Assembly: GCA_016839055.1 (NCBI GenBank) | Contig: JAEKNX010000006.1 | Coordinates: 62,001-126,000, forward strand | Source: Spirochaetales bacterium | GTDB taxonomy: Bacteria; Spirochaetota; Spirochaetia; UBA9216 | DNA: 64,000 nt | Reading direction: 5' to 3' | In this document: positions 1 to 64,000 of the stretch, piece by piece | Layout of the letters: each line of letters starts with the position of its first letter | Numbering within the stretch: position 1 is the first letter of the stretch | Notes under the pieces: generated by a model | The model's database searches: none | Told to the model about the DNA's origin: nothing | What the model saw: the letters and a program-made list of their open reading frames with translations, nothing else | Position numbers and translations under genes: made by a program

Positions 1-472
1 TTGTCCAGAGATAACCTCCGGCAAGGCCTGAACCGTAAAATTCTTCTCCGCTTCTTGATACGTAGTTCCAATTACAGTAGTAAGCATCAAAAAGACCAGC
101 TGTGAGGCTGAGAGAAACAACGTCAATACCGAGAGCTCCGGTGATGTTTGATGTTACTCTGAAGTCGTCAAGGGCGATATTCTTAGCAGGTAAGAACTCT
201 TTGAATTCGTTTACATCAGTAGTAGCAGGATCATCTGCAACTTCAGCCTGGCCAGTCCAGTCAGCGCCTTCAGAGTCAAGCTCGATTGAAACAGTTGTAA
301 ATTCGTCAACTGTAGCTTTCAGGTTAATTTCTGCTCTAGGTGTTGCTGATACGGGTGCAACACCGATACCAGTAGCTCCGAACTTGAATTCACCGCTCAG
401 ACCGACTTCTGCGAAAGCTCCAGCCATTCCGATGACCAGCAACAGTGTTAGGACAAGTGCTATTTTCTTCAT
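1..472 (-). CDS. Secreted outer-membrane barrel-like protein, N-terminal part (cut by window edge)
   Basis: An open minus-strand frame runs from an ATG at 472 off the left edge of the window, giving about 157 residues. The start follows a strong GGAGGAAG ribosome site with good spacing. The protein begins MKKIALVLTLLLVIG and has a clear signal peptide ending near AFA-E (residues 19-22). The mature part is rich in alternating polar and hydrophobic strands (LSGEFKFG, AEINLKATV, IDVVSLSLTAG) with acidic loops, as expected of a porin-like or other surface beta-structure protein. No family is identified and the C-terminus is missing. A sigma-70-type promoter lies just upstream, so the gene is probably transcribed alone. 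Confidence 0.7.
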   Translation of the reverse strand, partial: MKKIALVLTLLLVIGMAGAFAEVGLSGEFKFGATGIGVAPVSATPRAEINLKATVDEFTTVSIELDSEGADWTGQAEVADDPATTDVNEFKEFLPAKNIALDDFRVTSNITGALGIDVVSLSLTAGLFDAYYCNWNYVSRSGEEFYGSGLAGGYLWT

Positions 473-547
473 ATTATTCACTTCCTCCATGAATTTGGGA
501 TCAAACCAACGGTTTGTTAACATCCCGTTTAATATAATTTTGAGGTA

Positions 548-576
548 ATTATAACAACCTCATTTTTAGCTGTCAA
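548..576 (-). promoter_or_regulatory. Sigma-70-type promoter of the barrel-like protein gene
   Basis: On the minus strand a perfect TTGACA (571-576) and a perfect TATAAT (548-553) are separated by exactly 17 bases. The start codon at 472 is about 70 bases further on, leaving a leader with a strong SD. Both boxes match consensus, so high expression is likely. Confidence 0.85.
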
Positions 577-823
577 GAAAATATAAGTTTTAATTGAAAT
601 TGATTCGAAGCTCCTTTTTTTAAATAATGGGCTGATTTTCGAACAAGAGCTAAAATCATGAATATTTAAATCTCCAAGCCGTATCAAATTCATGTATTTA
701 AATGGTCGGCAGTTAGAACCTTCTCCATAAGTGGTATTCTAACCCTCTTTCCCTCTTTTATCAAGAAAAACAAAATCGAAAATAATGTTTATAAATAGTG
801 CCCTATTTATAAACATTTCATAA
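577..823. other. Intergenic stretch with no recognisable gene
   Basis: This AT-rich stretch between the barrel-protein promoter and the inverted-repeat element after metK holds no convincing reading frame or RNA. The words GGTATTCT and CCCTCTTTCCCTC near 730-755 resemble the gap between metK and ahcY and may be degraded repeat sequence. Confidence 0.5.
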
Positions 824-965
824 AAAAATACCGCGGACGGACGGATTACGCAATAGACGATCAATATAAAAACAAAGCGCGTTTTTTTAAGTAATCCGCC
901 CCTTATTTTACCGGCAGTCCGCTTTGTCACCTCATTTTCTCATCATCCTCCGCGGTACTTTTTAT
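824..965. repeat. Inverted-repeat element downstream of metK
   Basis: The ends AAAAATACCGCGGA (about 824-837) and TCCGCGGTACTTTTT (about 948-962) are inverted copies. Inside them GGACGGATTACG and AGTAATCCGCC form a second inverted pair. The CGCGGA ends and inner GCGGATTAC words recall the large repeat family at 38-48 kb. The element lies 8 bases after the metK stop and could act as its terminator. Relatedness to the 245-bp family is an inference. Confidence 0.55.
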
Positions 966-973
966 AAACTATC

Positions 974-2137
974 TCAGCCGACTTCCTTCTGAAGTTCTGC
1001 TGCCTTGTCGATCTTCTCCCAGGAGAAAATATCCCGTCCGAAATGGCCGTAAGCCGCCGTTTCCTGATAAATAGGCTTTTTAAGATCCAGAGTCCTTATA
1101 ATTCCGGCGGGACTTAAGTCAAAAACCTTTTTTACCGCAGCTTCAATTTTTTCCTCGGGCGCCGTTCCGGTTCCGAAGGTGTCGACCATCACCGAAACCG
1201 GGTAGGGAACCCCGATTGCATAGGCAAGTTCAACCTCACAGCGCAGGCAGAGGCCTGCAGCCACGATGTTCTTCGCCACATAACGGGCCATGTAGGCAGC
1301 CGAGCGGTCAACCTTGGAAGGATCCTTTCCGCTGAAGGCGCCTCCTCCGTGCCGTCCCATTCCACCATAGGTATCAACTATTATCTTACGCCCTGTGAGT
1401 CCTGAGTCTCCGTGGGGTCCGCCTATTACAAAGCGTCCTGTAGGATTTATCAGGTATTTTGTGTCATCATCGAGAAGCCCGCTTAGGTCGAGAACCGGCT
1501 TTACAATCTTAGCTATTATCTGAGCTTTAAGATCCTCATAGGAGATGTCCTCATCATGCTGGTGGCTCACAACAACCGTATCGATCCTCTTGGGCGTGTG
1601 GCCCTCATACTCAATTGTAACCTGGCTCTTCGAGTCGGGCCGCAGCCAAGAGAGCTTTCCACTCTTTCTTATCTCTGCAGCCTTCAGGAGAATCTGATGA
1701 CTCAGCATGATGGGCGCGGGCATGAGCTCGGGGGTTTCCATGCAGGCAAAGCCGAACATCATTCCCTGATCTCCTGCTCCCTGCTCCTTGAAAAGACCCG
1801 CGCCGTCGGTGACGCCCTGGGAAATGTCGGGCGACTGGCTGTGGATTGTGTTGAGAACCGCCATCGACTCGCAGTCGAGGCCGTATTCGGGTTTTACGTA
1901 TCCAATTTTCTTCGCAACACCGCGGGCAATTTCCTGCACGTCTACATAGGTGTTTGTTGTGATTTCCCCGCCGACTAGCACCATACCGGTCGTTGTGAAA
2001 CTTTCACATGCTACTCTCGAGTTAGGATCGTCGGTGAGACATGCATCGAGGACTGCGTCTGAGATCTGATCACAGAGCTTGTCCGGGTGACCTTCACTTA
2101 CCGATTCGGAGGTGAACAGATATTTTCTATTTTCCAT
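974..2137 (-). CDS. metK: S-adenosylmethionine synthase
   Basis: This 387-residue protein makes S-adenosylmethionine from methionine and ATP in the cytoplasm. The family signatures are all present: [16 protein letters not shown] at residues 16-31, GAGDQG at 120-125 and the glycine-rich phosphate loop GGGAFSGKD at 264-272. The length is normal for the family. The start is set by AAGGAG eight bases upstream. It lies 242 bases downstream of ahcY on the same strand, so the pair covers synthesis of the methyl donor and removal of its by-product. I saw no SAM riboswitch in the leader by eye. An inverted-repeat element follows the stop codon. Confidence 0.97.
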
Positions 2138-2379
2138 AATTTTTGCTCCTTAGATTGACGGATTATGGAAATCCGACAAAATAGTATTTGTAAAATTCCT
2201 CCCCGGTTCAAGCAAGCAAAGGACCGGTAGAGGTATACTTCTAAATAATAAGAATACCATAGAGGGTCTCAGAGAAAATACAAATAAGAAAGTTATAAAA
2301 GATCCTATTTATACTCTCTTATTTTATTCTCTGTGCAGCTTCTCTTCCCTCTGCGCCTCGGTGGTATTCTCCGTCTTTC
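2138..2379. repeat. ahcY-metK gap with a GAGGCGCAGAG-type repeat fragment
   Basis: The part nearest ahcY (about 2325-2380) reads on the minus strand as ACCACCGAGGCGCAGAG followed by GCACAGAG and AT-rich sequence. It resembles 'CACGGAGGCACAGAG'-style intergenic repeats that I recall from many unrelated bacterial genomes. The rest of the gap holds the metK leader, including a small GGATT/AATCC hairpin and the AAGGAG ribosome site. No gene is visible. Confidence 0.4.
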
Positions 2380-3822
2380 TTAATACCGGTAATGTTCCGG
2401 TTTATAGGGTCCCTCAAGCGGAACTCCGAGATAGTCAGCCTGTTCTTTAGTGAGAGTCGTGAGCTTCACACCTATCTTCTCAAGGTGCATCCGCGCGACT
2501 TCCTCGTCAAGTTTCTTCGACAGCCTGTATACGCCGGGCTTGTAATCCTTCTCGGCAAGGTCCAGCTGAGCCATAGTCTGGTTGGAGAATGAGTTCGACA
2601 TTACGAAGGAAGGATGTCCTGTAGCGCAGCCCAGGTTCACCAGGCGGCCCTCTGCGAGCATGAAAATCTCGTGTCCGTCAGCATAAATATATTTATCTAC
2701 CTGGGGTTTGATGGTCAATTTTTTAATTCCGGGCCACTTATTGAGCTCATCAACCTGAATCTCGTTATCAAAGTGGCCGATGTTACACACTATTGCCTGG
2801 TTTTTCATCTTTGCCATATGATCAGCTGTTACAACGTCCTTGTTTCCGGTTGTCGTAATATAGAGATCTCCTGTTCCGAGAGTTTCCTCGAGGGGTTTAA
2901 CCTCAAAACCTTCCATAGCGGCCTGAAGGGCGCAGATGGGGTCAATCTCGGTTACAATTACTCTTGCTCCGAATCCGCGCATTGACTGGGCGCAGCCCTT
3001 GCCTACGTCTCCGTATCCGCAGACGACGGCAACCTTACCGGCTATCATAACATCGGTTGCGCGCTTTATTCCGTCAGCTAGCGACTCGCGGCAGCCGTAG
3101 AGGTTGTCGAACTTGCTCTTTGTGACAGAGTCGTTAACATTGATTGCCGGAAACAGAAGTTTGCCTTCCTCCATCATATGATAGAGGCGGTGAACGCCTG
3201 TTGTGGTCTCCTCAGAACATCCTCTTATATCTTTTACCATAGCACTGAAAAACCCTGGGTTCTCAGCGTAAATCTTCTTTAGTAGGTTCTTGATAACCTG
3301 TTCTTCATGCTTGTCGGCTTTCTCATTAACCCAGTTCGAACCGTTTTCAAGCTCATAACCGTTGTGAACAAGAAGGGTTGCGTCCCCTCCGTCATCTACT
3401 ATCTGGTTAGGACCCTTGCCGCCGGCAAAGCTAAGCGCCTCTAAGGTGCAGTCCCAATACTCTTCGAGGGTCTCGCCCTTCCATGCGAAGACCGGTACGC
3501 CCTTAGGGTTCGTAGGTGTTCCGCCGTCCTCAGGACGGCCGACGACAATCGCGGCTGCCGCGTGATCCTGGGTTGAGAAGATGTTGCAGCTTGCCCACCT
3601 GACATCCGCGCCGAGGGCGGTCAGCGTCTCAATGAGAATAGCTGTCTGAATTGTCATGTGAAGTGAACCGGTAATTCTAACGCCTTTAAGCGGCTTTTTT
3701 GCAGCGTATCTTTCTCTTATTGACATGAGTCCGGGCATTTCATGCTCGGAAACTTCAATTTCCTTCCTGCCCCATTCGGCAAGAGCAATGTCTTTTATCT
3801 TATATTCCAAAATCTTCTCCAT
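2380..3822 (-). CDS. ahcY: Adenosylhomocysteinase (S-adenosylhomocysteine hydrolase)
   Basis: This 480-residue NAD-dependent enzyme splits S-adenosylhomocysteine into homocysteine and adenosine. Visible signatures are the substrate-site run [17 protein letters not shown] (224-240) and the NAD-binding glycine loop GYGDVGKG (269-276). The C-terminus ends in the usual KPEHYRY-type tail, which contributes to the NAD site of the neighbouring subunit. The length fits the longer form of the family with an insert after about residue 160. It is transcribed away from the WecA-like gene at 3935 and upstream of metK. The adenosine it releases could be handled by the adenosine deaminase at 18.1 kb or the PfkB kinase at 37.1 kb; that link is inference. 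Confidence 0.97.
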
Positions 3823-3934
3823 ATTTTAATAGAATTTCAGTGCCCCTTAAATATAAACAAAAAAAGGTTCATTAGCAATATTTTATTGAGCTGATTGACA
3901 CTTAACATCTGGTATTCTATCATCAAAGGTAATT

Positions 3935-4999
3935 ATGATAAACTTATCTTTGATAACCGCGGGAATTATGTCCTTTATTATATGCATGATTCTTATTCCC
4001 GTTTTAATACTAATCAGCAATAAATTTCATTGGTTTGATGAAATTGATGCCCGGAAAATACACACCGGAAATATATCAAGACTGGCTGGGGTCGCAATTT
4101 TTTATTCGATGCTAATCGGATTAATTCTCAGCCTGTTTTTATTAAACCGATCTTCAGTGCAAATCGATATTCCGCCGTACCGTATAGCCGCATTTATTGC
4201 GGCTTTTTTCATAATTCACATGATAGGGCTGATTGACGATTTTAGAAATATTAAACCAAGATATAAGTTCCTTATCCAGATAGCCGCCGCGCTGCTTGTA
4301 ATGATTCCGGGACGGACATTCTCGCTTCTGCATATACCGTTTTTAAATATGACTCTAAATATCGGGCCTCTTGGCTATATTTTAACAGCAGTTTGGCTGA
4401 TAGGAGCCTGCAATGCAGTTAATTTAATTGACGGGATGGACGGCCTTTCCGGCGGAATAACAGCAATAGCCGCCCTATGCCTTGCTCTCACCGCAGTTGC
4501 GATGGGCAACATCCTTACGGCGATAATCTCATTTGCCCTCTTCGGATCGATAATCGGCTTTCTGGTATTTAATTTTCCGCCTGCTAAAATTTTTATGGGT
4601 GATTCAGGCAGCCTCTTCATTGGTTTTGCCCTGGCCAGTCTTCCGCTCTTTGAGATTAACTACCATTCAGATATGACATTGATAATATCAGTTAGTATTC
4701 TCTTTATCCCGGTTATGGATACGCTGACATCAATGCTGAGACGTCTGCGGCGTGGGCAGTCACCCTTTCATCCGGACAGGGAACATTTACATCACAAACT
4801 CATGGATCGGCATTTTTCAACAAACCAGATTTTGCTGACAATCTATTCTGTCAGCTGCATCCTCTGTCTATCTATAGTGTTCTGGTCATTCACAGGAATG
4901 GTATGGATAATAAACGGAACAATTACCCTATGGGTAGTACTTATTCTGCTGTCACTGATGCTTGAAAAACATCACGCCGAAAAAAACGAAAATAATTAA
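3935..4999 (+). CDS. WecA/TagO-type polyprenyl-phosphate sugar-1-phosphate transferase
   Basis: This 354-residue multispanning membrane enzyme of the MraY/WecA family moves an aminosugar phosphate from a UDP-sugar to undecaprenyl phosphate, the first step of O-antigen or wall-polymer assembly. About ten hydrophobic segments are visible. Key motifs are IDDFRNIKPRYK (about 99-112), NLIDGMDGLSGG (about 163-174), FMGDSGSLFIG (about 219-229) and the terminal His-rich HPDREHLHHKL (about 280-290). The His-rich motif separates WecA-type enzymes from MraY. The start ATG has AAAGGT upstream. The large polysaccharide cluster from 49 kb onward may depend on this enzyme for its lipid primer. The exact sugar cannot be read from sequence. 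Confidence 0.88.
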   Translation: MINLSLITAGIMSFIICMILIPVLILISNKFHWFDEIDARKIHTGNISRLAGVAIFYSMLIGLILSLFLLNRSSVQIDIPPYRIAAFIAAFFIIHMIGLIDDFRNIKPRYKFLIQIAAALLVMIPGRTFSLLHIPFLNMTLNIGPLGYILTAVWLIGACNAVNLIDGMDGLSGGITAIAALCLALTAVAMGNILTAIISFALFGSIIGFLVFNFPPAKIFMGDSGSLFIGFALASLPLFEINYHSDMTLIISVSILFIPVMDTLTSMLRRLRRGQSPFHPDREHLHHKLMDRHFSTNQILLTIYSVSCILCLSIVFWSFTGMVWIINGTITLWVVLILLSLMLEKHHAEKNENN

Positions 5000-5054
5000 A
5001 CATCTGAAGAAATTTCAATAATCGGTTATTTTTGAAAGGGCCTCGTCTATAAAA

Positions 5055-5086
5055 CAAAAAAACCCCGCTTTCGGGTTAGCGGGGCT
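5055..5086 (-). terminator. Intrinsic terminator of the jag/yidC end of the origin cluster
   Basis: On the minus strand a GC stem AGCCCCGCT...AGCGGGG is followed directly by seven T residues. It lies about 100 bases after the jag stop and convergent to the WecA-like gene. Confidence 0.85.
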
Positions 5087-5189
5087 AAAAAACGGCTTTA
5101 CAAGCCGGAACAATCGATTATAGCAGTGTTTTTTCATAGAGTTTTCACATCAGTGAAAATCTCCAATTTAACTAGTAGAGAAGCTTTTA

Positions 5190-5837
5190 CTATTCCCTTA
5201 CATCTCCGCGAAAAAGGACTCTTATCTGTTTATATAGTCCGTCACCTTCGCTGATAGTGTCTATATCAGTGAGATCATTGAGGGTTGTATGCACGAGTCT
5301 TCGTTCAAATGGGTTCATTGGCTCTAGAAGGCGTGAACCTCTGGTTCTTCTTACCTGATCAGCACTCTTTTTAGCAAGTCTTACCAGGTTCTCTTCTCTG
5401 CGTTCACGGTAATTTTCGGCATCAATAATAACCCTGCAGTCGCTGCCGAGTCTTCCTGCATAAACATTCAGCAGCAGCTGAATAGAATCCAGATTTTTAC
5501 CCTTCCTGCCTATCAGGATGCCTGTATGCTCGGATACAATTTCAATTCCGATCTTTTTTTCTTCCCTGAACGCGATACTTCCTTTTCCCGGAAAACCCAT
5601 CTTTTCAATAAGTATTTCGAGATATTCAATGACTTTCTCTTCAAAACCATCAACCGCAACACCGGTTTTTTCGGAATCTTTAACATACACCTTAATTTTA
5701 ACACTTCCTTTTCTGAAAATGCCGGTTTTAGGCTTGGTTATTATCTCAACATCAAATTCTTCCCGATCTATTCCTAGTTCTTCAACTGCTTTATCGATTG
5801 CCTCCTTCTCAGTCTTTCCTTCAAATTCTTTGATCAT
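5190..5837 (-). CDS. jag: Jag/KhpB-type RNA-binding protein (Jag-N, KH and R3H domains)
   Basis: This 215-residue protein has the three-part Jag architecture. An N-terminal Jag-N domain (about 1-50, EFEGKTEKEAIDKAVEELG) is followed by a KH domain with the GRKGKNLDSIQ loop (110-120) and an R3H domain with PMNPFERRLVHTTL (173-186). Family members bind RNA and act with YidC/SpoIIIJ in envelope biogenesis and cell division control. It lies downstream of yidC on the same strand, the usual place. The 183-base gap from yidC holds several hairpins, so its expression may be partly uncoupled from yidC. Confidence 0.93.
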   Translation of the reverse strand: MIKEFEGKTEKEAIDKAVEELGIDREEFDVEIITKPKTGIFRKGSVKIKVYVKDSEKTGVAVDGFEEKVIEYLEILIEKMGFPGKGSIAFREEKKIGIEIVSEHTGILIGRKGKNLDSIQLLLNVYAGRLGSDCRVIIDAENYRERREENLVRLAKKSADQVRRTRGSRLLEPMNPFERRLVHTTLNDLTDIDTISEGDGLYKQIRVLFRGDVRE

Positions 5838-5877
5838 ATCTAATACTCCTTAGAGACATTACTTTCATATTCCAAGG

Positions 5878-5976
5878 GAGATTTTAAAATATCAATTTTA
5901 AAATCTCGACCTTAAATGTAAATGAAGTTTTTTGACAACACATTTACCTGAACTTTCACTCTTAGTTGTCAAAAAC
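5878..5976. other. Two inverted repeats in the yidC-jag gap
   Basis: GAGATTTTAAAAT (5878-5890) and its exact inverse (5895-5907) enclose a four-base loop, forming a 13-bp AT-rich stem 40 bases upstream of jag. A second pair, GTTTTTTGACAAC (5927-5939) and GTTGTCAAAAAC (5965-5976), is separated by 25 bases and carries TTGACA words facing both ways. They may be operators or mRNA hairpins before jag. The function is unknown. Confidence 0.5.
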
Positions 5977-5980
5977 ACTT

Positions 5981-6020
5981 CAAAAATAGAATTTGAAATT
6001 ACCGATTTCAAATTCTATTT
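5981..6020 (-). terminator. AT-rich hairpin directly after yidC
   Basis: Minus-strand AATAGAATTTGAAAT and its exact inverse form a 15-bp stem with a five-base loop, followed by T-rich sequence. It starts at the yidC stop codon. The low GC content makes it a weak or partial terminator, or an mRNA end-protecting hairpin. Confidence 0.6.
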
Positions 6021-7847
6021 CTATTTTTTCTTCTTTTTCTTTTTCGTGGGAGGCACAATCTTCTTATTCTGCTGCGGCCCATCATCATTTCCAACTATTT
6101 TTAATCCGCCGCCTGCTCCTGCGGCCGCTGGTTTAAGATGCCTGTTTGAATACATCTGCTGCAGCAGGGTAAAGATATTAGAGCAAATCCAGTAGACAAG
6201 CAGTCCTGATGGAGCATTGTAGAGAATGAAGAAGAACATGATAGGCATAGCGTATGTCATCATCTTCATTGTGCTCTGATTTCCTGCTGTTGAAACCTGA
6301 GAACTCTGCATAATCTTGCTGCTGAACATCTGACTTCCTACAAAAAGAATCGGCAGAAGTCTAATATCAGACCAGTTTAGAAGGGGCAGCTTAGCCGCGA
6401 AATGGTAGATTGATTCAGGAGCGGCGAGGTCTGTAATCCAGCCTGGAATAAAAACCGCTCCCCTGAACTCAAAATATTTATTTAAGAGTCCGTACATCGC
6501 AATGAAAAACGGAAACTGAACAAGCATTGGAAGACAACCGCCCATCGGGCTCACTCCCTCTTTCTTGTACATCTCACCCATCGCCTTATTAAGCTTATCA
6601 GGCTGATCTTTAAACTGTGCCTTCAGTTCCTCCATCTTTGGAGCAAGAGCCGACATTCGGGCAGTTGACTGTGTACTCTTTTTGGTAAGGGGGAAAAGGA
6701 GAACCTTAATGACAATTGTAAGAAGTATTATCGCAATACCATAATTAGGAATTGCCTTGTATACTAAACTTAATCCCTTCTGCAGCAGCCACTCCAGCCA
6801 GCCGAGAATTGAACTTGAATCTTCAATTTCATCGAGATTAAGATCTTTCATTGCAAAACCGTTCTCATCCGCGTCATTATACGGCAGGAGGTATTTCTTG
6901 AGCTTCGGTCCGAAGTAAAATTTAAATACATCCTCATTGTTGGAACTCTTGATGAGGGGTCTTGAAAAGACTATCTGATTGGACTGTGGAAGTCCTTCGA
7001 CTGCAGCCTCAGACATTGTAATTTCGTAATCGGTGGCATCCGGTACAGCGATAGCCGTAAAATACTTGCCGGCAACAGCCGCCCAGGTTACCCTGTCTTC
7101 GAGAACCTTAACACCGTCTTTTATCTTTACAGTATTGGCTTTTTTACCTTCATAGGTATAAAATCTCCTGTAAAAATACCTGTTATCAAGTTCGGAAAAC
7201 TCGGGGCCAATCTGAGGTCCCATGGTAAGGCTGTAGGCAAAACCATCAAAGTTGAGAGCCGGTATTTTATTAATCGAGTTCTCAATACCGACACGAAGTT
7301 CCATCATGTAATCATCGGCTGTAAATTTATAAGTTTTACTAAGTGTAAATGGAATACGTTTGCCTTCCACGTCGGCAGGGGCAAGAAATATTCTGGAAAA
7401 CTCGAAGGTATACTCATCAAGTTTCCTGTATGTAAAATTCTCGGTCACAGGAATAGCGTCAAAACCACCGAAGGCAACATCAAATGAAGCTTGATTCTCA
7501 TCACCTCTGAAGATCATCTCAAGCGGCTGACCATTATCATCATGCTCTTTGAGCCTTAATGATGTAATAACACCGCCCTTATTAGAAAAAGTAATTAAAA
7601 ACCTGTTCGTCTCAGCCTGTATAATCTTATCTTCAATTGTTTTTTCCGAGTCCATCAGCAGCTCATTTGAGGATGCTGACTGATGTCTTGGAATTTCCTT
7701 TTCGACCTCGGTACCGACTACTTCTTCAGCTGCCGGTCTACTCACAACTTCTTGTTCAGCCGCCGGAAAAAACTTTGACTGAATCATGAATCCTGCTGTA
7801 ATAACTACTGTCGAAAGGATAACCGCAAAAAGCGTATTTTTATCCAT
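6021..7847 (-). CDS. yidC: Membrane protein insertase YidC
   Basis: This 608-residue inner-membrane insertase has the Gram-negative layout. There is an N-terminal membrane segment (about 5-25), a large periplasmic beta-sandwich domain (about 60-345), then the conserved five-helix insertase core (about 360-570). Core motifs include YGIAIILLTIVIKVLLFPLT, MGGCLPMLVQFPFF and the GLLVYWICSNIFTLLQQ helix. It ends in a run of seven lysines after PPTKK, an extreme case of the basic tail seen in YidC proteins that touch ribosomes. It follows rpmH-rnpA-yidD and precedes jag, the conserved insertion-machinery order. Confidence 0.97.
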   Translation of the reverse strand: MDKNTLFAVILSTVVITAGFMIQSKFFPAAEQEVVSRPAAEEVVGTEVEKEIPRHQSASSNELLMDSEKTIEDKIIQAETNRFLITFSNKGGVITSLRLKEHDDNGQPLEMIFRGDENQASFDVAFGGFDAIPVTENFTYRKLDEYTFEFSRIFLAPADVEGKRIPFTLSKTYKFTADDYMMELRVGIENSINKIPALNFDGFAYSLTMGPQIGPEFSELDNRYFYRRFYTYEGKKANTVKIKDGVKVLEDRVTWAAVAGKYFTAIAVPDATDYEITMSEAAVEGLPQSNQIVFSRPLIKSSNNEDVFKFYFGPKLKKYLLPYNDADENGFAMKDLNLDEIEDSSSILGWLEWLLQKGLSLVYKAIPNYGIAIILLTIVIKVLLFPLTKKSTQSTARMSALAPKMEELKAQFKDQPDKLNKAMGEMYKKEGVSPMGGCLPMLVQFPFFIAMYGLLNKYFEFRGAVFIPGWITDLAAPESIYHFAAKLPLLNWSDIRLLPILFVGSQMFSSKIMQSSQVSTAGNQSTMKMMTYAMPIMFFFILYNAPSGLLVYWICSNIFTLLQQMYSNRHLKPAAAGAGGGLKIVGNDDGPQQNKKIVPPTKKKKKKK

Positions 7848-7981
7848 TATTTCTCCTTAATTGAGCTGTCTGTAAAAATCAGGGACTTTCAGCAGACTGC
7901 GTGGAACATTATTAACTGCCTCATAATAAATTACTGTATTAAAAGCAATCTAAAATACTCCTCTATGTGGTAACTGCCTTA

Positions 7982-8005
7982 AAAAATCAATAACTCATGA
8001 TTTTT
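7982..8005 (-). terminator. Possible weak AT-rich hairpin after yidD
   Basis: Minus-strand AAAAATCA and TGATTTTT flank an eight-base loop shortly after the yidD stop, followed by T-rich sequence. It is short and AT-only, so termination is uncertain. yidC begins 135 bases further on. Confidence 0.3.
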
Positions 8006-8021
8006 AAAACAATTTAAATTC

Positions 8022-8243
8022 TCAGGGTACCGGATCCCAACCTCCGGGATTATACGGATGACATCTTAAAATCCTCTTTGCAGCCATAAAACCGCCTTTT
8101 CTGGATCCGTATTTTTCTATTGCGGTAATTGCGTATTGTGAACAGGTTGGATAAAACCGGCAGGAATCAGGAAGAATAGGGGATATAAGCTTCCTGTAAA
8201 TCTTTATAATACCAATCAATAAAAACTTAACCGGCTCTTTCAT
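8022..8243 (-). CDS. yidD: Membrane protein insertion efficiency factor YidD
   Basis: This 73-residue protein is a typical YidD (DUF37). It has an amphipathic N-terminal helix ([18 protein letters not shown]) and the conserved cysteine-containing core [18 protein letters not shown], followed by [14 protein letters not shown]. Family members associate with the inner membrane and help YidC-dependent insertion. The gene starts 10 bases after rnpA and sits between rnpA and yidC, its most common context. Complete length and all conserved residues make the call secure. Confidence 0.96.
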
Positions 8244-8253
8244 AATGATCTTG

Positions 8254-8607
8254 TCATTCTCCTCTGCCGGAGCAAAGCCTGGCTTTATTAAATAGTTTCA
8301 GCATCTGGTCTTCCCGGATATCAAATTTATCTTGATCAGGAAAAAAAACTACTACTATGTCAAAACCCGGCTTAAGCCGATGTTTATTAAGTCTGAAAAC
8401 TTCTCTGGCAAGGCGTTTTGCCCTGTTCCGTTGAACAGAATTGCCATATTTTCGAACCAGAGTAACCATAAACCTTGAATATTCAAGTTCATTGGCAATA
8501 AACACCAGCTTTGCCCCCGGAATACTAACTCTTTTTCCGGAAGCAAACGTCCTTTTTATATCAGAAACCTTACTAAGCCGCTCTGTCTTAGTAAGGTTTC
8601 TTCTCAT
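8254..8607 (-). CDS. rnpA: Ribonuclease P protein component
   Basis: This 117-residue basic protein is the protein subunit of RNase P, which with the catalytic RNA trims the 5' ends of tRNA precursors. The family core is visible as [21 protein letters not shown], containing the RNR-type RNA-binding motif ([11 protein letters not shown]), followed by FDIVVVFFP. The start [13 protein letters not shown] is the usual N-terminus. The ATG lies inside the 3' end of rpmH, giving a 20-base overlap that suggests translational coupling. Confidence 0.96.
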
Positions 8608-8743
8608 CGGCTACTGATAATTTCTTTCGGCCTTTTTTTCTTCGGCGCGCGAGTATAGCTCTTCCGCCTTTAGTTGCCATTCTGGCTCTAAAGCCGAATT
8701 TTCTATTTCTCTTCACCCTGCTAGGCTGATATGTCCTCTTCAT
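8588..8743 (-). CDS. rpmH: Ribosomal protein bL34
   Basis: A 51-codon minus-strand frame encodes [20 protein letters not shown] followed by [23 protein letters not shown], an unmistakable bL34 of the large ribosomal subunit. The start ATG at 8743 is preceded by AAGGAG at good spacing. The tail (ADEKKPY) is slightly longer than in most bL34 proteins and overlaps the rnpA start by 20 bases in another frame. The gene is co-directional with dnaA, although in many bacteria rpmH-rnpA is divergent from dnaA. Confidence 0.97.
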
Positions 8744-8842
8744 CAGAGATGCTCCTTGGTCTATATAAATCTTTACTTATTTTCCACTTTGGGTGATGCA
8801 GTATACTTTTTTTAAAGGACTGATGTCAATATCAACAGCGGC

Positions 8843-9124
8843 CTATAGCCTTAATCTAATTGTCTTGATGGACAATTCAGGGTAGTTTTTCTGTAATTGC
8901 CGCAGGATTGACGACTTCTTCATTTCGAGCTTCTGAAGCCATCCCGGATGGTCAACCTTAACCCATACAATACCGTCTTCAATCTCCTCAATTTTCGAAT
9001 GCGATCCTTCGTTTATCCCAGCAATTTTAGTCCAGGCAGAGAATAAAGAGACCGCCTCCCGCTGCTGCTCATTCTGTATGAGAGCATCCATCATCGCGGA
9101 AACAAGATCTGAGGCTTTCTTCAT
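8843..9124 (-). CDS. DUF721 family protein (DciA-like)
   Basis: This 93-residue protein contains a DUF721 domain: an N-terminal helix (ASDLVSAMMDALIQ), a WTKIAG motif, then IVWVKVDHPGWLQKLEMKKSSILRQL. Many DUF721 proteins next to recF are related to DciA, the factor that brings replicative helicase to DnaA in bacteria without DnaC. That role is inferred here from family and position. The start overlaps the recF stop by four bases (ATGA), indicating coupled translation in the dnaA-dnaN-recF operon. Confidence 0.85.
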   Translation of the reverse strand: MKKASDLVSAMMDALIQNEQQREAVSLFSAWTKIAGINEGSHSKIEEIEDGIVWVKVDHPGWLQKLEMKKSSILRQLQKNYPELSIKTIRLRL

Positions 9125-10215
9125 TCGCTGACTCCCTGATTATCTCGATAAATTATTCCGTCACTGACTCTGTATAGAGGTCCCGCTTCTTTAAAATTCA
9201 CCAGAGCCTCGTCAGGAAGGAAGGTAAAAAACGCCTGCCTGTAATCAGGAAGATGTTCCAGGAATCGTTTCCTTTTGTCAAGATCCATCTCGAGAAGTAC
9301 ATCATCGAGAAGAAGAACCGGCAGTTTTCCGCTCTTTCTTGCCGCAAACGAAGTTTGTGAGGCTTTCAGCGACAATGAGATAAGCCTTATCTGCCCGGTA
9401 GAAGCTGTAGCGGCATAATTTCTGCCGCCGGCATAAAATCCCAGCCTGTCACGATGCGGTCCTGTTGTCGTAGCCGCGAAATGAAGATCACGATTCCGGT
9501 TTGCCTTTAACAACGATCTGACAGCTTCAGATGAGTTTTCACATTTCCAGGAAGGCGAATATTTTATTTCAAGCTTTACAGGTGTCCCTGAAATAGCCTG
9601 ATACAGATTGGTAAAGGTAATATTAAACTCTTCTATGAGGGCCGTACGCTTCTTCTGCAGCTCAATTCCAGCTTCAAGGGCCTGGTCATCATATATGTCC
9701 AGAAGATTGGTCCTGTGCTCTTTAAGGACCTTGTTCCGAAGCTTTATAACTCTGTTGTAGGTACGAAGGGTGTCGATGTAAGAGCTGTCATAGAGGCTGA
9801 TGGTCTGATTGATAAACAGCCTTCTCATATTTGGAGGACCGTTTACAAAATTTATATCATCATGAGTAAAGGCTATACAGGGAAACTCAGAAAGTAGTTC
9901 CTTTCTGTCCCGAATTTTTTTACCGTCAATCAGGATGCTCTTACTGCCGTTCTCGATTTTAAGCTGAATAGTCCGGCTCTGAAAACCGTCCTGAAAAACT
10001 GCCGACAGCGACATCTGTTTTTCCGAATGTTTTAAAAGGACTGACTCATTCCTAGTTCTGAAAGAGGAACCGTAACAAAGCAGATAAATTGATTCGAGAA
10101 AATTGGTCTTTCCCTGACCGTTTTCTCCGACGAGGTAAATGTCCTTGTCGGAGAATGTTATTTCGGTATCCCTGATATTTCTAAACTGGAACAGTCTTAC
10201 AGACTTAAAACCCAT
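9121..10215 (-). CDS. recF: DNA replication and repair protein RecF
   Basis: This 364-residue SMC-like ATPase loads RecA at gaps with RecO and RecR. Walker A is GENGQGKTNFLES (about 31-43). The ABC-type signature region TASTGQIRLISLSLK lies near 272, and Walker B LLLDDVLLEMD near 302. The N-terminal FRNIRDTEITF strand is standard. The gene starts directly after the dnaN stop (10215/10216) and overlaps the DUF721 gene by four bases, so it lies inside the dnaA operon. Its partner recR is at 24.9 kb. Confidence 0.97.
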   Translation of the reverse strand: MGFKSVRLFQFRNIRDTEITFSDKDIYLVGENGQGKTNFLESIYLLCYGSSFRTRNESVLLKHSEKQMSLSAVFQDGFQSRTIQLKIENGSKSILIDGKKIRDRKELLSEFPCIAFTHDDINFVNGPPNMRRLFINQTISLYDSSYIDTLRTYNRVIKLRNKVLKEHRTNLLDIYDDQALEAGIELQKKRTALIEEFNITFTNLYQAISGTPVKLEIKYSPSWKCENSSEAVRSLLKANRNRDLHFAATTTGPHRDRLGFYAGGRNYAATASTGQIRLISLSLKASQTSFAARKSGKLPVLLLDDVLLEMDLDKRKRFLEHLPDYRQAFFTFLPDEALVNFKEAGPLYRVSDGIIYRDNQGVSE

Positions 10216-11319
10216 TTAATCAAGCTGCATCGGCATCACAATGTGAAAATAATCCGCTTCTTCAGCCGCCTGAACTGTAATGGCCTTATTTGATTCAGTG
10301 AATAGAATCTTGATATTCTCTGTATTTATTACCCGAAGAGGATCTGTGAGATATGAGTAGTTGAGTGCAATAACTGCCCCCTCGCCCTCGTAGACACACT
10401 CTATTTCCTCGGTTGCAATTCCAATTTCACTTTCTTCTGAATTGACCTCAATCTTTCCGGAGGAAAGATTGAGAAAAATTCTTCGTGACTTGTTTTCAAC
10501 CAAAAGGGAAACACGCTTAACTGCTTCAATTAGCTCTTCACGTTTGACGATGATCTCAAAACTCTGAGAATCAGGAATAACCCTGTTATAATTCGGAAAC
10601 TGTCCCTCGATGAGGCTCGAAGAAATTGTCTGATTATCAAACTTGAAGAATATATTTTTTTCAGATACTGCAACTTGTATAGTTCCTTCTCCGCTGCTCT
10701 GCTTGCTGACCAGTTGCAGAACCTTAGGAGGAATTATAACTCCGCTGAAAGGTTTTACTGTTCCGCCTGTGCTTTTCTTAATGTATGATAGCCGTCGTCC
10801 ATCGGTTGCAACCATGATTAAGTTGCCCTCAATATTTTCCATGTAGACACCATTCATAAAATATCTTGTTTCATCATCAGATACGGCAAATATGGTCTGA
10901 CCTATCATCTCAATGAGATCACTCTGAGGCATGACGAAAAAATTGTCATCAGAAATTTTCTGCATTTCAGGATACTGCTCTGAAGCAATACTCTTCAACT
11001 GAAAATTGATTTTCTTAAAAAGAGGTTTGATATACAATTTTCCATCTTTAAGTTCAAACTCAACATCACCATTGGGTAAAGCTCGAAGAATGCTTAAAAA
11101 TTTATCACAATAAATTGTCGTACTTCCCGGTACTGATATATCTACAGGAATACTGGTCTCAAAGCCAACCTTTAAATCTGTAGCCTTGATTGTGAGTGTA
11201 TTATTTTCAGCTTCCAAAAGAACATTGGATAAAATAGATAGGGCATTCTTTGAAGATATGATCTCCTGGGCAATAGAAATCTCTTTAGTAAGATTATTTT
11301 TCTCACATATAAATTTCAT
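10216..11319 (-). CDS. dnaN: DNA polymerase III beta subunit (sliding clamp)
   Basis: This 367-residue protein is the ring-shaped processivity clamp. It starts MKFICEKNNLTKEISIAQ and has three clamp-fold repeats. Conserved pieces include LSNVLLEAE near residue 31, ATDGRRLSY near 172 and the C-terminal end with YFHIVMPMQL. It lies 217 bases downstream of dnaA. That gap contains DnaA-box-like words and TAG trinucleotides, so dnaN may be affected by origin events. Confidence 0.97.
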   Translation of the reverse strand: MKFICEKNNLTKEISIAQEIISSKNALSILSNVLLEAENNTLTIKATDLKVGFETSIPVDISVPGSTTIYCDKFLSILRALPNGDVEFELKDGKLYIKPLFKKINFQLKSIASEQYPEMQKISDDNFFVMPQSDLIEMIGQTIFAVSDDETRYFMNGVYMENIEGNLIMVATDGRRLSYIKKSTGGTVKPFSGVIIPPKVLQLVSKQSSGEGTIQVAVSEKNIFFKFDNQTISSSLIEGQFPNYNRVIPDSQSFEIIVKREELIEAVKRVSLLVENKSRRIFLNLSSGKIEVNSEESEIGIATEEIECVYEGEGAVIALNYSYLTDPLRVINTENIKILFTESNKAITVQAAEEADYFHIVMPMQLD

Positions 11320-11536
11320 TTAGGTACTCCTGTAACACTTATTCACTAATACATACTGTATATTAATATAAGTAATAGTAGTAGTAGTATCGTCTAATAT
11401 GTTGATAAGCCGTTTAAAACTATAACCTACAACTAAATAACGTTCTGACAACCCTATAAGGTTATCCACTGTCCGTGCACACTATACACAGGATAATCGA
11501 TTTTACAGATTTCATAAACAAGATATTAACAGTTTT
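11320..11536. promoter_or_regulatory. dnaA-dnaN gap: DnaA-box-like sites and TAG repeats
   Basis: Visible words are TTATCCACT (11462-11470, one mismatch from TTATCCACA), TTATCAACA on the minus strand (11400-11408, one mismatch) and CTATACACAGGATAA near 11482. A run of TAATAGTAGTAGTAGTAT lies at 11373-11390. TAG trinucleotide runs beside DnaA boxes resemble the DnaA-trio unwinding element described in Bacillus subtilis. The gap may therefore be a second lobe of the origin, or a DnaA-controlled dnaN promoter region. The origin role is inferred. Confidence 0.5.
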
Positions 11537-13057
11537 TCAGTTTTTTATATCATCTTTAACTGTTCTGATTAAATTGTTTATTGTCGGCTCGAGGGATGAT
11601 TCTGTTTTCATCCTACTTTCCATCCTCTGACATGCATGCATAACCGTAGTATGGTCTCTGCCTCCGAATTCATATCCTATTTCAGTAGTAGAGTACTCCG
11701 TAAGCTCCCTGAGAATGTACATTGCAATCTGCCGTGGCAGAGTAACTGCCTTTGTGCGTTTCTTGCTTTTAAGATCAGCAGTTCCAATGTTGAAATAATC
11801 GGCTACAATTCTCTGAATCAGATCAACCGATATATTCGACTGATAACTTTCGGTAAAATGGTCTTTAAGTTGTTCTGTGGCAATATCTACCGTTATATCT
11901 TTATGAACCAGTTCCGCGTATGCTATTAGCTTCAGAAGAGCTGATTCAAGATCCCTGACGTTGGTCGTAATATTTTGACAAATAAGCTCAATAACGCCCT
12001 TGGATATGGAGACGTTTCTGCTTTCCATTTTTTTTATGAGAATTGCCTGCCTTGTTTCGAGATCAGGCGGCTTCAGATCAACATTTAAACCACGCTCAAA
12101 ACGGCTTCTGAGTCTGTCGGCAAGGTTTTTAAGTTCCGATACCGGACGGTCACAGGTAAAGACTATCTGCTTTTTAGACTCATAGAGGGCATTGAAGGTA
12201 TGAAAGAGTTCTTCCTGGGTTCCTTCCTTGTTCTGCAGGAAATGAATATCGTCTATTAATAGTACATCGACTGTACGATATTTATTTTTAAACTGATGCA
12301 TCTTCTTTTTTCCGAGCATATCGAGAAATTCGTTCGTAAATGATTCAGCCGTAACGTATACAATCTTGAGATCGGGATTATCCTTAAAGACCGAATGACC
12401 TATAGACTGAATCAGATGAGTCTTTCCGAGGCCTACACCTCCGTAAAAGAGGCAGGGGTTATATGCCGTACCGGGATTCTTTGAAATGGCATAGGCGGCA
12501 TTGGCGGCAAATGAATTACTGTCGCCTATAATGAAGGAATCGAAGGTGTAATCAGGATTCAGCTGATTATGTTTGAATATTGAGCTGTTCTTAAAAGCAG
12601 GGGCCGAGTAGGGCTTTTCACTTCTTGGGACAGGGGCTGAGTAGATCTTTTCGGGTTTTGGAACTGGGGCCGAATTTTCCGGCTGCATATCAGTCTGTTC
12701 TCTCCTGACTTCCGCTGTCTGGTTAGGAGGGTGCGTGTTTTCAGTTTTTTCATCAGATAGCCTCTCCATTTGTTTTATGGGCTGACTTTCTTGTTTTGCG
12801 ATAACCTTAAATTCTATAGTAAGCCGCTTTCCAGTTATATTTTCAACTGCATCGGCAATCTTGGCACCATAACGCTGTGAAATTTGATCTTTGCAGAAGG
12901 ATGAGGGTACAGCTATCTGCATTGAGTTCTCAGTACCTGAACTATATTCAAGACTGCTGAACCACATGACCCTTTCCTGTTCGGTGATGCTATGTCGCAT
13001 CTGATTCAGTGTTTCAGTCCAGAAATCACTCCAATCCCAATTTTCATTGTTATCCAT
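11537..13057 (-). CDS. dnaA: Chromosomal replication initiator protein DnaA
   Basis: This 506-residue initiator binds DnaA boxes and opens the origin. The domains run in the standard order. Domain I is about 1-90. Domain II is a long linker (about 90-165) with near-repeats of SAPVPKPEKIY/SAPVPRSEKPY. The AAA+ domain has Walker A GGVGLGKTHL (about 206-215), Walker B LLIDDIHF (about 267-274) and an arginine-finger region. The C-terminal DNA-binding domain has the signature GGRDHTTVMHA. GAGGG lies before the start. It is transcribed away from gyrB across the origin. Confidence 0.98.
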   Translation of the reverse strand: MDNNENWDWSDFWTETLNQMRHSITEQERVMWFSSLEYSSGTENSMQIAVPSSFCKDQISQRYGAKIADAVENITGKRLTIEFKVIAKQESQPIKQMERLSDEKTENTHPPNQTAEVRREQTDMQPENSAPVPKPEKIYSAPVPRSEKPYSAPAFKNSSIFKHNQLNPDYTFDSFIIGDSNSFAANAAYAISKNPGTAYNPCLFYGGVGLGKTHLIQSIGHSVFKDNPDLKIVYVTAESFTNEFLDMLGKKKMHQFKNKYRTVDVLLIDDIHFLQNKEGTQEELFHTFNALYESKKQIVFTCDRPVSELKNLADRLRSRFERGLNVDLKPPDLETRQAILIKKMESRNVSISKGVIELICQNITTNVRDLESALLKLIAYAELVHKDITVDIATEQLKDHFTESYQSNISVDLIQRIVADYFNIGTADLKSKKRTKAVTLPRQIAMYILRELTEYSTTEIGYEFGGRDHTTVMHACQRMESRMKTESSLEPTINNLIRTVKDDIKN

Positions 13058-15427
<2,370 letters not shown>

Positions 15428-15455
15428 AACTAATTTAATTAGCGGGGGCTAAAAT

Positions 15456-17975
15456 TTGGGGTCAACTGGAAAAATTATACCTGTTGCTATTGAAGATGAG
15501 ATGAAAACTTCTTATCTCAATTATGCAATGTCGGTTATAGTAAGCAGGGCGCTTCCCGATGTTCGGGACGGCATGAAGCCTGTACATAGAAGAATTCTTT
15601 ACGCAATGCATGAAATGGGTCTCCGGTCCGACCGAACTTCAAAGAAATGTGGTCGTATTGTTGGAGACGTGCTGGGTAAATACCATCCGCATGGAGATCA
15701 GTCCATTTATGACGCGCTTGTAAGACTAGCGCAGGAATTTTCACTTCGGTATCCTCTTGTTAACGGTCAGGGAAACTTTGGTTCAATAGACGGTGACCCG
15801 CCGGCGGCAATGCGTTATACGGAAGCTAAACTGCAGAAGATTGCAGATGAAATGCTTGTAGATATAAAGAAGGATACTGTAGATTTCGGGCCGAACTATG
15901 ATGACTCAATGGTGGAACCTCTTGTACTGCCTGCGTCTATTCCCAACCTTCTAATAAACGGAGCCAGCGGGATTGCTGTAGGAATGGCAACGAATATGGC
16001 CCCTCATAACCTCGAAGAGGTGTCGGCCGCTATTCAGGCATATATCGAAGATCCGGATATTACGATTGAAGGACTTATGGAGCATGTTACCGGCCCGGAT
16101 TTTCCAACAAGGGGCTTAATTTTCGGCAAGAGCGGTATAAAGCAGGCATATAAGACCGGACGCGGCAGGGTTACAATGAGGGCCCGCTGCTCGCTCGAAA
16201 CGAATAAAACAGGTAGAGACATCATTATAGTTACCGAAATACCCTACCAGGTTAATAAAGTGACTCTGATAAAGAGGATTGCCGAGCTTGTCGCCGAAAA
16301 GAAGCTGCAGGGAATATCCGATCTTCGGGATGAATCCGACAGGGACGGAATAAGGATTGTAATTGAACTTAAAAGGGGAGCTATTCCCAGAGTCGTTCTA
16401 AACCGTCTTTTTATTAATACCCAGCTTCAGCAAAACTTCAATGTAAATGCGCTTGCGCTCGTAAACGGAATGCCGAAGATGCTTACGCTTAAAGACATGA
16501 TTCATTACTTTGTTGAGCATCGAAAAGAGGTTGTTACAAGAAGAACCGCATTCGATCTTAAAAAAGCAAAAGAGCGTGAACACATTCTAATCGGACTTAA
16601 GATTGCCTTAGATAATATTGATGATGTAATTAAAATAATAAAGAGCTCCAAGACTGTAGATATAGCTCGAAGCTCACTTATTGATACCTTCGACCTATCA
16701 GAGAGACAGGCTCAGGCTATTCTTGACATGAGGCTGCAGAGGCTGACAAGTCTGGAAACACAGAAAATACTCGATGAACTTGCCGAACTTCGAGCTCTCA
16801 TAGCCTATCTGGAAGATCTTCTTGCAAACGGATTAAAGATCCTCGGTGTTATCAAGGAAGAGACCATAGCTATTTCTGAAAAATATGGAAACAAGAGAGC
16901 AACCGAGATTGTACTTGAAGAAGCTGAAAAGATAGATATTGAAGATATGATTAAAGAAGAGGACATGGTTGTCCTTATTTCAGGGAAGGGTTTTATAAAA
17001 AGGCTTCCTGTAACAGCATATAAAAACCAGGGAAGAGGCGGAAAGGGTTCGTCTTCGGCTAACCTGAAGAATGAGGACTTCATTGAGCATCTGTTTATTG
17101 GCTCAACCCATGATTATGTGATGTTCATATCTAGTTCAGGAAAAGCCTACTGGATGAAAATACATGAGATTCCCGAAGGTTCAAGAATAGCAAGGGGCAC
17201 GCAGCTTAAAGCCCTGCTTTCAATAGCTCCTGATGAGGAGATTAAAGCAATTGTCTCTCTTAAAGAATTCTCAGATAAACAGTTTATTTTTATGGGAACC
17301 AGACGCGGTATTGTTAAGAAAGTAAAAACAGCTGACTTTTCAAATGCCAAAACCAGGGGAATAATTGCTGTGAAGCTGGACAATGATGATTCGCTTGTCC
17401 ATGCAACTCTTACTTCTGGTGAAGATGATGTATTTCTTGTAACCAAGAAGGGTAATGCGCTCAGATTCCATGAAGCGACGGTCAGGACTATGGGAAGGGC
17501 TACAAGAGGCGTAGCAGGAATAAAACTAAGCGGCGATGATGAACTGGCTGGATTCTTAAGTGTAAGAGAAGGCGAGATGATGCTTGTAATAAGCGAATAT
17601 GGTTACGGAAAGAGAACTGAATATTCTCAGTTTACTCCGCACGGACGCGCGACTCGAGGTCAGATAGCTTATAAAGTAACTGAAAAAACCGGCGAACTCA
17701 TCGGAGTTCTCGCTGTTAGAGAGGACGATGAGCTTGTTTGCATAACTTCACAGGGTAATACCCTTAAACTTGCTATGAATAACATATCATTGATGGGGAA
17801 AAATGCTCTAGGAGTTAGGGTTGTAAACATAAACAAGCCGGATTCGGTCATCGGAGTAGCAAGAGTTGCTAAGGAAAATGATGAAATTATTGAAATAAAT
17901 GAAAGTATTGAAATAAATGAAAGTAATGAAAGTAATGAAAGTAATGAAAGTAATGAAAGTAATGAACTCGAATAA
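15456..17975 (+). CDS. gyrA: DNA gyrase subunit A
   Basis: This 839-residue protein is the DNA-cutting subunit of gyrase. A TTG start (15456) after a G-rich site gives [19 protein letters not shown], the normal N-terminus. The catalytic tyrosine is Tyr121 in [10 protein letters not shown]. In the quinolone region [14 protein letters not shown], Gln82 and Asp86 occupy the positions of E. coli Ser83 and Asp87. The C-terminal beta-pinwheel contains the gyrase-box-like QGRGGKGSS. The extreme C-terminus is an acidic tail of repeated NES units (from about residue 815) coded by 9-bp tandem repeats. The gene ends just before a parS-containing terminator. Confidence 0.97.
17881..17967 (+). repeat. 9-bp tandem repeat encoding the GyrA acidic tail
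   Basis: Units of GAAAGTAAT (and the longer GAAATAAATGAAAGTATT) are repeated head to tail, giving the residues [23 protein letters not shown]. The unit is a multiple of three, so copy-number changes lengthen or shorten the tail without a frameshift. Confidence 0.85.
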
Positions 17976-18000
17976 TTTGTAAAGAAAATAATGACTGCGG

Positions 18001-18036
18001 GGCAGAATGTTTCACGTGAAACATTCTGCCTTTTTC
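18001..18036 (+). terminator. gyrA terminator containing a parS palindrome
   Basis: A perfect 30-base palindrome (18001-18030) with arms GGCAGAATGTTTCAC and the exact inverse is followed directly by TTTTTCTTT. It lies 25 bases after the gyrA stop. The centre of the stem is the parS site. Confidence 0.85.
18008..18023. other. parS centromere site 1
   Basis: TGTTTCACGTGAAACA is an exact match to the ParB-binding parS consensus known from Bacillus and many other bacteria. It forms the middle of the gyrA terminator stem. The parA-parB pair is 1.9 kb away, and oriC is 5 kb away. Confidence 0.95.
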
Positions 18037-18043
18037 TTTGAAC

Positions 18044-18093
18044 AAAAAAAAGCTGCGCCATCGCATTGAGTACAATACGGTAACGCAGCTTTT
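18044..18093 (-). terminator. Intrinsic terminator of the adenosine deaminase gene
   Basis: On the minus strand AAAAGCTGCG and CGCAGCTTTTTTTT form a stem (AGCTGCG/CGCAGCT) with a 26-base loop and a run of T residues. It faces the gyrA terminator, so the two convergent genes are insulated from each other. Confidence 0.75.
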
Positions 18094-18095
18094 AT

Positions 18096-18111
18096 TGTTT
18101 CACGTGAAACA
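18096..18111. other. parS centromere site 2
   Basis: A second exact TGTTTCACGTGAAACA lies 88 bases from the first, start to start. It is in a 20-base palindrome (ATTG...CAAT) between the add stop codon and the add terminator. It is therefore in the 3' untranslated part of the add transcript. Confidence 0.95.
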
Positions 18112-18114
18112 ATT

Positions 18115-19170
18115 TTAAATATTATATGAATCAATCACCTTCTGAGCTTCGGCCCAGAGGTTGTCTTTCTGTTTTTCGGTAAGATAGGATGCATAGACTG
18201 TGTTTTTCATTATATCCAGGAGTTCTTTTTCATTGAAAATTCCTTTGTTGAAAAGAAGAATATACTCATCAACCAGTTCGGATCCGAACAGAGTCGGATC
18301 ATCTGAGTTCAGGGTAACATTCAGCCCCATATCATAAAAGGCCTTAATAGGGTGGTCTTCGAGCTTTGTGACAAATTTCTTGGTAAAAAGATTACTGGTT
18401 GGACATATTTCAAGGGGAATCTGCCGGTTTTTAAGCAGAGTCATCAGCTTTTCATCCTGAATGGCGCTGATTCCATGTCCTATTCTCTGAACATTCAGCA
18501 GGTTAATAGCATCCCAGATAGACTTGGGTCCTACATCTTCACCGGCATGAGCCACTACCTTGAGTTTATTATCTGCCGCTCTCTTGAAAACGGTCTGATA
18601 ATCTTCGGCAGGTCCACTGCTCTCAGCGCCGCCGAGTCCTATACCAATTATGCTCCTCCTCGGATTATTAAGGAGGAGGTCGAGATTATTTTCGGCATTC
18701 TCATTTCCGAAGGTTCTGGAGACATCAATCAGATAATTAACGGTTATTCCCGACTCCTCCTGAATTTTTATCGAGCCTGCCTCAAGAATGTCGACCATAC
18801 GCGAAAAGGAAAATCCGGTCTGGAGAAATTTTGACGGTGCAAAAAAGATTTCTGCGTGAATAATGTTGTTTCGTTCGAGATACTGCTGGGCGTCCTCGAT
18901 CAGATATATAATATCCTGTTCTTTAATGAAGCTGGCCTGAATAATATTTATGAATAAATCTATAAATTCATCAAGGCTGTTCACATTAAATCGTTTTACA
19001 AGATCTTTTTTAGATTTGATTCCATTGAAATTAAGATTATTTTCCTGGATGAGCTTCCAGATTGTCTCGACGCTGATCAATCCCTCGAGATGAAGATGAA
19101 TTTCTGCCTTTGGGATTTCTTTAATTAATTTAATGAAGCTATTATTTCCGGAACTCACCATTTCCCTCAT
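18115..19170 (-). CDS. add: Adenosine deaminase
   Basis: This 351-residue zinc enzyme converts adenosine to inosine. The metal-binding HLHLEG motif is at residues 25-30. HAGED is further in, then RIGHG, EICPTSN and the SDDP motif (NSDDPTLFGSEL) that completes the active site. The length is normal. It is convergent with gyrA, with two parS sites and two terminators between them. It may recycle adenosine released by AhcY (3.8 kb). A relative acting on another purine or aminodeoxyfutalosine is possible, but the motif set favours adenosine deaminase. Confidence 0.88.
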   Translation of the reverse strand: MREMVSSGNNSFIKLIKEIPKAEIHLHLEGLISVETIWKLIQENNLNFNGIKSKKDLVKRFNVNSLDEFIDLFINIIQASFIKEQDIIYLIEDAQQYLERNNIIHAEIFFAPSKFLQTGFSFSRMVDILEAGSIKIQEESGITVNYLIDVSRTFGNENAENNLDLLLNNPRRSIIGIGLGGAESSGPAEDYQTVFKRAADNKLKVVAHAGEDVGPKSIWDAINLLNVQRIGHGISAIQDEKLMTLLKNRQIPLEICPTSNLFTKKFVTKLEDHPIKAFYDMGLNVTLNSDDPTLFGSELVDEYILLFNKGIFNEKELLDIMKNTVYASYLTEKQKDNLWAEAQKVIDSYNI

Positions 19171-19377
19171 TTACAGAATTTTATACAGATCAAATAGATT
19201 TTCGGCTGTTCCCGCCTAAAAATTAAATTAATCAAAAAATTCAGGTTAATCATGTTTTGTTTTTGAATACTTAAAGCTTTTCATCTGTAGACGGGTAATA
19301 ATATCTGTCCCGGTACGATAAAAAAGCTTCAACCAATTGTTTTAGATTATACAGCGCAATCAAAGAATTTCAACGAT

Positions 19378-19412
19378 AAAAAAAAGAGCTGTTCATATGA
19401 ACAGCTCTTTGA
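19378..19412 (-). terminator. Intrinsic terminator of the NifU-domain gene
   Basis: A perfect 28-base palindrome (AAAGAGCTGTTCAT and inverse, 19383-19410) is followed on the minus strand by about eight T residues. It sits immediately after the stop codon at 19414. Confidence 0.9.
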
Positions 19413-19413
19413 A

Positions 19414-19635
19414 TCAGGCCTCTACTACTTCAGTTACGCCTGGTACCTGTTCTTTCAGATACTTCTCGACGCCCTGTTTTAATGTCATTTTTGCCATTGG
19501 ACAGCCGTTACAGGCTCCCTTCAATTGAACGGATACGACACCGTCCTCTGATACATCGACAAGTTCAATATCACCACCGTCAGCCTGAAGTGACGGACGT
19601 ACATCCTGAATTGCCGCAGCTACAGCTTCTTTCAT
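19414..19635 (-). CDS. NifU C-terminal-like Fe-S scaffold protein
   Basis: This 73-residue protein consists of a single NifU C-terminal domain. It has the signature LQADGGDIELVDV, then the cluster-binding CNGCPMA (Cys42 and Cys45) and the helix MTLKQGVEKYLKE. Such stand-alone domains carry or deliver iron-sulfur clusters, for example to proteins like the Fe-S flavin oxidoreductase at 33.7 kb (that link is inference). It has its own promoter and terminator, so it is a single-gene unit between add and parA. Confidence 0.9.
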   Translation of the reverse strand: MKEAVAAAIQDVRPSLQADGGDIELVDVSEDGVVSVQLKGACNGCPMAKMTLKQGVEKYLKEQVPGVTEVVEA

Positions 19636-19654
19636 GCTATATCTCCTTGTATAT

Positions 19655-19683
19655 ATATTACTATTTTAGAAAACCATCGTCAA
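19655..19683 (-). promoter_or_regulatory. Promoter of the NifU-domain gene
   Basis: Minus-strand TTGACG (19678-19683) and TAATAT (19655-19660) are 17 bases apart. AAGGAG and the start codon follow within about 20 bases. Confidence 0.75.
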
Positions 19684-19861
19684 TCTTTGTAGGTTAGATT
19701 ATTTCGACTTGAGTGAAGCTTCTATAATTATTCGACTCCAAATTCGTCTATGACATAGGGGAAACCCTATATAGGTGGACAAATCTGGAACTCTTTTTTG
19801 ATTTGGAGCAATTTTCTTATTTTGAAAAGAAAAAATCCTCTTACACTAATTTACATTTAAG

Positions 19862-19867
19862 TATAAT
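19862..19867 (+). promoter_or_regulatory. -10 box of parA, implying a leaderless mRNA
   Basis: TATAAT ends 9 bases before the parA ATG (19877), so transcription would begin at or within a few bases of the start codon. No purine-rich ribosome site exists between them. The -35 is weak (TTACAC near 19841). Confidence 0.5.
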
Positions 19868-19876
19868 ATATCTGCC

Positions 19877-20635
19877 ATGAATGGTAAGACAGTCGTGTTC
19901 GCGAATCAGAAAGGCGGAGTGGGAAAGACAACCACGGCAGCTAATCTGGGGGCTTATGTAGCGGAAGCCGGAAAAAAGGTATTATTAATTGATTTCGATC
20001 CCCAGGGGAATCTGTCCAGCTGCGTCGGCGCCGACAGGAAAAAAGCTGGAATTTATGAAGTCATAGTCGGCAAAGCTGAGGTTAGTCAGGCTCTGCAGCA
20101 CAGCGCAATGGAAGGAATGGATATTCTATCCTCAAATATCAACCTGACAGGAGCGAATGTTGAATTGATAAATCTTGAGAATAGAGAATATTATCTTAAA
20201 AACAGCATCGCCGAAATTAAAAAATCTTATGATTACATTTTCATTGATTGTCCGCCTTCTCTCGGGATTCTGACCCTTAACGGGTTGACTGCCGCTGATT
20301 CGGTAATCATTCCCCTGCAGTGTGAATATTTCGCTCTTGAGGGATTAAGCCTGCTGTTGCAGACGGTAAAGTCCGTACAGAAAGAACTGAATAAGACCCT
20401 GTCGATTGACGGAATACTCTTTACTATGTACGACTCAAGAACACGTCTCGCAAATGAGGTTGTTCAGGAGGTTTCCGGTTACTTTAAGGACAAGGTTTTC
20501 AGGACCATAATTCCGAGGAACATACGACTCTCTGAAGCCCCCTCACACGGAGTTCCGGTCAATCTCTATGATAAGACCTGTATTGGCGCCAGAAGCTACG
20601 AGAGACTCGCTCAGGAGGTGCTGAACCGTGTCTAA
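19877..20635 (+). CDS. parA: Chromosome partitioning ATPase ParA (Soj)
   Basis: This 252-residue Walker-type ATPase moves ParB-parS complexes during chromosome segregation. The deviant Walker A is KGGVGKTTTAANLG (about 12-25). The A' motif is LLIDFDPQGN, and Walker B DYIFIDCPPSLG lies near 117. It starts at ATG 19877, which has a TATAAT close upstream and no ribosome site. parB follows with an 8-base overlap. Two perfect parS sites lie 1.8 kb upstream. Confidence 0.97.
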   Translation: MNGKTVVFANQKGGVGKTTTAANLGAYVAEAGKKVLLIDFDPQGNLSSCVGADRKKAGIYEVIVGKAEVSQALQHSAMEGMDILSSNINLTGANVELINLENREYYLKNSIAEIKKSYDYIFIDCPPSLGILTLNGLTAADSVIIPLQCEYFALEGLSLLLQTVKSVQKELNKTLSIDGILFTMYDSRTRLANEVVQEVSGYFKDKVFRTIIPRNIRLSEAPSHGVPVNLYDKTCIGARSYERLAQEVLNRV

Positions 20636-21494
20636 GATACCTGCACTAGGAAAAGGAATGGGGGCTTTGATAAATGCTGAATATCGAAGCGATGATGATT
20701 TTGACCGGCAGTCAATATTAGACGTCCCTATAGAAAATGTAAGCGGAAACCCCGATCAGCCGAGAAAATCATTTGATGAAGGCAGCCTGGCTGAGCTTTC
20801 GGCATCCATTAAGGAAAAAGGCGTTATTCAGCCGATTCTTGTGGAAAAAAAAGGGGACTCATATATAATAATCGCCGGTGAGCGTAGATACCGGGCATCA
20901 AAGATGGCCGGTCTTGCCACGGTACCGGTCATTGTCAGGGATTTTTCCGATAACGAAAAACTCGAAATAGCCCTTATAGAAAATATTCAGCGTGAAGATC
21001 TGAATCCTATTGAAGAAGCCAGAGCCTATCATGATTTGATGGCTAGGGCGAACTTCAATCAGGAGGAAGTCGCTCTAAAGGTAGGCAAGAACCGATCGAC
21101 AGTCGCAAACAGTCTCAGGCTGCTTAAGCTTCCGGAAGACATCCAGAAGTCACTTTCCGAGGGGCTGATTTCCGCCGGGCATGCGCGGGCTATTCTCTCT
21201 TTTGATACTGAGAACCAGATGAAAGATCTGCATAAGAAGATTATCTCCGACGGCCTGTCGGTAAGAGAGGCTGAAGGACTTTCCGCTTCAGGTAAGAAGA
21301 GTACAACTAAAAAAAGCGGAAATGGCGGCAGGATTTCTCCACAGGTGAATCCGGAGCTGAGGGGCATTCAGGAAAAATTTATCGATAAATTTGGTACAAA
21401 GGTTAATATTTCCGGAAATCTTCATAAGGGGAAAATCGAAATATCATATTTTTCGATGGATGACCTTGAGCGGCTGTACGAAATTATTAAATGA
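20628..21494 (+). CDS. parB: Chromosome partitioning protein ParB (Spo0J)
   Basis: This 288-residue protein binds parS and spreads as a CTP-dependent clamp. The CTP-binding motif GERRYRASKMAG and the second conserved box ENIQREDLNPIEEARAY are both intact. The helix-turn-helix NQEEVALKVGKNRSTVANSL follows. A basic linker (SGKKSTTKKSGNGG) precedes the C-terminal dimerisation domain. The N-terminus MSKIPALGKGMGALI is the usual ParA-contact segment. It overlaps parA by 8 bases and is clearly co-translated. Confidence 0.97.
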   Translation: MSKIPALGKGMGALINAEYRSDDDFDRQSILDVPIENVSGNPDQPRKSFDEGSLAELSASIKEKGVIQPILVEKKGDSYIIIAGERRYRASKMAGLATVPVIVRDFSDNEKLEIALIENIQREDLNPIEEARAYHDLMARANFNQEEVALKVGKNRSTVANSLRLLKLPEDIQKSLSEGLISAGHARAILSFDTENQMKDLHKKIISDGLSVREAEGLSASGKKSTTKKSGNGGRISPQVNPELRGIQEKFIDKFGTKVNISGNLHKGKIEISYFSMDDLERLYEIIK

Positions 21495-21680
21495 TTGATC
21501 TCTTGTTTACGGGAAGCATATTCTATTGAGTAGTGCTTCTGCTGTTGATATTTTTTGCAAGAATTGTTGATGTAACAATATGTACACTGCGGATAATGTT
21601 TTTCCCATCAGTAAACGAGTGACTTCCAGACCACAGAGCAAGGGAAAGTGAATATATCCCCTTTTTTTGAGGTTTCAATA

Positions 21681-21709
21681 TTGACAAAACATTGAACGAT
21701 AAATATATT
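21681..21709 (+). promoter_or_regulatory. Promoter of the tRNA cluster
   Basis: TTGACA (21681-21686) and TATATT (21704-21709) are 17 bases apart and lie 28 bases before the first tRNA-Ser. This promoter probably drives at least the first tRNAs. The 190 bases between parB and the promoter hold no other visible feature. Confidence 0.8.
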
Positions 21710-21737
21710 AAGGCACTGATAAATTATTTATCAATAT

Positions 21738-21822
<85 letters not shown>

Positions 21823-21865
21823 TGTAAACGGAAATCTTTTTCCGGTAGTTTATTTTGGTTAATTC

Positions 21866-21952
<87 letters not shown>

Positions 21953-22057
21953 TTTTTATTTACTGTCGATTGTTTTACTTTCAAAATTTTCAGCCGCGCA
22001 GTATTTAATTAATCCTGTAATCATACTTCTTTGCTTTTCTTTGCAGGATTAGTTTAT

Positions 22058-22131
22058 GTACCCATAGCTCAGTTGGATAGAGCGTTAGGTTGCGGACCTA
22101 AAGGTCGGAGGTTCAAATCCTCTTGGGTATA
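22058..22131 (+). tRNA. tRNA-Arg (anticodon GCG)
   Basis: A standard cloverleaf: acceptor GTACCCA/TGGGTAT, D-stem GCTC/GAGC, anticodon stem TTAGG/CCTAA with loop TTGCGGA, and T-arm GGAGG/CCTCT. The anticodon reads GCG. Most bacteria use a tRNA-Arg(ACG) edited to inosine for the CGN box, so GCG is less common. Confidence 0.85.
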
Positions 22132-22136
22132 CGAAT

Positions 22137-22192
22137 CTTTTTAGCCCCAAGCGGGGCTAAAAAATTGTGGAGTTCACTTAGAAAACTCCACA
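22137..22192. other. Two hairpins between tRNA-Arg and tRNA-Ser(CGA)
   Basis: TTTTTAGCCCC and GGGGCTAAAAA form a stem with a four-base loop but no T-run after it. TGTGGAGTT (22166-22174) and AACTCCACA (22184-22192) form a second. They may be partial terminators or processing hairpins in the tRNA transcript. Confidence 0.55.
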
Positions 22193-22228
22193 GCAGGAGT
22201 CTTTAAAAGAACTTCCGCTGAACCGTTT

Positions 22229-22315
22229 GGAGAGATGCGAGAGTGGTTGAATCGGGCGGCCTCGAAAGCCGTTGTACAGCTTGCTGTACCCAGGGTTCGA
22301 ATCCCTGTCTCTCCG
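22229..22315 (+). tRNA. tRNA-Ser (anticodon CGA)
   Basis: Acceptor GGAGAGA/TCTCTCC, anticodon loop CTCGAAA giving CGA, and a long variable arm (GTACAGCTTGCTGTAC hairpin) typical of serine tRNA. Confidence 0.95.
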
Positions 22316-22327
22316 ATACAAAATAGC

Positions 22328-22336
22328 TGTGGATAA
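22328..22336 (-). promoter_or_regulatory. Isolated consensus DnaA box
   Basis: TTATCCACA on the minus strand is a perfect DnaA box about 9 kb from oriC, just after tRNA-Ser(CGA). It may titrate DnaA or be a chance match. Confidence 0.35.
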
Positions 22337-22462
22337 TTTAATTTTTATTAAAACATCGATAGCAACTGGCACCGGATTCGAATTGAACGAACGCCGAGCC
22401 GGCGAGGAAGGTCAGGCATAATGCCGAACTTTCCGAATTTAAAATTAAAGCGTTTACCATCT

Positions 22463-22547
<85 letters not shown>

Positions 22548-22554
22548 ATATTTT

Positions 22555-22656
22555 CGTCGCCAGGCCCTGTGCTAGCAGACTTCACCCAACTCCGTCAGGA
22601 CCGGAAGGTAGCAGCGGTTAGTGTTGTTTTGCTGAGCCGCAGTAAGCTTGGCGGCG
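22555..22656 (+). ncRNA. ffs: Signal recognition particle RNA (4.5S type)
   Basis: This roughly 100-base RNA folds into one long hairpin, with ends CGTCGCC and GGCGGCG. It carries the universally conserved SRP apical region CAGGACCGGAAGGTAGCAGC, which binds Ffh. A T-run (22657-22663) after the closing stem ends the transcript. It lies directly upstream of dnaX, a frequent bacterial arrangement. Confidence 0.95.
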
Positions 22657-22791
22657 TTTTTTTATTAATCAGATAAAAACTATCTCATATTAAAATAAAG
22701 CCCAATCTGGGCTCATTACCATTTCTTTACCGCGGCCAAGAAACGGAAAGGTTTATACAACATCCTTTCGCTTGATAACAGCTGGAGAATC

Positions 22792-24513
22792 ATGTACAAT
22801 TCCCGCAGTATGGCATATGAAGTAACAGCGACACGTAGACGTCCCGGTCTTTTTGAAGATTTGGTAGGTCAGGAGTTCGTCGTTTCAACAATAAAGAACT
22901 CAATCAAGGCGGAGCGGATAGCTCACGCCTACCTTTTTTCCGGGCCCCGCGGCGTCGGAAAAACATCGGCAGCCAGAATTCTGGCACGGGCAGTCAACTG
23001 CGAGGAAGGGCTATCCCCGACACCCTGCGGGGTCTGCAGCGCCTGTCGCGAGATAACGCAGGGCAACGCCCTCGACGTAATCGAAATTGACGGTGCATCG
23101 AATACCTCGGTCAACGACATAAGGGAAATAAAGGATGAAGTCCTCTTTGCCCCTAATTCGTGCCGGTATAAGGTCTACATCATAGATGAAGTCCACATGC
23201 TCTCTAACTCGGCGTTCAATGCGCTGCTCAAGACAATAGAGGAGCCGCCGCCTTATATAATTTTTATTTTCGCGACTACCGAGATTCACAAGGTTCCGGC
23301 GACTATTAGAAGTCGGTGCCAGCAGTTTAATTTCCGGCTGATTTCCCTCGAAGAAATAAAGGAAAGTCTCTCGGGGGCATGTAGTGATTTAAATATTGAG
23401 GCCGAGGATGACGCTCTCTTCTGGATTGCGAAGGAAGCAACAGGCTCGATGCGTGATGCCTACACCCTATTCGATCAGGTCGCGGCCTTCTCAGACGGCG
23501 CGGTAACCCTGGAAAAGATCAAGGAGAAGCTCGGACTAGTTGGTCTTGACAGCATGAACGCCATAGTAGAGGCCATGGCGGAGCGGAACTCTTCATTGGT
23601 AATGGAACTCAGCTCTGATATATTAGCCGGCGGGGTTTCCGTCGAGCAGTTCGCCGTAGATCTTGCCGAGTTTTTCAGGAGCCTTCTATTTATCAGCTGC
23701 GGAATTGACCGGGAGGCGCTGCTTGGATACGCCCGCTCGAGGTATTCAGAAAAGGCAGTATCAGCCTTCTCAAAGACCCAGCTTGAAAAAGGCCTCGAAA
23801 TAATTTTCAAATTTTACCGTGAAGTAAGGTATTCCATAAATCCGCGATTTGAGCTGGAGCTCTGTTTAAGCCTGCTTGCTGACCTTCGGGCCTGGCTCTC
23901 ACCAGCTGACATTGTTGATCAGCTCGAAGAGCTGAAGCGAAGTATTGCCTCAGGCCAGCTCAGCCTGCCGGCAGCTCCTCCCGCAGGCGCTGCCGCAGCT
24001 CCGGTTGAAAGTTCAGCGCCCAAGCCTGTAGAACCTCCGCAGCAGCCGCCAGTGGAGGCCCGGCGGGAAGAACCCCGCGAAGATTCCCGGGAATCATCCC
24101 ATGAGGATGAGGACATAGACAGCCCCCCGGCTCTTTCAGGATCCTTCATCAATGAAGATGCCTCCCCGCAGAGCTTCTCGGCAGAGCAGCGCAACGAAAT
24201 TCTCGAGGCTATCAGAAAGAAGAAACTGACCCTAGCCGCGGCAGTCGAGCACGCAGTAGGCTGGAGACAGTTCGGAGACAGCATCAGTTTTACCTTTGAA
24301 AACGGGTATACTGCCGCCGTCGTGCGGAATGATCGTAAATTAATACATGACGTTATCAGCGGTATTACCGGCAGCAATTACCAGATAGAGGTCGAGGTTG
24401 TTCAGACAAGGTCCGCCGTTGATGATGATGACAATAATCTGAACAGACAGGTGGATGCCGTGAAAAAAGTATTCCGCGGCGAAGTAATCCAGGGTGGTGG
24501 AACGACAAACTAG
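22792..24513 (+). CDS. dnaX: DNA polymerase III subunits tau/gamma
   Basis: This 573-residue protein is the clamp-loader ATPase that opens the DnaN ring. Walker A is SGPRGVGKTSAAR (about 47-59), and the zinc-binding cysteines are in CGVCSACREI (about 78-87). Walker B is VYIIDEVHML, and the sensor region is ATIRSRCQQFNF. A Pro/Ala/Glu-rich linker (about 395-450) leads to the tau-type C-terminal domain. GGAG precedes the start. I saw no clear A-rich slippery site of the E. coli kind, so a separate gamma form is not evident. ybaB and recR follow. Confidence 0.96.
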   Translation: MYNSRSMAYEVTATRRRPGLFEDLVGQEFVVSTIKNSIKAERIAHAYLFSGPRGVGKTSAARILARAVNCEEGLSPTPCGVCSACREITQGNALDVIEIDGASNTSVNDIREIKDEVLFAPNSCRYKVYIIDEVHMLSNSAFNALLKTIEEPPPYIIFIFATTEIHKVPATIRSRCQQFNFRLISLEEIKESLSGACSDLNIEAEDDALFWIAKEATGSMRDAYTLFDQVAAFSDGAVTLEKIKEKLGLVGLDSMNAIVEAMAERNSSLVMELSSDILAGGVSVEQFAVDLAEFFRSLLFISCGIDREALLGYARSRYSEKAVSAFSKTQLEKGLEIIFKFYREVRYSINPRFELELCLSLLADLRAWLSPADIVDQLEELKRSIASGQLSLPAAPPAGAAAAPVESSAPKPVEPPQQPPVEARREEPREDSRESSHEDEDIDSPPALSGSFINEDASPQSFSAEQRNEILEAIRKKKLTLAAAVEHAVGWRQFGDSISFTFENGYTAAVVRNDRKLIHDVISGITGSNYQIEVEVVQTRSAVDDDDNNLNRQVDAVKKVFRGEVIQGGGTTN

Positions 24514-24537
24514 CATCCATGCTCGTTTGTCGTTTTG
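24501..24537 (+). other. Hairpin overlapping the dnaX stop codon
   Basis: AACGACAAAC (24501-24510) and GTTTGTCGTT (24525-24534) enclose an inner GCAT/ATGC pair. The stem includes the dnaX stop and is followed by TTTG. A second small GAAGG/CCTTC hairpin comes next. It could reduce read-through into ybaB or protect mRNA ends. Confidence 0.5.
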
Positions 24538-24611
24538 AAGGTTTTCATCCTTCGTATACAACCTTCGCTCTCAACCCTCTGCCATCGTGGCAGGATATTT
24601 AAGGAGATAAA

Positions 24612-24929
24612 ATGAATCCAATGGATATGATGAAAAACTTGCAGGGAATGCAGACAAAGATGCAGGACATGCAGAGTAAACTCGGAGAACTGACTGCCGA
24701 AGGCCTCTCTGGCGGTGGTCTGGTTAAAGTGGTGCTGACAGGACAGTATTCGGTTGTCGACGTAAAAATCGCGCCTGAGGTTATCGACCCCTCTGATCCG
24801 GGGCTTCTCGAAGATCTGGTCCTCTCGGCATTTACCGACGCTTCAAACAAGATTAAAGATAAAATTCAGCAGGAAGCTGCCTCCATTGCCGGCGAAATGA
24901 ATCTTCCTCCTGAGATGATGGGATTTTAA
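24612..24929 (+). CDS. ybaB: YbaB/EbfC family nucleoid-associated protein
   Basis: This 105-residue protein starts MNPMDMMKNLQGMQTKMQ and has the family's methionine-rich first helix. The GLSGGGLVKVVLTGQYSVVDVKI sheet and the C-terminal EMNLPPEMMGF end are equally typical. YbaB/EbfC proteins are small dimers that bind DNA. The Borrelia homologue EbfC is a known nucleoid protein. AAGGAGATAAA gives an ideal ribosome site. The gene sits between dnaX and recR, the conserved order. Confidence 0.95.
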   Translation: MNPMDMMKNLQGMQTKMQDMQSKLGELTAEGLSGGGLVKVVLTGQYSVVDVKIAPEVIDPSDPGLLEDLVLSAFTDASNKIKDKIQQEAASIAGEMNLPPEMMGF

Positions 24930-24944
24930 TTCCCGGAGCCGCTG

Positions 24945-25592
24945 GTGAATACCCTTGATTTACTGGTAAAAAATCTTACAAAACTGCCCGGAATAGGCTC
25001 GAAAAGTGCCCGCCGGGTTGCTCATTTTCTTCTTAAGGCCGATGGAAGCTGGGTTCATGAACTTGCCTCCCAGATAGGAAATCTTCAGAAAAACGTCAAG
25101 AAATGTGAACACTGCGGCAACTATACCGACAAGAGCCCCTGCCCAATCTGCTCCGATCCGGGCCGTGACAGGTCTGTTATCTGCGTTGTCGAGCAGCCCG
25201 AAGACATCAACACCATAGAGGCGACAGGCGACTTCAAGGGGCTGTACCACGTGCTGACCGGTGTAATATCGCCTATAGACGGAATGGGTCCCGAAGAGCT
25301 TACTATCGGGATGCTGATTCACCGGCTGAAGGGCGGAACAGTTAAAGAGCTGATTATCGCCACGAATCCGACAGTGGAAGGGGAGACAACTGCCCTCTAC
25401 CTTGTAAACCTCCTTAAGAAGTCCGGACTGAAGATAAGCCAGCTCGCATCAGGCCTTCCTGCGGGAGGAGATCTTGAATACGCCGACCGCCTGACAATCT
25501 CCCGATCCCTTAAGGGCAGGCGTACCCTGCTTAAGGCCGAAGAAGGCCTTCGCTCAATAGGCATTTTGAACAAAGAAAAACCCCTTTTTTAA
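24945..25592 (+). CDS. recR: Recombination protein RecR
   Basis: This 215-residue protein forms a ring clamp that works with RecO and RecF in gap repair. It begins at a GTG (24945) after GGAG. The helix-hairpin-helix LPGIGSKSARRVA is at 14-26. The zinc finger uses Cys54, Cys57, Cys66 and Cys69 (CEHCGNY...CPIC). The Toprim domain runs from VICVVEQPEDI. It starts 15 bases after ybaB. recF is in the dnaA operon. Confidence 0.96.
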   Translation: MNTLDLLVKNLTKLPGIGSKSARRVAHFLLKADGSWVHELASQIGNLQKNVKKCEHCGNYTDKSPCPICSDPGRDRSVICVVEQPEDINTIEATGDFKGLYHVLTGVISPIDGMGPEELTIGMLIHRLKGGTVKELIIATNPTVEGETTALYLVNLLKKSGLKISQLASGLPAGGDLEYADRLTISRSLKGRRTLLKAEEGLRSIGILNKEKPLF

Positions 25593-25663
25593 CAGTTGAC
25601 TGGTGCACTAATTAGAATTAAACTTTTTCTATTTAGTTCACCGGTAAACCATTAGAGGAAAGG

Positions 25664-25800
25664 ATGATCAAGCCTAAATTCCCGATCATAAGTGATTATA
25701 TTGATGAGTCAACGCCCGTCATCAAGGCCTGACCGAAATCCTACGAAGGCCTCATCGTCCCAGAGATAATGCAGTGCATCGATTATAAAGGAGAATACCA
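25664..25800 (+). pseudogene. Possible broken reading frame upstream of the MarR gene
   Basis: An ATG at 25664 with AGGAAAGG before it opens a frame of 22 codons (MIKPKFPIISDYIDESTPVI...) ending in TGA at 25730-25732. The same frame continues after the TGA with plausible coding sequence (PKSYEGLIVPEIMQCIDYKG...) into the MarR gene. It could be a nonsense-broken gene remnant or a short leader peptide. No family is recognised. Confidence 0.3.
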
Positions 25801-26235
25801 ATGCATAGACCCGCCTTCGCAAAAAAACTTAAGGCAATACAGCGCGGCATGAGGTCCCTGCTCGAAGCGGAACTAAAGAGCTTCGGAATCTCTGAGGGAC
25901 AGCTCGAATACCTGATTGCAATCTTTGAAGATGAGGGTATAAATCAGCAGGAGGTTGCCAGGCAGCTTGATGTCGGAAAGACTGCGGTAACAAAGGCCGC
26001 CGTGATTCTCGAAAAAGGCGGCTTCATTACGCGAACCCGCGATTCGGGCGATGGGCGCAATTACATTCTCATGACGACAGATAAAGGAAAAACAGTCGGC
26101 CGTCAATGCTTGATAAGGTTTGCCAGGGTACAAGGCTTAATTTTCTCCGAATTTTCATTAGAGGAGCTCGAAGAGCTTACATCGCTCCTTGACAGGCTGG
26201 AGAGCCGGATTTCCGAGTTAACAGGCCGCGAATAG
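25801..26235 (+). CDS. MarR family transcriptional regulator
   Basis: This 144-residue winged-helix protein has the MarR layout. Dimerisation helices come first, then the helix-turn-helix (GINQQEVARQLDVGKTAVTKAAVILEK, about 46-72) and the wing ITRTRDSGDGRNYILMTTDKGK. A C-terminal dimer helix follows. AAAGGAG lies before the start. MarR proteins usually repress a neighbouring transporter or detoxification gene. The BASS-type transporter gene at 26477, convergent with it, is the only nearby candidate. The ligand is unknown. A diverged repeat copy begins just after the stop. Confidence 0.88.
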   Translation: MHRPAFAKKLKAIQRGMRSLLEAELKSFGISEGQLEYLIAIFEDEGINQQEVARQLDVGKTAVTKAAVILEKGGFITRTRDSGDGRNYILMTTDKGKTVGRQCLIRFARVQGLIFSEFSLEELEELTSLLDRLESRISELTGRE

Positions 26236-26239
26236 CTGT

Positions 26240-26476
26240 TTCAAGAATAATGGCCGCGGATGATATCCGGCGTCGCACAGTAGCGATTAGCACGGATGGG
26301 GATTTTGGGTTCTAGCTATGGCATTCAGTTGTATCTCTGCCTGACGGAAGGATCTGCTATTAAAAAAAGGCGATAGGAAAAGAAAAGGCTCAAGGAAGCG
26401 GCAGCTAACAACGAATCCAATATCCTCTTAAATCGCTACTGTGCTTTGCCCCGGCAATATCCGCGGCCAAAAATTC
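26240..26476. repeat. Diverged single copy of the 245-bp repeat family
   Basis: The left end AATGGCCGCGGATGATATCC...CGCACAGTAGCGATTAGCACGGAT and the right end AAATCGCTACTGTGC...ATATCCGCGGCCAAAAATTCTTAA match the terminal inverted repeats of the 38-48 kb array. The middle (about 130 bases) is different. It fills almost the entire gap between marR and the convergent transporter gene, so it may end both transcripts. Confidence 0.8.
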
Positions 26477-27409
26477 TTAAATAGACCTATCTCCGTCCGG
26501 CCTTTCCCTAAACAGCCCAATCTTCCCCATCAGCGGAGGCAGCAGATTAGCCGGCAGCTCGTAGATAAGCACAAAAAGCAGTACCTCGGGGCCGAAAAAG
26601 CCCGCTGCCAGCACCGCAGTAAGCCCAATGTTCATATAGAGGTGGCCTACAGCTATTCCAAGTCTTTTTTTCCTGTCAAGAAAAAAGAAGACGAACCAGC
26701 CTGAAAACATAAGCACCGCCGCAAGGGCAAAACTCAAGGCAGCAAGAGGCAGAGCCTTGAGAGGGTCAGCCTTAACAGGCTCGGCCGCGGTTGCAAGAAG
26801 CCCGGAGAGAAGAAGGGCGATAAATAGAATAGAGGCTGCCGGGAAAAATTTCTTCGTCTTAATAATAAGTCCGTGGAGCGTAAACCGAATGACCAGTGAA
26901 ATGGCAAACGGAATTAGAATGAGGAAAACGAGAATTTTTACCATCTGAAACACATCGATGCTGATGGACGAGCCCGCAATCAGCAGAAATAGAAACGGCA
27001 TATAAAAAGGCGAAATAAGTGTCTGCAGAATTTGCTGAACCAGGATGAACTCCGCGTCTCCCCCCACAATCCGCGTCAGCGTCGGTGAGATAGCGGCAAA
27101 TGGCGTCAGTGAAAGAAGCAGGACCGCGATGGAAATATGCTCGCCGAGTGGACGAGTCAGATGAAACAGTAGAAACGGAATAACAGCCTTAGTCAGAATG
27201 AACACAATACCTGTAACATGAATGCGCCTGAGGTTGTGAAGCGCCGCCTCAAGATCAACAGACAGAAAGGTCATAGTCATCACGCAGCCCAGGATGAGAA
27301 GCGAATAATCTGAAACAACAATCAGGTAATCAGGAAAGAAGAACCCCAGTGCCATTCCCGCCGCGAAAAAGAGTCCAAAAAATTTCTGAATAAAAAGATG
27401 ACAGTTCAA
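26477..27409 (-). CDS. BASS-type (bile acid:sodium symporter family) membrane transporter
   Basis: This 310-residue protein has about nine or ten hydrophobic segments and the pattern of the bile acid:Na+ symporter/ACR3 superfamily (MTMTFLSVDLEAALHN, LLLSLTPFAAISPTLTRIVGGD, ELPANLLPPLMGKIG). It lies in the inner membrane and probably moves an organic anion with sodium or protons. The substrate cannot be told. A TTG start after GGAGATATA is used. It is convergent with the MarR gene and divergent from gatC. A hairpin-rich stretch of 350 bases separates it from gatC. Confidence 0.75.
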   Translation of the reverse strand: MNCHLFIQKFFGLFFAAGMALGFFFPDYLIVVSDYSLLILGCVMTMTFLSVDLEAALHNLRRIHVTGIVFILTKAVIPFLLFHLTRPLGEHISIAVLLLSLTPFAAISPTLTRIVGGDAEFILVQQILQTLISPFYMPFLFLLIAGSSISIDVFQMVKILVFLILIPFAISLVIRFTLHGLIIKTKKFFPAASILFIALLLSGLLATAAEPVKADPLKALPLAALSFALAAVLMFSGWFVFFFLDRKKRLGIAVGHLYMNIGLTAVLAAGFFGPEVLLFVLIYELPANLLPPLMGKIGLFRERPDGDRSI

Positions 27410-27444
27410 TATATCTCCTATATTAAAGATCCGGGCGGCACCCT

Positions 27445-27714
27445 CGCGTCACTCGGGTCGGGCTTTCCGCTTGTACTCCGTTGAGTTTTCTGCGGAAACT
27501 CATCCGGGGTACCGCTGCAATCCCTGCCGCTGAACTATTACCGAAGGTAATAGTTTTTGAGTTTCACTTCGTGAAACATAAAATTTTTTGTAATTTTACT
27601 ATTTAGTCCCCGGTAGTGACAAGGCAGCAAATTACAGTTCTGATTTTTACTGTTATGTATGCCGCCGGGGTCAGCAAGGGCGCATCTATTAAAAAAATGC
27701 AGTAAAAATCAGAA
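27445..27714. other. Hairpin-rich intergenic region upstream of gatC
   Basis: This region holds a series of perfect inverted repeats: GAGTTTTC...GGAAACTC (27483-27501), ACTATTACC-GAA-GGTAATAGT (27534-27554), GTTTCAC-TTC-GTGAAAC (27561-27577), and TTCTGATTTTTACTG (27638-27652) with its exact inverse (27700-27714). Before them is the phrase GGGCGGCACCCTCGCGTCACTC, which resembles intergenic repeats I recall from other genomes. No gene is visible. It may be a mobile-element remnant, or a structured leader or terminator zone. Confidence 0.6.
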
Positions 27715-27761
27715 TAGTTCCTGTCTTGACACTAACAACCCATTATGTCAAATTCGTTACT

Positions 27762-28040
27762 ATGGAACAGGATGATCTAATTATAACCGCGGCACAGGCT
27801 CAGCTTGAACTGTCAGCGGAAGAGGAAGGCCGCCTCGCTGCGGCCGTTACAGAAATGCTTGATTATTTCTCAAAGATGTCGGAAGTCGATGTCGATAATC
27901 TTGCCCCCACAACTCACGCACTCGTTACAGATAACGCGCTGAGAACCGACACTCCCAATCAGAATAATAATCAGAAAGAGCTTGTTGACCGTGCTCCTGA
28001 TAATGAAAATAATTTTATAGTAATTCCTAACGTACTTTAA
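27762..28040 (+). CDS. gatC: Aspartyl/glutamyl-tRNA amidotransferase subunit C
   Basis: This 92-residue protein is the small stabilising subunit of the GatCAB complex. The GatC pattern is seen in AAQAQLELSAEEEGRLAAAVTEML, then the AP-type hinge (DVDNLAPTTHAL) and LRTDTPNQ, ending RAPDNENNFIVIPNVL. I start it at ATG 27762, where the family homology begins, instead of an in-frame TTG at 27726. There is no good SD. TTGACA at 27726-27731 may be the -35 box, which leaves little or no leader. gatA follows after 22 bases. Confidence 0.9.
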   Translation: MEQDDLIITAAQAQLELSAEEEGRLAAAVTEMLDYFSKMSEVDVDNLAPTTHALVTDNALRTDTPNQNNNQKELVDRAPDNENNFIVIPNVL

Positions 28041-28062
28041 TTCACCAAATCAGGATAGAAAA

Positions 28063-29436
28063 ATGATTAAAATAAAAGACTGGAGAAGTTACATCTCCAG
28101 TATTAGAGAGAAAGACAAAGATATTAATAGTTTTCTTGAATTCGCGGACGACACTTCGGCCGGAACAGGCCTAATCTCTGGAGAGACTCTGCTGAGCAGA
28201 GAGACTCTGCTTAGCAGAGTACCCTTCGGGGTGAAGGACAACATCGCGGTTACGGGAATGCGTCTTACCTGCGGTTCGAAGATGCTTGAGAACTTCGTAT
28301 CTCCCTATGACGCAACCGCTGTTGCGAAGCTTAAGGCGGCCGGGGCTGTTCCGGCTGGAAAGACAAACCTTGATGAGTTCGGTATGGGCTCATCAACCGA
28401 TAATTCGGCCCTCGCCGTAACCAATAACCCCTGGGACTTGAGCCGCGTCTGCGGAGGCTCAAGCGGCGGATCGGCCGCGGCTGTGGCCGCCGGCCTTGTT
28501 CCCTTTGCCCTTGGCACCGATACCGGCGGCTCAGTCCGCCAGCCGGCCTCGTTCTGCGGCGTTTACGGACTCAAACCCACCTACGGGGTTGTCTCGCGCT
28601 TCGGGCTCGTGGCCTACGCGTCCTCGCTCGAGGTCTGCGGAATTATCGCCGATACGGTCGAGACGACGAGGGAAGTCTTCAACATAATTAAAGGAAAGGA
28701 CGGAAATGATCAGACTTCGGTTGAACATCTTCCGGCTTCCCCCGAGGCGGAGAGCATAGCGGTTCTGTCAGGCGAGCTCGGGCTTTCGTCCGAGGTTATG
28801 GCCGGCTACCAAAAGGCCGTGGACGGATTTAAGGCCTCCGGTTACGGAATTATCGAGGTAGAACTTCCTATGCTCGAATACGGCATAGCCGCCTACTATA
28901 CAATTGCAATGGCCGAGGCCAGCGCAAACCTGGCCCGCTACAACGGCGTTCGCTACGGGCACCGCTCAGCCTCGGCTGAAGGCTTCGATGACCTGGTTAG
29001 AAAATCACGCGACGAGGGCTTTGGTGACGAGGTGAAACTTCGAATTCTTCTTGGAACCTACGTCCTTCGCTCCGGTTTTCAGGATCAGTATTATACCAGG
29101 GCTCAGAAAATCCGGACGGCAGTCCGCAATGAGTTTGACAAGGTATTCGGCCGGGCAGACCTTATGATGATGCCCACCTTTCCTACTGCCGCCTTCAGGC
29201 ACGGCAATTCGGGCCTCGATCAGTTTCAGCAGAAACTTGCCGACAAGTTTACAGTCGCAGCGAACCTTGCCGGAATCCCTGCCTTATCTATTCCGGTATC
29301 TGTTGAAAACGGACTTCCCGTCGGCATGCAGCTGATGGCCCCCGTCTTTGCCGAGGAGAGACTCTTCGCCGCCGCCGATAAACTCGCCCTGCAGCTGCCC
29401 CCGGCGGTCTGCCCCGGCAAAATGGAGGGCTTCTGA
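28063..29436 (+). CDS. gatA: Aspartyl/glutamyl-tRNA amidotransferase subunit A
   Basis: This 457-residue amidase-signature enzyme releases ammonia from glutamine for tRNA amidation. The catalytic Lys is in FGVKDNIAVTG, and the Ser residues are in GGSSGGSAAAVAAG and GTDTGGSVRQPASFCG. An 18-bp tandem duplication (28183-28218) inserts ETLLSR twice just before the catalytic lysine segment, giving a longer loop than usual. The stop overlaps the gatB start (ATGG at 29436), showing tight coupling. Confidence 0.96.
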   Translation: MIKIKDWRSYISSIREKDKDINSFLEFADDTSAGTGLISGETLLSRETLLSRVPFGVKDNIAVTGMRLTCGSKMLENFVSPYDATAVAKLKAAGAVPAGKTNLDEFGMGSSTDNSALAVTNNPWDLSRVCGGSSGGSAAAVAAGLVPFALGTDTGGSVRQPASFCGVYGLKPTYGVVSRFGLVAYASSLEVCGIIADTVETTREVFNIIKGKDGNDQTSVEHLPASPEAESIAVLSGELGLSSEVMAGYQKAVDGFKASGYGIIEVELPMLEYGIAAYYTIAMAEASANLARYNGVRYGHRSASAEGFDDLVRKSRDEGFGDEVKLRILLGTYVLRSGFQDQYYTRAQKIRTAVRNEFDKVFGRADLMMMPTFPTAAFRHGNSGLDQFQQKLADKFTVAANLAGIPALSIPVSVENGLPVGMQLMAPVFAEERLFAAADKLALQLPPAVCPGKMEGF

Positions 29437-30872
29437 TGGCCGAGTATGAAACTTTTATAGGACTCGAGATACACATACAGCTTCTGACCGAGACAAAAAT
29501 ATTCTGCGGATGCAAATCCAAATTCGGCGACGAGCCTAACAGCAATGTCTGTCCGGTCTGCCTCGGCTATCCCGGGGTTCTTCCGGCGCTTAATGAAGAA
29601 GCTGTAAGGCTTTCCTACATCGTCTGCCGGGCAATGAACTGCAGGCTCTCCGAAAATGCCATGTTTGAGCGGAAGAATTATTTCTATCCGGATCTCACAA
29701 AGAACTATCAGATTACCCAGTTCTCAAACCCCTTCGGCCGGGGTGGCGCCTTTGAATATGAGAGCGGAGACGAGATAAAGAAGATAAACTTTCATGAAAT
29801 CCACCTCGAAGAGGACGCCGGAAAGATGATTCACCAGGGCGGAAAGTCGCTCTGCGACTACAACAGGGCCGGAACCTGCCTTCTCGAGATAGTAACCGAG
29901 CCCGAGTTCAAGACCGGGCAGGAGGCCGAGGATTTTCTCCAGGCCTTCAGGCGGACAGTCCGTCACCTCGGGGTCTGTGACGGGAATATGGAAGAGGGCT
30001 CGCTCCGCTGTGACGCGAATATATCAATTAACACTCCCGGCATGGGGCTTGGGCGTAAGGTTGAAGTTAAAAACCTCAACTCCTCCCGCTTCGTTAAAAA
30101 GGCCCTCGGCTATGAGCGGAAGAGACAGGAAAAGGTTATAAGCTCAGGCGGAATAATAGTGCAGGAGACCCGTCTCTGGGATGAGGATCGCTCGGTTACA
30201 AGAAGCATGAGGAGCAAGGAGCAGGCTCACGACTACCGCTACTTTCCTGAGCCCGACCTTCCCCCGTTTCGGCCCGACAAGAACTTCTTTGCGATGATAG
30301 AGAACTCCCTCGTTGAGCTGCCTCTAACAAGGCGGCAGCGCCTCGTCGAATGCTTGAAGCTCACCCCTGATCAGGCCGACTACATCTGCGAGGAGAAGGC
30401 TTTAGCCGACTTTTTCGAGAAGACAGTAGGGCTCGGCGCCGATCCGCAGCTTTCGGTCAAGTGGCTGATGGGAAACGCGGCAAAGGAGCTGAATAGAACC
30501 GGCTTCCAGAAGGCCGACCTTGGCTCCGAGGGCTGCCCCCTTAGTGCCGAAAGACTTACTGAACTGCTCATGATGCTTGCAGATAATAAAATTCATGGTA
30601 AAATAGCGGCCAAGACGCTTACCGCCGTGTTTGATGAGAATAAAAATCCGGCGGCAATTATTAAAGAGAACGGCTGGGAAAATGCCGCCGACGACGGAGA
30701 TCTAAAGGTCATCGTTCAGAAGATCCTTGATGAGAATCCCAAGGCAGTAGAACAGATAAAAGGCGGAGACGAGAAGCCGCGCGGATTTATCGTCGGAAAG
30801 GTAATGGCCGCGACAAAGGGAACGGCTAACCCGCAGTCAGTACAGAGCCTTATAATGAAATTAACAAGCTGA
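29436..30872 (+). CDS. gatB: Aspartyl/glutamyl-tRNA amidotransferase subunit B
   Basis: This 478-residue subunit phosphorylates the mischarged Glu- or Asp-tRNA and amidates it. The N-terminal cradle begins YETFIGLEIHIQL. Zinc-type cysteines appear in FCGC and VCPVCLGYPG. Core motifs include NYFYPDLTKNYQITQ and RAGTCLLEIVTEPE. The C-terminal YqeY-like domain ends TKGTANPQSVQSLIMK. It lies between gatA and aspS. The aspS neighbour suggests it may act on Asp-tRNA(Asn) as well as Glu-tRNA(Gln). Confidence 0.96.
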   Translation: MAEYETFIGLEIHIQLLTETKIFCGCKSKFGDEPNSNVCPVCLGYPGVLPALNEEAVRLSYIVCRAMNCRLSENAMFERKNYFYPDLTKNYQITQFSNPFGRGGAFEYESGDEIKKINFHEIHLEEDAGKMIHQGGKSLCDYNRAGTCLLEIVTEPEFKTGQEAEDFLQAFRRTVRHLGVCDGNMEEGSLRCDANISINTPGMGLGRKVEVKNLNSSRFVKKALGYERKRQEKVISSGGIIVQETRLWDEDRSVTRSMRSKEQAHDYRYFPEPDLPPFRPDKNFFAMIENSLVELPLTRRQRLVECLKLTPDQADYICEEKALADFFEKTVGLGADPQLSVKWLMGNAAKELNRTGFQKADLGSEGCPLSAERLTELLMMLADNKIHGKIAAKTLTAVFDENKNPAAIIKENGWENAADDGDLKVIVQKILDENPKAVEQIKGGDEKPRGFIVGKVMAATKGTANPQSVQSLIMKLTS

Positions 30873-30895
30873 AATAAGAAATACGAGGATAGGAA

Positions 30896-32677
30896 ATGAA
30901 ACTTAAAAGAACACATAACTGCGGAGAATTACGTATAGCAGCTAAAGATACGACTGTTGTCCTTAACGGATGGGTGGAAAACTACCGTGACCACGGGGGC
31001 CTGGCCTTCATCGACCTCTATGACAGATGGGGACTCACCCAGATAGTATTCGATCCGCAGGTTGCGCCCGAAGCCCATGCGGTTGCCCACAAGCTGCGCA
31101 GTCAGTTTGTAATCGCGGTTGAAGGAGAGGTAAGGGCCCGTCCCGACGGAATGGCCAACATGAGCCTCGACACAGGAGAAGTGGAGATCTACGTAAAAAG
31201 TTTTGAACTGCTTAATAAGTCTAATACTCCTCCCTTCGATATTCAGCATTCTGAAGACGTAAACGCCGAGACAAGGCTTGTTCACCGCTACCTCGACCTC
31301 AGAGGAAAAAGACTTCAGAATAATATGATATTCCGCAGCAAGGTCACCGGGATGATAAGGAACTACTTTCTTGACCAGGATTTCGTTGATATTGAGACTC
31401 CTATTCTGACAAAATCAACCCCGGAAGGCGCCCGTGACTACCTTGTGCCCAGCCGCGTCAATCCCGGAACCTTCTACGCGCTTCCGCAGAGTCCGCAGCT
31501 TTTCAAGCAGAGCCTGATGATAGCCGGTTTCGACCGATACTTTCAGATTGCCCGCTGTTTCCGTGACGAGGATCTCCGCGCCGACCGTCAGCCCGAGTTT
31601 ACCCAGGTTGACCTCGAGATGGCCTTCGTGGACCGTGACGACATAATGGGAATGCTTGAAGGTCTCTTTAAGGGGCTTATGAAAGATCTCTTCGAAAAAG
31701 ATCTCAAGCTTCCGCTGCCCCGAATAACCTATGATGATGCAATGCTCCGCTACGGCTGCGACGCACCCGATCTCCGCTTCGGCCTCGAGATTACCGACTG
31801 TTCGGATGTCTTTGCCGATTCAGGCTTCGGCGTGTTCAAGAACGCCATAGGCGCGGGCGGCATGGTCAGGGCAATAAATTTAAAGGGCGCAGCCGCCAAG
31901 CTTACACGTAAAGACCTCGATGAGATGACACCCTTCGTCAAGACCTACAGGGCCAAGGGTGTGGCCTGGATAAAGATGAACGCCGACGGACCTCAGTCGC
32001 CTATCGTGAAATTCTTTTCAGAGGAAGAGTCAAAGGCTCTATTTGAAAAGACAGGCGCCGAGACAGGTGACGTTCTCATCTTTGTGGCCGACAGCGAAAA
32101 GGTCGTCTGCCAGAGCCTTGCGGCCCTTCGTGATCTGATGGGAAAGAAGCTGGGCCTAATAGATGAGAGCGAGCTCAACTTCTCCTGGGTTGTCGACTTC
32201 CCCCTCTTTGAGAAGGATGACAATGGTAACCCGACCTCTGTTCATCACCCCTTTACCGCGCCCCGGCCTGAGGATGAGGCACTGCTGGACACCGATGTAT
32301 TTGCGGTAAAGACCAATGCCTACGACATAGTGCTCAATGGTAACGAGATTGGCGGAGGTTCGGTTAGAATCCATGACAATAAGATGCAGCAGAAGATCTT
32401 TACCCTCCTTGGAATCAGCGATGATGAGGCAAAGGAAAAGTTCGGCTTCCTCCTCGATGCCCTCCAGTTTGGAGCACCTCCTCACGCGGGCCTTGCCCTC
32501 GGTCTTGACAGGGTAATGATGCTTTTTCTCGGAACCGACTCAATCAGGGACGTAATAGCTTTTCCCAAGACCCAGAAAGCTACCTGCATGATGACCTCGG
32601 CTCCCGGCGTTGTTGCCGGCTCGCAGCTTGAAGAGCTTGGAATTGAGCTTGCAATCATCAAGGATGACGAGGAATAA
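30896..32677 (+). CDS. aspS: Aspartyl-tRNA synthetase
   Basis: This 593-residue class II synthetase is of the long bacterial type with a GAD insertion domain. It has an N-terminal OB-fold anticodon domain (about 1-110), class II motif 2 FRDEDLRADRQPEFTQVD (about 223-240) and motif 3 GLALGLDRVMMLFLG near 545. It starts 23 bases after gatB. An aspS directly behind gatCAB suggests a non-discriminating enzyme that also charges tRNA-Asn, with GatCAB converting Asp to Asn. This would be supported if the genome lacks asnS. Confidence 0.95.
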   Translation: MKLKRTHNCGELRIAAKDTTVVLNGWVENYRDHGGLAFIDLYDRWGLTQIVFDPQVAPEAHAVAHKLRSQFVIAVEGEVRARPDGMANMSLDTGEVEIYVKSFELLNKSNTPPFDIQHSEDVNAETRLVHRYLDLRGKRLQNNMIFRSKVTGMIRNYFLDQDFVDIETPILTKSTPEGARDYLVPSRVNPGTFYALPQSPQLFKQSLMIAGFDRYFQIARCFRDEDLRADRQPEFTQVDLEMAFVDRDDIMGMLEGLFKGLMKDLFEKDLKLPLPRITYDDAMLRYGCDAPDLRFGLEITDCSDVFADSGFGVFKNAIGAGGMVRAINLKGAAAKLTRKDLDEMTPFVKTYRAKGVAWIKMNADGPQSPIVKFFSEEESKALFEKTGAETGDVLIFVADSEKVVCQSLAALRDLMGKKLGLIDESELNFSWVVDFPLFEKDDNGNPTSVHHPFTAPRPEDEALLDTDVFAVKTNAYDIVLNGNEIGGGSVRIHDNKMQQKIFTLLGISDDEAKEKFGFLLDALQFGAPPHAGLALGLDRVMMLFLGTDSIRDVIAFPKTQKATCMMTSAPGVVAGSQLEELGIELAIIKDDEE

Positions 32678-32680
32678 GAT

Positions 32681-32970
32681 TATTTAGCCACGGATGGATA
32701 TAGGGTAGTGCACAGTAGAGATTGAGAGGATTTTGAATTTTTATGGCTTTGTTTTTAAATAGGGCTGTATAGACGGTTTTGAGCCTTTTCTTATTCTTAA
32801 GGTAAAGAATTAGTTCTAAAGAGGGCAGGTCTGAAAGTAGGCTGAGCCTCTAAAAACAAAATTCTTTTCCTCTTGCTCGCTACAGTGCGAAACCCAATAT
32901 GCATACCTTCGGTGCCACTTTTATGGTGAGATTATATAGTTCAACGTGGTCTGCGGCCGAAATTCTTAAT
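32681..32970. repeat. Diverged single copy of the 245-bp repeat family with one 46-bp module
   Basis: The left end AGCCACGGATGGATATAGGG...GCACAGTAGAGATTGAGAGGAT starts four bases after the aspS stop. The far end, read in reverse, gives GCGGCCGCAGACCACGTTGAAC...AAAAGTGGCACCGAAGGTATG, which includes the 46-bp module found in the array. The middle is unique. A TetR gene follows. Confidence 0.8.
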
Positions 32971-32987
32971 AATTTAATGAAGGTATA

Positions 32988-33581
32988 ATGGAAAAAATAA
33001 CGAGCCGCAAACGGCAGGCAATTGAAACAAAGAACAAGCTTCTCGACCTAGCTATCAAGATGATCCGCGAAAATGGTTACGATAATATGAAGCTCGAAGA
33101 GATATGCGCAGAAGCCGGAGTCTCGGTGGGAGCCTTCTATCATCATTTTAAAAACAAGGCCGGAATCATTGTAGAATCCTATAGAAGAGTGGATGAGCAT
33201 TTTAATAATGAGATAATCGGTAAGTTATCATCCAGGAGCACATTCGACCGGATAATCGAGTACCTCGTATATCAGGCCGAAGAAACCGAGTATTTCGGCA
33301 TTGATGTCATCATCCAGATATATAAGGCTCAGCTCAGCGATGCAACCGAGTTTTTTCTGTCTACCGACAGGGGGCTGCCAAGTAATCTATGCAGGCTTAT
33401 AGAAGAGGGTCAGAGAAGCGGAGAGATAACCGACGAACTAGCCGCCGGCGAGATTGCCGATGAACTCCTTATTATTAATCGGGGTATTCTTTATAACTGG
33501 AGCCTCAAGCGCGGAAGCTACGACATTGGAAGCAAATCACGCAGAATTCTTACTAATTATCTGGAAACCTATAAACTTTAA
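32988..33581 (+). CDS. TetR family transcriptional regulator
   Basis: This 197-residue regulator has an N-terminal TetR helix-turn-helix (NGYDNMKLEEICAEAGVSVGAFYHHFKNKAGI, about 29-60). The C-terminal ligand domain is variable and ends with YNWSLKRGSYDI. AAGG precedes the start. It lies 102 bases upstream of the Fe-S flavin oxidoreductase gene on the same strand and most likely controls it. Its ligand is unknown, but an enoate or a related small molecule would fit the partner enzyme. Confidence 0.88.
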   Translation: MEKITSRKRQAIETKNKLLDLAIKMIRENGYDNMKLEEICAEAGVSVGAFYHHFKNKAGIIVESYRRVDEHFNNEIIGKLSSRSTFDRIIEYLVYQAEETEYFGIDVIIQIYKAQLSDATEFFLSTDRGLPSNLCRLIEEGQRSGEITDELAAGEIADELLIINRGILYNWSLKRGSYDIGSKSRRILTNYLETYKL

Positions 33582-33683
33582 TCCTAAAAAGAAAGCAAAA
33601 TCTTATTTCATGCTGGAAGTTTTAAATTCCTTGACATAACCAGTTCGGTGAATCTATTATGTTAAAAACATTCGGAGGATTCT

Positions 33684-35663
33684 ATGATAAAAGCACATGA
33701 AAAACTTTTTGAGCCTATAAAGATAAACGGCTTGAAGATAAAAAACAGGACGTCGATGGCGCCTATGGGTCTAGTTGCAAGATCTGACGGTAACGGCGGA
33801 TTCACCAAGGTTACCCAGGAATATTATGTCGAGAGAGCCAGAGGAGGGGTCGGCCTCATTATCACCGGTATAGCCTTGGTCGATTATGATGAGATCCTTG
33901 ATTTCGGTCTTCCCTGTCCAACTCACAATCCTATGCTCTTCTGTGCATCAACCTATGAGATGAATGAGAAGATTCATGCCTACGGCAGCAAGATCTTCCT
34001 TCAGATCACAGGAGGTCTAGGCCGCTCCGGTATTCCCGGATTCCTGAAAAAATGGATTGCCCCGTCACCTCACCAGAATCGGTTTGACCCGTCCATCGAG
34101 CATAGGGAGATGAGCGTAGAAGAGATTAAAATCTTAGTCGGTAACTTTGTAAAATCTGCGGCAATTGCAAAGAAGGCTGGATTTGACGGTGTTGAAATTC
34201 ATGCAGTCCACGAGGGATATCTTCTGGACCAGTTTGCCATTTCATTTTTTAATCAGAGAACAGATGAGTATGGCGGCGATCTTGCAGGTCGCCTCAAGAT
34301 AGCAACAGACATTGTGAAGGGTATCAAAAAAGTTTGCGGAGATGATTTTCCGGTTTCCCTGCGTTACAGCATCAAGAGCTTCATGAAGGGCCTTCGAGAA
34401 GGCGCGCTCCCCGGCGAAGATTTCACAGAGGTAGGAAAGGATTACGAGGAAGGAATCGCGGCCGCAAAACTCCTGGTCGAAGCCGGCTATGATGCGCTCA
34501 ATGTTGATGCCGGAACCTATGACTCCTGGTACTGGAATCATCCGCCGATGTATTTCGAAGATGGAATGTACCGTGAATTCGGGAAGATGCTTAAGGCTGA
34601 AGTTGATGTTCCCATTATTCTTGCTGGACGCATGGATAATCCTGATCTGGCCTCAGCCGCCCTCGAAGACTGCTGTGATCTGGTCAGTTATGGCCGCCCT
34701 CTGCTTGCTGATTCTCAGATTGTTAATAAAATTCAGCGCGGAGAATGGGATGATGTACGGCCATGTCTCTCCTGTCATGACGGCTGTATGGGAAGAATTC
34801 CCGCGGGTCAGGCTATTTCCTGTGCCGTAAACCCGGTTTGCGGAAGAGAATCCGAATACAGCCTCAGCAAAACCGAGAACCCTAAGAAGGTTCTGATTAT
34901 TGGTGGAGGGCTTGCCGGAATGGAGGCTGCCCGGGTATGTAAGCTGCGCGGTCATGATGTTGAAATAGTTGAGAAATCGGAGATCCTCGGTGGTAACATT
35001 AATCCCGGGGCAGTTCCCGACTTCAAGCGCCATGACAGGGCCCTGATCCGCTGGTATGAGAAACAGCTTCGAGATCTGAATGTGAGCATAAGGTTTGGTT
35101 TTGAGGCAGATAAAGAATTTATTGAAAACTCTGCTGCAGATGTCATAATTGCGGCAACCGGAGCGAAGCCCATCGAGCTTTCTTTCAGTGATGAAACCGC
35201 GACCGCTGTAGATATACTGAATGACAAGACTCCATGCGGAGAGAATGTCGTGATAATAGGCGGCGGGCTTGTCGGATGTGAGACCGGGCTCTGGCTTGCA
35301 GAGAAGGGAAAGAAAGTCTCGGTTGTTGAGATGGCCCCCGATATCCTCGGCGGCCCCCACGGAATGCCTATGATGAACTACTGCATGCTGAAAGATCTGC
35401 TTGTTTACAACAAGGTCGACATCCTCGTTAATTCAAAAGTAGAGGATGTTAAAAACGGCGAAGTTATAGTTCAGAATTGTACGAAGAAGACGACACTCGC
35501 CGCCGATACGGTCATAAACGCCGTCGGGTACAAGGTCAATGACGTTTTGTATGAGAGCATCAAAATGCTTCCGAAAGAAACCTATAATCTCGGAGACTCC
35601 CGTCAGGTGAAAAATATAATGTATGCCATCTGGGATGCATACGAGGTAGCAAAGAATATATAG
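33684..35663 (+). CDS. Old-yellow-enzyme/2,4-dienoyl-CoA reductase-type Fe-S flavoprotein
   Basis: This 659-residue protein has the three-part FadH/trimethylamine dehydrogenase layout. An FMN-binding TIM barrel (1-340) carries EIHAVHEGYLLDQF (171-184) and DEYGG (194-198). A 4Fe-4S cysteine cluster follows near 350-385 (CLSCHDGCMG...CAVNPVC). FAD/NAD(P)H Rossmann domains have IIGGGLAGMEAARV and IIGGGLVGCETGLWL. Such enzymes reduce double bonds in enoates or related substrates using NAD(P)H. The substrate is not evident. GGAGG lies before the start, and a TetR gene precedes it. Relatives include anaerobic bile-acid and enoate reductases. Confidence 0.87.
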   Translation: MIKAHEKLFEPIKINGLKIKNRTSMAPMGLVARSDGNGGFTKVTQEYYVERARGGVGLIITGIALVDYDEILDFGLPCPTHNPMLFCASTYEMNEKIHAYGSKIFLQITGGLGRSGIPGFLKKWIAPSPHQNRFDPSIEHREMSVEEIKILVGNFVKSAAIAKKAGFDGVEIHAVHEGYLLDQFAISFFNQRTDEYGGDLAGRLKIATDIVKGIKKVCGDDFPVSLRYSIKSFMKGLREGALPGEDFTEVGKDYEEGIAAAKLLVEAGYDALNVDAGTYDSWYWNHPPMYFEDGMYREFGKMLKAEVDVPIILAGRMDNPDLASAALEDCCDLVSYGRPLLADSQIVNKIQRGEWDDVRPCLSCHDGCMGRIPAGQAISCAVNPVCGRESEYSLSKTENPKKVLIIGGGLAGMEAARVCKLRGHDVEIVEKSEILGGNINPGAVPDFKRHDRALIRWYEKQLRDLNVSIRFGFEADKEFIENSAADVIIAATGAKPIELSFSDETATAVDILNDKTPCGENVVIIGGGLVGCETGLWLAEKGKKVSVVEMAPDILGGPHGMPMMNYCMLKDLLVYNKVDILVNSKVEDVKNGEVIVQNCTKKTTLAADTVINAVGYKVNDVLYESIKMLPKETYNLGDSRQVKNIMYAIWDAYEVAKNI

Positions 35664-35771
35664 AGAAAAATGCCGCCGGGAAAAGCTTCCGGCGGCAACA
35701 CTACTGCATAGTGCTCGCGATGATGAGGCGACGTACCTAACTGCCACGGCTTCAAAGTTCGGCTTCAAAGC

Positions 35772-35801
35772 TTGCATTTTTACTATCTGAGGGGTTATAA
35801 T
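35772..35801 (+). promoter_or_regulatory. Promoter of the Uma2 gene, implying a leaderless mRNA
   Basis: TTGCAT (35772-35777) and TATAAT (35796-35801) are 18 bases apart, and the ATG is only six bases further on. Transcription would start at or near the A of the start codon. Confidence 0.5.
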
Positions 35802-35807
35802 TTAACT

Positions 35808-36380
35808 ATGGCTGATTACATCCCGGGAACAAGCCTTAAAAAGAACGAAAAATATACCTATGAAGATTATCTGCTCTGGCCAAATGATCAGCGTTGGGAA
35901 CTCATCGGGGGCTATGCCTATCTGATGAGTCCGGCTCCGACGACTTCTCATCAGCGATTATCGAGAGTTCTGAGCATCGCTGTATATAACTATATTGAGG
36001 GAAAGAACTGTGAAGCCTTCTGTGCACCGTTTGATGTGAAGCTTGCCGAGGATACCGTCGTTCAGCCTGATCTTCTTGTGATATGTGATAAATCCAAGAT
36101 AGAGGAGAGGGGATGCAGCGGCGCGCCCGATCTTGTTGTGGAAATTCTCTCCGACTCCACCGCCTATAAGGATGAGACCGAGAAGAGGCTCCTCTATGAG
36201 AGAAGCGGAGTGAGAGAATACTGGATCATCAATCCGGGCCTGCCGGAAGTGGTCAGTTTTGTCCGCGGAACGGCGGGGTTTTTGAAACCCGAACATCTAT
36301 CGAGAGGGGAAACTCTCAAGAGTGAAGTCCTCGGCGGATTCGAGCTGCCACTTAAGAAGCTTTTTTCAGTACTGGATTAG
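35808..36380 (+). CDS. Uma2 family (DUF820) putative restriction-endonuclease-fold protein
   Basis: This 190-residue protein has the Uma2/DUF820 pattern: YTYEDYLLWPNDQRWELIGG, then SPAPTTSHQ, the PD-(D/E)XK-like core VVQPDLLVICD...GAPDLVVEILSDST, and KRLLYERSGVREYWIINP. These proteins are widespread, especially in cyanobacteria, and have a nuclease fold, but their role is largely unknown and may be linked to mobile DNA. I chose ATG 35808 (MADYIPG) over an upstream ATG at 35772 because a TATAAT box ends just before it. Confidence 0.85.
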   Translation: MADYIPGTSLKKNEKYTYEDYLLWPNDQRWELIGGYAYLMSPAPTTSHQRLSRVLSIAVYNYIEGKNCEAFCAPFDVKLAEDTVVQPDLLVICDKSKIEERGCSGAPDLVVEILSDSTAYKDETEKRLLYERSGVREYWIINPGLPEVVSFVRGTAGFLKPEHLSRGETLKSEVLGGFELPLKKLFSVLD

Positions 36381-36509
36381 CCGTTAACTCTAAAACCCGC
36401 CGATGCGCGGATGTACCAGAATAAAAAGAATTTTCCCCCAGCATAAAAAAGATTGTCTATCTATATTATTTATATTAAGATTCCCGAACCATAAAAAGGA
36501 GAATTCTAA

Positions 36510-37028
36510 ATGAAAAAGATTATTCTTGTATTAGCAGTGTTTTTAGTATTCGGAGGAATCATCAGCGCGGAAGGAACCGAGGGGCCGGTGAGATTAGATT
36601 TTTCCTCAGGGCTTTACTATGATGCTTTTCCCTTTCAGACAACAGACGGTCTTCAAATACTCGAAGCAATTTTTAACCTAAGATTCGGCGGGCATCTCGG
36701 ACTGGGGTTTAACCTGAGTGAAAACATGAGACTTGGAGTGGAAGCCGGCGTTTTAGCGTTTTCTTGGGAGACGGATTCTTATTACTACACCCTGCTTGAT
36801 CTGCCTTTCAGAGGATATTTCGATCTTCATGCAGGAGAGGATCTCTCTCTCCGGGCCTTCGGCGGCGGTATTGTGATAATGGCTATTGGAAACGGAATTG
36901 CATCTGTGATCGTTCCGGAAGCAGGGGCCCGAGTCTCTCTCGGCGGGTTCTACATCGAGGCAGCCTATGTTTTTTCAAACAACCCGATTCAACGATTCGG
37001 TCTCGGATTTACAGGGTCTTTATTTTAA
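36510..37028 (+). CDS. Small secreted outer-membrane barrel-like protein
   Basis: This 172-residue protein has a signal peptide (MKKIILVLAVFLVFGGIISA) with cleavage near residue 20. It then shows alternating strands such as GGHLGLGFNLSENMRLGVEAGV and a C-terminal aromatic residue (GLGFTGSLF) typical of outer-membrane barrels. The length would fit an eight-stranded barrel. AAAGGAG precedes the start. A terminator follows between it and the convergent kinase gene. The function is unknown. Confidence 0.65.
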   Translation: MKKIILVLAVFLVFGGIISAEGTEGPVRLDFSSGLYYDAFPFQTTDGLQILEAIFNLRFGGHLGLGFNLSENMRLGVEAGVLAFSWETDSYYYTLLDLPFRGYFDLHAGEDLSLRAFGGGIVIMAIGNGIASVIVPEAGARVSLGGFYIEAAYVFSNNPIQRFGLGFTGSLF

Positions 37029-37066
37029 AAAAAAGCCGGGTCAGTTCTTGCTGTGCCCGGCATTAT
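37028..37066. terminator. Bidirectional terminator between the barrel protein and PfkB kinase genes
   Basis: AAAAAAGCCGGG and CCCGGC enclose a 15-base loop. A T-rich tail lies on the plus side (ATTATTATTCTTCC) and a strong T-run on the minus side. It separates convergent genes. Confidence 0.75.
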
Positions 37067-37086
37067 TATTCTTCCTTTCGGATGTG

Positions 37087-38067
37087 CTAAAAATCTTTCT
37101 TGATTTTGTTTAGTCTATCCATTGTAAACTGGGCGCCGGTCTGGCCGACAATACCGGCCGCAAGTTTCGATGCAATGTGGCCGCAGAGGTCAAGGCTCTT
37201 TCCCTCACATAGGCCGTATATGAAGCCGGCCGCGTATATGTCGCCGGCACCGGTTGTGTCGACAGTCTCAACCTTATAAACGGGAATTTTATGGGTCTCG
37301 TCTCCGCTCTTCACGAAAGATCCGTCTCCGCCGTTTTTAACTATAGCCGTCTCACATAGATCGGACAGGTACACCGAGCATTGCTGCGGATCATCGCAGT
37401 CGAACATCAGCCGCGCTTCTTCGGCATTCGCGAAGGCAATATCGAAGTTCTTCTCGATTAGCCTTGTGAATTCGCCGCTGCTCCGCTGAACGGCGAAGGG
37501 GTCGGCCGCGTCGAAGATTATTTTAGTTCCGGCTTCCTTTGCAACGTCTATAGCCCGGGTAAGCGCCTCTTTCTGGCTGTCGGTGTCCCACATGTAGCCG
37601 GTAAAGTAGAAATACTCGGCTTCCCTAATAGCGTCTTCCTGAATATCGGAAATACCGTATTTACGGTTGTTCTCGAGGCTCGTATTCATCGTCCGCTCCG
37701 AGTCGGGGCTGACCATTATTATACTGGAGCCGGTGTTCCCGTCGCCTCGGCCAAGGAAGGACACAACCCCATGGTCGTGAAGCTGTCTCTCGTAGCGGTC
37801 TCCGAAGTTATCACGGCCTATCTTGCCTGAAAGGGCGGCTCTGGCCCCCAGCTGGGCAAGCGTGATGATGGTATTCGGTGCCGAGCCTCCGCAGTGAAAA
37901 GTACTCTCTTTGGTGCTAATAAAGTTTACTATCCTCTCGCGATCCGCGCCTTCAGTGAGCCGCATTATTCCCTTGTCCAGCCCGAGTTCGGCCAGTTCCT
38001 CATCGGTAACGCTGACAACAATATCTATCAGGACGTTGCCTATTCCATAAACCTGTAATTTATCCAT
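37087..38067 (-). CDS. PfkB family carbohydrate kinase, possibly adenosine kinase
   Basis: This 326-residue ribokinase-fold enzyme starts QVYGIGNVLIDIVVSV and has the substrate motif GGSAPNTIITLAQLGA. The PfkB signature VDTTGAGDIYAAGFIYGL holds the catalytic aspartate. The N-terminal signature and overall pattern are close to the adenosine kinase-like branch, but sugar kinases share them. If it is an adenosine kinase it could use adenosine from AhcY. It is convergent with the barrel-protein gene, and its start faces the repeat array. Confidence 0.85.
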   Translation of the reverse strand: MDKLQVYGIGNVLIDIVVSVTDEELAELGLDKGIMRLTEGADRERIVNFISTKESTFHCGGSAPNTIITLAQLGARAALSGKIGRDNFGDRYERQLHDHGVVSFLGRGDGNTGSSIIMVSPDSERTMNTSLENNRKYGISDIQEDAIREAEYFYFTGYMWDTDSQKEALTRAIDVAKEAGTKIIFDAADPFAVQRSSGEFTRLIEKNFDIAFANAEEARLMFDCDDPQQCSVYLSDLCETAIVKNGGDGSFVKSGDETHKIPVYKVETVDTTGAGDIYAAGFIYGLCEGKSLDLCGHIASKLAAGIVGQTGAQFTMDRLNKIKKDF

Positions 38068-38132
38068 TTCTTTATTTTAACTGAAATTTAGATGAAATTG
38101 CAAGAAGACGCATACGAAAAAAAGCGGCCAAA

Positions 38133-40693
38133 TTGTAGCCATAAAGAAAAACCAGGCTAAACTTTAAAAGCAAGGCTCAACTTTTTTAAAAAATTCGTGT
38201 AATCGCTACCGTGACTGGCCCCATATAAATCCGCGGCCGGACTTCTTAAGAGTATTTTGCCACGGATGGATATTGGGTATCGCACAGTAGCGATTAGCGC
38301 GGATTTAAGAGAAGAATTTGGTTGGGAGAGCCGGGGCTATACTTTGGGCTTTGCCCGGCCTTTAAGCTGGAGTTTTTAAAGGCGGCTATAAAGAAAAACC
38401 AGGCTCAACTTTAAAGCAAGGCTCAACTCTTTAAAAAATCCGTGTAATCGCTACCGTGACCTGCCACTGGTATCCGCGGCCAAGAATTCTTAAGAGTATT
38501 GCCACGAATGGATCTTGGGCATCGCACAGTAGCGATTTGCGCGGATGAAGAAAAAATTTTTGTTTGGATAGCTGGGGCTATACTTTGGGCTTTGCTCTGC
38601 CTTTTAGCTGAAGTATTAAAGGCTGGTTATAAAGAAAAACCAGGCTCAACTTTAAAGCAAGGCTCAACTCTTAAAAAAATCCGTGTAATCGCTACCGTGC
38701 CTGGCCCCATATGTATCCGCGGCCAAGAATTCTTAAGAGTATTGCCACGGATGGATATTGGGTATCGCACAGTAGCGATTTGCGCGGATTTAAGAGAAGA
38801 ATTTGGTTGGGAGAGCCGGGGCTATACTTTGAGCTTTGCCCGGCCTTTAAGCTGGAGTTTTTAAAGGCTGGTTATAAAGAAAAACCAGGCTCAACTTTAA
38901 AGCAAGGCTCAATTCTTAAAAACATCCGTGTAATCGCTACCGTGACTGGCCACATATAAATCCGCGGCCGGACTTCTTAAGAGTATTTTGCCACGGATGG
39001 ATATTGGGTATCGCACAGTAGCGATTAGCGCGGATTAAAGAGAAGAATTTGGTTGGGAGAGCCGGGGCTATACTTTGGGCTTTGCTCTGCCTTTTAGCTG
39101 AAGTATTAAAGGCTGGTTATAAAGAAAAACCAGGCTAAACTTTAAAACAAGGCTCAATTCTTAAAAACATCCGTGTAATCGCTACCGTGCCTGGCCCCAT
39201 ATGTATCCGCGGCCAAGAATTCTTTAGAGGTTTAAGCCACGGACCACGTTAAACTCAATTGTCTTTCTACAAAAGTGGCACCGAAGGTATGAAGAGAAGA
39301 AATTTTTGTTTGGAGGGCTGAAGCGATACTTTGAGCTTTGCCCGGCCTTTTGGCTTAAATTTTTTAAACTGCAATATTCAAGAAAAACATGGCTAAACTT
39401 TAAAAACAAGGCTCAACTCTTAAAAAAATCCGTGTAATCGCTACTGTGCCTGGCCCCATATAAATCCGTGGCCAAGAATTCTTTAGAGGTTTAAGCCACG
39501 GACCACGTTAAACCATATAGTCTGACCTTAAAAGTGGCACCGAAGGTATGGATATTGGGTATCGCACAGTAGCGATTAGCGCGGACTACGTTAAACTAAA
39601 TTGTCTTTCTACAAAAGTAGCACCGAAGGTATGAAGAAAAAATTTTTGTTTGGATAGCTGGGGCTATACTTTGGGCTTTGCTCTGCCTTTTAGCTGAAGT
39701 ATTAAAGCCTGGTTATAAAGAAAAACCAGGCTCAACTTTAAGGCAAGGCTCAACTCTTTAAAAAATCCGTGTAATCGCTACTGTGCCTGGCCCCATATAA
39801 ATCCGTGGCCAAGAATTCTTAAGAGTATTGCCACAGATGGATATAGGGTATCGCACAGTAGCGATTAGCGCGGACTACGTTAAACTAAATTGTCTTTCTA
39901 CAAAAGTAGCACCGAAGGTATGAAGAGAAGAATTTTGTTTGGAGGGCTGAAGCTATACTACGAGCTTTGCCCTGCCTTTTGGCTTAAGTATTAAAGGCTG
40001 GTTATAAAGAAAAACCAGGCTAAACTTAAAAACAAGGCTCAACTCTTAAAAAAATCCGTGTAATCGCTACTGTGCCTGGCCCCATATAAATCCGTGGCCG
40101 GACTTCTTAAGAGTTTTAAGCCGCGGACCACGTTAAACCATATAGTCTGACCTTAAAAGTGGCACCGAAGGTATGGATATAGGGTATCGCACAGTAGCGA
40201 TTTGCGCGGACCACGTTAAACTATATAGTCTTTCTACGAAAGTGGCACCGAAGGTATGAAGAAAAAATTTTTGTTTGGATAGCCGGGGCTATACTTTGAG
40301 CTTTGCCCTGCCTTTTAGCTGAAGTATTAAAGGCTGGTTATAAAGAAAAACCAGGCTCAACTTTAAAGCAAGGCTCAACTCTTTAAAAAATCCGTGTAAT
40401 CGCTGCCGTGTCTGGCCCCATATAAATCCGCGGCCGGACTTCTTAAGAGTATTTTGCCACGGATGGATATTGGGTATCGCACAGTAGCGATTAGCGCGGA
40501 TTAAAGAGAAGAATTTGGTTGGGAGAGCCGGGGCTATACTTTGGGCTTTGCTCTGCCTTTTAGCTGAAGTATTAAAGGCTGGTTATAAAGAAAAACCAGG
40601 CTAAACTTTTAAAACAAGGCTCAATTCTTAAAAACATCCGTGTAATCGCTACCGTGACTGGCCCCATATAAATCCGTGGCCAAGAATTCTTAA
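38133..40693. repeat. Tandem array of the 245-bp inverted-end repeat: one partial and nine units
   Basis: A partial right half (38133-38258) is followed by abutting units at 38259, 38501, 38743, 38990, 39236, 39495, 39830, 40120 and 40456. Each begins GCCACGGA (variants occur) and ends CCGCGGCC(R)(R)A(A/C)TTCTTAAGAG. The left 50 bases (with CACAGTAGCGATTAGCGCGGAT) and the right 50 bases (ATCCGTGTAATCGCTACCGTG) are inverted copies. The middle carries a CCGGGG...GCCCGG hairpin and a CTGGTT...AACCAG hairpin. Unit lengths fall near 245, 259, 290 and 335 because of a 46-bp module. No gene is convincing inside the units. Confidence 0.92.
39503..39548. repeat. 46-bp micro-module, representative copy in the 39495 unit
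   Basis: This is a discrete insert CCACGTTAAACCATATAGTC...AAGTGGCACCGAAGGTA placed immediately after GCCACGGA and before TGGATATTGGG. Units without it join those flanks directly. A second variant (with GTCTTTCTACGAAAG) occurs in the same unit after GCGCGGA. CCAC and GTGG near the ends are inverted, so the module can form a hairpin. Confidence 0.85.
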
Positions 40694-40785
40694 AATTAAA
40701 TCAACAGGATCCATGAATCAAAGCGAATAAATTTCGGTTTAATAGAGAAGGTTATACAGAAATAAATAGAGATGGAGAGGAAAGC

Positions 40786-41151
40786 ATGATTTATGAGCAA
40801 TTATCCTATAAAATTATTGGCTGCTGCATAAATGTTCATAAAGTCCTTGGTGGAGGACTACTTGAGCAGTGCTACCATAATGCGCTTTATTATGAATTGA
40901 TTGAAACCGGGATAATGGCAAAGTATAACGAGTCTTTCAATGTTATGTACCGTGATAAAATTGTAGGAGAGTATTTCGCTGATCTGGTTGTCGAAAATAA
41001 GATCATAATAGAACTTAAATCAGTAAAAGTTCTTGTTGATATTCATGCTGCTCAGTTATTAAACTATCTTCATATTTCAGGCTGTAAATTGGGTTTTCTT
41101 ATAAACTTTCAGGGACAAAAGCTGGAATGGCAGAGGCTAGTAATTGAATAA
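40786..41151 (+). CDS. GxxExxY family protein
   Basis: This 121-residue protein has the family signature G24-LL-E27-QC-Y30 in VHKVLGGGLLEQCYHNALYYEL. It also has a PD-(D/E)XK-like nuclease core, with Asp66 in FADLVVENK and E76-L-K78 in IIIELKSV. The biochemical role of the family is not settled. A nuclease-type fold is inferred from the DxnExK pattern. The ribosome site GAGAGGAAAGC is strong. The gene is alone in a gap between two repeat blocks: the previous unit ends about 90 bases before it, and the next starts 35 bases after its stop. Confidence 0.85.
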   Translation: MIYEQLSYKIIGCCINVHKVLGGGLLEQCYHNALYYELIETGIMAKYNESFNVMYRDKIVGEYFADLVVENKIIIELKSVKVLVDIHAAQLLNYLHISGCKLGFLINFQGQKLEWQRLVIE

Positions 41152-41185
41152 AAAACAGAGTTTTGTCGGGCAATATAAGAGTATA

Positions 41186-42221
41186 GCCGCGGATCACCTC
41201 AAACCATATAGTCTGACCTTAGAGGTGGCACCGAAGGTAATAAAGAGAAGAATTGGGTTGGATAGCTGGGGCTATACTATGAGCTTGGTCTGGTCTTTAA
41301 GCTGAAGATTTAAATTGAAGCTATAGAGAAAAAACCAGGCTAAATTATAAAGCAAGGCTCAACTTGTTAAAAAAATCCGTGTAATCGCTACCGTGACTGG
41401 CCACATATAAATCCGTGGCCGGACTTCTTAAGAGTTTTAAGCCGCGGATGGATATTGGGTATCGCACAGTAGCGATTAGCGCGGATTAAAGAGAAGAATT
41501 TTGTTTGGAGGGCTGAAGCTATACTTTGAGCTTTGCCCTGCCTTTTAGCTGAAGTTTTAAAATGCAACATTCAAGAAAAAACATGGCTAAACTTTAAAAA
41601 CAAGGCTCAACTCTTAAAAACATCCGTGTAATCGCTACAGTGACTGGCCACATATGTATCCGCGGCCAAGAATTCTTAAGAGTATTGCCACGGATGGATA
41701 TTGGGTATCGCACAGTAGCGATTAGCGCGGACCACGTTAAACTATATAGTCTTTCTACGAAAGTGGCACCGAAGGTATATAAGAGCAGAATTTTTTTGGA
41801 GGGCTGAAGCTATACTACGAGCTTTGCCCTGCCTTTTGGCTGAAGTTTTAAAATGCAACATTCAAGAAAAAACATGGCTAAACTTTAAAAACAAGGCTCA
41901 ACTCTTTTAAAATCCGTGTAATCGCTACCGTGACTGGCCACATATGTATCCGCGGCCAAGAATTCTTAAGAGTATTGCCACGGATTGATATTGGGCATCG
42001 CACAGTAGAGATTTACGCGGATATTAGAAGAGAAGAATTTTGTTTGGATAGATGGGGCTATACTTTGCGCTTTGCCTGCCTTTTAGCTTAAGTTTTAAAG
42101 GCTGGTTATAAAGAAAAACCAGGCTAAATTAAAAAACAAGGCTCAACTTGTTAAAAAAATCCGTGTAATCGCTACTGTGCCTGGCCCTATATAAATCCGC
42201 GGCCAAGAATTCTTAAGAGTT
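41186..42221. repeat. Second repeat block: four units
   Basis: Units start at 41186 (left end replaced by the 46-bp module, 255 bp), 41441 (246 bp), 41687 (290 bp, second-site module only) and 41977 (245 bp). All run in the same orientation as the first block and abut each other. The last ends in AATTCTTAAGAGT about 45 bases before the stop codon of the minus-strand ATPase gene. Confidence 0.9.
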
Positions 42222-42264
42222 TTTAGCCTTTGGCGTCGGCCGTTTCAGAGAAATAGCGGCTTTC

Positions 42265-43434
42265 TCAGTCTTGTTTATCAATTAAATCATTTATGAGATG
42301 CATTGGATTGCCTACTCTAATGTTATGGTTTTTATCATAAACATAGCTTTCAGAAACAGGAGCTATAATCCAGCTTTTTATCGGTTTAAGATCTTCAGCC
42401 GCAACGTAAAAGCCTTTAGATAAGGAGGGCGCGCTTGAAGCTTTGCATTCTACCGCGATTAAATCCCGGCCTTTTGTTAAGATGAGATCAATTTCATTTC
42501 CAGAGGACGTCCTATAAAAAGATCCCTGCCACCCTTTTAAACTTGATAGAATCTGCTCAACACAGAAGGTTTCCCATGAGGCGCCGTATACAGGATGACC
42601 TAGCAGAGAATTACGATCTGTTATATCCAGCAGTGTATGAAGAATTCCGGTATCCCGGATATGTATTTTAGGAGATTTTATAAGCCTTTTCCCTACATTT
42701 ATATAATACGGTGGAAGGATTCTAATCATATACGCCTGAGAAAGGAAATCAATATAATTTTTAACCGAATGGCCGGATACTCCAAGAGCAGATGCGAGAT
42801 TTGAATAATTTACAACCTGCCCGGTTATATGTGCACACATCTGCCATAAACGGCTTATATTTCCAATCTGAAGTTTCCCCCCCAGCGCTGGAATATCTCT
42901 TTCCAGAAAAGTGCGAATAAAATCTTCTCTCCAGAATATACTGTCTTCCAGCTCATCTGCGAGGAAACTTCCGGGAAAACCTCCTTTTAACCATAGAGAT
43001 TTTAAATTATTGTCACCGGTCTCCTTCAGTAAAAAAGGCGTTAGTTCGATATAGGAGATTCTTCCGGCAAGTGTTTCTGAACTTTGTTTGATCAGCATCG
43101 GAGACGCTGAGCCCAGGATTAAGACCTGTCCGTTTTTACTGTTTCTATCAAGAATACTCCGCAGCGGAGCAAATATCTCGGGTCTTCTTTGGATTTCATC
43201 AAGACATATTATTTTATCACTATTTTCTTCAAAAAAAGTTTCCGGATCGTTCAGCTTTTTTAGGTCTCTGTTACTTTCCAGATCAAGATATATAGTATTA
43301 TCCATTTCTGATATTAAATGTTTTGCGAGAGTGGATTTTCCGCATTGTCTGGGCCCGAGAATAGCGACCGCCGGCATTTTCGATAGTCTGTTTTTTATTA
43401 ATCCAGTCTGAAACCGTTCTATATAACATTGCAT
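42265..43434 (-). CDS. AAA ATPase with DUF4143 domain
   Basis: This 389-residue protein joins an N-terminal AAA_14-type ATPase to a C-terminal DUF4143 domain. Walker A is GPRQCGKST (27-35) and Walker B is IICLDEIQRRPE (about 74-85). ILGSASPML and the LAGRISYIELTPF segment follow. Near the C-terminus EIDLILTKGRDLIAVECKAS has a PD-(D/E)XK-like pattern. The family is common in variable regions, and its biological role is not firmly known. It is the only gene in the repeat island on the minus strand. Its start codon lies within an inverted repeat. Confidence 0.87.
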   Translation of the reverse strand: MQCYIERFQTGLIKNRLSKMPAVAILGPRQCGKSTLAKHLISEMDNTIYLDLESNRDLKKLNDPETFFEENSDKIICLDEIQRRPEIFAPLRSILDRNSKNGQVLILGSASPMLIKQSSETLAGRISYIELTPFLLKETGDNNLKSLWLKGGFPGSFLADELEDSIFWREDFIRTFLERDIPALGGKLQIGNISRLWQMCAHITGQVVNYSNLASALGVSGHSVKNYIDFLSQAYMIRILPPYYINVGKRLIKSPKIHIRDTGILHTLLDITDRNSLLGHPVYGASWETFCVEQILSSLKGWQGSFYRTSSGNEIDLILTKGRDLIAVECKASSAPSLSKGFYVAAEDLKPIKSWIIAPVSESYVYDKNHNIRVGNPMHLINDLIDKQD

Positions 43435-43467
43435 ATTAGAAGTTTAACTTCATATATACAATGTTGC
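43425..43467. promoter_or_regulatory. Inverted repeat around the start codon of the DUF4143 ATPase gene
   Basis: AACATTG (43425-43431) with CAATGTT (about 43459-43465), and GAAG with CTTC inside, form an imperfect palindrome covering the start codon and leader. It could be an operator or an mRNA hairpin that limits translation. Confidence 0.4.
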
Positions 43468-43486
43468 AAGGATAATATGATCAGAG

Positions 43487-43890
43487 GGCCACTATTTCCC
43501 ATATAAATCCGCGGCCAAGAATTCTTAAGAGTTTTAAGCCACGGACCACGTTAAACCATATAGTCTGACCTTAAAAGTGGCACCGAAGGTATGAAGAGAA
43601 GAATTTGGTTGGTAGAGCTGGGGATATACTGTGAGCTTTGCCCGGCCTTTAAGCTGGAGTTTTTAAAGGCGGCTATAAAGAAAAACAAGGCTAAATTAAA
43701 AGCAAGGCTCAACTCTTTTAAAAAAATCCGTGTAATCGCTACCGTGACTGGCCACATATGTATCCGCGGCCAAGAATTCTTGTTGTCTTTCTACGAAAGT
43801 GGCACCGAAGGTATTAAAGAGAAGAATTTTGTTTGAGTAGCAGAGGCTGGTTTGAGCTTGGCCCTGCCTTTTAGCTGAAGTTTTAAAGGC
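43487..43890. repeat. Third repeat block: right-end piece, one unit and one truncated unit
   Basis: A right-end fragment (43487-43537, GGCCACTATTTCCC...GCGGCCAAGAATTCTTAAGAG) is followed by a unit from 43538 with the first-site module fused straight to the body. A truncated piece from about 43781 begins inside the second-type module (TTGTCTTTCTACGAAAGTGG) and lacks a right end. The truncated piece ends just before the MntA gene. Confidence 0.85.
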
Positions 43891-43948
43891 GATAATTGTT
43901 TTCCGATATGATATACTATAGTTATTAGGATCATTTTAAGGTATAGGT

Positions 43949-44353
43949 ATGGATAAGCGAAGCACTGCAGTACAGAAACTCAGAATATATTTTGCCGAGC
44001 AATCGGAAGTTGAGCTGGCTATTTTGTATGGTTCTTTTGCGTCAGGAAAGATTAGTGATGCAAGTGATATCGATATAGCTGTACACACTAAAGAGAATGC
44101 TTCGCTTGAGCGGTTGATCGATATACAAACAGATATCAGCGCTCTGGTTCATCGAGAAGTTGATTTGTTGGATTTACGTCAGGCTGAGGGTACAATTTTA
44201 TGCCGGGTACTGGGAAAAGGTATTAAGCTTAAAGAGAATAATATTCTTTTTGCGCACTATAACCTTCAGGCTATTTATTTTCATGAAGATTTTCTTAAGA
44301 CTGTACGCATAATGCAGAACGCAAGGATAAGGAGATTTATTAATGGATCCTGA
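43949..44353 (+). CDS. MntA-type nucleotidyltransferase antitoxin
   Basis: This 134-residue protein is a minimal nucleotidyltransferase with the exact GSX10DXD motif: G28-S29, then ten residues, then D40-I41-D42 (YGSFASGKISDASDIDIAV). In MntA/HepT systems the enzyme attaches AMP to the HepT toxin and neutralises it. The gene overlaps the hepT-like gene by 11 bases, which indicates coupled translation. AAGG precedes the start. The pair sits just after a truncated repeat unit. Confidence 0.88.
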   Translation: MDKRSTAVQKLRIYFAEQSEVELAILYGSFASGKISDASDIDIAVHTKENASLERLIDIQTDISALVHREVDLLDLRQAEGTILCRVLGKGIKLKENNILFAHYNLQAIYFHEDFLKTVRIMQNARIRRFINGS

Positions 44354-44762
44354 TATTATTAGAAATAAACTTGAATCTCTCATTCGTTGTGTTCACCGCA
44401 TTGAATCCAAACGGCCTGATAGTTTGAAGAGCCTACAAGCAGATATTGATAGACAGGATATTATAGTTTTAAATTTGGAGCGTGCTGTTCAGACTTGTGT
44501 TGATATAGGAGCACATGTATTAGCAGATTACGATGTAAGTGCTCCCGTTTCCATGGCTGAGGTTTTCAGAACATTGGCAGAGAAAGAAATTGTGGCTGAT
44601 GAGCTTGCCGAACGTCTTGCGAGAGCGGTTGGATTCAGAAACATTGCTGTACATCAGTATCAATCTATCAATTGGGAAATTGTATATGCCATTATAACTG
44701 TACATCTTGATGATTTCAGATTATTTTCAGGGGATATTGATAGACTTTTAACCAGGAATTAA
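44343..44762 (+). CDS. HepT-like (DUF86) toxin ribonuclease
   Basis: This 139-residue helical HEPN protein carries the active-site motif RX4HXY as R99-NIAV-H104-Q-Y106. The upstream DLEVA-type helix (QDIIVLNLERAVQTCVDIGAHVLAD) is standard for DUF86. HepT proteins cleave RNA and arrest growth until AMP is added by MntA near the tyrosine. The partner is the gene directly upstream. All active-site residues are present, so the toxin is probably functional. Confidence 0.88.
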   Translation: MDPDIIRNKLESLIRCVHRIESKRPDSLKSLQADIDRQDIIVLNLERAVQTCVDIGAHVLADYDVSAPVSMAEVFRTLAEKEIVADELAERLARAVGFRNIAVHQYQSINWEIVYAIITVHLDDFRLFSGDIDRLLTRN

Positions 44763-44897
44763 CTTTGTTTCAATTTTATGAAGCGTTAAACTTCAGTTGA
44801 AAAAGAAAATAGATAAAAACGGTGTCTTGTTGAATACTGAATGATAGAACCTGCTCAATGACGGCTACAGCCGTTTAAGCTTTGGAGTATATAATTG

Positions 44898-45965
44898 ATG
44901 ATGAAGTTATGTAAAAAGTTAATCATCTTTTTATCACTCTTTATCTTTTTGTCTTGTGCACTTGCTGCAAAGCCTGTTTCCGTCATCCTCATGATTGGAG
45001 ACGGCATGGGCTTTGAGCAGATAAAGGCCGCAGACTACTATTTTTATGGAGAAGAAGGAAGGCTGTCTTTTGAATCTTTTCCTGTTAAAGGCTCTGTCAC
45101 GACATATTCGGCGGACAATGATATTACCGATTCCGCGGCGGCAGCAACCGCTATGGCAACCGGGCAGAAAGTAAATAACGGGGTTATTAGTAAGGCCATT
45201 CCCGGTGACGGCTCGAACCTTGTAACTCTTTTAAAGCGTGCGCAGCAAGATGGGAAAAGTACAGGGATTGTGACTACCACTATGGTAACACATGCGACGC
45301 CCGCGGCTTTTGCCTCTCACAACCTGAGCCGTAATAATTATGCTGAAATTGCGGCTGATATTTTTACTGTTACAAAGCCGAACGTTGTAATGGGCGGCGG
45401 CGGGCCGAGTGCCGGCATTGTAACGGCAGATGTAAACTCTGCAGGTTACAATATTGCACAAAACAGCACAGAGCTGCGCGGTTTAACAGGTGAGCTCGCC
45501 TGCGGATTCTTCGGTGACGGTCACATGCCGTACGAGTATGACGGCCTGGGTGATTATCCGCATTTAAATCAGATGGCTGTTAAGGCTCTTGATTTGCTTG
45601 ATACGAGCCCGGCTGGCTTCTTTTTAATGATTGAAGGCGGAAGAATTGACCATGCTTGTCATTCCAATGATTTAGTCCGTGCAGTTTACGAGGTTAAAGA
45701 GTTTTCCGATACTGTTCAGGTTGTTTTGGACTGGATGGGCTCGCGGGATGATGTTCTGCTCATTGTTACAGCTGACCATGAAACAGGCGGACTTAGCGTA
45801 ACTTCAAATAATGGGGTCGATGTACTGCCGACGGTTACCTGGAGTACTGATTATCATACGGCTGCAGATGTTCCGCTTTATGCCTTTGGCGCCGGCAGTG
45901 AACTGTTTAGCGGCAAGATGGATAATACTGATATTTATGATTTGATCCTGCTTCAGGCGTTTTAA
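44898..45965 (+). CDS. Secreted alkaline phosphatase
   Basis: This 355-residue protein has a signal sequence (KKLIIFLSLFIFLSCALA), which could be cleaved after ALA or at FLSC as a lipoprotein. The alkaline phosphatase core follows: VILMIGDGMGFEQ (metal site), the nucleophile region DSAAAATAMATG, MVTHATPAAFASH, MIEGGRIDHACHSND and VTADHETGG. It releases phosphate from organic esters in the envelope. I start at ATG 44898, ten bases after GGAG, over the TTG at 44895. It lies between the MntA/HepT pair and a repeat block, so it looks like part of the island. Confidence 0.9.
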   Translation: MMKLCKKLIIFLSLFIFLSCALAAKPVSVILMIGDGMGFEQIKAADYYFYGEEGRLSFESFPVKGSVTTYSADNDITDSAAAATAMATGQKVNNGVISKAIPGDGSNLVTLLKRAQQDGKSTGIVTTTMVTHATPAAFASHNLSRNNYAEIAADIFTVTKPNVVMGGGGPSAGIVTADVNSAGYNIAQNSTELRGLTGELACGFFGDGHMPYEYDGLGDYPHLNQMAVKALDLLDTSPAGFFLMIEGGRIDHACHSNDLVRAVYEVKEFSDTVQVVLDWMGSRDDVLLIVTADHETGGLSVTSNNGVDVLPTVTWSTDYHTAADVPLYAFGAGSELFSGKMDNTDIYDLILLQAF

Positions 45966-46002
45966 AATCTATCAGTTGTATGGTGTTTCGGGTATTCAAA
46001 TC

Positions 46003-46372
46003 TCATATCAATCCGCGGCCCAAAATTCTTAAGAGTTTTAAGCCACGGACCACGTTAAACCATATAGTCTGACCTTAAAAGTGGCACCGAAGGTATGTAT
46101 AATGGGTATCGCACAGTAGCGATGTGCGCGGACCACGTTAAGCTCAATTGTCTTTCTACAAAAGTGGCACCGAAGGTATGAAGAAAAGAATTTTGTTTGA
46201 GGAGCTGGGGCTATACTTTGAGCTCTGCCCGGCTTTAGGCTTAAGTTTTCCAACTGCAACATTCAAGAAAAAACATGGCTAGACTTTAAAGCAAGGCGAA
46301 ACTCTATAAAAACATCCGTGTAATCGCTACTGTGCCTGGCCTCATATGAATCCGTGGCCGGAATTCTTAAAA
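46003..46372. repeat. Fourth repeat block: right-end piece and one two-module unit
   Basis: A right-end fragment (46003-46041) is followed by a full unit from 46042 to about 46372. The unit carries the 46-bp module at both positions and has length near 331. The orientation is the same as in the other blocks. It begins about 40 bases after the alkaline phosphatase stop. Confidence 0.88.
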
Positions 46373-46850
46373 TTGACATAGTAAATTGGTAATCTATGTT
46401 CAATTATCGAACGATTAATTAAAAATTTGATTAAAAAACCTGTATTAATTCATATTTTACTATTGAATTTCCTATTTATTGAGATATAATTGTTCACACA
46501 TCGAACACGATGACTACAAAATACATACCCGTAACCTTGTCTTTCAGCCTGTTTCGGCGGCGTCTGTCTATTCCGGGGCCGAGTTTTATTAAATAACCGT
46601 GGTATACAGTTTTTAAAAAACTGAAGCTACGGACGGCCCGCTACGCAATTTTCAAAATCAGGTTTATAATTATCCGATATAAAAGATGATATTCGCTAGA
46701 TTCAGCGGCTTAACAGCTATAAAAAAGAATTTGCTCAACTTAAAAAAGCGGTTTAGCTTGTTGAGACAAGACCCTTAAGCGAGCTTGAGAAGCTTGGCCA
46801 TATTCTGGTCTACTCCTTTAATGTCTGTCACGGAAACTTAAGAGATCTTG
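46373..46850. other. Intergenic stretch with a promoter-like site and no firm gene
   Basis: TTGAAT (46463-46468) and TATAAT (46485-46490) are 16 bases apart. They precede a 28-codon frame (46510-46596, MTTKYIPVTLSFSLFRRRLS...) with no ribosome site and no recognised family. Near 46630 ACGGACGGCCCGCTACGCAA recalls the element after metK. The rest looks like decayed sequence. Confidence 0.4.
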
Positions 46851-47300
46851 GCCACGGACCACGTTAAACTATATAGTCTGACCTTAGAAGTGGCACCGAA
46901 GGTATGGATATTGGGCATCGCACAGTAGCGATTTGCGCGGACCACGTTAAACTATATAGTCTGACCATAGAAGCTGCACCGAAGGTATATAAGAGAGAAG
47001 AAGAATTTATGTTTGGTAGAGCTGGAGCTATACTTTACGCTTTGCCCGGCCTTTATGCTAAAGTTTTTAAACTGCAACATTCAAGAAAAACAAGGCTAAA
47101 CTTTAAAGCAAGGCTCAACTCTTTAAAAACATCCGTGTGATCGCTACAGTGCCTAGCCACATATCAATTCGCGGCCAAGAATTCTTAAGAGTTTTAAGCC
47201 ACTAATGGATAATGGGTATAGCACAGTAGAGATTAAGAGGATGGAAGAAACTCTGGAATTTTTATGGCCTTGTTTTTTTTGCAGGGCTTTGGCACTGGCT
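46851..47300. repeat. Fifth repeat block: one two-module unit and one partial unit
   Basis: A unit with both modules spans 46851-47197 (347 bp). A more diverged unit begins at 47198 (GCCACTAATGGATAATGGG...GCACAGTAGAGATTAAGAGGATGG) and loses similarity after about 47300. Its middle (GAATTTTTATGGCCTTGTTTTT) is shared with the unit at 48187 and with the copy at 32.7 kb, marking a second subfamily. Confidence 0.85.
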
Positions 47301-47449
47301 TCACACTGTATTATTGCCATATTCTGTGGTACTCTTTTTATAAGCAAATGGAGGAGAATGTAAATTCCTTTATCGGTATTAGGGATTTGGAATTGGTTGT
47401 TTAACAATGAGCAATTTTCCGGCAATTTTTTTTACTGAGTTTATTGAAT

Positions 47450-47770
47450 ATGAGTAATGATATGGACTGTTACGATAATAAATATCTCAATATGGTCAAA
47501 GAGAAATTGCTTGAGCTGTCCTCCGGCACATCTGCTGTAATTTTTTTATTCGGTTCGAGGGCTGATGGTACTCATCGGCAGGGTTCTGATATTGACGTCG
47601 GTTTTGAGAATATCAGCAAAGAGGTTTTCCGAAAGATAAGGATAGCTTTTAATGTTTTCTGGGAAGAGAGTATTGTTCCCAATAAGGTTGATCTTGTTTA
47701 TTTTCCCGCTGCTGATTCTGACTTCATCCTTGAAGCTAAGAAGGAGATTGTTGTATGGAAGGCAGGCTGA
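47450..47770 (+). CDS. Minimal nucleotidyltransferase (HI0073/MntA type)
   Basis: This 106-residue protein has the GSX10DXD motif in FLFGSRADGTHRQGSDIDVGF, and a third acidic strand VDLVYFP completes the active site. ATG 47450 is chosen over the in-frame TTG at 47444, since neither has a clear ribosome site. It overlaps the following HI0074-like gene by 16 bases. The pair is a second, distinct nucleotidyltransferase/HEPN-type toxin-antitoxin-like unit in the island. Confidence 0.85.
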   Translation: MSNDMDCYDNKYLNMVKEKLLELSSGTSAVIFLFGSRADGTHRQGSDIDVGFENISKEVFRKIRIAFNVFWEESIVPNKVDLVYFPAADSDFILEAKKEIVVWKAG

Positions 47771-48156
47771 GGTATAAAAAAGAGCAGTTCGAAGCTGCTG
47801 TTGCAGATTTCAGTGTTTCAATTAAACTTGATCTAACAAACTTTGATCCGGATGTTGTTGATTCGGTAAAAAGCGGAAGGGTTCAGAAATTTGAGTTCTG
47901 TGTTGAACTGTTATGGAAGACGGTAAAAGTCTTTCTTCATGAAATACATGGCATTGATGAAAATAGCCCTAAAATGGTTATTAAGAGTTTTTATACGCTT
48001 GAATATGTAAGCGCTGCAGAATATGAGACCCTCATGGAGCTTCTTGATGACAGAAATAAACTGAGTCATGTTTATAAGAAAGAACAGTTTAATGAAATCT
48101 ATGAGAGATTGATTCAAACTCTGCCCCTTTTTGAGAAGGTTGTAGGAAAGCTGTAA
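47755..48156 (+). CDS. HI0074/HepT-like nucleotidyltransferase partner protein
   Basis: This 133-residue helical protein matches the HI0074 'nucleotidyltransferase substrate-binding' family (FEFCVELLWKTVKVFLHE, SPKMVIKSFY, LMELLDDRNKLSHVY). It holds an intact RX4HXY HEPN motif, R100-NKLS-H105-V-Y107, so a ribonuclease toxin role neutralised by the upstream enzyme is plausible. A repeat unit begins seven bases after its stop codon. Confidence 0.83.
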   Translation: MEGRLRYKKEQFEAAVADFSVSIKLDLTNFDPDVVDSVKSGRVQKFEFCVELLWKTVKVFLHEIHGIDENSPKMVIKSFYTLEYVSAAEYETLMELLDDRNKLSHVYKKEQFNEIYERLIQTLPLFEKVVGKL

Positions 48157-48162
48157 GTAATT

Positions 48163-48440
48163 GCCACGGAAACTTAAGAGGTCCTGGCCACGGATGTATA
48201 ATGGGTTTCGCACAGTAGAGATTAAGAGGATGGAAGAAACTCTGGAATTTTTATGGCCTTGTTTTTTTTGCAGGGCTTTAGCACTGGCTGAAAGCTTTTT
48301 TTATACTTCAAGCAGCAGATTAGCTCTTAAGAAAAGCTGCGCTTCAAGTAGGCTCCGCCTTTTCAGTTGAAGTTCTTAATCTTCTTAATCATTACAGTGC
48401 GCCGCAGCTACCATTTGCGGCCGGAATTCTTTGTCAGCGT
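48163..48440. repeat. Last repeat copy, second subfamily
   Basis: A short GCCACGGAAACTTAAGAGGTCCTG lead-in precedes a unit from 48187 (GCCACGGATGTATAATGGGTTTCGCACAGTAGAGATTAAGAGG) to the right end CAGCTACCATTTGCGGCCGGAATTCTTTG. It marks the boundary between the repeat island and the polysaccharide cluster. Confidence 0.83.
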
Positions 48441-48464
48441 TTCTATCACACTATTGTTAAAATA

Positions 48465-48971
48465 ATGAACGAAAAAGAAATAGAATTACTACACAGTATA
48501 AACTCAACCTCATCTCCTTTAAGTCAGCGTGAGCTTGCCATAGCCTCAGGTATGTCCCTTGGAATGACAAACGCGGTATTAAAGCGTCTTGTACTGAAGG
48601 GCTGGCTGACTATTAGAAAGATCAACAACAGGAATATCCTCTATGCGGTAACTCCGGATGGAATGGAAGAGATAACAAGGCGCAGTTACCGCTTCTTCAA
48701 GCGGACCTTAAAGAATGTGGCCGACTACAAGAACAGGATAGATGATCTTCTGCAGTCTATCAGGTCTGACGGTTATGACAGCATTGTCCTAATAGGTGCG
48801 AGTGATGTGGATTTTCTTGTTGAGTACCTCTGCGGTCAGCTTGATATTAAGTTGATTCATAATGACGCTGAGATTACCGACAAGACATTTATGCTTTACG
48901 CCGAGACATACATACCGGATGAAGCTGAGAAGAAGGACGGTGTTCTGTTTCTGCAGGATGTCTTTGTTTAG
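48465..48971 (+). CDS. Winged-helix regulator, EPS-associated MarR-like type
   Basis: This 168-residue protein has an N-terminal winged helix (LSQRELAIASGMSLGMTNAVLKRLVLKGWLTIRKINNRN, about 18-58) followed by a helix. A Rossmann-like C-terminal part (DSIVLIGASDVDFLVEYLCGQL) comes after. Similar regulators stand at the head of exopolysaccharide and lipopolysaccharide clusters, and this one directly precedes such a cluster. It probably controls the genes from 48984 onward. A bound nucleotide or sugar signal for the C-terminal part is speculation. Confidence 0.75.
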   Translation: MNEKEIELLHSINSTSSPLSQRELAIASGMSLGMTNAVLKRLVLKGWLTIRKINNRNILYAVTPDGMEEITRRSYRFFKRTLKNVADYKNRIDDLLQSIRSDGYDSIVLIGASDVDFLVEYLCGQLDIKLIHNDAEITDKTFMLYAETYIPDEAEKKDGVLFLQDVFV

Positions 48972-48983
48972 GAATAAGAGAAA

Positions 48984-49106
48984 ATGTTAATATTGATAAT
49001 CAGCATGATAGTAATAGTATCCTTAGTTTTCGGTTTTTTTATAAGCAAGTTTTCCGAGAAATTAAAATATTTTAGGGCTCAAAGTAGATTCAAAATATTA
49101 AAATAG
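48984..49106 (+). CDS. 40-residue single-pass membrane peptide
   Basis: An ATG 13 bases after the regulator stop, preceded by AAGAGA, opens a 40-codon frame: MLILIISMIVIVSLVFGFFI followed by a basic tail with SEKLKYFRAQSR. The first 20 residues form one membrane helix. The gene is co-directional and tightly spaced with the regulator and the sugar-synthesis genes. No family is recognised. It may be a small membrane regulator or an unimportant short frame. Confidence 0.5.
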   Translation: MLILIISMIVIVSLVFGFFISKFSEKLKYFRAQSRFKILK

Positions 49107-49135
49107 TTTATTTATTGAAGAATGGAGTTAATTCT

Positions 49136-50227
49136 ATGCATAAAATTGCAATCATAGGCTGTGGACGCATCAGCTTCAAGCATGTTGAAGCAATTACAAG
49201 TAATAATGAGCTGGATTTTGTCGCTGTTTGTGATGTTTTAAAAGAGCGGGCTGTCGAAAAAGCGGATGAATATGTTAAACAGAGTGGAAAATCAGCACCC
49301 GAGGTCTTTACCGATTATAAAAAGCTTCTGGCAGATATAAAACCGGATATTGTAACAATAGCCACCGAGTCAGGATATCACCCACAGATAACTGTTGATG
49401 CCCTCGAGGCAGGCTGTCATGTAATTTGTGAAAAACCTATGGCTCTATCAATTAAAGATGCCGATTGGATGATTGAAACAGCGGATAAATGTGGAAAAAA
49501 ACTAGCCGTATCATTTCAGAACCGCTTCAATGCCCCTGTTGTAAAAACCCGTGAAGCTCTGGAGGCCGGAAGGTTCGGCCGAATGATGCATGGAATGGTT
49601 CAAATCCGGTGGAACCGGAATGAAGGCTATTATTCTCAAGCTCCGTGGCGGGGTACTTGGGCTTTGGATGGCGGCACTCTAATGAACCAGTGTACGCATG
49701 GTATAGATCTCCTTCAGTGGATGATGAACTCTCCTGTTAAGCGGGTTCATGGTGTTACGAGGCGGTACCAGCGGCCGATTGAGGCTGAAGATTTTGGCTC
49801 TGCCATCCTGGAATTTGAGGACGGGTCGGTCGGCATGATTGAAGGAACCGCGAATATTTATCCGACAAACTTAAATGAAACTTTGAGTCTGTTTGGAGAA
49901 TCGGGTTCGGTAGTTATCGGCGGGCTCGCGGTTAATAAATTTGAGACCTGGCGTTTTGCGGATTCCGAAACAATTGGAGATCCGGAAGAAACTGTAATAG
50001 ATCCTGATGCAAAGGATCCCCCGTCTGTATATGGTTTTGGTCACACAGCGCTTTTCGCGGATTTTGCGGACTCTATAAAAGAGAACCGAAAACCAATGAT
50101 TGATGGCCGGGAAGGCAAAAAAGCGCTTGAAATCATTCTGGCTATCTATAAGTCTATGAAAGACGGCATACCGATCGATCTACCGTTTGAGTTTTCGACA
50201 ACGGACATGAAAAAAATATTCAGTTAG
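49136..50227 (+). CDS. Gfo/Idh/MocA oxidoreductase, WbpB/WlbA-like UDP-sugar 3-dehydrogenase
   Basis: This 363-residue NAD-dependent enzyme begins HKIAIIGCGRISFKHVEA (Rossmann fold) and has the catalytic EKP motif (CHVICEKPMALSIKDAD). LDGGTLMNQCTHGIDLLQW is characteristic of WlbA/WbpB. It would oxidise C3 of UDP-GlcNAc acid as the first step toward the 3-amino sugar. I start at ATG 49136, after GGAG, over the TTG at 49115. It is the first of four genes making up a WbpB/E/D/A-like set. Confidence 0.85.
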   Translation: MHKIAIIGCGRISFKHVEAITSNNELDFVAVCDVLKERAVEKADEYVKQSGKSAPEVFTDYKKLLADIKPDIVTIATESGYHPQITVDALEAGCHVICEKPMALSIKDADWMIETADKCGKKLAVSFQNRFNAPVVKTREALEAGRFGRMMHGMVQIRWNRNEGYYSQAPWRGTWALDGGTLMNQCTHGIDLLQWMMNSPVKRVHGVTRRYQRPIEAEDFGSAILEFEDGSVGMIEGTANIYPTNLNETLSLFGESGSVVIGGLAVNKFETWRFADSETIGDPEETVIDPDAKDPPSVYGFGHTALFADFADSIKENRKPMIDGREGKKALEIILAIYKSMKDGIPIDLPFEFSTTDMKKIFS

Positions 50228-50235
50228 GGAATAAT

Positions 50236-51321
50236 ATGGAATTTGTAGATTTAAAGAAGCAATACCTTGAATATAAAGTAGAAATTGATACCGAGATTAA
50301 AAGTGTTCTTGATAACTGTCAGTTTATTAATGGACCGGCTGTTAAAGAGCTGGAAACGGACTTGTCGGCTTTTTGCGGAGCCGAGCATTCAATAGCCTGT
50401 TCAAGCGGTACTGATGCTCTAACTCTTGCTATGATGGCGCTTGATGTTAAACCAGGAGATGAGATTATTGTTCCGGCTTTTACTTTTATTGCAACCGCCT
50501 CTATGGTTAGTTTTCTCGGAGCTGTTCCTGTCTTCTGCGATGTTGATCCAGTAACATTTAATATTGATCCAAAACTTATCAAGGACAAAATAACTTCCAA
50601 AACCAGGGGGATAATTGCTGTTTCCCTTTACGGACAGACCGCGGACTTTGACATCATAAATAGCGTTGCAGAGGAAAATAATCTTTGGGTAATCGAAGAC
50701 GCTGCCCAGTCGTTCGGCGCTGAATATAAAGGAAAGAAATCCTGTAATCTTACAAAAATTTCGACAACCAGTTTTTTCCCCGCAAAGCCCCTTGGCTGTT
50801 ATGGCGACGGCGGCGCTGTTTTTACAAATGATGATGAGCTGAATGAAAGGATTCGTATAGTTGTTAATCACGGTCAGGAAAAAAGATATTTTCATAAGTA
50901 TATTGGTGTAAATGGAAGAATGGACACTTTGCAGGCGGCTGTTGTTAAAGTGAAACTCAAATATTTTAGTGATGAGATAAAAAAACGTAACAGCGTTGCG
51001 GAAAAGTATACCGAGCTTCTTGAAAGCTTTGTAAAGACTCCGGTGGTTCTTTCTGAAAATAAATCGGTTTGGGCGCAGTATACAATAAGAACAGAAAAAC
51101 GTGATAAAATAATAGATTCGTTATCAGCGAAGGGAATTCCTTCTGCTATACACTATCCAATGCCGCTTCCCAGGCAGGAAGCCTTTTCTTATCTTGGTCA
51201 GCCAGTTGATTTTACTGTTTCCGATAATCTGTCAATTGAAGTAATGTCGCTTCCGATGCATCCGTTTCTTGAAACTAACGATATTGAAACTGTATGTAGC
51301 GCAATAAAGGTCGCTTTGTAA
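50236..51321 (+). CDS. DegT/DnrJ/EryC1 aminotransferase, WbpE/WlbC-like
   Basis: This 361-residue PLP enzyme adds an amino group at C3 of the keto-sugar made by the preceding dehydrogenase. Family motifs include SSGTDALTLAMMAL, DEIIVPAFTFIATASMV, VIEDAAQSFGAEYKG and the PLP lysine in TTSFFPAKPLGCYGDGGA. GVNGRMDTLQAAVV completes the fold. The start is eight bases after the dehydrogenase stop. It has only two bases before the acetyltransferase gene, so the three are surely co-translated. Confidence 0.88.
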   Translation: MEFVDLKKQYLEYKVEIDTEIKSVLDNCQFINGPAVKELETDLSAFCGAEHSIACSSGTDALTLAMMALDVKPGDEIIVPAFTFIATASMVSFLGAVPVFCDVDPVTFNIDPKLIKDKITSKTRGIIAVSLYGQTADFDIINSVAEENNLWVIEDAAQSFGAEYKGKKSCNLTKISTTSFFPAKPLGCYGDGGAVFTNDDELNERIRIVVNHGQEKRYFHKYIGVNGRMDTLQAAVVKVKLKYFSDEIKKRNSVAEKYTELLESFVKTPVVLSENKSVWAQYTIRTEKRDKIIDSLSAKGIPSAIHYPMPLPRQEAFSYLGQPVDFTVSDNLSIEVMSLPMHPFLETNDIETVCSAIKVAL

Positions 51322-51323
51322 AT

Positions 51324-51890
51324 ATGGATAATTTTTTTGTACATGAATCAAGTTTTGCCGATCAAGGTTGTTCTATAGGTGAAGGTACAAAGATATGGCA
51401 CTTTTCTCATATCATGAGTGGTGCTGTTATTGGGGATAATTGTTCGATTGGTCAGAATGTGAATATAAGCGGCCACGCAGTTATCGGAAACGGAGTAAAA
51501 ATACAGAATAATGTCTCTGTTTATGATGATGTCATAATTGAAGATGATGTTTTCTGCGGCCCGTCGTGTGTTTTTACGAATGTGATCAACCCCCGTGCTT
51601 TTGTTGAACGTAAGCAAGAATATAGGCAAACATTGATAAAAAAGGGAGCGAGTATCGGGGCTAACGCAACTATAGTCTGCGGAGTGATTCTTGGCCGCTT
51701 TTGTTTCGCGGGTGCCGGGAGTGTTGTGACCAGAGACGTCCCCGATTACGCGCTGGTATATGGAACGCCGGCAAAGCAGCACGGCTGGATTTGCGAATGC
51801 GGTGAGATTCTCGGAGATGACTTTAGCTGTAAAGCTTGCGGCAGGGAATACGGGATTGAAAATAATAAACTGAATGAAGTTATTCGTTAA
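51324..51890 (+). CDS. Left-handed beta-helix N-acetyltransferase, WbpD-like
   Basis: This 188-residue hexapeptide-repeat enzyme would acetylate the new 3-amino group of the UDP-sugar. Repeated I-G-x4 turns run from IGEGTKIWHFSHI to GASIGANATIVCGV, followed by GAGSVVTRDVPDYALVYGTPA. The C-terminus adds a small zinc-knuckle-like segment CECGEILGDDFSCKACG. It sits between the aminotransferase and the sugar dehydrogenase. A second related enzyme with a similar cysteine tail lies at 53203. Confidence 0.87.
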   Translation: MDNFFVHESSFADQGCSIGEGTKIWHFSHIMSGAVIGDNCSIGQNVNISGHAVIGNGVKIQNNVSVYDDVIIEDDVFCGPSCVFTNVINPRAFVERKQEYRQTLIKKGASIGANATIVCGVILGRFCFAGAGSVVTRDVPDYALVYGTPAKQHGWICECGEILGDDFSCKACGREYGIENNKLNEVIR

Positions 51891-51898
51891 GGATTTTT

Positions 51899-53197
51899 AT
51901 GAATAAGAAACTGCTTAAAAAAATTGAAAACAATGAAGAAATCGTCGGAATTCTCGGTCTTGGTTATGTCGGCCTGCCTCTTGCTGTAACATTCGCACTT
52001 AAGAATGTAAATGTTCTCGGTTTTGAAAAAAATAAAACTAAGACTGATAAAGTAAATAAAGCGGAGAATTATATTGGCGATGTTGCTGATGAAGATTTAC
52101 AGACAGTAATTGAAAATAAAAAACTATCGGCTACAGATGATTTTTCAAGGATAAAAGAATGTGACGCGGTTATAATCTGTGTTCCCACTCCGCTTGATAA
52201 GTTTAAGAAACCGGATATGTCTTATATTGAATCAGCATGCCGGGAGATCGGCAGACATATGAGGCGGAAAACATTTATCTGTCTTGAAAGTACAACATAT
52301 CCGACTACTACTGAAAATTTAATGATGCCGATTATTGAAAAAGAATCAGGCATGGTGCATGGAGAAGACTTCTGGCTTGCGTTCAGTCCTGAACGTGTTG
52401 ATCCTGGCAATAAAGACTATAAAACAGACAACACCCCGAAGGTTTTCGGTGCAATGACTGATGCCGGCCGTGAAATCGGAATGGCCATTTACAGCAAAGC
52501 AATACAACATCTCTATCCGGTAAGTTCCCCGCGTGTTGCAGAGATGGTGAAAATCCTTGAAAACACCTATCGTCTTGTAAATATCTCATTGATTAACGAA
52601 ATGGCACTCCTCGCGGGTAAAATGGATATTAATATATGGGAAGTGATCGATGCCGCGAAAAGTAAACCCTACGGTTTTCAGGCTTTTTACCCTGGTCCCG
52701 GTATAGGCGGGCACTGTATTCCGCTTGATCCTTTTTATCTAGAGCACATCGCAAAGAACTATAATTTCGATTTGACAATGATTCATGCTGCAGGACATAT
52801 TGATAACCTGATGCCGCACCGAATGATGATAAAAATCAGTTCCGCTCTTAACCGCCAAAAAAAGGCCATTAATGGCTCGAAAATTTTATTTCTCGGTGTT
52901 GCTTACAAGCCTGATATTGATGATGAAAGAGAGAGCCCCGCGCTAAAAATCATGGACGAGGTTCATAAGAAAGGCGGTCTTGTGATGTATCATGATCCCT
53001 ATATCTCTGAAGTAAGAACGGAAGAGGGACAAAGATATAATAATCAGCCCCTCAGCACGATATCTGAAGCTGACTGTGTTGTTATCACAACTGGTCATTC
53101 AGTGTTTGATGGAAAAGAGATTGCCGAAAAAGCCAGCCTTGTGGTCGATTTACGAAATTTGATAAGTGAAGCAAGCGAAAAAGTATATAAGTTGTAG
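51899..53197 (+). CDS. UDP-sugar 6-dehydrogenase, WbpA-like
   Basis: This 432-residue member of the UDP-glucose/GDP-mannose dehydrogenase family oxidises C6 of a UDP-hexosamine to the acid. The Rossmann motif [14 protein letters not shown] is at about 20-33. The catalytic cysteine is in [16 protein letters not shown]. The C-terminal UDP-binding domain includes [16 protein letters not shown]. With the preceding three genes it completes the path from UDP-GlcNAc to a UDP-2,3-diacetamido uronic acid. Substrate choice is inferred from the neighbours. Confidence 0.88.
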
Positions 53198-53202
53198 AAT
53201 CC

Positions 53203-53766
53203 ATGTCAGGAGTGAATGTGAAGAATATTTTTATCCATCCGGATGCCCATGTTTCGGCTGATGCTGAAATCGGCAGTGGAACGAAGATATGGATTAATTC
53301 TCAGATAAGGGAAAATTCTATTATTGGGGAAAATTGCATAATCAGTAAAGATACATATATTGATACTGAAGTAAGGATAGGTAACCGGGTCAAGATTCAA
53401 AATGGTGTTTCGGTTTATCATGGAGTAACCATAGAAGATGATGTTTTTGTCGGGCCTAATGCCGTCTTCACAAATGATTTGGTGCCCCGGGCTTTCAATG
53501 AAGACTGGAAGGTAACCCCTACGCTAATAATGAAGGGCGCGTCTATTGGCGCTAACTCTACAATTGTCTGTGGAAATACAATAGGCGAGTACGCAATGGT
53601 AGGGGCTGGAAGTCTAGTAAACAAAGATGTTCCATCGTATGCACTTGTTATCGGAAATCCGGCAAGGCTTATAGGCTATGTCTGTATTTGCGGACAGAGA
53701 CTGGATGAGAATAACGTTTGCTCAAAATGTAATATAGAAATTATTGTGGAAGGAAAAAATCAGTGA
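53203..53766 (+). CDS. Second beta-helix acetyltransferase with cysteine tail
   Basis: This 187-residue hexapeptide-repeat protein resembles the one at 51324 ([63 protein letters not shown]). It ends in [20 protein letters not shown] 53203 is used, but a GTG at 53218 preceded by AGGAG would also serve. It overlaps the next oxidoreductase gene by four bases. It may modify a different amino sugar or be a duplicate. Confidence 0.83.
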
Positions 53767-54755
53767 TAAATATTGCCCTGATCGGCTACGGATACTGGGG
53801 GCCTAATGTAGCCCGTCAGCTGTCGGTAAATAAACGGATTCAATTTTCCTGCATTTGTGACAGAAAGGAAGAAAGGCTTCAAAGGGCTCGGGAACTTTAT
53901 CTCGACCAGGTTTCATATTCACAAAATGCTGATGAAATAATAAATAATCCGGAAATCACTGGTATATGTCTTGCGGTTGAAACGTGTGCACATTTTGAGC
54001 TTGCCAGAAAGGCATTGTTAGCAGGAAAGCATGTTTATGTTGAGAAACCCTTTACCTCTACTGTCGCAGAAGCTTTGGAATTACAAAGACTGGCGGAAAA
54101 AAAAGAACTGATTATTCATGTTGATCATATCATGGTTTTTCACCCGGCTATACAAAAGATCAAGGATCTGATTGAAACCGGAGAATTGGGTGACATTCTT
54201 TATTTTGATGCTCAACGAATGAACCTTGGACAGATTAAAAAAGATGTCAGTTCAATGTGGGATCTCGCAGTGCATGATCTCTCAATAATAGATTTTCTTG
54301 CTGGTAGCCGTGAACCGTTTTTTATAAGCGCTGTTGGAGAGAAATACTATAATCCGAAAGAAACATTTACACTACTTACTCTGCGGTATGAGGGATTCAT
54401 TGCACATATAAAATCAAACTGGATATCGCCGCTCAAAGAAAGAAAATTGATTGTCGCGGGTACGAAAAAAATGGTTGTTTTCGACGATATGAAAATCAGT
54501 GAAAAACTCATGGTTTATGATAAGGGCGTAGATATCATCGGCGAGAATACTGATATTGAATATATGGACTATGCAGTCAAAACAAGAACCGGAGATGTTC
54601 TTATACCGTTTCTTCCGGTTGGTGATGCACTTTATAGCAGTGTGGATCATTTTGTATCCTGTATTGAAAATAATACGCAATCTTTAACCGGTCCGGAATC
54701 CGCGATTCATGTAATCAAGATTCTGGAAGAAGCCGACAAAAAAATGAACAGGTAG
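53763..54755 (+). CDS. Gfo/Idh/MocA family oxidoreductase
   Basis: This 330-residue protein has an N-terminal Rossmann fold ([19 protein letters not shown]) and the active-site EKP in [29 protein letters not shown] matches family members in sugar-acid and aminosugar pathways. It follows the second acetyltransferase with a four-base overlap and precedes an epimerase. Its substrate is not evident, but a second 3-oxo-sugar route is likely given the downstream aminotransferase at 55728. Confidence 0.82.
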
Positions 54756-54759
54756 AATT

Positions 54760-55731
54760 ATGAGGCCAAAAATAAAAGGATCTAATATATTAATAGTCGG
54801 CGGAGCCGGTTTTATCGGAAGCAATCTGGCTGATAAACTTCAGAACGAGGGAGCTGCAGAGGTTATTGTTGTGGACAACCTTTTCTGCGGTCGTGAAGAA
54901 AATCTTGAAGAAGCAATCGCTAAGGGTGCTGTACTTTATAAGGATGATGCTGAGATTAGTACTTCTCTCGAATATCTTTTCGAAAATCATGATGTGGATA
55001 TTGTCTTTAATTGCGCTACAAAAGCGCTTAATTACTCTTTTGTAAACCCCTCTAATGCATTCGAGACAAATGTTAAAGTCGTACTTAATCTTCTGGAACT
55101 ACAGAGAAAAGGAAAGTATAAGACACTCTGTCATTTCTCAACATCAGAGGTTTACGGTACCGCTGTCTATGAACCGATGGATGAAGATCATCCCAGGAAC
55201 CCGACAACCGCCTACGCGGCGGGCAAGGCTGCCGCGGATTTAGCTGTGGAAACATATGTGAGAATGTATGATCTCGATGCTTTTATTGTGAGACCATTTA
55301 ATAATTATGGTCCGAGACAGAATTATCGGGGATTCCTTGCTGCTGTTATTCCGCTTACAGCATACAGAATTTTTCTTGGAGAAACCCCTGAGCTTCATGG
55401 CAGTGGAAAGCAGAGCCGGGATTTCATTCATGTGACAGATACTGTTGATGCCATCTGCAAGGTTTTTCCTTTAATGAAGGCCGGTGATAATGTCAATATT
55501 TCTACAGACGGACAGGTGCAAATAAGCGATGTGATAAAAAAGGTTGCAAAGTATATGGGGTATGAGGGAGAGATTGTAGAGAAGGAATCCCGTTCCTCCG
55601 ACGTCTTCTGTCATAATGCAAGTAACAAAAAGATAAACAATATGATTAAATACCGACTGACCCCCTTTGAGGAAGGCTTATTATCTACTATAAAATGGTA
55701 CAAAGCTGATTTTAAGAGGCGGTGTTTATGA
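54760..55731 (+). CDS. NAD-dependent sugar epimerase/dehydratase
   Basis: This 323-residue extended short-chain dehydrogenase has the NAD loop GGAGFIGSNLADKL (about 14-27). The substrate motif is HFSTSEVYGTAVYEPMDEDHP, and the catalytic YAAGK is the YxxxK pair. RPFNNYGPRQ and SRDFIHVTDTVDAI are typical of UDP-sugar epimerases and 4,6-dehydratases. It overlaps the following aminotransferase gene by four bases if that gene starts at ATG 55728. The reaction cannot be fixed from sequence alone. Confidence 0.85.
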   Translation: MRPKIKGSNILIVGGAGFIGSNLADKLQNEGAAEVIVVDNLFCGREENLEEAIAKGAVLYKDDAEISTSLEYLFENHDVDIVFNCATKALNYSFVNPSNAFETNVKVVLNLLELQRKGKYKTLCHFSTSEVYGTAVYEPMDEDHPRNPTTAYAAGKAAADLAVETYVRMYDLDAFIVRPFNNYGPRQNYRGFLAAVIPLTAYRIFLGETPELHGSGKQSRDFIHVTDTVDAICKVFPLMKAGDNVNISTDGQVQISDVIKKVAKYMGYEGEIVEKESRSSDVFCHNASNKKINNMIKYRLTPFEEGLLSTIKWYKADFKRRCL

Positions 55732-56810
55732 TAAAGCTTATAAAGCCCTATATCAGCTTTGATGAAGTAGAAGCTGAATTTCGAAAAACGTTCGAATCCG
55801 GATGGTTTACAAAGGGTCCCAACGTAGATAATTTTAAAAAAGCTTTATGTGAGTATACAGGCGCGAAATACTCCCATCTGACAACATCCGCTACAACCGC
55901 CTTAACAAGCTGCCTGAAGATACTGAATATAAAGCCCGGAGACGAAGTTGTCATTTCGGATTTCTCTTTTCCTGCAACTGCGAATGTTGTTGAAGATTTA
56001 GGGGCTGTTCCGATATTTGCAGATGTTGATTGGGAAACATTCAATATGCTGCCTGAGGCACTGGAAAAATCCATAACTGATAAAACCAAAGCGGTAATTT
56101 TTGTAGACGCGCTCGGCAACCCCAGCGGGCTGCATAAGATTAAAGATATCTGTGCTTCAAAAAATCTTCCCCTAATTGAAGACGCTGCATGTGCGATAGG
56201 ATCTTCGGAAAACGGGAAGAAGGTCGGCTCAATTGCTGATCTTACATGCTTCAGCTTTCACCCGCGAAAACTTCTTTCAACCGGCGAAGGGGGGGCAATC
56301 TTAACGAATAATGAAGAATGGAATGAAATCCTGAAAATAAAGCTTGAGCATGGTGCAAAGATTCAGGATGGAAAGTTTGATTTTGTAGATTTCGGCTATA
56401 ATTACAGGCTGCCTGAACTGCAGTCAATAATGGGGCTTTCGCAGATTAGGAAGCTTGACAGCATAGTTTCATCAAGAATAAAAATCAGAGAAGAATTTTG
56501 CACGCAGCTTGAGCCTCTGGGCTATAAGCCGCAAAGATTGTTATCTGATGTCGTCTATAATGTACAGTCTCTTGTTTTTCTTGTTCCCGATGGAGTTAAT
56601 CGGGATGCGCTTATTTCATTTTTAAAAGAGCAGGGAATAGAGTCCACAATAGGTACTTACTGCTTGTCCGGATGCACCTATTACAGAGAGCACTATAATA
56701 ATGTACAGCCGAACGCTGAGAAGCTGCAGCGGAGCACTATTACTTTTCCGTGTCATGATGATGTCGATGCATCAGCGGTATGTGACGTAATTTCACAATT
56801 TCAATCGTAG
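55728..56810 (+). CDS. DegT/DnrJ/EryC1 aminotransferase (second)
   Basis: This 360-residue PLP enzyme begins MIKLIKPYISFDEVEAEF. Motifs include TTSATTALTSCLKIL, PGDEVVISDFSFPATANVV, LIEDAACAIGSSENG and the PLP lysine in CFSFHPRKLLSTGEGG. It is distinct from the enzyme at 50236 and closer to ArnB/perosamine-type 4-aminotransferases by general look, though this is uncertain. ATG 55728 follows AGAGG by eight bases and is preferred over the GTG at 55722. Confidence 0.86.
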   Translation: MIKLIKPYISFDEVEAEFRKTFESGWFTKGPNVDNFKKALCEYTGAKYSHLTTSATTALTSCLKILNIKPGDEVVISDFSFPATANVVEDLGAVPIFADVDWETFNMLPEALEKSITDKTKAVIFVDALGNPSGLHKIKDICASKNLPLIEDAACAIGSSENGKKVGSIADLTCFSFHPRKLLSTGEGGAILTNNEEWNEILKIKLEHGAKIQDGKFDFVDFGYNYRLPELQSIMGLSQIRKLDSIVSSRIKIREEFCTQLEPLGYKPQRLLSDVVYNVQSLVFLVPDGVNRDALISFLKEQGIESTIGTYCLSGCTYYREHYNNVQPNAEKLQRSTITFPCHDDVDASAVCDVISQFQS

Positions 56811-56825
56811 ATAGGGGTTGAAGAT

Positions 56826-57407
56826 TTGAAGAATCAATATGATAACCTGCTAAAGCAGGGTGGAAATGAAGAAGATATTGATCTTTTTAAACGTATCAAA
56901 CGCCTGATTGGTCTTTTGATGAGAGAGAAAAAAAACAATCATAGCAGAGTCCTTTCTTCCGGTGATTATTTCATAGATCGCTGGGAGCGTTCGAAATTTA
57001 ATGGATTCGGTGATGGTTCATCGGTTTATGACAGCTGTCTTGTCCTCGGAGAGGTTCGGGTTGGGAAAAATACATGGGTGGGCCCATACACGGTATTAGA
57101 CGGATCTGGCGGTGGCCTTGAGATAGGTGATGATTGTAATATATCTGCGGGCGTTCATCTATATACACACGACACAGTTAACCGGGTGATTAGCGGCGGG
57201 CCCATTGAGACAGCACCGGTCAAGATTGGAAATCATGTTTATATCGGTCCTCACACGGTTATAGCAAAGGGGGTTACCATCGGCAATTATGTCGTTATAG
57301 GCGCAAACAGTCTGGTTAATTGTAATCTTCCCGATGGAGTAAAAGCCTATGGGACTCCAGCTGTTGCTACAGGCTCATCCGGCCGGAAGATGAATGAAGA
57401 AAGCTAA
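56826..57407 (+). CDS. Hexapeptide acyltransferase (WbbJ/maltose acetyltransferase-like)
   Basis: This 193-residue protein has a helical N-terminus and then left-handed beta-helix repeats: VRVGKNTWVGPYTVLDGSGG, LEIGDDCNISAGVHLYTHDT, VKIGNHVYIGPHTVIAKGV. The histidine in VHLYTHD is the expected catalytic residue. It would O- or N-acetylate a sugar of the polymer. A TTG start at 56826 follows AGGGG. It overlaps the next glycosyltransferase gene by 14 bases. Confidence 0.8.
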   Translation: MKNQYDNLLKQGGNEEDIDLFKRIKRLIGLLMREKKNNHSRVLSSGDYFIDRWERSKFNGFGDGSSVYDSCLVLGEVRVGKNTWVGPYTVLDGSGGGLEIGDDCNISAGVHLYTHDTVNRVISGGPIETAPVKIGNHVYIGPHTVIAKGVTIGNYVVIGANSLVNCNLPDGVKAYGTPAVATGSSGRKMNEES

Positions 57408-58698
57408 AAAAAAGCGGGTTTTCCTTGGACCCTGTGAAGTGGCAGGTTACTGCAGTAATCTTAATTTCGGTTTCAAAGAGATTAAACAAGATGTCAGTTT
57501 CATTGATCTTTGGGACCACCCTTTTGATTACGGTGGGAACGATAATGGACTTTTAGAAAACATTTTAAGAAAATTTAAAAAAGCATATTGCAAAAATACA
57601 AAGAAACAGCTTCTGAAAAAACTTGTTTTTGGCTTTCTTAATATATTGTTCAGCTTAATCTATTTTATTAAGGCTGTATTTTCGTATGATGTTTTCATCT
57701 TTATTTTTGGATATTCACTTTTACCGAATAACATTGATTTACCTGTCTTAAAGTTTTTCAGGAAGAAGATAATTTTCAATATTGCCCTGGGCAGCGAGGC
57801 GCGGCCTCCGTACATGAACGGAGTTTATCAGAATAAAGACGGCTCGGGCGGTTTGGATTTAAAAGTATTGGAAAAACTGACCCGGAAAATAAAGAAGAGA
57901 GTATCCGGAATAGAAGCCTGGAGTGATATAGTCATCGGATCGCCTTTTTCATCATCACAGTTTACTACTAAGAAATTCGTTAATTATTTCGATCTTGGTT
58001 TTCCAAGAAAAGTAACTGAAGTGCCGGCAGCCGGGGCAGAAAATAATGCCTGCATAATTCTTCATTCGCCATCACATCCTGCGGCGAAAGGTTCTTTTGA
58101 AATAATTGAAGCAGTGGAAAACTTAAAACAGAGAGGGTATGAAATAGAATTTATCTTGTTGAAGGATAAAACTAATAAAGAAGTTCTGGAAGAGCTGTCA
58201 AAATGTGATTTTGTCGTAGATCAATTGTATTCAGATACTCCGCTCGCCGGCTTTGCCTGTGAGGCCGCAGTGTTTGGTAAAGCGGCAGTAGTCGGTGGAT
58301 ACGCTTTGAAGGAATTTCAAAAATACATTCATTCTTCAATGATGCCTCCCTCCGTCTTTTGTAAACCCGATGAATTATTGAACACTATTGAGCTGATGAT
58401 TACCGATAAAGAATTGAGGAAATCAGCAGGAAAAGCTTCTTCTGAGTTTATTAATGTAAAGTGGTCTGCTGCCGCGGTTGCCGGTCGTTATCAGGATTTA
58501 TTATTTGATGAGATTAAGGAAGAAATGTTTGTTGATCCCTTAAATATTGAATATCTGTATGGTGTCGGCCAGTCTCAAGAGCGGACTAAAGAGATAGTTG
58601 CATCTATGGTTAAAACTTACGGTAAGTCTTCATTACAGTTAGACCATAATCCTGTGCTTAGAGACAAACTTCTTAAGTTTGCAGGGATGTCTGATTGA
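57394..58698 (+). CDS. Glycosyltransferase-like protein (GT-B fold)
   Basis: This 434-residue protein starts RVFLGPCEVAGYCSNLNFGF and has a hydrophobic middle stretch (FGFLNILFSLIYFIKAVFSYDVFIF). Its C-terminal half shows a GT-B pattern: IILHSPSHPAAKGSFEIIEAV, the acidic strand CDFVVDQLYSDTPLAGFACEAAVFGKAAVVG, then YALKEF. I infer a glycosyltransferase from this pattern and the cluster. The exact family is not recognised. The ATG has GGAAGATGA before it. It overlaps the flippase gene by four bases. Confidence 0.65.
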   Translation: MKKAKKKRVFLGPCEVAGYCSNLNFGFKEIKQDVSFIDLWDHPFDYGGNDNGLLENILRKFKKAYCKNTKKQLLKKLVFGFLNILFSLIYFIKAVFSYDVFIFIFGYSLLPNNIDLPVLKFFRKKIIFNIALGSEARPPYMNGVYQNKDGSGGLDLKVLEKLTRKIKKRVSGIEAWSDIVIGSPFSSSQFTTKKFVNYFDLGFPRKVTEVPAAGAENNACIILHSPSHPAAKGSFEIIEAVENLKQRGYEIEFILLKDKTNKEVLEELSKCDFVVDQLYSDTPLAGFACEAAVFGKAAVVGGYALKEFQKYIHSSMMPPSVFCKPDELLNTIELMITDKELRKSAGKASSEFINVKWSAAAVAGRYQDLLFDEIKEEMFVDPLNIEYLYGVGQSQERTKEIVASMVKTYGKSSLQLDHNPVLRDKLLKFAGMSD

Positions 58699-60134
58699 TT
58701 AAGCGTTTCTTTAAAGACGGATTGATCTATTCAATCCCGTCATTCGTAAGCCGTGGGATTTCTGTTTTACTTATCCCCTTGTACACCCGGGTGTTGTCTC
58801 CCGCAGACTACGGTGCCTGGGACATGCTTCTGGTTTTTATGAACCTTGTCCGGTTGACGGTTGCTTTGGAAATATCTCAGGCGGTGGCCAGATTTTATTC
58901 CCATGAAAAAGGTGAGAAAAACAAATCTGTCTGCGCATCGACGGCTTTATGGTTCACAATTGCAGCGAACGGGTTATTCTTTGTAATAGCACAGTTGTTT
59001 GCCGTTCCAATAAGCGGTATTCTCCTGGGCTCAGATGATTTAACTCCTATATTCCGGCTTGGTTTGGTTCTTGGACTATTCAATGGTGTTTTTTATCTGG
59101 TACAGAATCAGTTTCGGTGGGAACTGAAATCAAAAGGTTATGCCCTTGTAAGTCTTATCGTATCATTTGTGACAGCCGGACTTTCAGTTGTCCTGGCTTA
59201 TGTTTTCAAATTTGGATTATACGGAATATTAGTGGGTTCAATTGCTGGTTCGCTGACAGGTGCAATTTATGGATTGATTGTCCTTCGGAAGACCTTCCGT
59301 TTCAGATTCAGTTTCAATAAGTTAAAACCTATGCTGCAGTTTTCTGTTCCGCTTGTTTTTTCAGGAATTGCCGTATTTATAAGCCTGTATATCGACAGAA
59401 TTATGATTCGGCATTTTCTAACACTGGACGCGCTCGGATTGTATAGTCTGGCATTTCGGTTTGCAAGTGTAATTAGTCTTCTTATGGTGGGATTTAATTC
59501 TGCGCTCACTCCGCTGATTTACAGGCATTATGAAGAGAGTGCGACACCTGGGAATTTATCAGCGATTTTCAGATATTTTATATTTTTTGCTTTGCTTGCT
59601 TATGCCGGTATGAGTATGTACGCAAAGGAAATTCTGGTTGTTTTTACGACGCCGGAGTATTATCCGGCAGCCGGCATTATTGTTTTTCTGGTTCCCGCAA
59701 TTATACTATCCAATATGTATGTCTTTGCTCCCGGAATTAATATCAGGAAAAAAACGAGTTATATTCTATTTATAAATATTGTCGGAGCAGTTCTGCAGTT
59801 TTTCTTTAATTATCTGCTTATACCGAAGTTTGGATATATTGGAGCCGCTGCAGCAACATGCCTCGGTAATCTGTGTATTTTCTCCATGTATATTGTTATC
59901 AGTCAGCGTTTATATCATGTTCCCCATAATTGGGGGCGTTTAGCCAGCGGCATAGTTGTTATTGTTGTCTTAATAGGGCTGTCTTCTCAATTGGAGCTGG
60001 CTCCATTAATTGAAGTTTTCGTTAAACTTGGTCTTCTTTGTATTGCGGCGGCAGTCTTGATGCTGTTAGGGTTTGTCAGAATAGATGAAATAGGAAGGAT
60101 GAAAAATCTTCTGCTTAAGCGAAGCGGAATCTGA
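58695..60134 (+). CDS. Polysaccharide flippase (Wzx/MATE-like oligosaccharide exporter)
   Basis: This 479-residue membrane protein has about twelve to fourteen hydrophobic helices and the family start SIPSFVSRGISVLLIPLYTRVLSPADYG. SLYIDRIMIRHFLTLDALGLYSLAFRFA is also typical. It would flip lipid-linked repeat units to the outer face of the inner membrane for polymerisation. It begins at a TTG (58695) inside the end of the preceding gene. A polymerase/ligase-like gene is two genes downstream, so a Wzx/Wzy-type route is likely. Confidence 0.88.
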   Translation: MIKRFFKDGLIYSIPSFVSRGISVLLIPLYTRVLSPADYGAWDMLLVFMNLVRLTVALEISQAVARFYSHEKGEKNKSVCASTALWFTIAANGLFFVIAQLFAVPISGILLGSDDLTPIFRLGLVLGLFNGVFYLVQNQFRWELKSKGYALVSLIVSFVTAGLSVVLAYVFKFGLYGILVGSIAGSLTGAIYGLIVLRKTFRFRFSFNKLKPMLQFSVPLVFSGIAVFISLYIDRIMIRHFLTLDALGLYSLAFRFASVISLLMVGFNSALTPLIYRHYEESATPGNLSAIFRYFIFFALLAYAGMSMYAKEILVVFTTPEYYPAAGIIVFLVPAIILSNMYVFAPGINIRKKTSYILFINIVGAVLQFFFNYLLIPKFGYIGAAAATCLGNLCIFSMYIVISQRLYHVPHNWGRLASGIVVIVVLIGLSSQLELAPLIEVFVKLGLLCIAAAVLMLLGFVRIDEIGRMKNLLLKRSGI

Positions 60135-60138
60135 ATAT

Positions 60139-61212
60139 ATGAAAATAGCATATTTGCTTAACTATCCAATTGAAAGAGAGGATGGTGTAACTTTAAAAAT
60201 AAGAACCCAGATGTCTCAGTGGAAAAAATCAGGTCATGAGGTGAAAGCCTTCAACATGTTTGAAGTAGTGGAGAATCCAAAAGTAGACGCGTCACAGTAC
60301 TATTGCGGTAACTGGTTTCAGAAAAAGTTAAAATTAAGTAATGACTTAATTCAGGATATGAAAACTTTCGCACCTGATATTTTGTATTTCAGGTTTACCT
60401 ATTGGAACAGAACACTCGGGAAGCTGCAGAAGAACTATCGAAATATTATAGAAATTAATTCCGATGATGTGAGCGAAGTAAAATTAAATTTCATTACTAT
60501 ACCGACTTTAAAAAGAGCCGGTATAGTAATTCTGGATCATTTCTTAAGAAAACCGGTTTTGTTAAATACCAACGGACTCGTCTGTGTAACAAACGAGCTT
60601 GCAGCGAAGCAGTCATTCAGTCGTTTTAATAAGCAGACAGCTGTCTGTCCGAACAGCTATGACTGTTCTGGTGAAAGTTTCAGAAAAAACATAGCGCCGA
60701 AAGGCAGCAGAACAGCCTTGTTTTTTATAGGCTCACCTGGGCAGGCCTGGCATGGAGTCGATCATATTTTAACGATGGCAGCAGAACTGAAACAATATGA
60801 TTTCCATGTTGTCGGTGAAACTGGAAATGATACTGAGAATATGTTTTTCCATGGATATCTTGAGAGAGAAGAATATCTTAAAATCATGTTAGAATGCTCA
60901 ATCTGTATTGGCACACTGGCTCTCTATAGAAAAAAGCTTGAAGAGGCTTCCCCTCTTAAGGTCCGGGAGTATATCGCCTGCGGCTACCCGGTAATAATTG
61001 GATATAGGGATACCGCTTTTGAGGATTCACCTGGTTTACCGGAATGGATACATTATCAGGATTTTAGTCATAATGTTAATACAGCAGAAATTACTGACTT
61101 CGTTGAGAAAATGAAAGATTATATTGTGGAAGAACGCGAAGGCGCTCAATTTATAGATTCTCGAATAATTGAAAATAAGCGGGTGATTTTTTTTGAGGAG
61201 ATTCTGTTTTGA
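60139..61212 (+). CDS. Glycosyltransferase (GT4-like)
   Basis: This 357-residue protein starts MKIAYLLNYPIEREDGVTLKI and has a GT-B layout. The N-terminal domain includes LYFRFTYWNRTLGKL and IIEINSDD. The C-terminal nucleotide-sugar domain includes ALFFIGSPGQAWHGVDHIL, VVGETGN and the loop EEASPLKVREYIACGYPVI with the glutamate of retaining GT4 enzymes. It would add one sugar to the lipid-linked unit. It follows the flippase by four bases and overlaps the next gene by four. Confidence 0.8.
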   Translation: MKIAYLLNYPIEREDGVTLKIRTQMSQWKKSGHEVKAFNMFEVVENPKVDASQYYCGNWFQKKLKLSNDLIQDMKTFAPDILYFRFTYWNRTLGKLQKNYRNIIEINSDDVSEVKLNFITIPTLKRAGIVILDHFLRKPVLLNTNGLVCVTNELAAKQSFSRFNKQTAVCPNSYDCSGESFRKNIAPKGSRTALFFIGSPGQAWHGVDHILTMAAELKQYDFHVVGETGNDTENMFFHGYLEREEYLKIMLECSICIGTLALYRKKLEEASPLKVREYIACGYPVIIGYRDTAFEDSPGLPEWIHYQDFSHNVNTAEITDFVEKMKDYIVEEREGAQFIDSRIIENKRVIFFEEILF

Positions 61213-62432
61213 AAAAATTAGAAGCAGCCTTTCCTCGAATCCTCGGAGTTTTTGGTTTTTTATCAATATTATTTCATAACTTTGCTGTGTTCAGATTTGC
61301 AGACAGGGCGTTTACCGTTCCGGATATTCTCATCCCAATCATACTTATTATCATAGTAATTATTGGAAGATTTAACAAAAAAAGACTTTTTATTTCAGCT
61401 GGATTGATTTTCGGAATTCCTCTATTAAGCATGATTATCTCCGTCAGTTTAGCCGAAAGCATGAATAGTTTTCTTCCTGTTCTTCTTTATGGAACCTTCT
61501 TCTCTCTGTATTTTTCAGCTACTAATATAGATACAAAAGCTCTTGTTAAAGGTTTTTTAACTGCAATGGTCTTGGCTGTTATTTTCGGTCTCCTCCAGTA
61601 TGTACTGATAAATATGAAAATAGCGACGGACAGGTGGGTTGTGTATCCTTTTGGTGAACGAACCGCCTTTGGTTTTGGTTTGTTTCGGGGAGTTAAAAGT
61701 GGCAGCTGGCGAGCTAATTCAATATTCTGGGAACCGTCAATGCTCGGGTTATTTTCAGCAGCGGCTTTTATTCTGGATTATCACATAAATAGAAAAGAAA
61801 AAATAAGGAAAATTATATATTTAGTGGGAGTTATTCTTAGTTATTCTACTACTGCATATATTGTTATAGCAGTATGTGTAATTTATATTCTGATTCCAAA
61901 GACAAAAAGTAAGTTATTAAAAGCTTATGTTTTTTTAATCATACTTTTACCCGTATTTTTGCTGTTATTGAGCTTAAGTCCGAGAGTCATTAATGCATTC
62001 GGCAGAGTTTCAGAGCTTTCAAACCAACACTCATCCGGTTATGCCAGAATCTCTGCGCCGCTGGAACTCACTCGTCATGTGCTTGCGACAAAACCTCTGG
62101 GCCTAGGCTTGGGAGCGGCCGACCATTATCTTCGTTTCCTTGCACCTCCTGATTTAAGCCGTCAATTTGCGGGGGACAGAGCAGTTCATAACAGTTTCTT
62201 CCTGCTTATTATATGGTTCGGGTTTGGCTCTGTTTTTTACTTTATATTTTATTTAAGGCTCTTTCTTTCAACAGGGATTACACATTCGGTTTATCTTTTC
62301 CTTTTAGTACTTTTCTTCCTATTAGGAACAGGAGCAATTACAATGTTTGTCAGCTGGCTGCTGCTGGCACTTGCTCTTCCCTTGGCATTTCAATACACGG
62401 ATGAGGTTCATGAAAATACTCTGGATAACTAA
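61209..62432 (+). CDS. O-antigen polymerase/ligase-like membrane protein (Wzy/WaaL type)
   Basis: This 407-residue protein has about ten to twelve hydrophobic segments and a large outer loop (about 255-320). The loop holds RANSIFWEPSMLGL earlier and then KPLGLGLGAADHYLRF with GDRAVHNSFFLLIIWFG, the pattern of the O-antigen ligase/polymerase superfamily. It would join repeat units or attach the polymer. It starts at a TTG (61209) overlapping the previous gene. Polymerase and ligase cannot be told apart here. Confidence 0.82.
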   Translation: MKKLEAAFPRILGVFGFLSILFHNFAVFRFADRAFTVPDILIPIILIIIVIIGRFNKKRLFISAGLIFGIPLLSMIISVSLAESMNSFLPVLLYGTFFSLYFSATNIDTKALVKGFLTAMVLAVIFGLLQYVLINMKIATDRWVVYPFGERTAFGFGLFRGVKSGSWRANSIFWEPSMLGLFSAAAFILDYHINRKEKIRKIIYLVGVILSYSTTAYIVIAVCVIYILIPKTKSKLLKAYVFLIILLPVFLLLLSLSPRVINAFGRVSELSNQHSSGYARISAPLELTRHVLATKPLGLGLGAADHYLRFLAPPDLSRQFAGDRAVHNSFFLLIIWFGFGSVFYFIFYLRLFLSTGITHSVYLFLLVLFFLLGTGAITMFVSWLLLALALPLAFQYTDEVHENTLDN

Positions 62433-63678
62433 TTTTGTTCTTCATTCCTCCGGGCTAGGCGGATCAAAAAAAGTTTTGAGCGGAACATGGCTGGAGGCTA
62501 TGCTTCGTATCCTGACATTAGATGACGGAATTGAACTTCATGTAGGGATGTTTGCCGGGAGATCTTCACCTCCCCAGACAACAGATGGAATTAATTATTA
62601 TTGGATAAAGGCAACGAGGCAATTCTTTTCATATAAATCAAACTTCAGAATGCGAAAAACAATCGAGGAACTAATTGAAACAGTTTCACCTGATATTGTC
62701 CATATTCAGGGTACAGAGTTTCCCAGATGTGAAGCGGTAATTGACAGCTGCAGGAAAAGGAACATAAAGGTTATTGCATCTATTCAGGGATTAATTTCAG
62801 TTATATCAAACTACTATCTTGCGGAGGTTTCCGCGGCGGAGTGGTTGCGCCGAAGTTCATTCCGCGATTTTCTCTTAGGCTATACAATTCCGCGCCAGGC
62901 TTATTTCTGCAGAATGAGGGGTGAGGCAGAAAGATCGATGATAATTAAACTTGACGCCGTGCTCGGCAGGACCGATTGGGATAGGGCGCATGTACGGGAA
63001 ATTGCTCCTGAAACTGATTATTTCCACAGTCCGGAATTATTAAGGCCTGAATTTTATAATAATAAATGGATTTTAAATCAAACACCTGTACTACTTACCG
63101 GTAACATGAGTTCACCTCTTAAAGGCCTTCATACCATTTTGAGAGCTTTGAAACTCCTGCAGCGTGATTATCCTGAAATTAAACTCAGGATAATCGGTGA
63201 AAATCTTTATGAGCCGTCAAAATTTAAACGGAAATTGATAAAGAAATCTTATATCAATTATATAAGTAGGCTGATAGAAAACTTACGGCTCAATGACTGC
63301 GTAGAATGGCTAGGCCCCTGTAATGCGGAGCAGATTATTGCCGCGATGAATAGTTCAAGCATATATATCCAGGCATCTTCAATTGAAAACAGTCCTAACT
63401 CGCTCATTGAGGCCTTGCAGATAGGCATGCCCGTTGTTGCTAGTGGTGTAGGCGGCACCCTGAATATGCTTGAGCATGGGAAAGACGGATTTATTTACAG
63501 ATCCGGTGATGAAGCCCTCCTGTCCTATTATGTTTCAAAACTCCTGGGGTCGAAATCTTTATTAAAACAATTTTCCGAATATTCATATAATAAAAACAGA
63601 GCAAGGCTTTCTTCAGGAAAAGCATCCTGCAGCAGTCTATTAGATATTTACAGCGGATTAATAAATGGCGGGCGATAG
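62410..63678 (+). CDS. Glycosyltransferase family 4 protein
   Basis: This roughly 422-residue GT-B enzyme starts MKILWITNFVLHSSGLGGSKKVLSGTW. The donor-binding domain has PVLLTGNMSSPLKGLHTILRAL, LRIIGENLYEP, VEWLGPCNAEQIIAAMNSSSIYIQASSIENSPNSLIEALQIGMPVVAS and GVGGTLNMLEHGKDGF. The E-x7-E loop of retaining GT4 enzymes is present (IENSPNSLIEA). ATG 62401 and ATG 62410 are both possible starts. It overlaps the preceding membrane protein gene by about 23 bases. Confidence 0.85.
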   Translation: MKILWITNFVLHSSGLGGSKKVLSGTWLEAMLRILTLDDGIELHVGMFAGRSSPPQTTDGINYYWIKATRQFFSYKSNFRMRKTIEELIETVSPDIVHIQGTEFPRCEAVIDSCRKRNIKVIASIQGLISVISNYYLAEVSAAEWLRRSSFRDFLLGYTIPRQAYFCRMRGEAERSMIIKLDAVLGRTDWDRAHVREIAPETDYFHSPELLRPEFYNNKWILNQTPVLLTGNMSSPLKGLHTILRALKLLQRDYPEIKLRIIGENLYEPSKFKRKLIKKSYINYISRLIENLRLNDCVEWLGPCNAEQIIAAMNSSSIYIQASSIENSPNSLIEALQIGMPVVASGVGGTLNMLEHGKDGFIYRSGDEALLSYYVSKLLGSKSLLKQFSEYSYNKNRARLSSGKASCSSLLDIYSGLINGGR

Positions 63679-64000
63679 ATACTTATATATTTGCGGAATG
63701 GTGGAACCGGATGATCCCGGGTTTATAGAAATGAAGTCAATAGATGTTTCTGCTGATACTTTAAGTAAACTCTTTTATTCCGGTTTCATTGAGAACCTGC
63801 GTTGTCCTGTGGATGTTATCCGGGATCGTTACGGCCTGCTCTATCCGGCTTTGCCTAAGGTTCTTAAGAAAAAGAAAAAGCTTAACTCTGACTCTTCCTG
63901 TTTAACCACTGTTTCATATATGAATAAGAATAAAATTATAAAGATGATAAGCAAATCATTTACCTTAATGATTGAAGCTGTAAAATGGGTATTAAAATAT
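63665..64000 (+). CDS. Unknown protein of the polysaccharide cluster, N-terminal part
   Basis: A frame from ATG 63665, overlapping the previous stop by 14 bases, runs off the right edge with 112 codons. It begins MAGDRYLYICGMVEPDDPGF and includes KSIDVSADTLSKLFYSG, YGLLYPALPKVLKKKKK and a hydrophobic-basic stretch. A glycosyltransferase is likely from context, but no family motif is visible in this part. Confidence 0.6.
   Translation, partial: MAGDRYLYICGMVEPDDPGFIEMKSIDVSADTLSKLFYSGFIENLRCPVDVIRDRYGLLYPALPKVLKKKKKLNSDSSCLTTVSYMNKNKIIKMISKSFTLMIEAVKWVLKY

Follow-up and report, generated by a model that had tools for sequence, protein, structure and literature searches.

Results

A parS site at the core of the predicted gyrA terminator

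In a Spirochaetales bacterium, one of two exact copies of the partition site parS lies at the core of the stem that is predicted to terminate gyrA transcription. It is quite probable, as judged from sequence, that the ParB-loading palindrome was co-opted as a terminator stem, one DNA segment carrying out two separable jobs. The window, that is the whole stretch of DNA analysed, is 64,000 nucleotides in length.

As described in the initial annotation, the first parS site (parS1) is the core of a perfect palindrome of 30 bp (18001-18030) that is followed by a T-run, TTTTTCTTT. When G-U pairs are counted, the stem spans 17999-18032 with the loop ACGU, and together with the T-tract at 18031-18039 it constitutes the predicted intrinsic terminator of gyrA (17999-18039, plus strand). 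A terminator scan recovered the same stem independently (15 pairs, 6 of them GC), and the RNA fold of the hairpin reached -22.4 kcal/mol (z -5.8), an energy as low as this being found in none of 200 shuffles. The hairpin starts about 25 nt past the gyrA stop codon. The element has the features of an intrinsic terminator, namely a stable GC-containing hairpin with a U-tract directly after it, a position 3' of a gene on the same strand, and pairing that is kept in relatives, one family mate (G001) being without the overlap. The gyrA transcripts would be expected to end after the parS1 hairpin.

For parS1 we propose the following scheme. As double-stranded DNA, its 16-bp palindrome would load ParB supplied from parAB, 1.8 kb away. 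As gyrA RNA, the palindrome together with 7 complementary bp and the T-tract would fold into an intrinsic terminator. A parS on its own folds into a hairpin whose loop has 4 nt; for one located at a gene 3' end, the addition of some GC pairs and of a T-tract would therefore suffice to make a terminator. Co-option may have arisen or persisted in spirochaetes, for which nearly all loci read have parS just behind gyrA, and in other phyla; regulatory coupling between the two jobs would not be needed.

Organization of the locus

The gyrA gene (15456-17975, plus strand) was identified by its match to the NCBIfam model TIGR01063 (1190 bits against a cut-off of 877), and the convergent add gene (adenosine deaminase; 18115-19170, minus strand) by a match to aden_deam above the NCBIfam cut-off; both parS sites are within the gap separating them. 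The open reading frame at 20628-21494 (plus strand) codes for a ParB/Spo0J family protein (TIGR00180 parB_part, 198.9 bits, cut-off 58.45), and GERRYR is present in its translation. For the product of the reading frame at 19877-20635 (plus strand), none of the 25 matches listed to ParA-type models passed its own cut-off, and the gene is presumably parA, as indicated by the adjoining parB and the gene order. The parA and parB genes are located 1.8 kb from the parS pair, and RecF, DnaN, DnaA, GyrB, GyrA and ParB all scored above the NCBIfam cut-off inside 12.4 kb. The segment for the C-terminal tail of GyrA (17919-17963) consists of the 9-bp unit gaaagtaat repeated five times in tandem, giving repeated Glu-Ser-Asn.

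The sequence TGTTTCACGTGAAACA, which we take to be the 16-bp palindromic consensus of parS, was detected by exact-motif search at 18008-18023 (parS1) and at 18096-18111 (parS2), neither site being assigned to a strand. The two exact sites between convergent gyrA and add, and their spacing of 88 bp, are as first reported. No further match was present in the window with up to three mismatches allowed, the mean in shuffled windows being 0.31 matches. A count across the whole assembly, which had been proposed as a check, gave only these two: a third exact copy was absent from the 5.0-Mb assembly (43 contigs, 97% complete), and the other matches listed had two mismatches. Because parS1 has the exact consensus, is rare in the assembly and is positioned by dnaA and gyrBA, we infer that ParB is loaded there, and parS2 would be loaded as well.

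In its exact consensus, origin-proximal position and neighborhood of parAB and gyrBA, the pair is like the chromosomal parS of ParABS systems, and parA and parB are both in the genome, the former with matches below cut-offs. To our knowledge, standard descriptions of parS deal with a DNA site alone; parS1 differs from these in that a predicted terminator stem includes it as well. One alternative is that the stem is a terminator only, matching parS by accident and not serving as a ParB site. This is hardly credible, since two exact copies stand side by side near parAB with no other in the assembly, and since parS adjoins gyrA in most of the class loci that were read.

The second hairpin and parS2

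A second hairpin, with its T-run on the minus strand, is located between the two sites (18048-18093). It is likely to be the add terminator. Folding indicates that this hairpin forms on the plus strand too, and it may possibly act as a bidirectional element and backup terminator for gyrA. The minus-strand fold of 18045-18125, which combines this hairpin with the parS2 hairpin, gave -33.9 kcal/mol. The proposal that the same DNA is both the gyrA terminator stem and a ParB site is supported by the sequence, the fold, the recurrence in both readable genus mates and the statistics elsewhere. The second hairpin was not mentioned in the initial annotation, and it makes parS1 one of two candidate terminators in the gap. 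This downstream hairpin could mask gyrA read-through past parS1.

The parS2 site is contained in an AT-flanked palindrome of 20 bp (18094-18113) between the add stop codon and the second hairpin. It was considered as a terminator and rejected, having no T-tract of its own and being followed on the add strand by the separate hairpin. It would be a plain second loading site.

The overlap in genus and family mates

Among four genus mates, the gyrA 3' end was readable in two (G003 and G004). In each, the gap separating the convergent genes gyrA and add contains two parS sites, and one of the two is embedded in a terminator stem on the gyrA strand. The overlap that was to be looked for in relatives was, therefore, present in both readable genus mates; the family mate G001 was without it, both of its parS sites lying between gyrA and add with a hairpin separate from them. 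In the three-species alignment of the stem, 39 of 39 cells were paired, two pairs showing two-sided and two one-sided change; the covariation of this trio was reached by 52 of 500 shuffles and is, with three sequences only, not significant.

Another family mate, G002, has a single parS, located after a gene other than gyrA and within an AT hairpin that is weak and has a T-run. Two of its contigs (loci L006 and L011) end in the same parS, so that the two sites counted for this genome are a single one. In G005 no gyrA match to the queried stretch was obtained, and the G006 contig (L232) stops within gyrA, just short of the gene end; assemblies may break at palindromes like parS. A search for parS in these two genomes, with up to two mismatches allowed, listed only sites with two mismatches; per strand there were 8 in G005 and 11 in G006 (3 and 9 for a control pattern).

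Survey of the class Spirochaetia

Of the 394 genomes sampled from this class, 284 contained the parS sequence GTTTCACGTGAAAC. We read 47 parS loci, taken from the listed class sites and the family loci (L006 and L011 being the same G002 site), and found gyrA in 44 and add in 27. In these loci, which were fetched by parS, the site was within 150 nt of the gyrA end for 42 of 44 distinct ends. Given these two counts, parS is as a rule located behind gyrA in the loci read from spirochaetes.

A terminator-type stem through parS was defined by at least 4 contiguous pairs, at least 2 of them GC, and at least 5 T in the next 8 nt. Such stems were found at 10 of 81 unselected class sites, against 0.33 expected and a maximum of 2 in 500 shuffles of the left flank, and the other 71 sites were not terminator-type; these 81 sites were among the matches listed plus the family loci, rather than from all 284 genomes with parS, repeats and flanks shorter than 20 nt being dropped. 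When only the gyrA strand was considered, a less strict rule yielded a stem at 6 of 44 ends, two of these AT-only; it missed L026, in which the gyrA stop is about 27 nt ahead of the stem.

Among loci chosen mainly for terminator-type stems, the stem was present in 24 of 25. These 24 include 10 gyrA-strand genomes in six families (f1, f12, f26, f8, f24 and f36), with three bidirectional hairpins, and 3 loci with the stem on the parB strand, from three genomes of family f9. The other 11 stems are elsewhere, on other strands, or next to a stop codon that is unsure or ambiguous; L220 (G056) has the hairpin and was kept off the gyrA-strand list for an unsure gyrA stop.

The long palindromes could also have been selected or made at the DNA level, through higher ParB affinity, cruciform formation or quasipalindrome-templated mutation that perfects the flanks, termination being incidental. 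At least 5 Watson-Crick extension pairs were found at 14 unselected class sites, and 5 of the 14 are without a T-rich tail, which agrees with this alternative (association of extension and tail, p = 0.07). The orientation of the stems argues against it: for 71 terminator-type strand-sites, a gene end on the same strand was within 120 nt upstream in 34, compared with a gene on the opposite strand in 9, both strands of bidirectional hairpins being counted. The extensions of bystander parS point the same way, reaching at least 6 pairs in 3 of 56 sites inside open reading frames vs 12 of 57 outside, a difference that coding constraint could also explain. On balance, an origin of the long palindromes at the DNA level is improbable. 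The asymmetry of G-U over A-C that would mark selection on the RNA was 2:0 and 6:4, and 10:7 with the two strands of some sites both counted, with no clear excess of G-U.

Terminator-type parS stems across bacteria

Named bacterial genomes were scanned for parS followed by GCCTTTTT within 2-8 nt, the upstream arm being left unconstrained; 78 stretches were returned, with 79 distinct sites after one of 80 rows was dropped. The upstream arm was fully complementary in 34 of the 79 GCCTTTTT-followed sites, against 1.9 expected and a maximum of 7 in 2000 shuffles. From the scan stretches, 20 genes ending before terminator-type stems were taken to Pfam, and 18 matched a family; some of the stems concerned lack 1-2 pairs of the complete arm, or are formed at a neighboring parS. 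The genes before such stems include parB in Arthrobacter, Paenarthrobacter, Corynebacterium and Oscillospiraceae, and also Psychrobacter dnaJ, rho, mnmG, a class II tRNA synthetase gene, a purine permease gene and a Burkholderiaceae ABC transporter gene. A chance origin of the overlap between parS and terminator was considered as well, and was rejected on the counts in the window, the assembly, the class and all bacteria.

Comparison with known motifs

Uptake signals have been argued to be co-opted as terminators (PMC1852404), and inverted pairs of DUS have been described as functional terminators (PMC2397512), according to the consulted sections of these papers. The present system is like the DUS/USS terminators of Neisseria and Pasteurellaceae, in that a DNA motif recognized by protein machinery doubles as the hairpin of an intrinsic terminator. 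In the DUS/USS case, however, the hairpin is formed from two inverted copies of a motif abundant in the genome, whereas one palindromic copy suffices for parS, of which there are few per genome; the role of the protein also differs, being chromosome partition for parS. Membership of parS1 in the uptake-sequence terminators was rejected, since parS forms the core of the stem in place of an uptake signal of Neisseria or Pasteurellaceae; the two only work alike. Terminators that borrow a motif are a known kind, and the motif borrowed here would be the bacterial centromere. Among the literature matches listed, with most subscription papers outside the search, no title or abstract opening described parS as a terminator stem, and in the consulted parts of parS papers the terminator terms found concerned only vectors or constructs, sequencing dyes or replication terminators.

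With this overlap, the dual-use DNA elements gain a class, represented in several phyla, in which a centromere-like site coincides with a predicted RNA terminator. The overlap may explain the location of some parS sites exactly at gene 3' ends, and it calls for caution, as parS mutants could alter the termination of the upstream gene as well. Such sites are natural templates for studying the coexistence of ParB loading and transcription.

The chromosomal parS of Borrelia burgdorferi is located near oriC, close to parA and parB, and inside a broad ParB ChIP-seq peak (PMC9712426). It is, as here, a spirochaete site near parA/parB, and the consulted sections of that report mention no terminator role. 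In family f20 (0.9-1.9 Mb, probably Borreliaceae), the exact 14-mer of parS was absent from all sampled genomes, which suggests that the site has diverged in this family.

Stem and core at homologous 3' ends

Two sets of homologous 3' ends were picked by gene alone and not by pairing. The first consists of the parB ends of the Arthrobacter luteolus family (Micrococcaceae), best 30 of 80 genomes. An exact parS was within 110 nt in 23 of the 30, and the remaining 7 had no exact parS there. Over 26 sites with up to two mismatches, 90.2% of the cells in the arms were paired and the covariation was 0.558 against 0.145, a value reached by none of 500 shuffles; these shuffles do not keep relatedness. 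A slide of one base reduced the covariation to about 0.17. Two of five measures were barely above the shuffles, namely pairs with two-sided change (8 vs 7.8) and pair types (31 vs 25, reached by 5 of 500). The rule for T-tract and terminator was satisfied at 7 of the 23 exact sites; the failure of the other 16, many with long arms, is in line with selection of palindromes at the DNA level.

The second set is the dnaJ 3' ends of Psychrobacter, best 30 of 60 genomes, in which parS at up to two mismatches was present in 29 of 30 and exact in 11 of 30. For 21 distinct arm pairs, 97.8% of the cells were paired and the covariation was 0.441 vs 0.119. In many of these terminators (L265-L294) the center reads CACATG or CATGTG, the stem and T-tract being kept and the symmetry of parS gone, which is against selection for the palindrome as DNA. 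A Micrococcaceae parB terminator (L237) likewise has a decayed parS core, GTTTCCCGTGAAAA, with its hairpin intact. The altered centers in kept stems indicate that the two functions can separate.

In the initial annotation it was suggested that ParB clamped at parS1 could affect the ends of gyrA transcripts. A closer link between the functions can thus be envisaged, in which ParB at an embedded parS alters pausing or release of RNA polymerase, or newly formed ParB clamps are protected when the polymerase leaves at the T-tract, and partition and 3'-end formation of gyrA or parB regulate each other. The overlap does recur at origin and partition genes (gyrA, and parB in Micrococcaceae and spirochaete family f9), and the Micrococcaceae core is exact in most parB ends even though the arms vary. 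On the other hand, dnaJ, the purine permease and the ABC transporters stand before such stems without an evident link to partition, the Psychrobacter stem persists while its parS center is often changed, and a backup hairpin follows parS1 in the window. A published result also speaks against such a link: according to the consulted part of one report (PMC10681803), clusters of B. subtilis ParB were no roadblock to E. coli RNA polymerase in vitro. Slowing of the enzyme, by about 20%, and an increase in long pauses were reported only for 200 nM ParB, and earlier cases of repression near parS are mentioned there. Mutual regulation is, on balance, a poor candidate. It is likewise unlikely that the parS-terminator fusions are a working device, in which polymerase release at the ParB entry site clears the loading zone or ParB tunes read-through; if they were, the parS at parB ends in Micrococcaceae and family f9 would constitute a feedback between ParB loading and formation of the parB mRNA 3' end.

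Follow-up and report, generated by a model that had tools for sequence, protein, structure and literature searches.

A 46-bp hairpin module, probably one of a family of very small inserts, and the length ladder of a palindromic repeat array in a Spirochaetales genome

The main tandem repeat array of the Spirochaetales assembly GCA_016839055.1 contains units of three lengths (243-247, 289-290 and 336-337 bp), and this ladder raises the question of whether the longer units have received a segment or the shorter ones have lost it. The window, that is, the whole stretch analysed (64,000 nucleotides of contig JAEKNX010000006.1, forward-strand positions 62,001 to 126,000), belongs to a 5.0-Mb assembly of 43 contigs that is ~97% complete. 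The array, delimited by TRF and by a unit table, occupies 38235..42201 on the plus strand and is built of palindromic units of ~245 bp. A unit is made of two arms, the left one GCCACGGATGGATATTGGGTATCGCACAGTAGCGATTAGCGCGGAT and the right one approximately the reverse complement of the left, and the junction between neighbouring units is the palindromic centre AAGAATTCTT. Accessory genes lie between the repeat units at 40690-48180. The gene of a GxxExxY/PDDEXK_3 protein (40786-41151) splits the main array; the others encode an AAA_14-DUF4143 ATPase (42265-43434, minus strand) and two nucleotidyltransferase/HepT-like or substrate-binding pairs (43949-44762 and 47444-48156). Two of the breaks, at 40690 and 42220, coincide with the same palindromic centre, and units continue past the main array up to 47.2 kb of the window. 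A second array was found over the 3' end of contig C25 and the 5' end of contig C30 (L031 end, L032 start); both contigs stop within the same array type, and these are probably the two parts of a single array split by the assembly. The same arm, lacking the segment discussed here, also forms five tandem ~127-bp units on contig C17 (about 162400-162970; L034:880-1470). A separate repeat in the window (17870-17966) consists of about 11 copies of the 9-bp unit TAATGAAAG at the 3' end of a long ORF.

The initial annotation had attributed the ladder to a 46-bp module present at one or both of two sites of the unit. The GGCC..TTCTT centre was taken as the new boundary of all units and 46 bp were excised at these two sites, after which all the complete unfused units, including those of the C25 and C30 array, measured 239-247 bp; the lengths assigned to each unit were correct. 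In the window, seven units of 243-247 bp had no module (38235, 38478, 38721, 38966, 40432, 41417 and 41954), two had it at site 2 only (39807, 289 bp; 41664, 290 bp), four at both sites (39470, 337 bp; 40096, 336 bp; 46017, 339 bp; and 46846) and three were site-1/site-2 fusions (39211, 41171 and 43513). A pattern search of the genome allowing three mismatches gave 16 matches, against none for the reversed control pattern. The window holds 14 full copies, 13 of them in 39244-46987, and one shortened copy.

Those 13 are on the plus strand and were identified by both the pattern search and the unit table, except where indicated. Site 1 is filled at 39503..39548, 40128..40173, 46050..46095 and 46859..46904, and site 2 at 39586..39631 (with a compensated CTAC/GTAG stem), 39875..39920, 40211..40256 (unit table and junction alignment), 41732..41777, 46133..46178 and 46942..46987 (with the 3' side of the stem broken to GCTG). 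The copies of the fusion units lie at 39244..39289, 41194..41239 (unit table), whose stem has been lengthened to CACCTC/GAGGTG by paired changes, and 43546..43591. The truncated copy (43782..43813, plus strand) abuts the palindrome centre AATTCTT. The fourteenth full copy, at 32904..32949 on the minus strand, belongs to an inverted-repeat element (32687-32960) that is diverged and single-copy; the copy occupies its right arm, and the left arm, near 32687, does not contain one.

Site-1 and site-2 copies are spaced 83 bp apart and carry distinct variants, GTCTGACC at site 1 and mostly GTCTTTCTAC at site 2. The division by site that had been annotated does not extend to the site-2 copy at 46942, which is of the GTCTGACC type. 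The three fusion units, previously placed at 39236, 41186 and 43538 and read as deletion products, do each have the left flank of site 1 and the right flank of site 2 around one module. Since the copy at 39244 is of the site-2 variant and that at 43546 of the site-1 variant, recombination between the two sites has occurred at least twice, with different breakpoints. A tree of the module-excised units required four changes at site 1 and six at site 2; few of its forks were supported and gene conversion makes such counts unreliable, so no number of gains is claimed.

Exact junctions were obtained at site 2. The best pair compares the filled site at 40211 with the empty one at 38546 (38539..38552, plus strand, GCGCGGA|TGAAG.., by junction alignment), with identical flanks over 25 bases on the left and 27 on the right; the filled site at 39586 has 76 bases in common with the same empty site on the right. 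The module stands between the A and the T of CGGA|T, and any direct repeat is of at most 1 bp (A). All the plus/minus pairs are between paralogous repeat copies in draft genomes, as no empty orthologous locus outside repeats was found, and gene conversion obscures the sequence of events among them. Two empty sites have flanks otherwise seen with the module, TGAAG at 38546 (unit 38478) and TTTTAAGCCGCGGA in unit 41417, and these two units may be secondary losses. They are also what would favour the reading of the module as an ancestral segment of the repeat, precisely deleted from the shorter units. Nevertheless, an arm free of the module is the palindromic counterpart of the opposite arm, and the module is missing from this opposite arm and from most of the diverged arms in the genome.

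The search for the module beyond this repeat bears on the same alternative. Copies were found in several genomes and in several families of palindromic repeats; the junctions between filled and empty sites are exact, and any target duplication is of at most 1 bp. Search R1 detected the module in three of the four other genomes of the genus (G001, which is the Spirochaetales MAG SZUA-414, G002 and G004), and neither in G003 nor in 36 genomes outside the genus. With a covariance model (search R3), the 35-nt hairpin that opens the module gave 31 matches in this genome, five in G001, three in G002 and two in G004, and none in G003 or in two other family members searched. The model of the host-repeat arm (search R2) matched 62 arms in this genome and, partially, one in G001, and detected no arm in G002 or G004, both of which bear the module. 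As the module exists without detectable host arms, ancestral loss is rejected as the main account, and we regard it as very improbable. An exact degenerate pattern run against 84,980 genomes recovered only SZUA-414 and two stemless matches; viral contigs gave one stemless match, and phages and plasmids none. The three stemless matches were taken as chance.

In SZUA-414 a 58-bp copy lies inside a different palindromic repeat, at GGCC^ACGGACATA. The filled sequence (GGCC, the 58-bp insert and ACGGACATAAGCTG) and the empty one, GGCCACGGACATAAGCTG, located on the same contig at a distance of ~2 kb, are identical at 65 of 70 positions on the right. In the genome of the window, contigs C39 and C5 (L148, L150, L144, L142) bear tandem arrays of relatives of this host repeat, a palindromic repeat with a period of ~90 bp, GGCCACGGATTGGCTGCCCAGATATGTGGTCACACGGATTG..., and the units shown have no insert at that point. 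The initial annotation proposed that insertion is always after CGGA; this does not hold elsewhere, since left flanks outside the array are CAGA, CGAA, TTGA or CTGA and the SZUA-414 insert is between GGCC and ACGGA. Possible reduced forms of about 22-25 bp, CTAC-GAA-GTAG-CACCGAAGGTA and CTGC-AAA-GCAG-CACCGAAGGTA, sit in the small palindromes CTGCCA/TGGCAG and TTCACCA/TGGTGAA. On contig C434 of G004 (L046/L104) a short-form and a long-form module are adjacent, the long form just downstream. The arm-less genomes, the SZUA-414 pair, the short forms in small palindromes and the one-armed element at 32687-32960 favour gain over loss, and the insertion that had been postulated is borne out both by copies outside the host repeat and by the clean pair of filled and empty sites in a second family of repeats.

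A further possibility is that one old insertion, or a native domain, was spread passively by homologous recombination or gene conversion to both array sites and to the other families. The array clearly recombines, as the fusion units and the weakly supported tree indicate, CGGA closes each of the two array sites and the arm tip GGCCACGGA recurs in several host repeats. However, the array sites have no more than about 4 bp of flanking homology, the SZUA-414 insert is on the opposite side of CGGA, the candidate short forms are in unrelated palindromes and G002 and G004 have copies without arms. We therefore consider passive spread unlikely as the whole explanation.

The module itself consists of a 35-nt hairpin (a 4-bp stem and a loop of ~27 nt) followed by C, the mini-hairpin ACC-GAA-GGT and A. 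The CCAC/GTGG sequences that had been annotated as its inverted ends do close a hairpin, but one that spans only the first 35 of the 46 nt; CACCGAAGGTA comes next and holds the second, predicted hairpin, which in longer copies becomes ACCGAA-GGC-GAA-GCC-GCAGGT. Seven stems were seen: CCAC/GTGG, CTAC/GTAG, CTGC/GCAG, GCAC/GTGC, TTGC/GCAA, CAAC/GTTG and CGAC/GTCG. Among 24 distinct hairpins from four genomes, 96.9% of the stem cells were paired (77.9% in shuffles), three of the four stem pairs had changed on both sides, and 21 cells were double-changed against 5.4 in shuffles. The covariation score was 0.605, compared with 0.216 for shuffled alignments, none of 500 shuffles scored as high and slid controls were far lower. 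Compensatory changes thus maintain the stem, while the loop is conserved in sequence (GTTANRCY..TATRGTCTNAC). Module-free arms fold as one continuous hairpin across the centre and through the insertion point (z -2.4). The long-form module alone folds no better than shuffled DNA (z -0.5), and for this reason the structural argument rests on covariation. An inner pairing of the loop, GTTAAAC/GTCTGAC, is not claimed, since 79% of its cells pair and a single one of its seven pairs shows two-sided changes. A hammerhead-like reading of CTGA..GAAA was abandoned by eye because the GAAA is variable.

Conserved loop and compensated stem would also suit a structured RNA or a protein-binding regulatory motif that is selected for its function and copied with intergenic palindromes. 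The motif is repeated beside 5S rRNA fragments: the ends of contigs C43, C33, C14 and C34 (L077:1-2500, L071:100-900, L072, L076) have repeats with fragments resembling the 5S rRNA 3' end, GAGTAGGTCATCGCCAGGC, each of which carries the 35-nt hairpin with a GCAC/GTGC stem and then a different second hairpin. On the other hand, neither the array region nor nine further loci gave any match in Rfam, and presence or absence in otherwise similar units makes an essential role there unlikely. This functional reading is consequently held to be doubtful.

Known systems were then compared. In contrast to MITEs, which have terminal inverted repeats at the element ends and a target-site duplication of at least 2 bp, the CCAC/GTGG stem closes 35 of the 46 nt, the second hairpin ends the module, and the duplication is at most 1 bp (A) at both the array sites and SZUA-414. 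An integron attC has RYYYAAC at 5' and GTTRRRY at 3' of one palindrome; the module has GTTAAAC at 5' and GTCTGAC at 3', the reversed order, and was discarded as such a site. Hairpins, a duplication of 1 bp or less and insertion in the array beside a short fixed sequence would agree with an IS200/IS605-type or REP/RAYT-type element moved by a Y1 transposase. However, the Y1_Tnp family (PF01797) has no match in this genome, the same search being positive in five of 14 control genomes, and no other mobiliser was identified. Neither is there a constant GTAG/GGAG-type tetranucleotide as in REP/REPIN-RAYT or IS200/IS605 elements, the flanks being CGGA, CAGA, CGAA, TTGA, CTGA and GGCC. The missing transposase led to the rejection of this identity, to which we give almost no credence.

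The closest anatomical counterparts are the boxB of the BOX element of Streptococcus, mitochondrial double-hairpin elements and yeast GC clusters. Like boxB in the boxA-boxB-boxC arrangement, the module is a hairpin of ~45 bp that occurs in zero to n copies within a larger palindromic repeat, pairs little with its surroundings and gives rise to a length ladder; boxB is in tandem at one place and described only within BOX (PMC3049150), whereas the spirochaete module occupies two distinct positions and also occurs in further repeat families and in other genomes, so that it is not restricted to one family. Mitochondrial double-hairpin elements, repetitive hairpin-forming elements (RHE) and yeast GC clusters, which have no known mobiliser, are likewise sporadic, of ~40-60 bp, made of one or two adjacent hairpins and prone to merge with other hairpins (PMC2800124, PMC4478555); the module shares the two adjacent hairpins, with the second one predicted. 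The sponge and yeast elements conserve their stems and vary in their loops, the reverse of the conserved loop and compensated stem found here, and AG or ACT direct repeats border the GC clusters, as opposed to 1 bp at most for the module (PMC2800124, PMC4478555). Conserved loop with compensated stem has been set against the sponge elements and ascribed to structured RNAs such as introns (PMC2800124). Correia/NEMIS elements, which are small inverted-repeat elements, likewise may have or lack an internal segment of ~50 bp, but this segment lies at one fixed place of one family, holds an IHF site and is not reviewed as an independent insert (PMC2229807).

Its occurrence in other families and genomes, the second filled/empty pair and the covarying stem lead us to regard the module as an independent insert and not an ancestral segment. 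We consider it likely that it represents a family of non-autonomous inserts, very small (46-58 bp) and confined to the genus, shaped by folded-strand insertion and by recombination within the array. The insertion is well supported; the folded strand is put forward as a proposal. A folded single strand, either DNA or RNA copied back, would insert into the arms or tips of palindromes, and a host factor would read the conserved loop during this process. That the module always enters hairpin loops was not upheld, as the array sites lie in the stem. Within the array, unequal recombination between units would multiply, homogenise and lose the module, and recombination between site-1 and site-2 copies 83 bp apart would produce the fused units; these processes together would yield the ladder. 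The spread along the array is probably due to recombination rather than to repeated jumping, and the sharing between species could reflect the descent of composite repeats. Nested small palindromic inserts are a kind already known. Cyanobacterial small dispersed repeats (Elhai et al. 2008) are reportedly very small, mobile and able to enter other repeats with precise empty sites, and they are likely a close parallel.

Clean filled/empty junctions are thus available for an insert of 46-58 bp in two repeat families and two genomes, and such an insert would be one of the smallest pieces of mobile DNA put forward for bacteria. The conserved loop and the covarying stem point to recognition of a folded strand, a pattern that makes the movement of tiny palindromic elements directly testable. 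It is conceivable, if rather improbable, that the module belongs to a new class of bacterial micro-element, mobile in its folded state, in which a protein or RNA factor recognises the conserved loop on an interchangeable stem and the insertion into palindrome arms is exact and without target duplication. If this were true, evolution of the micro-element would bear on its fold, as happens in structured RNAs, and not on transposon-like ends.
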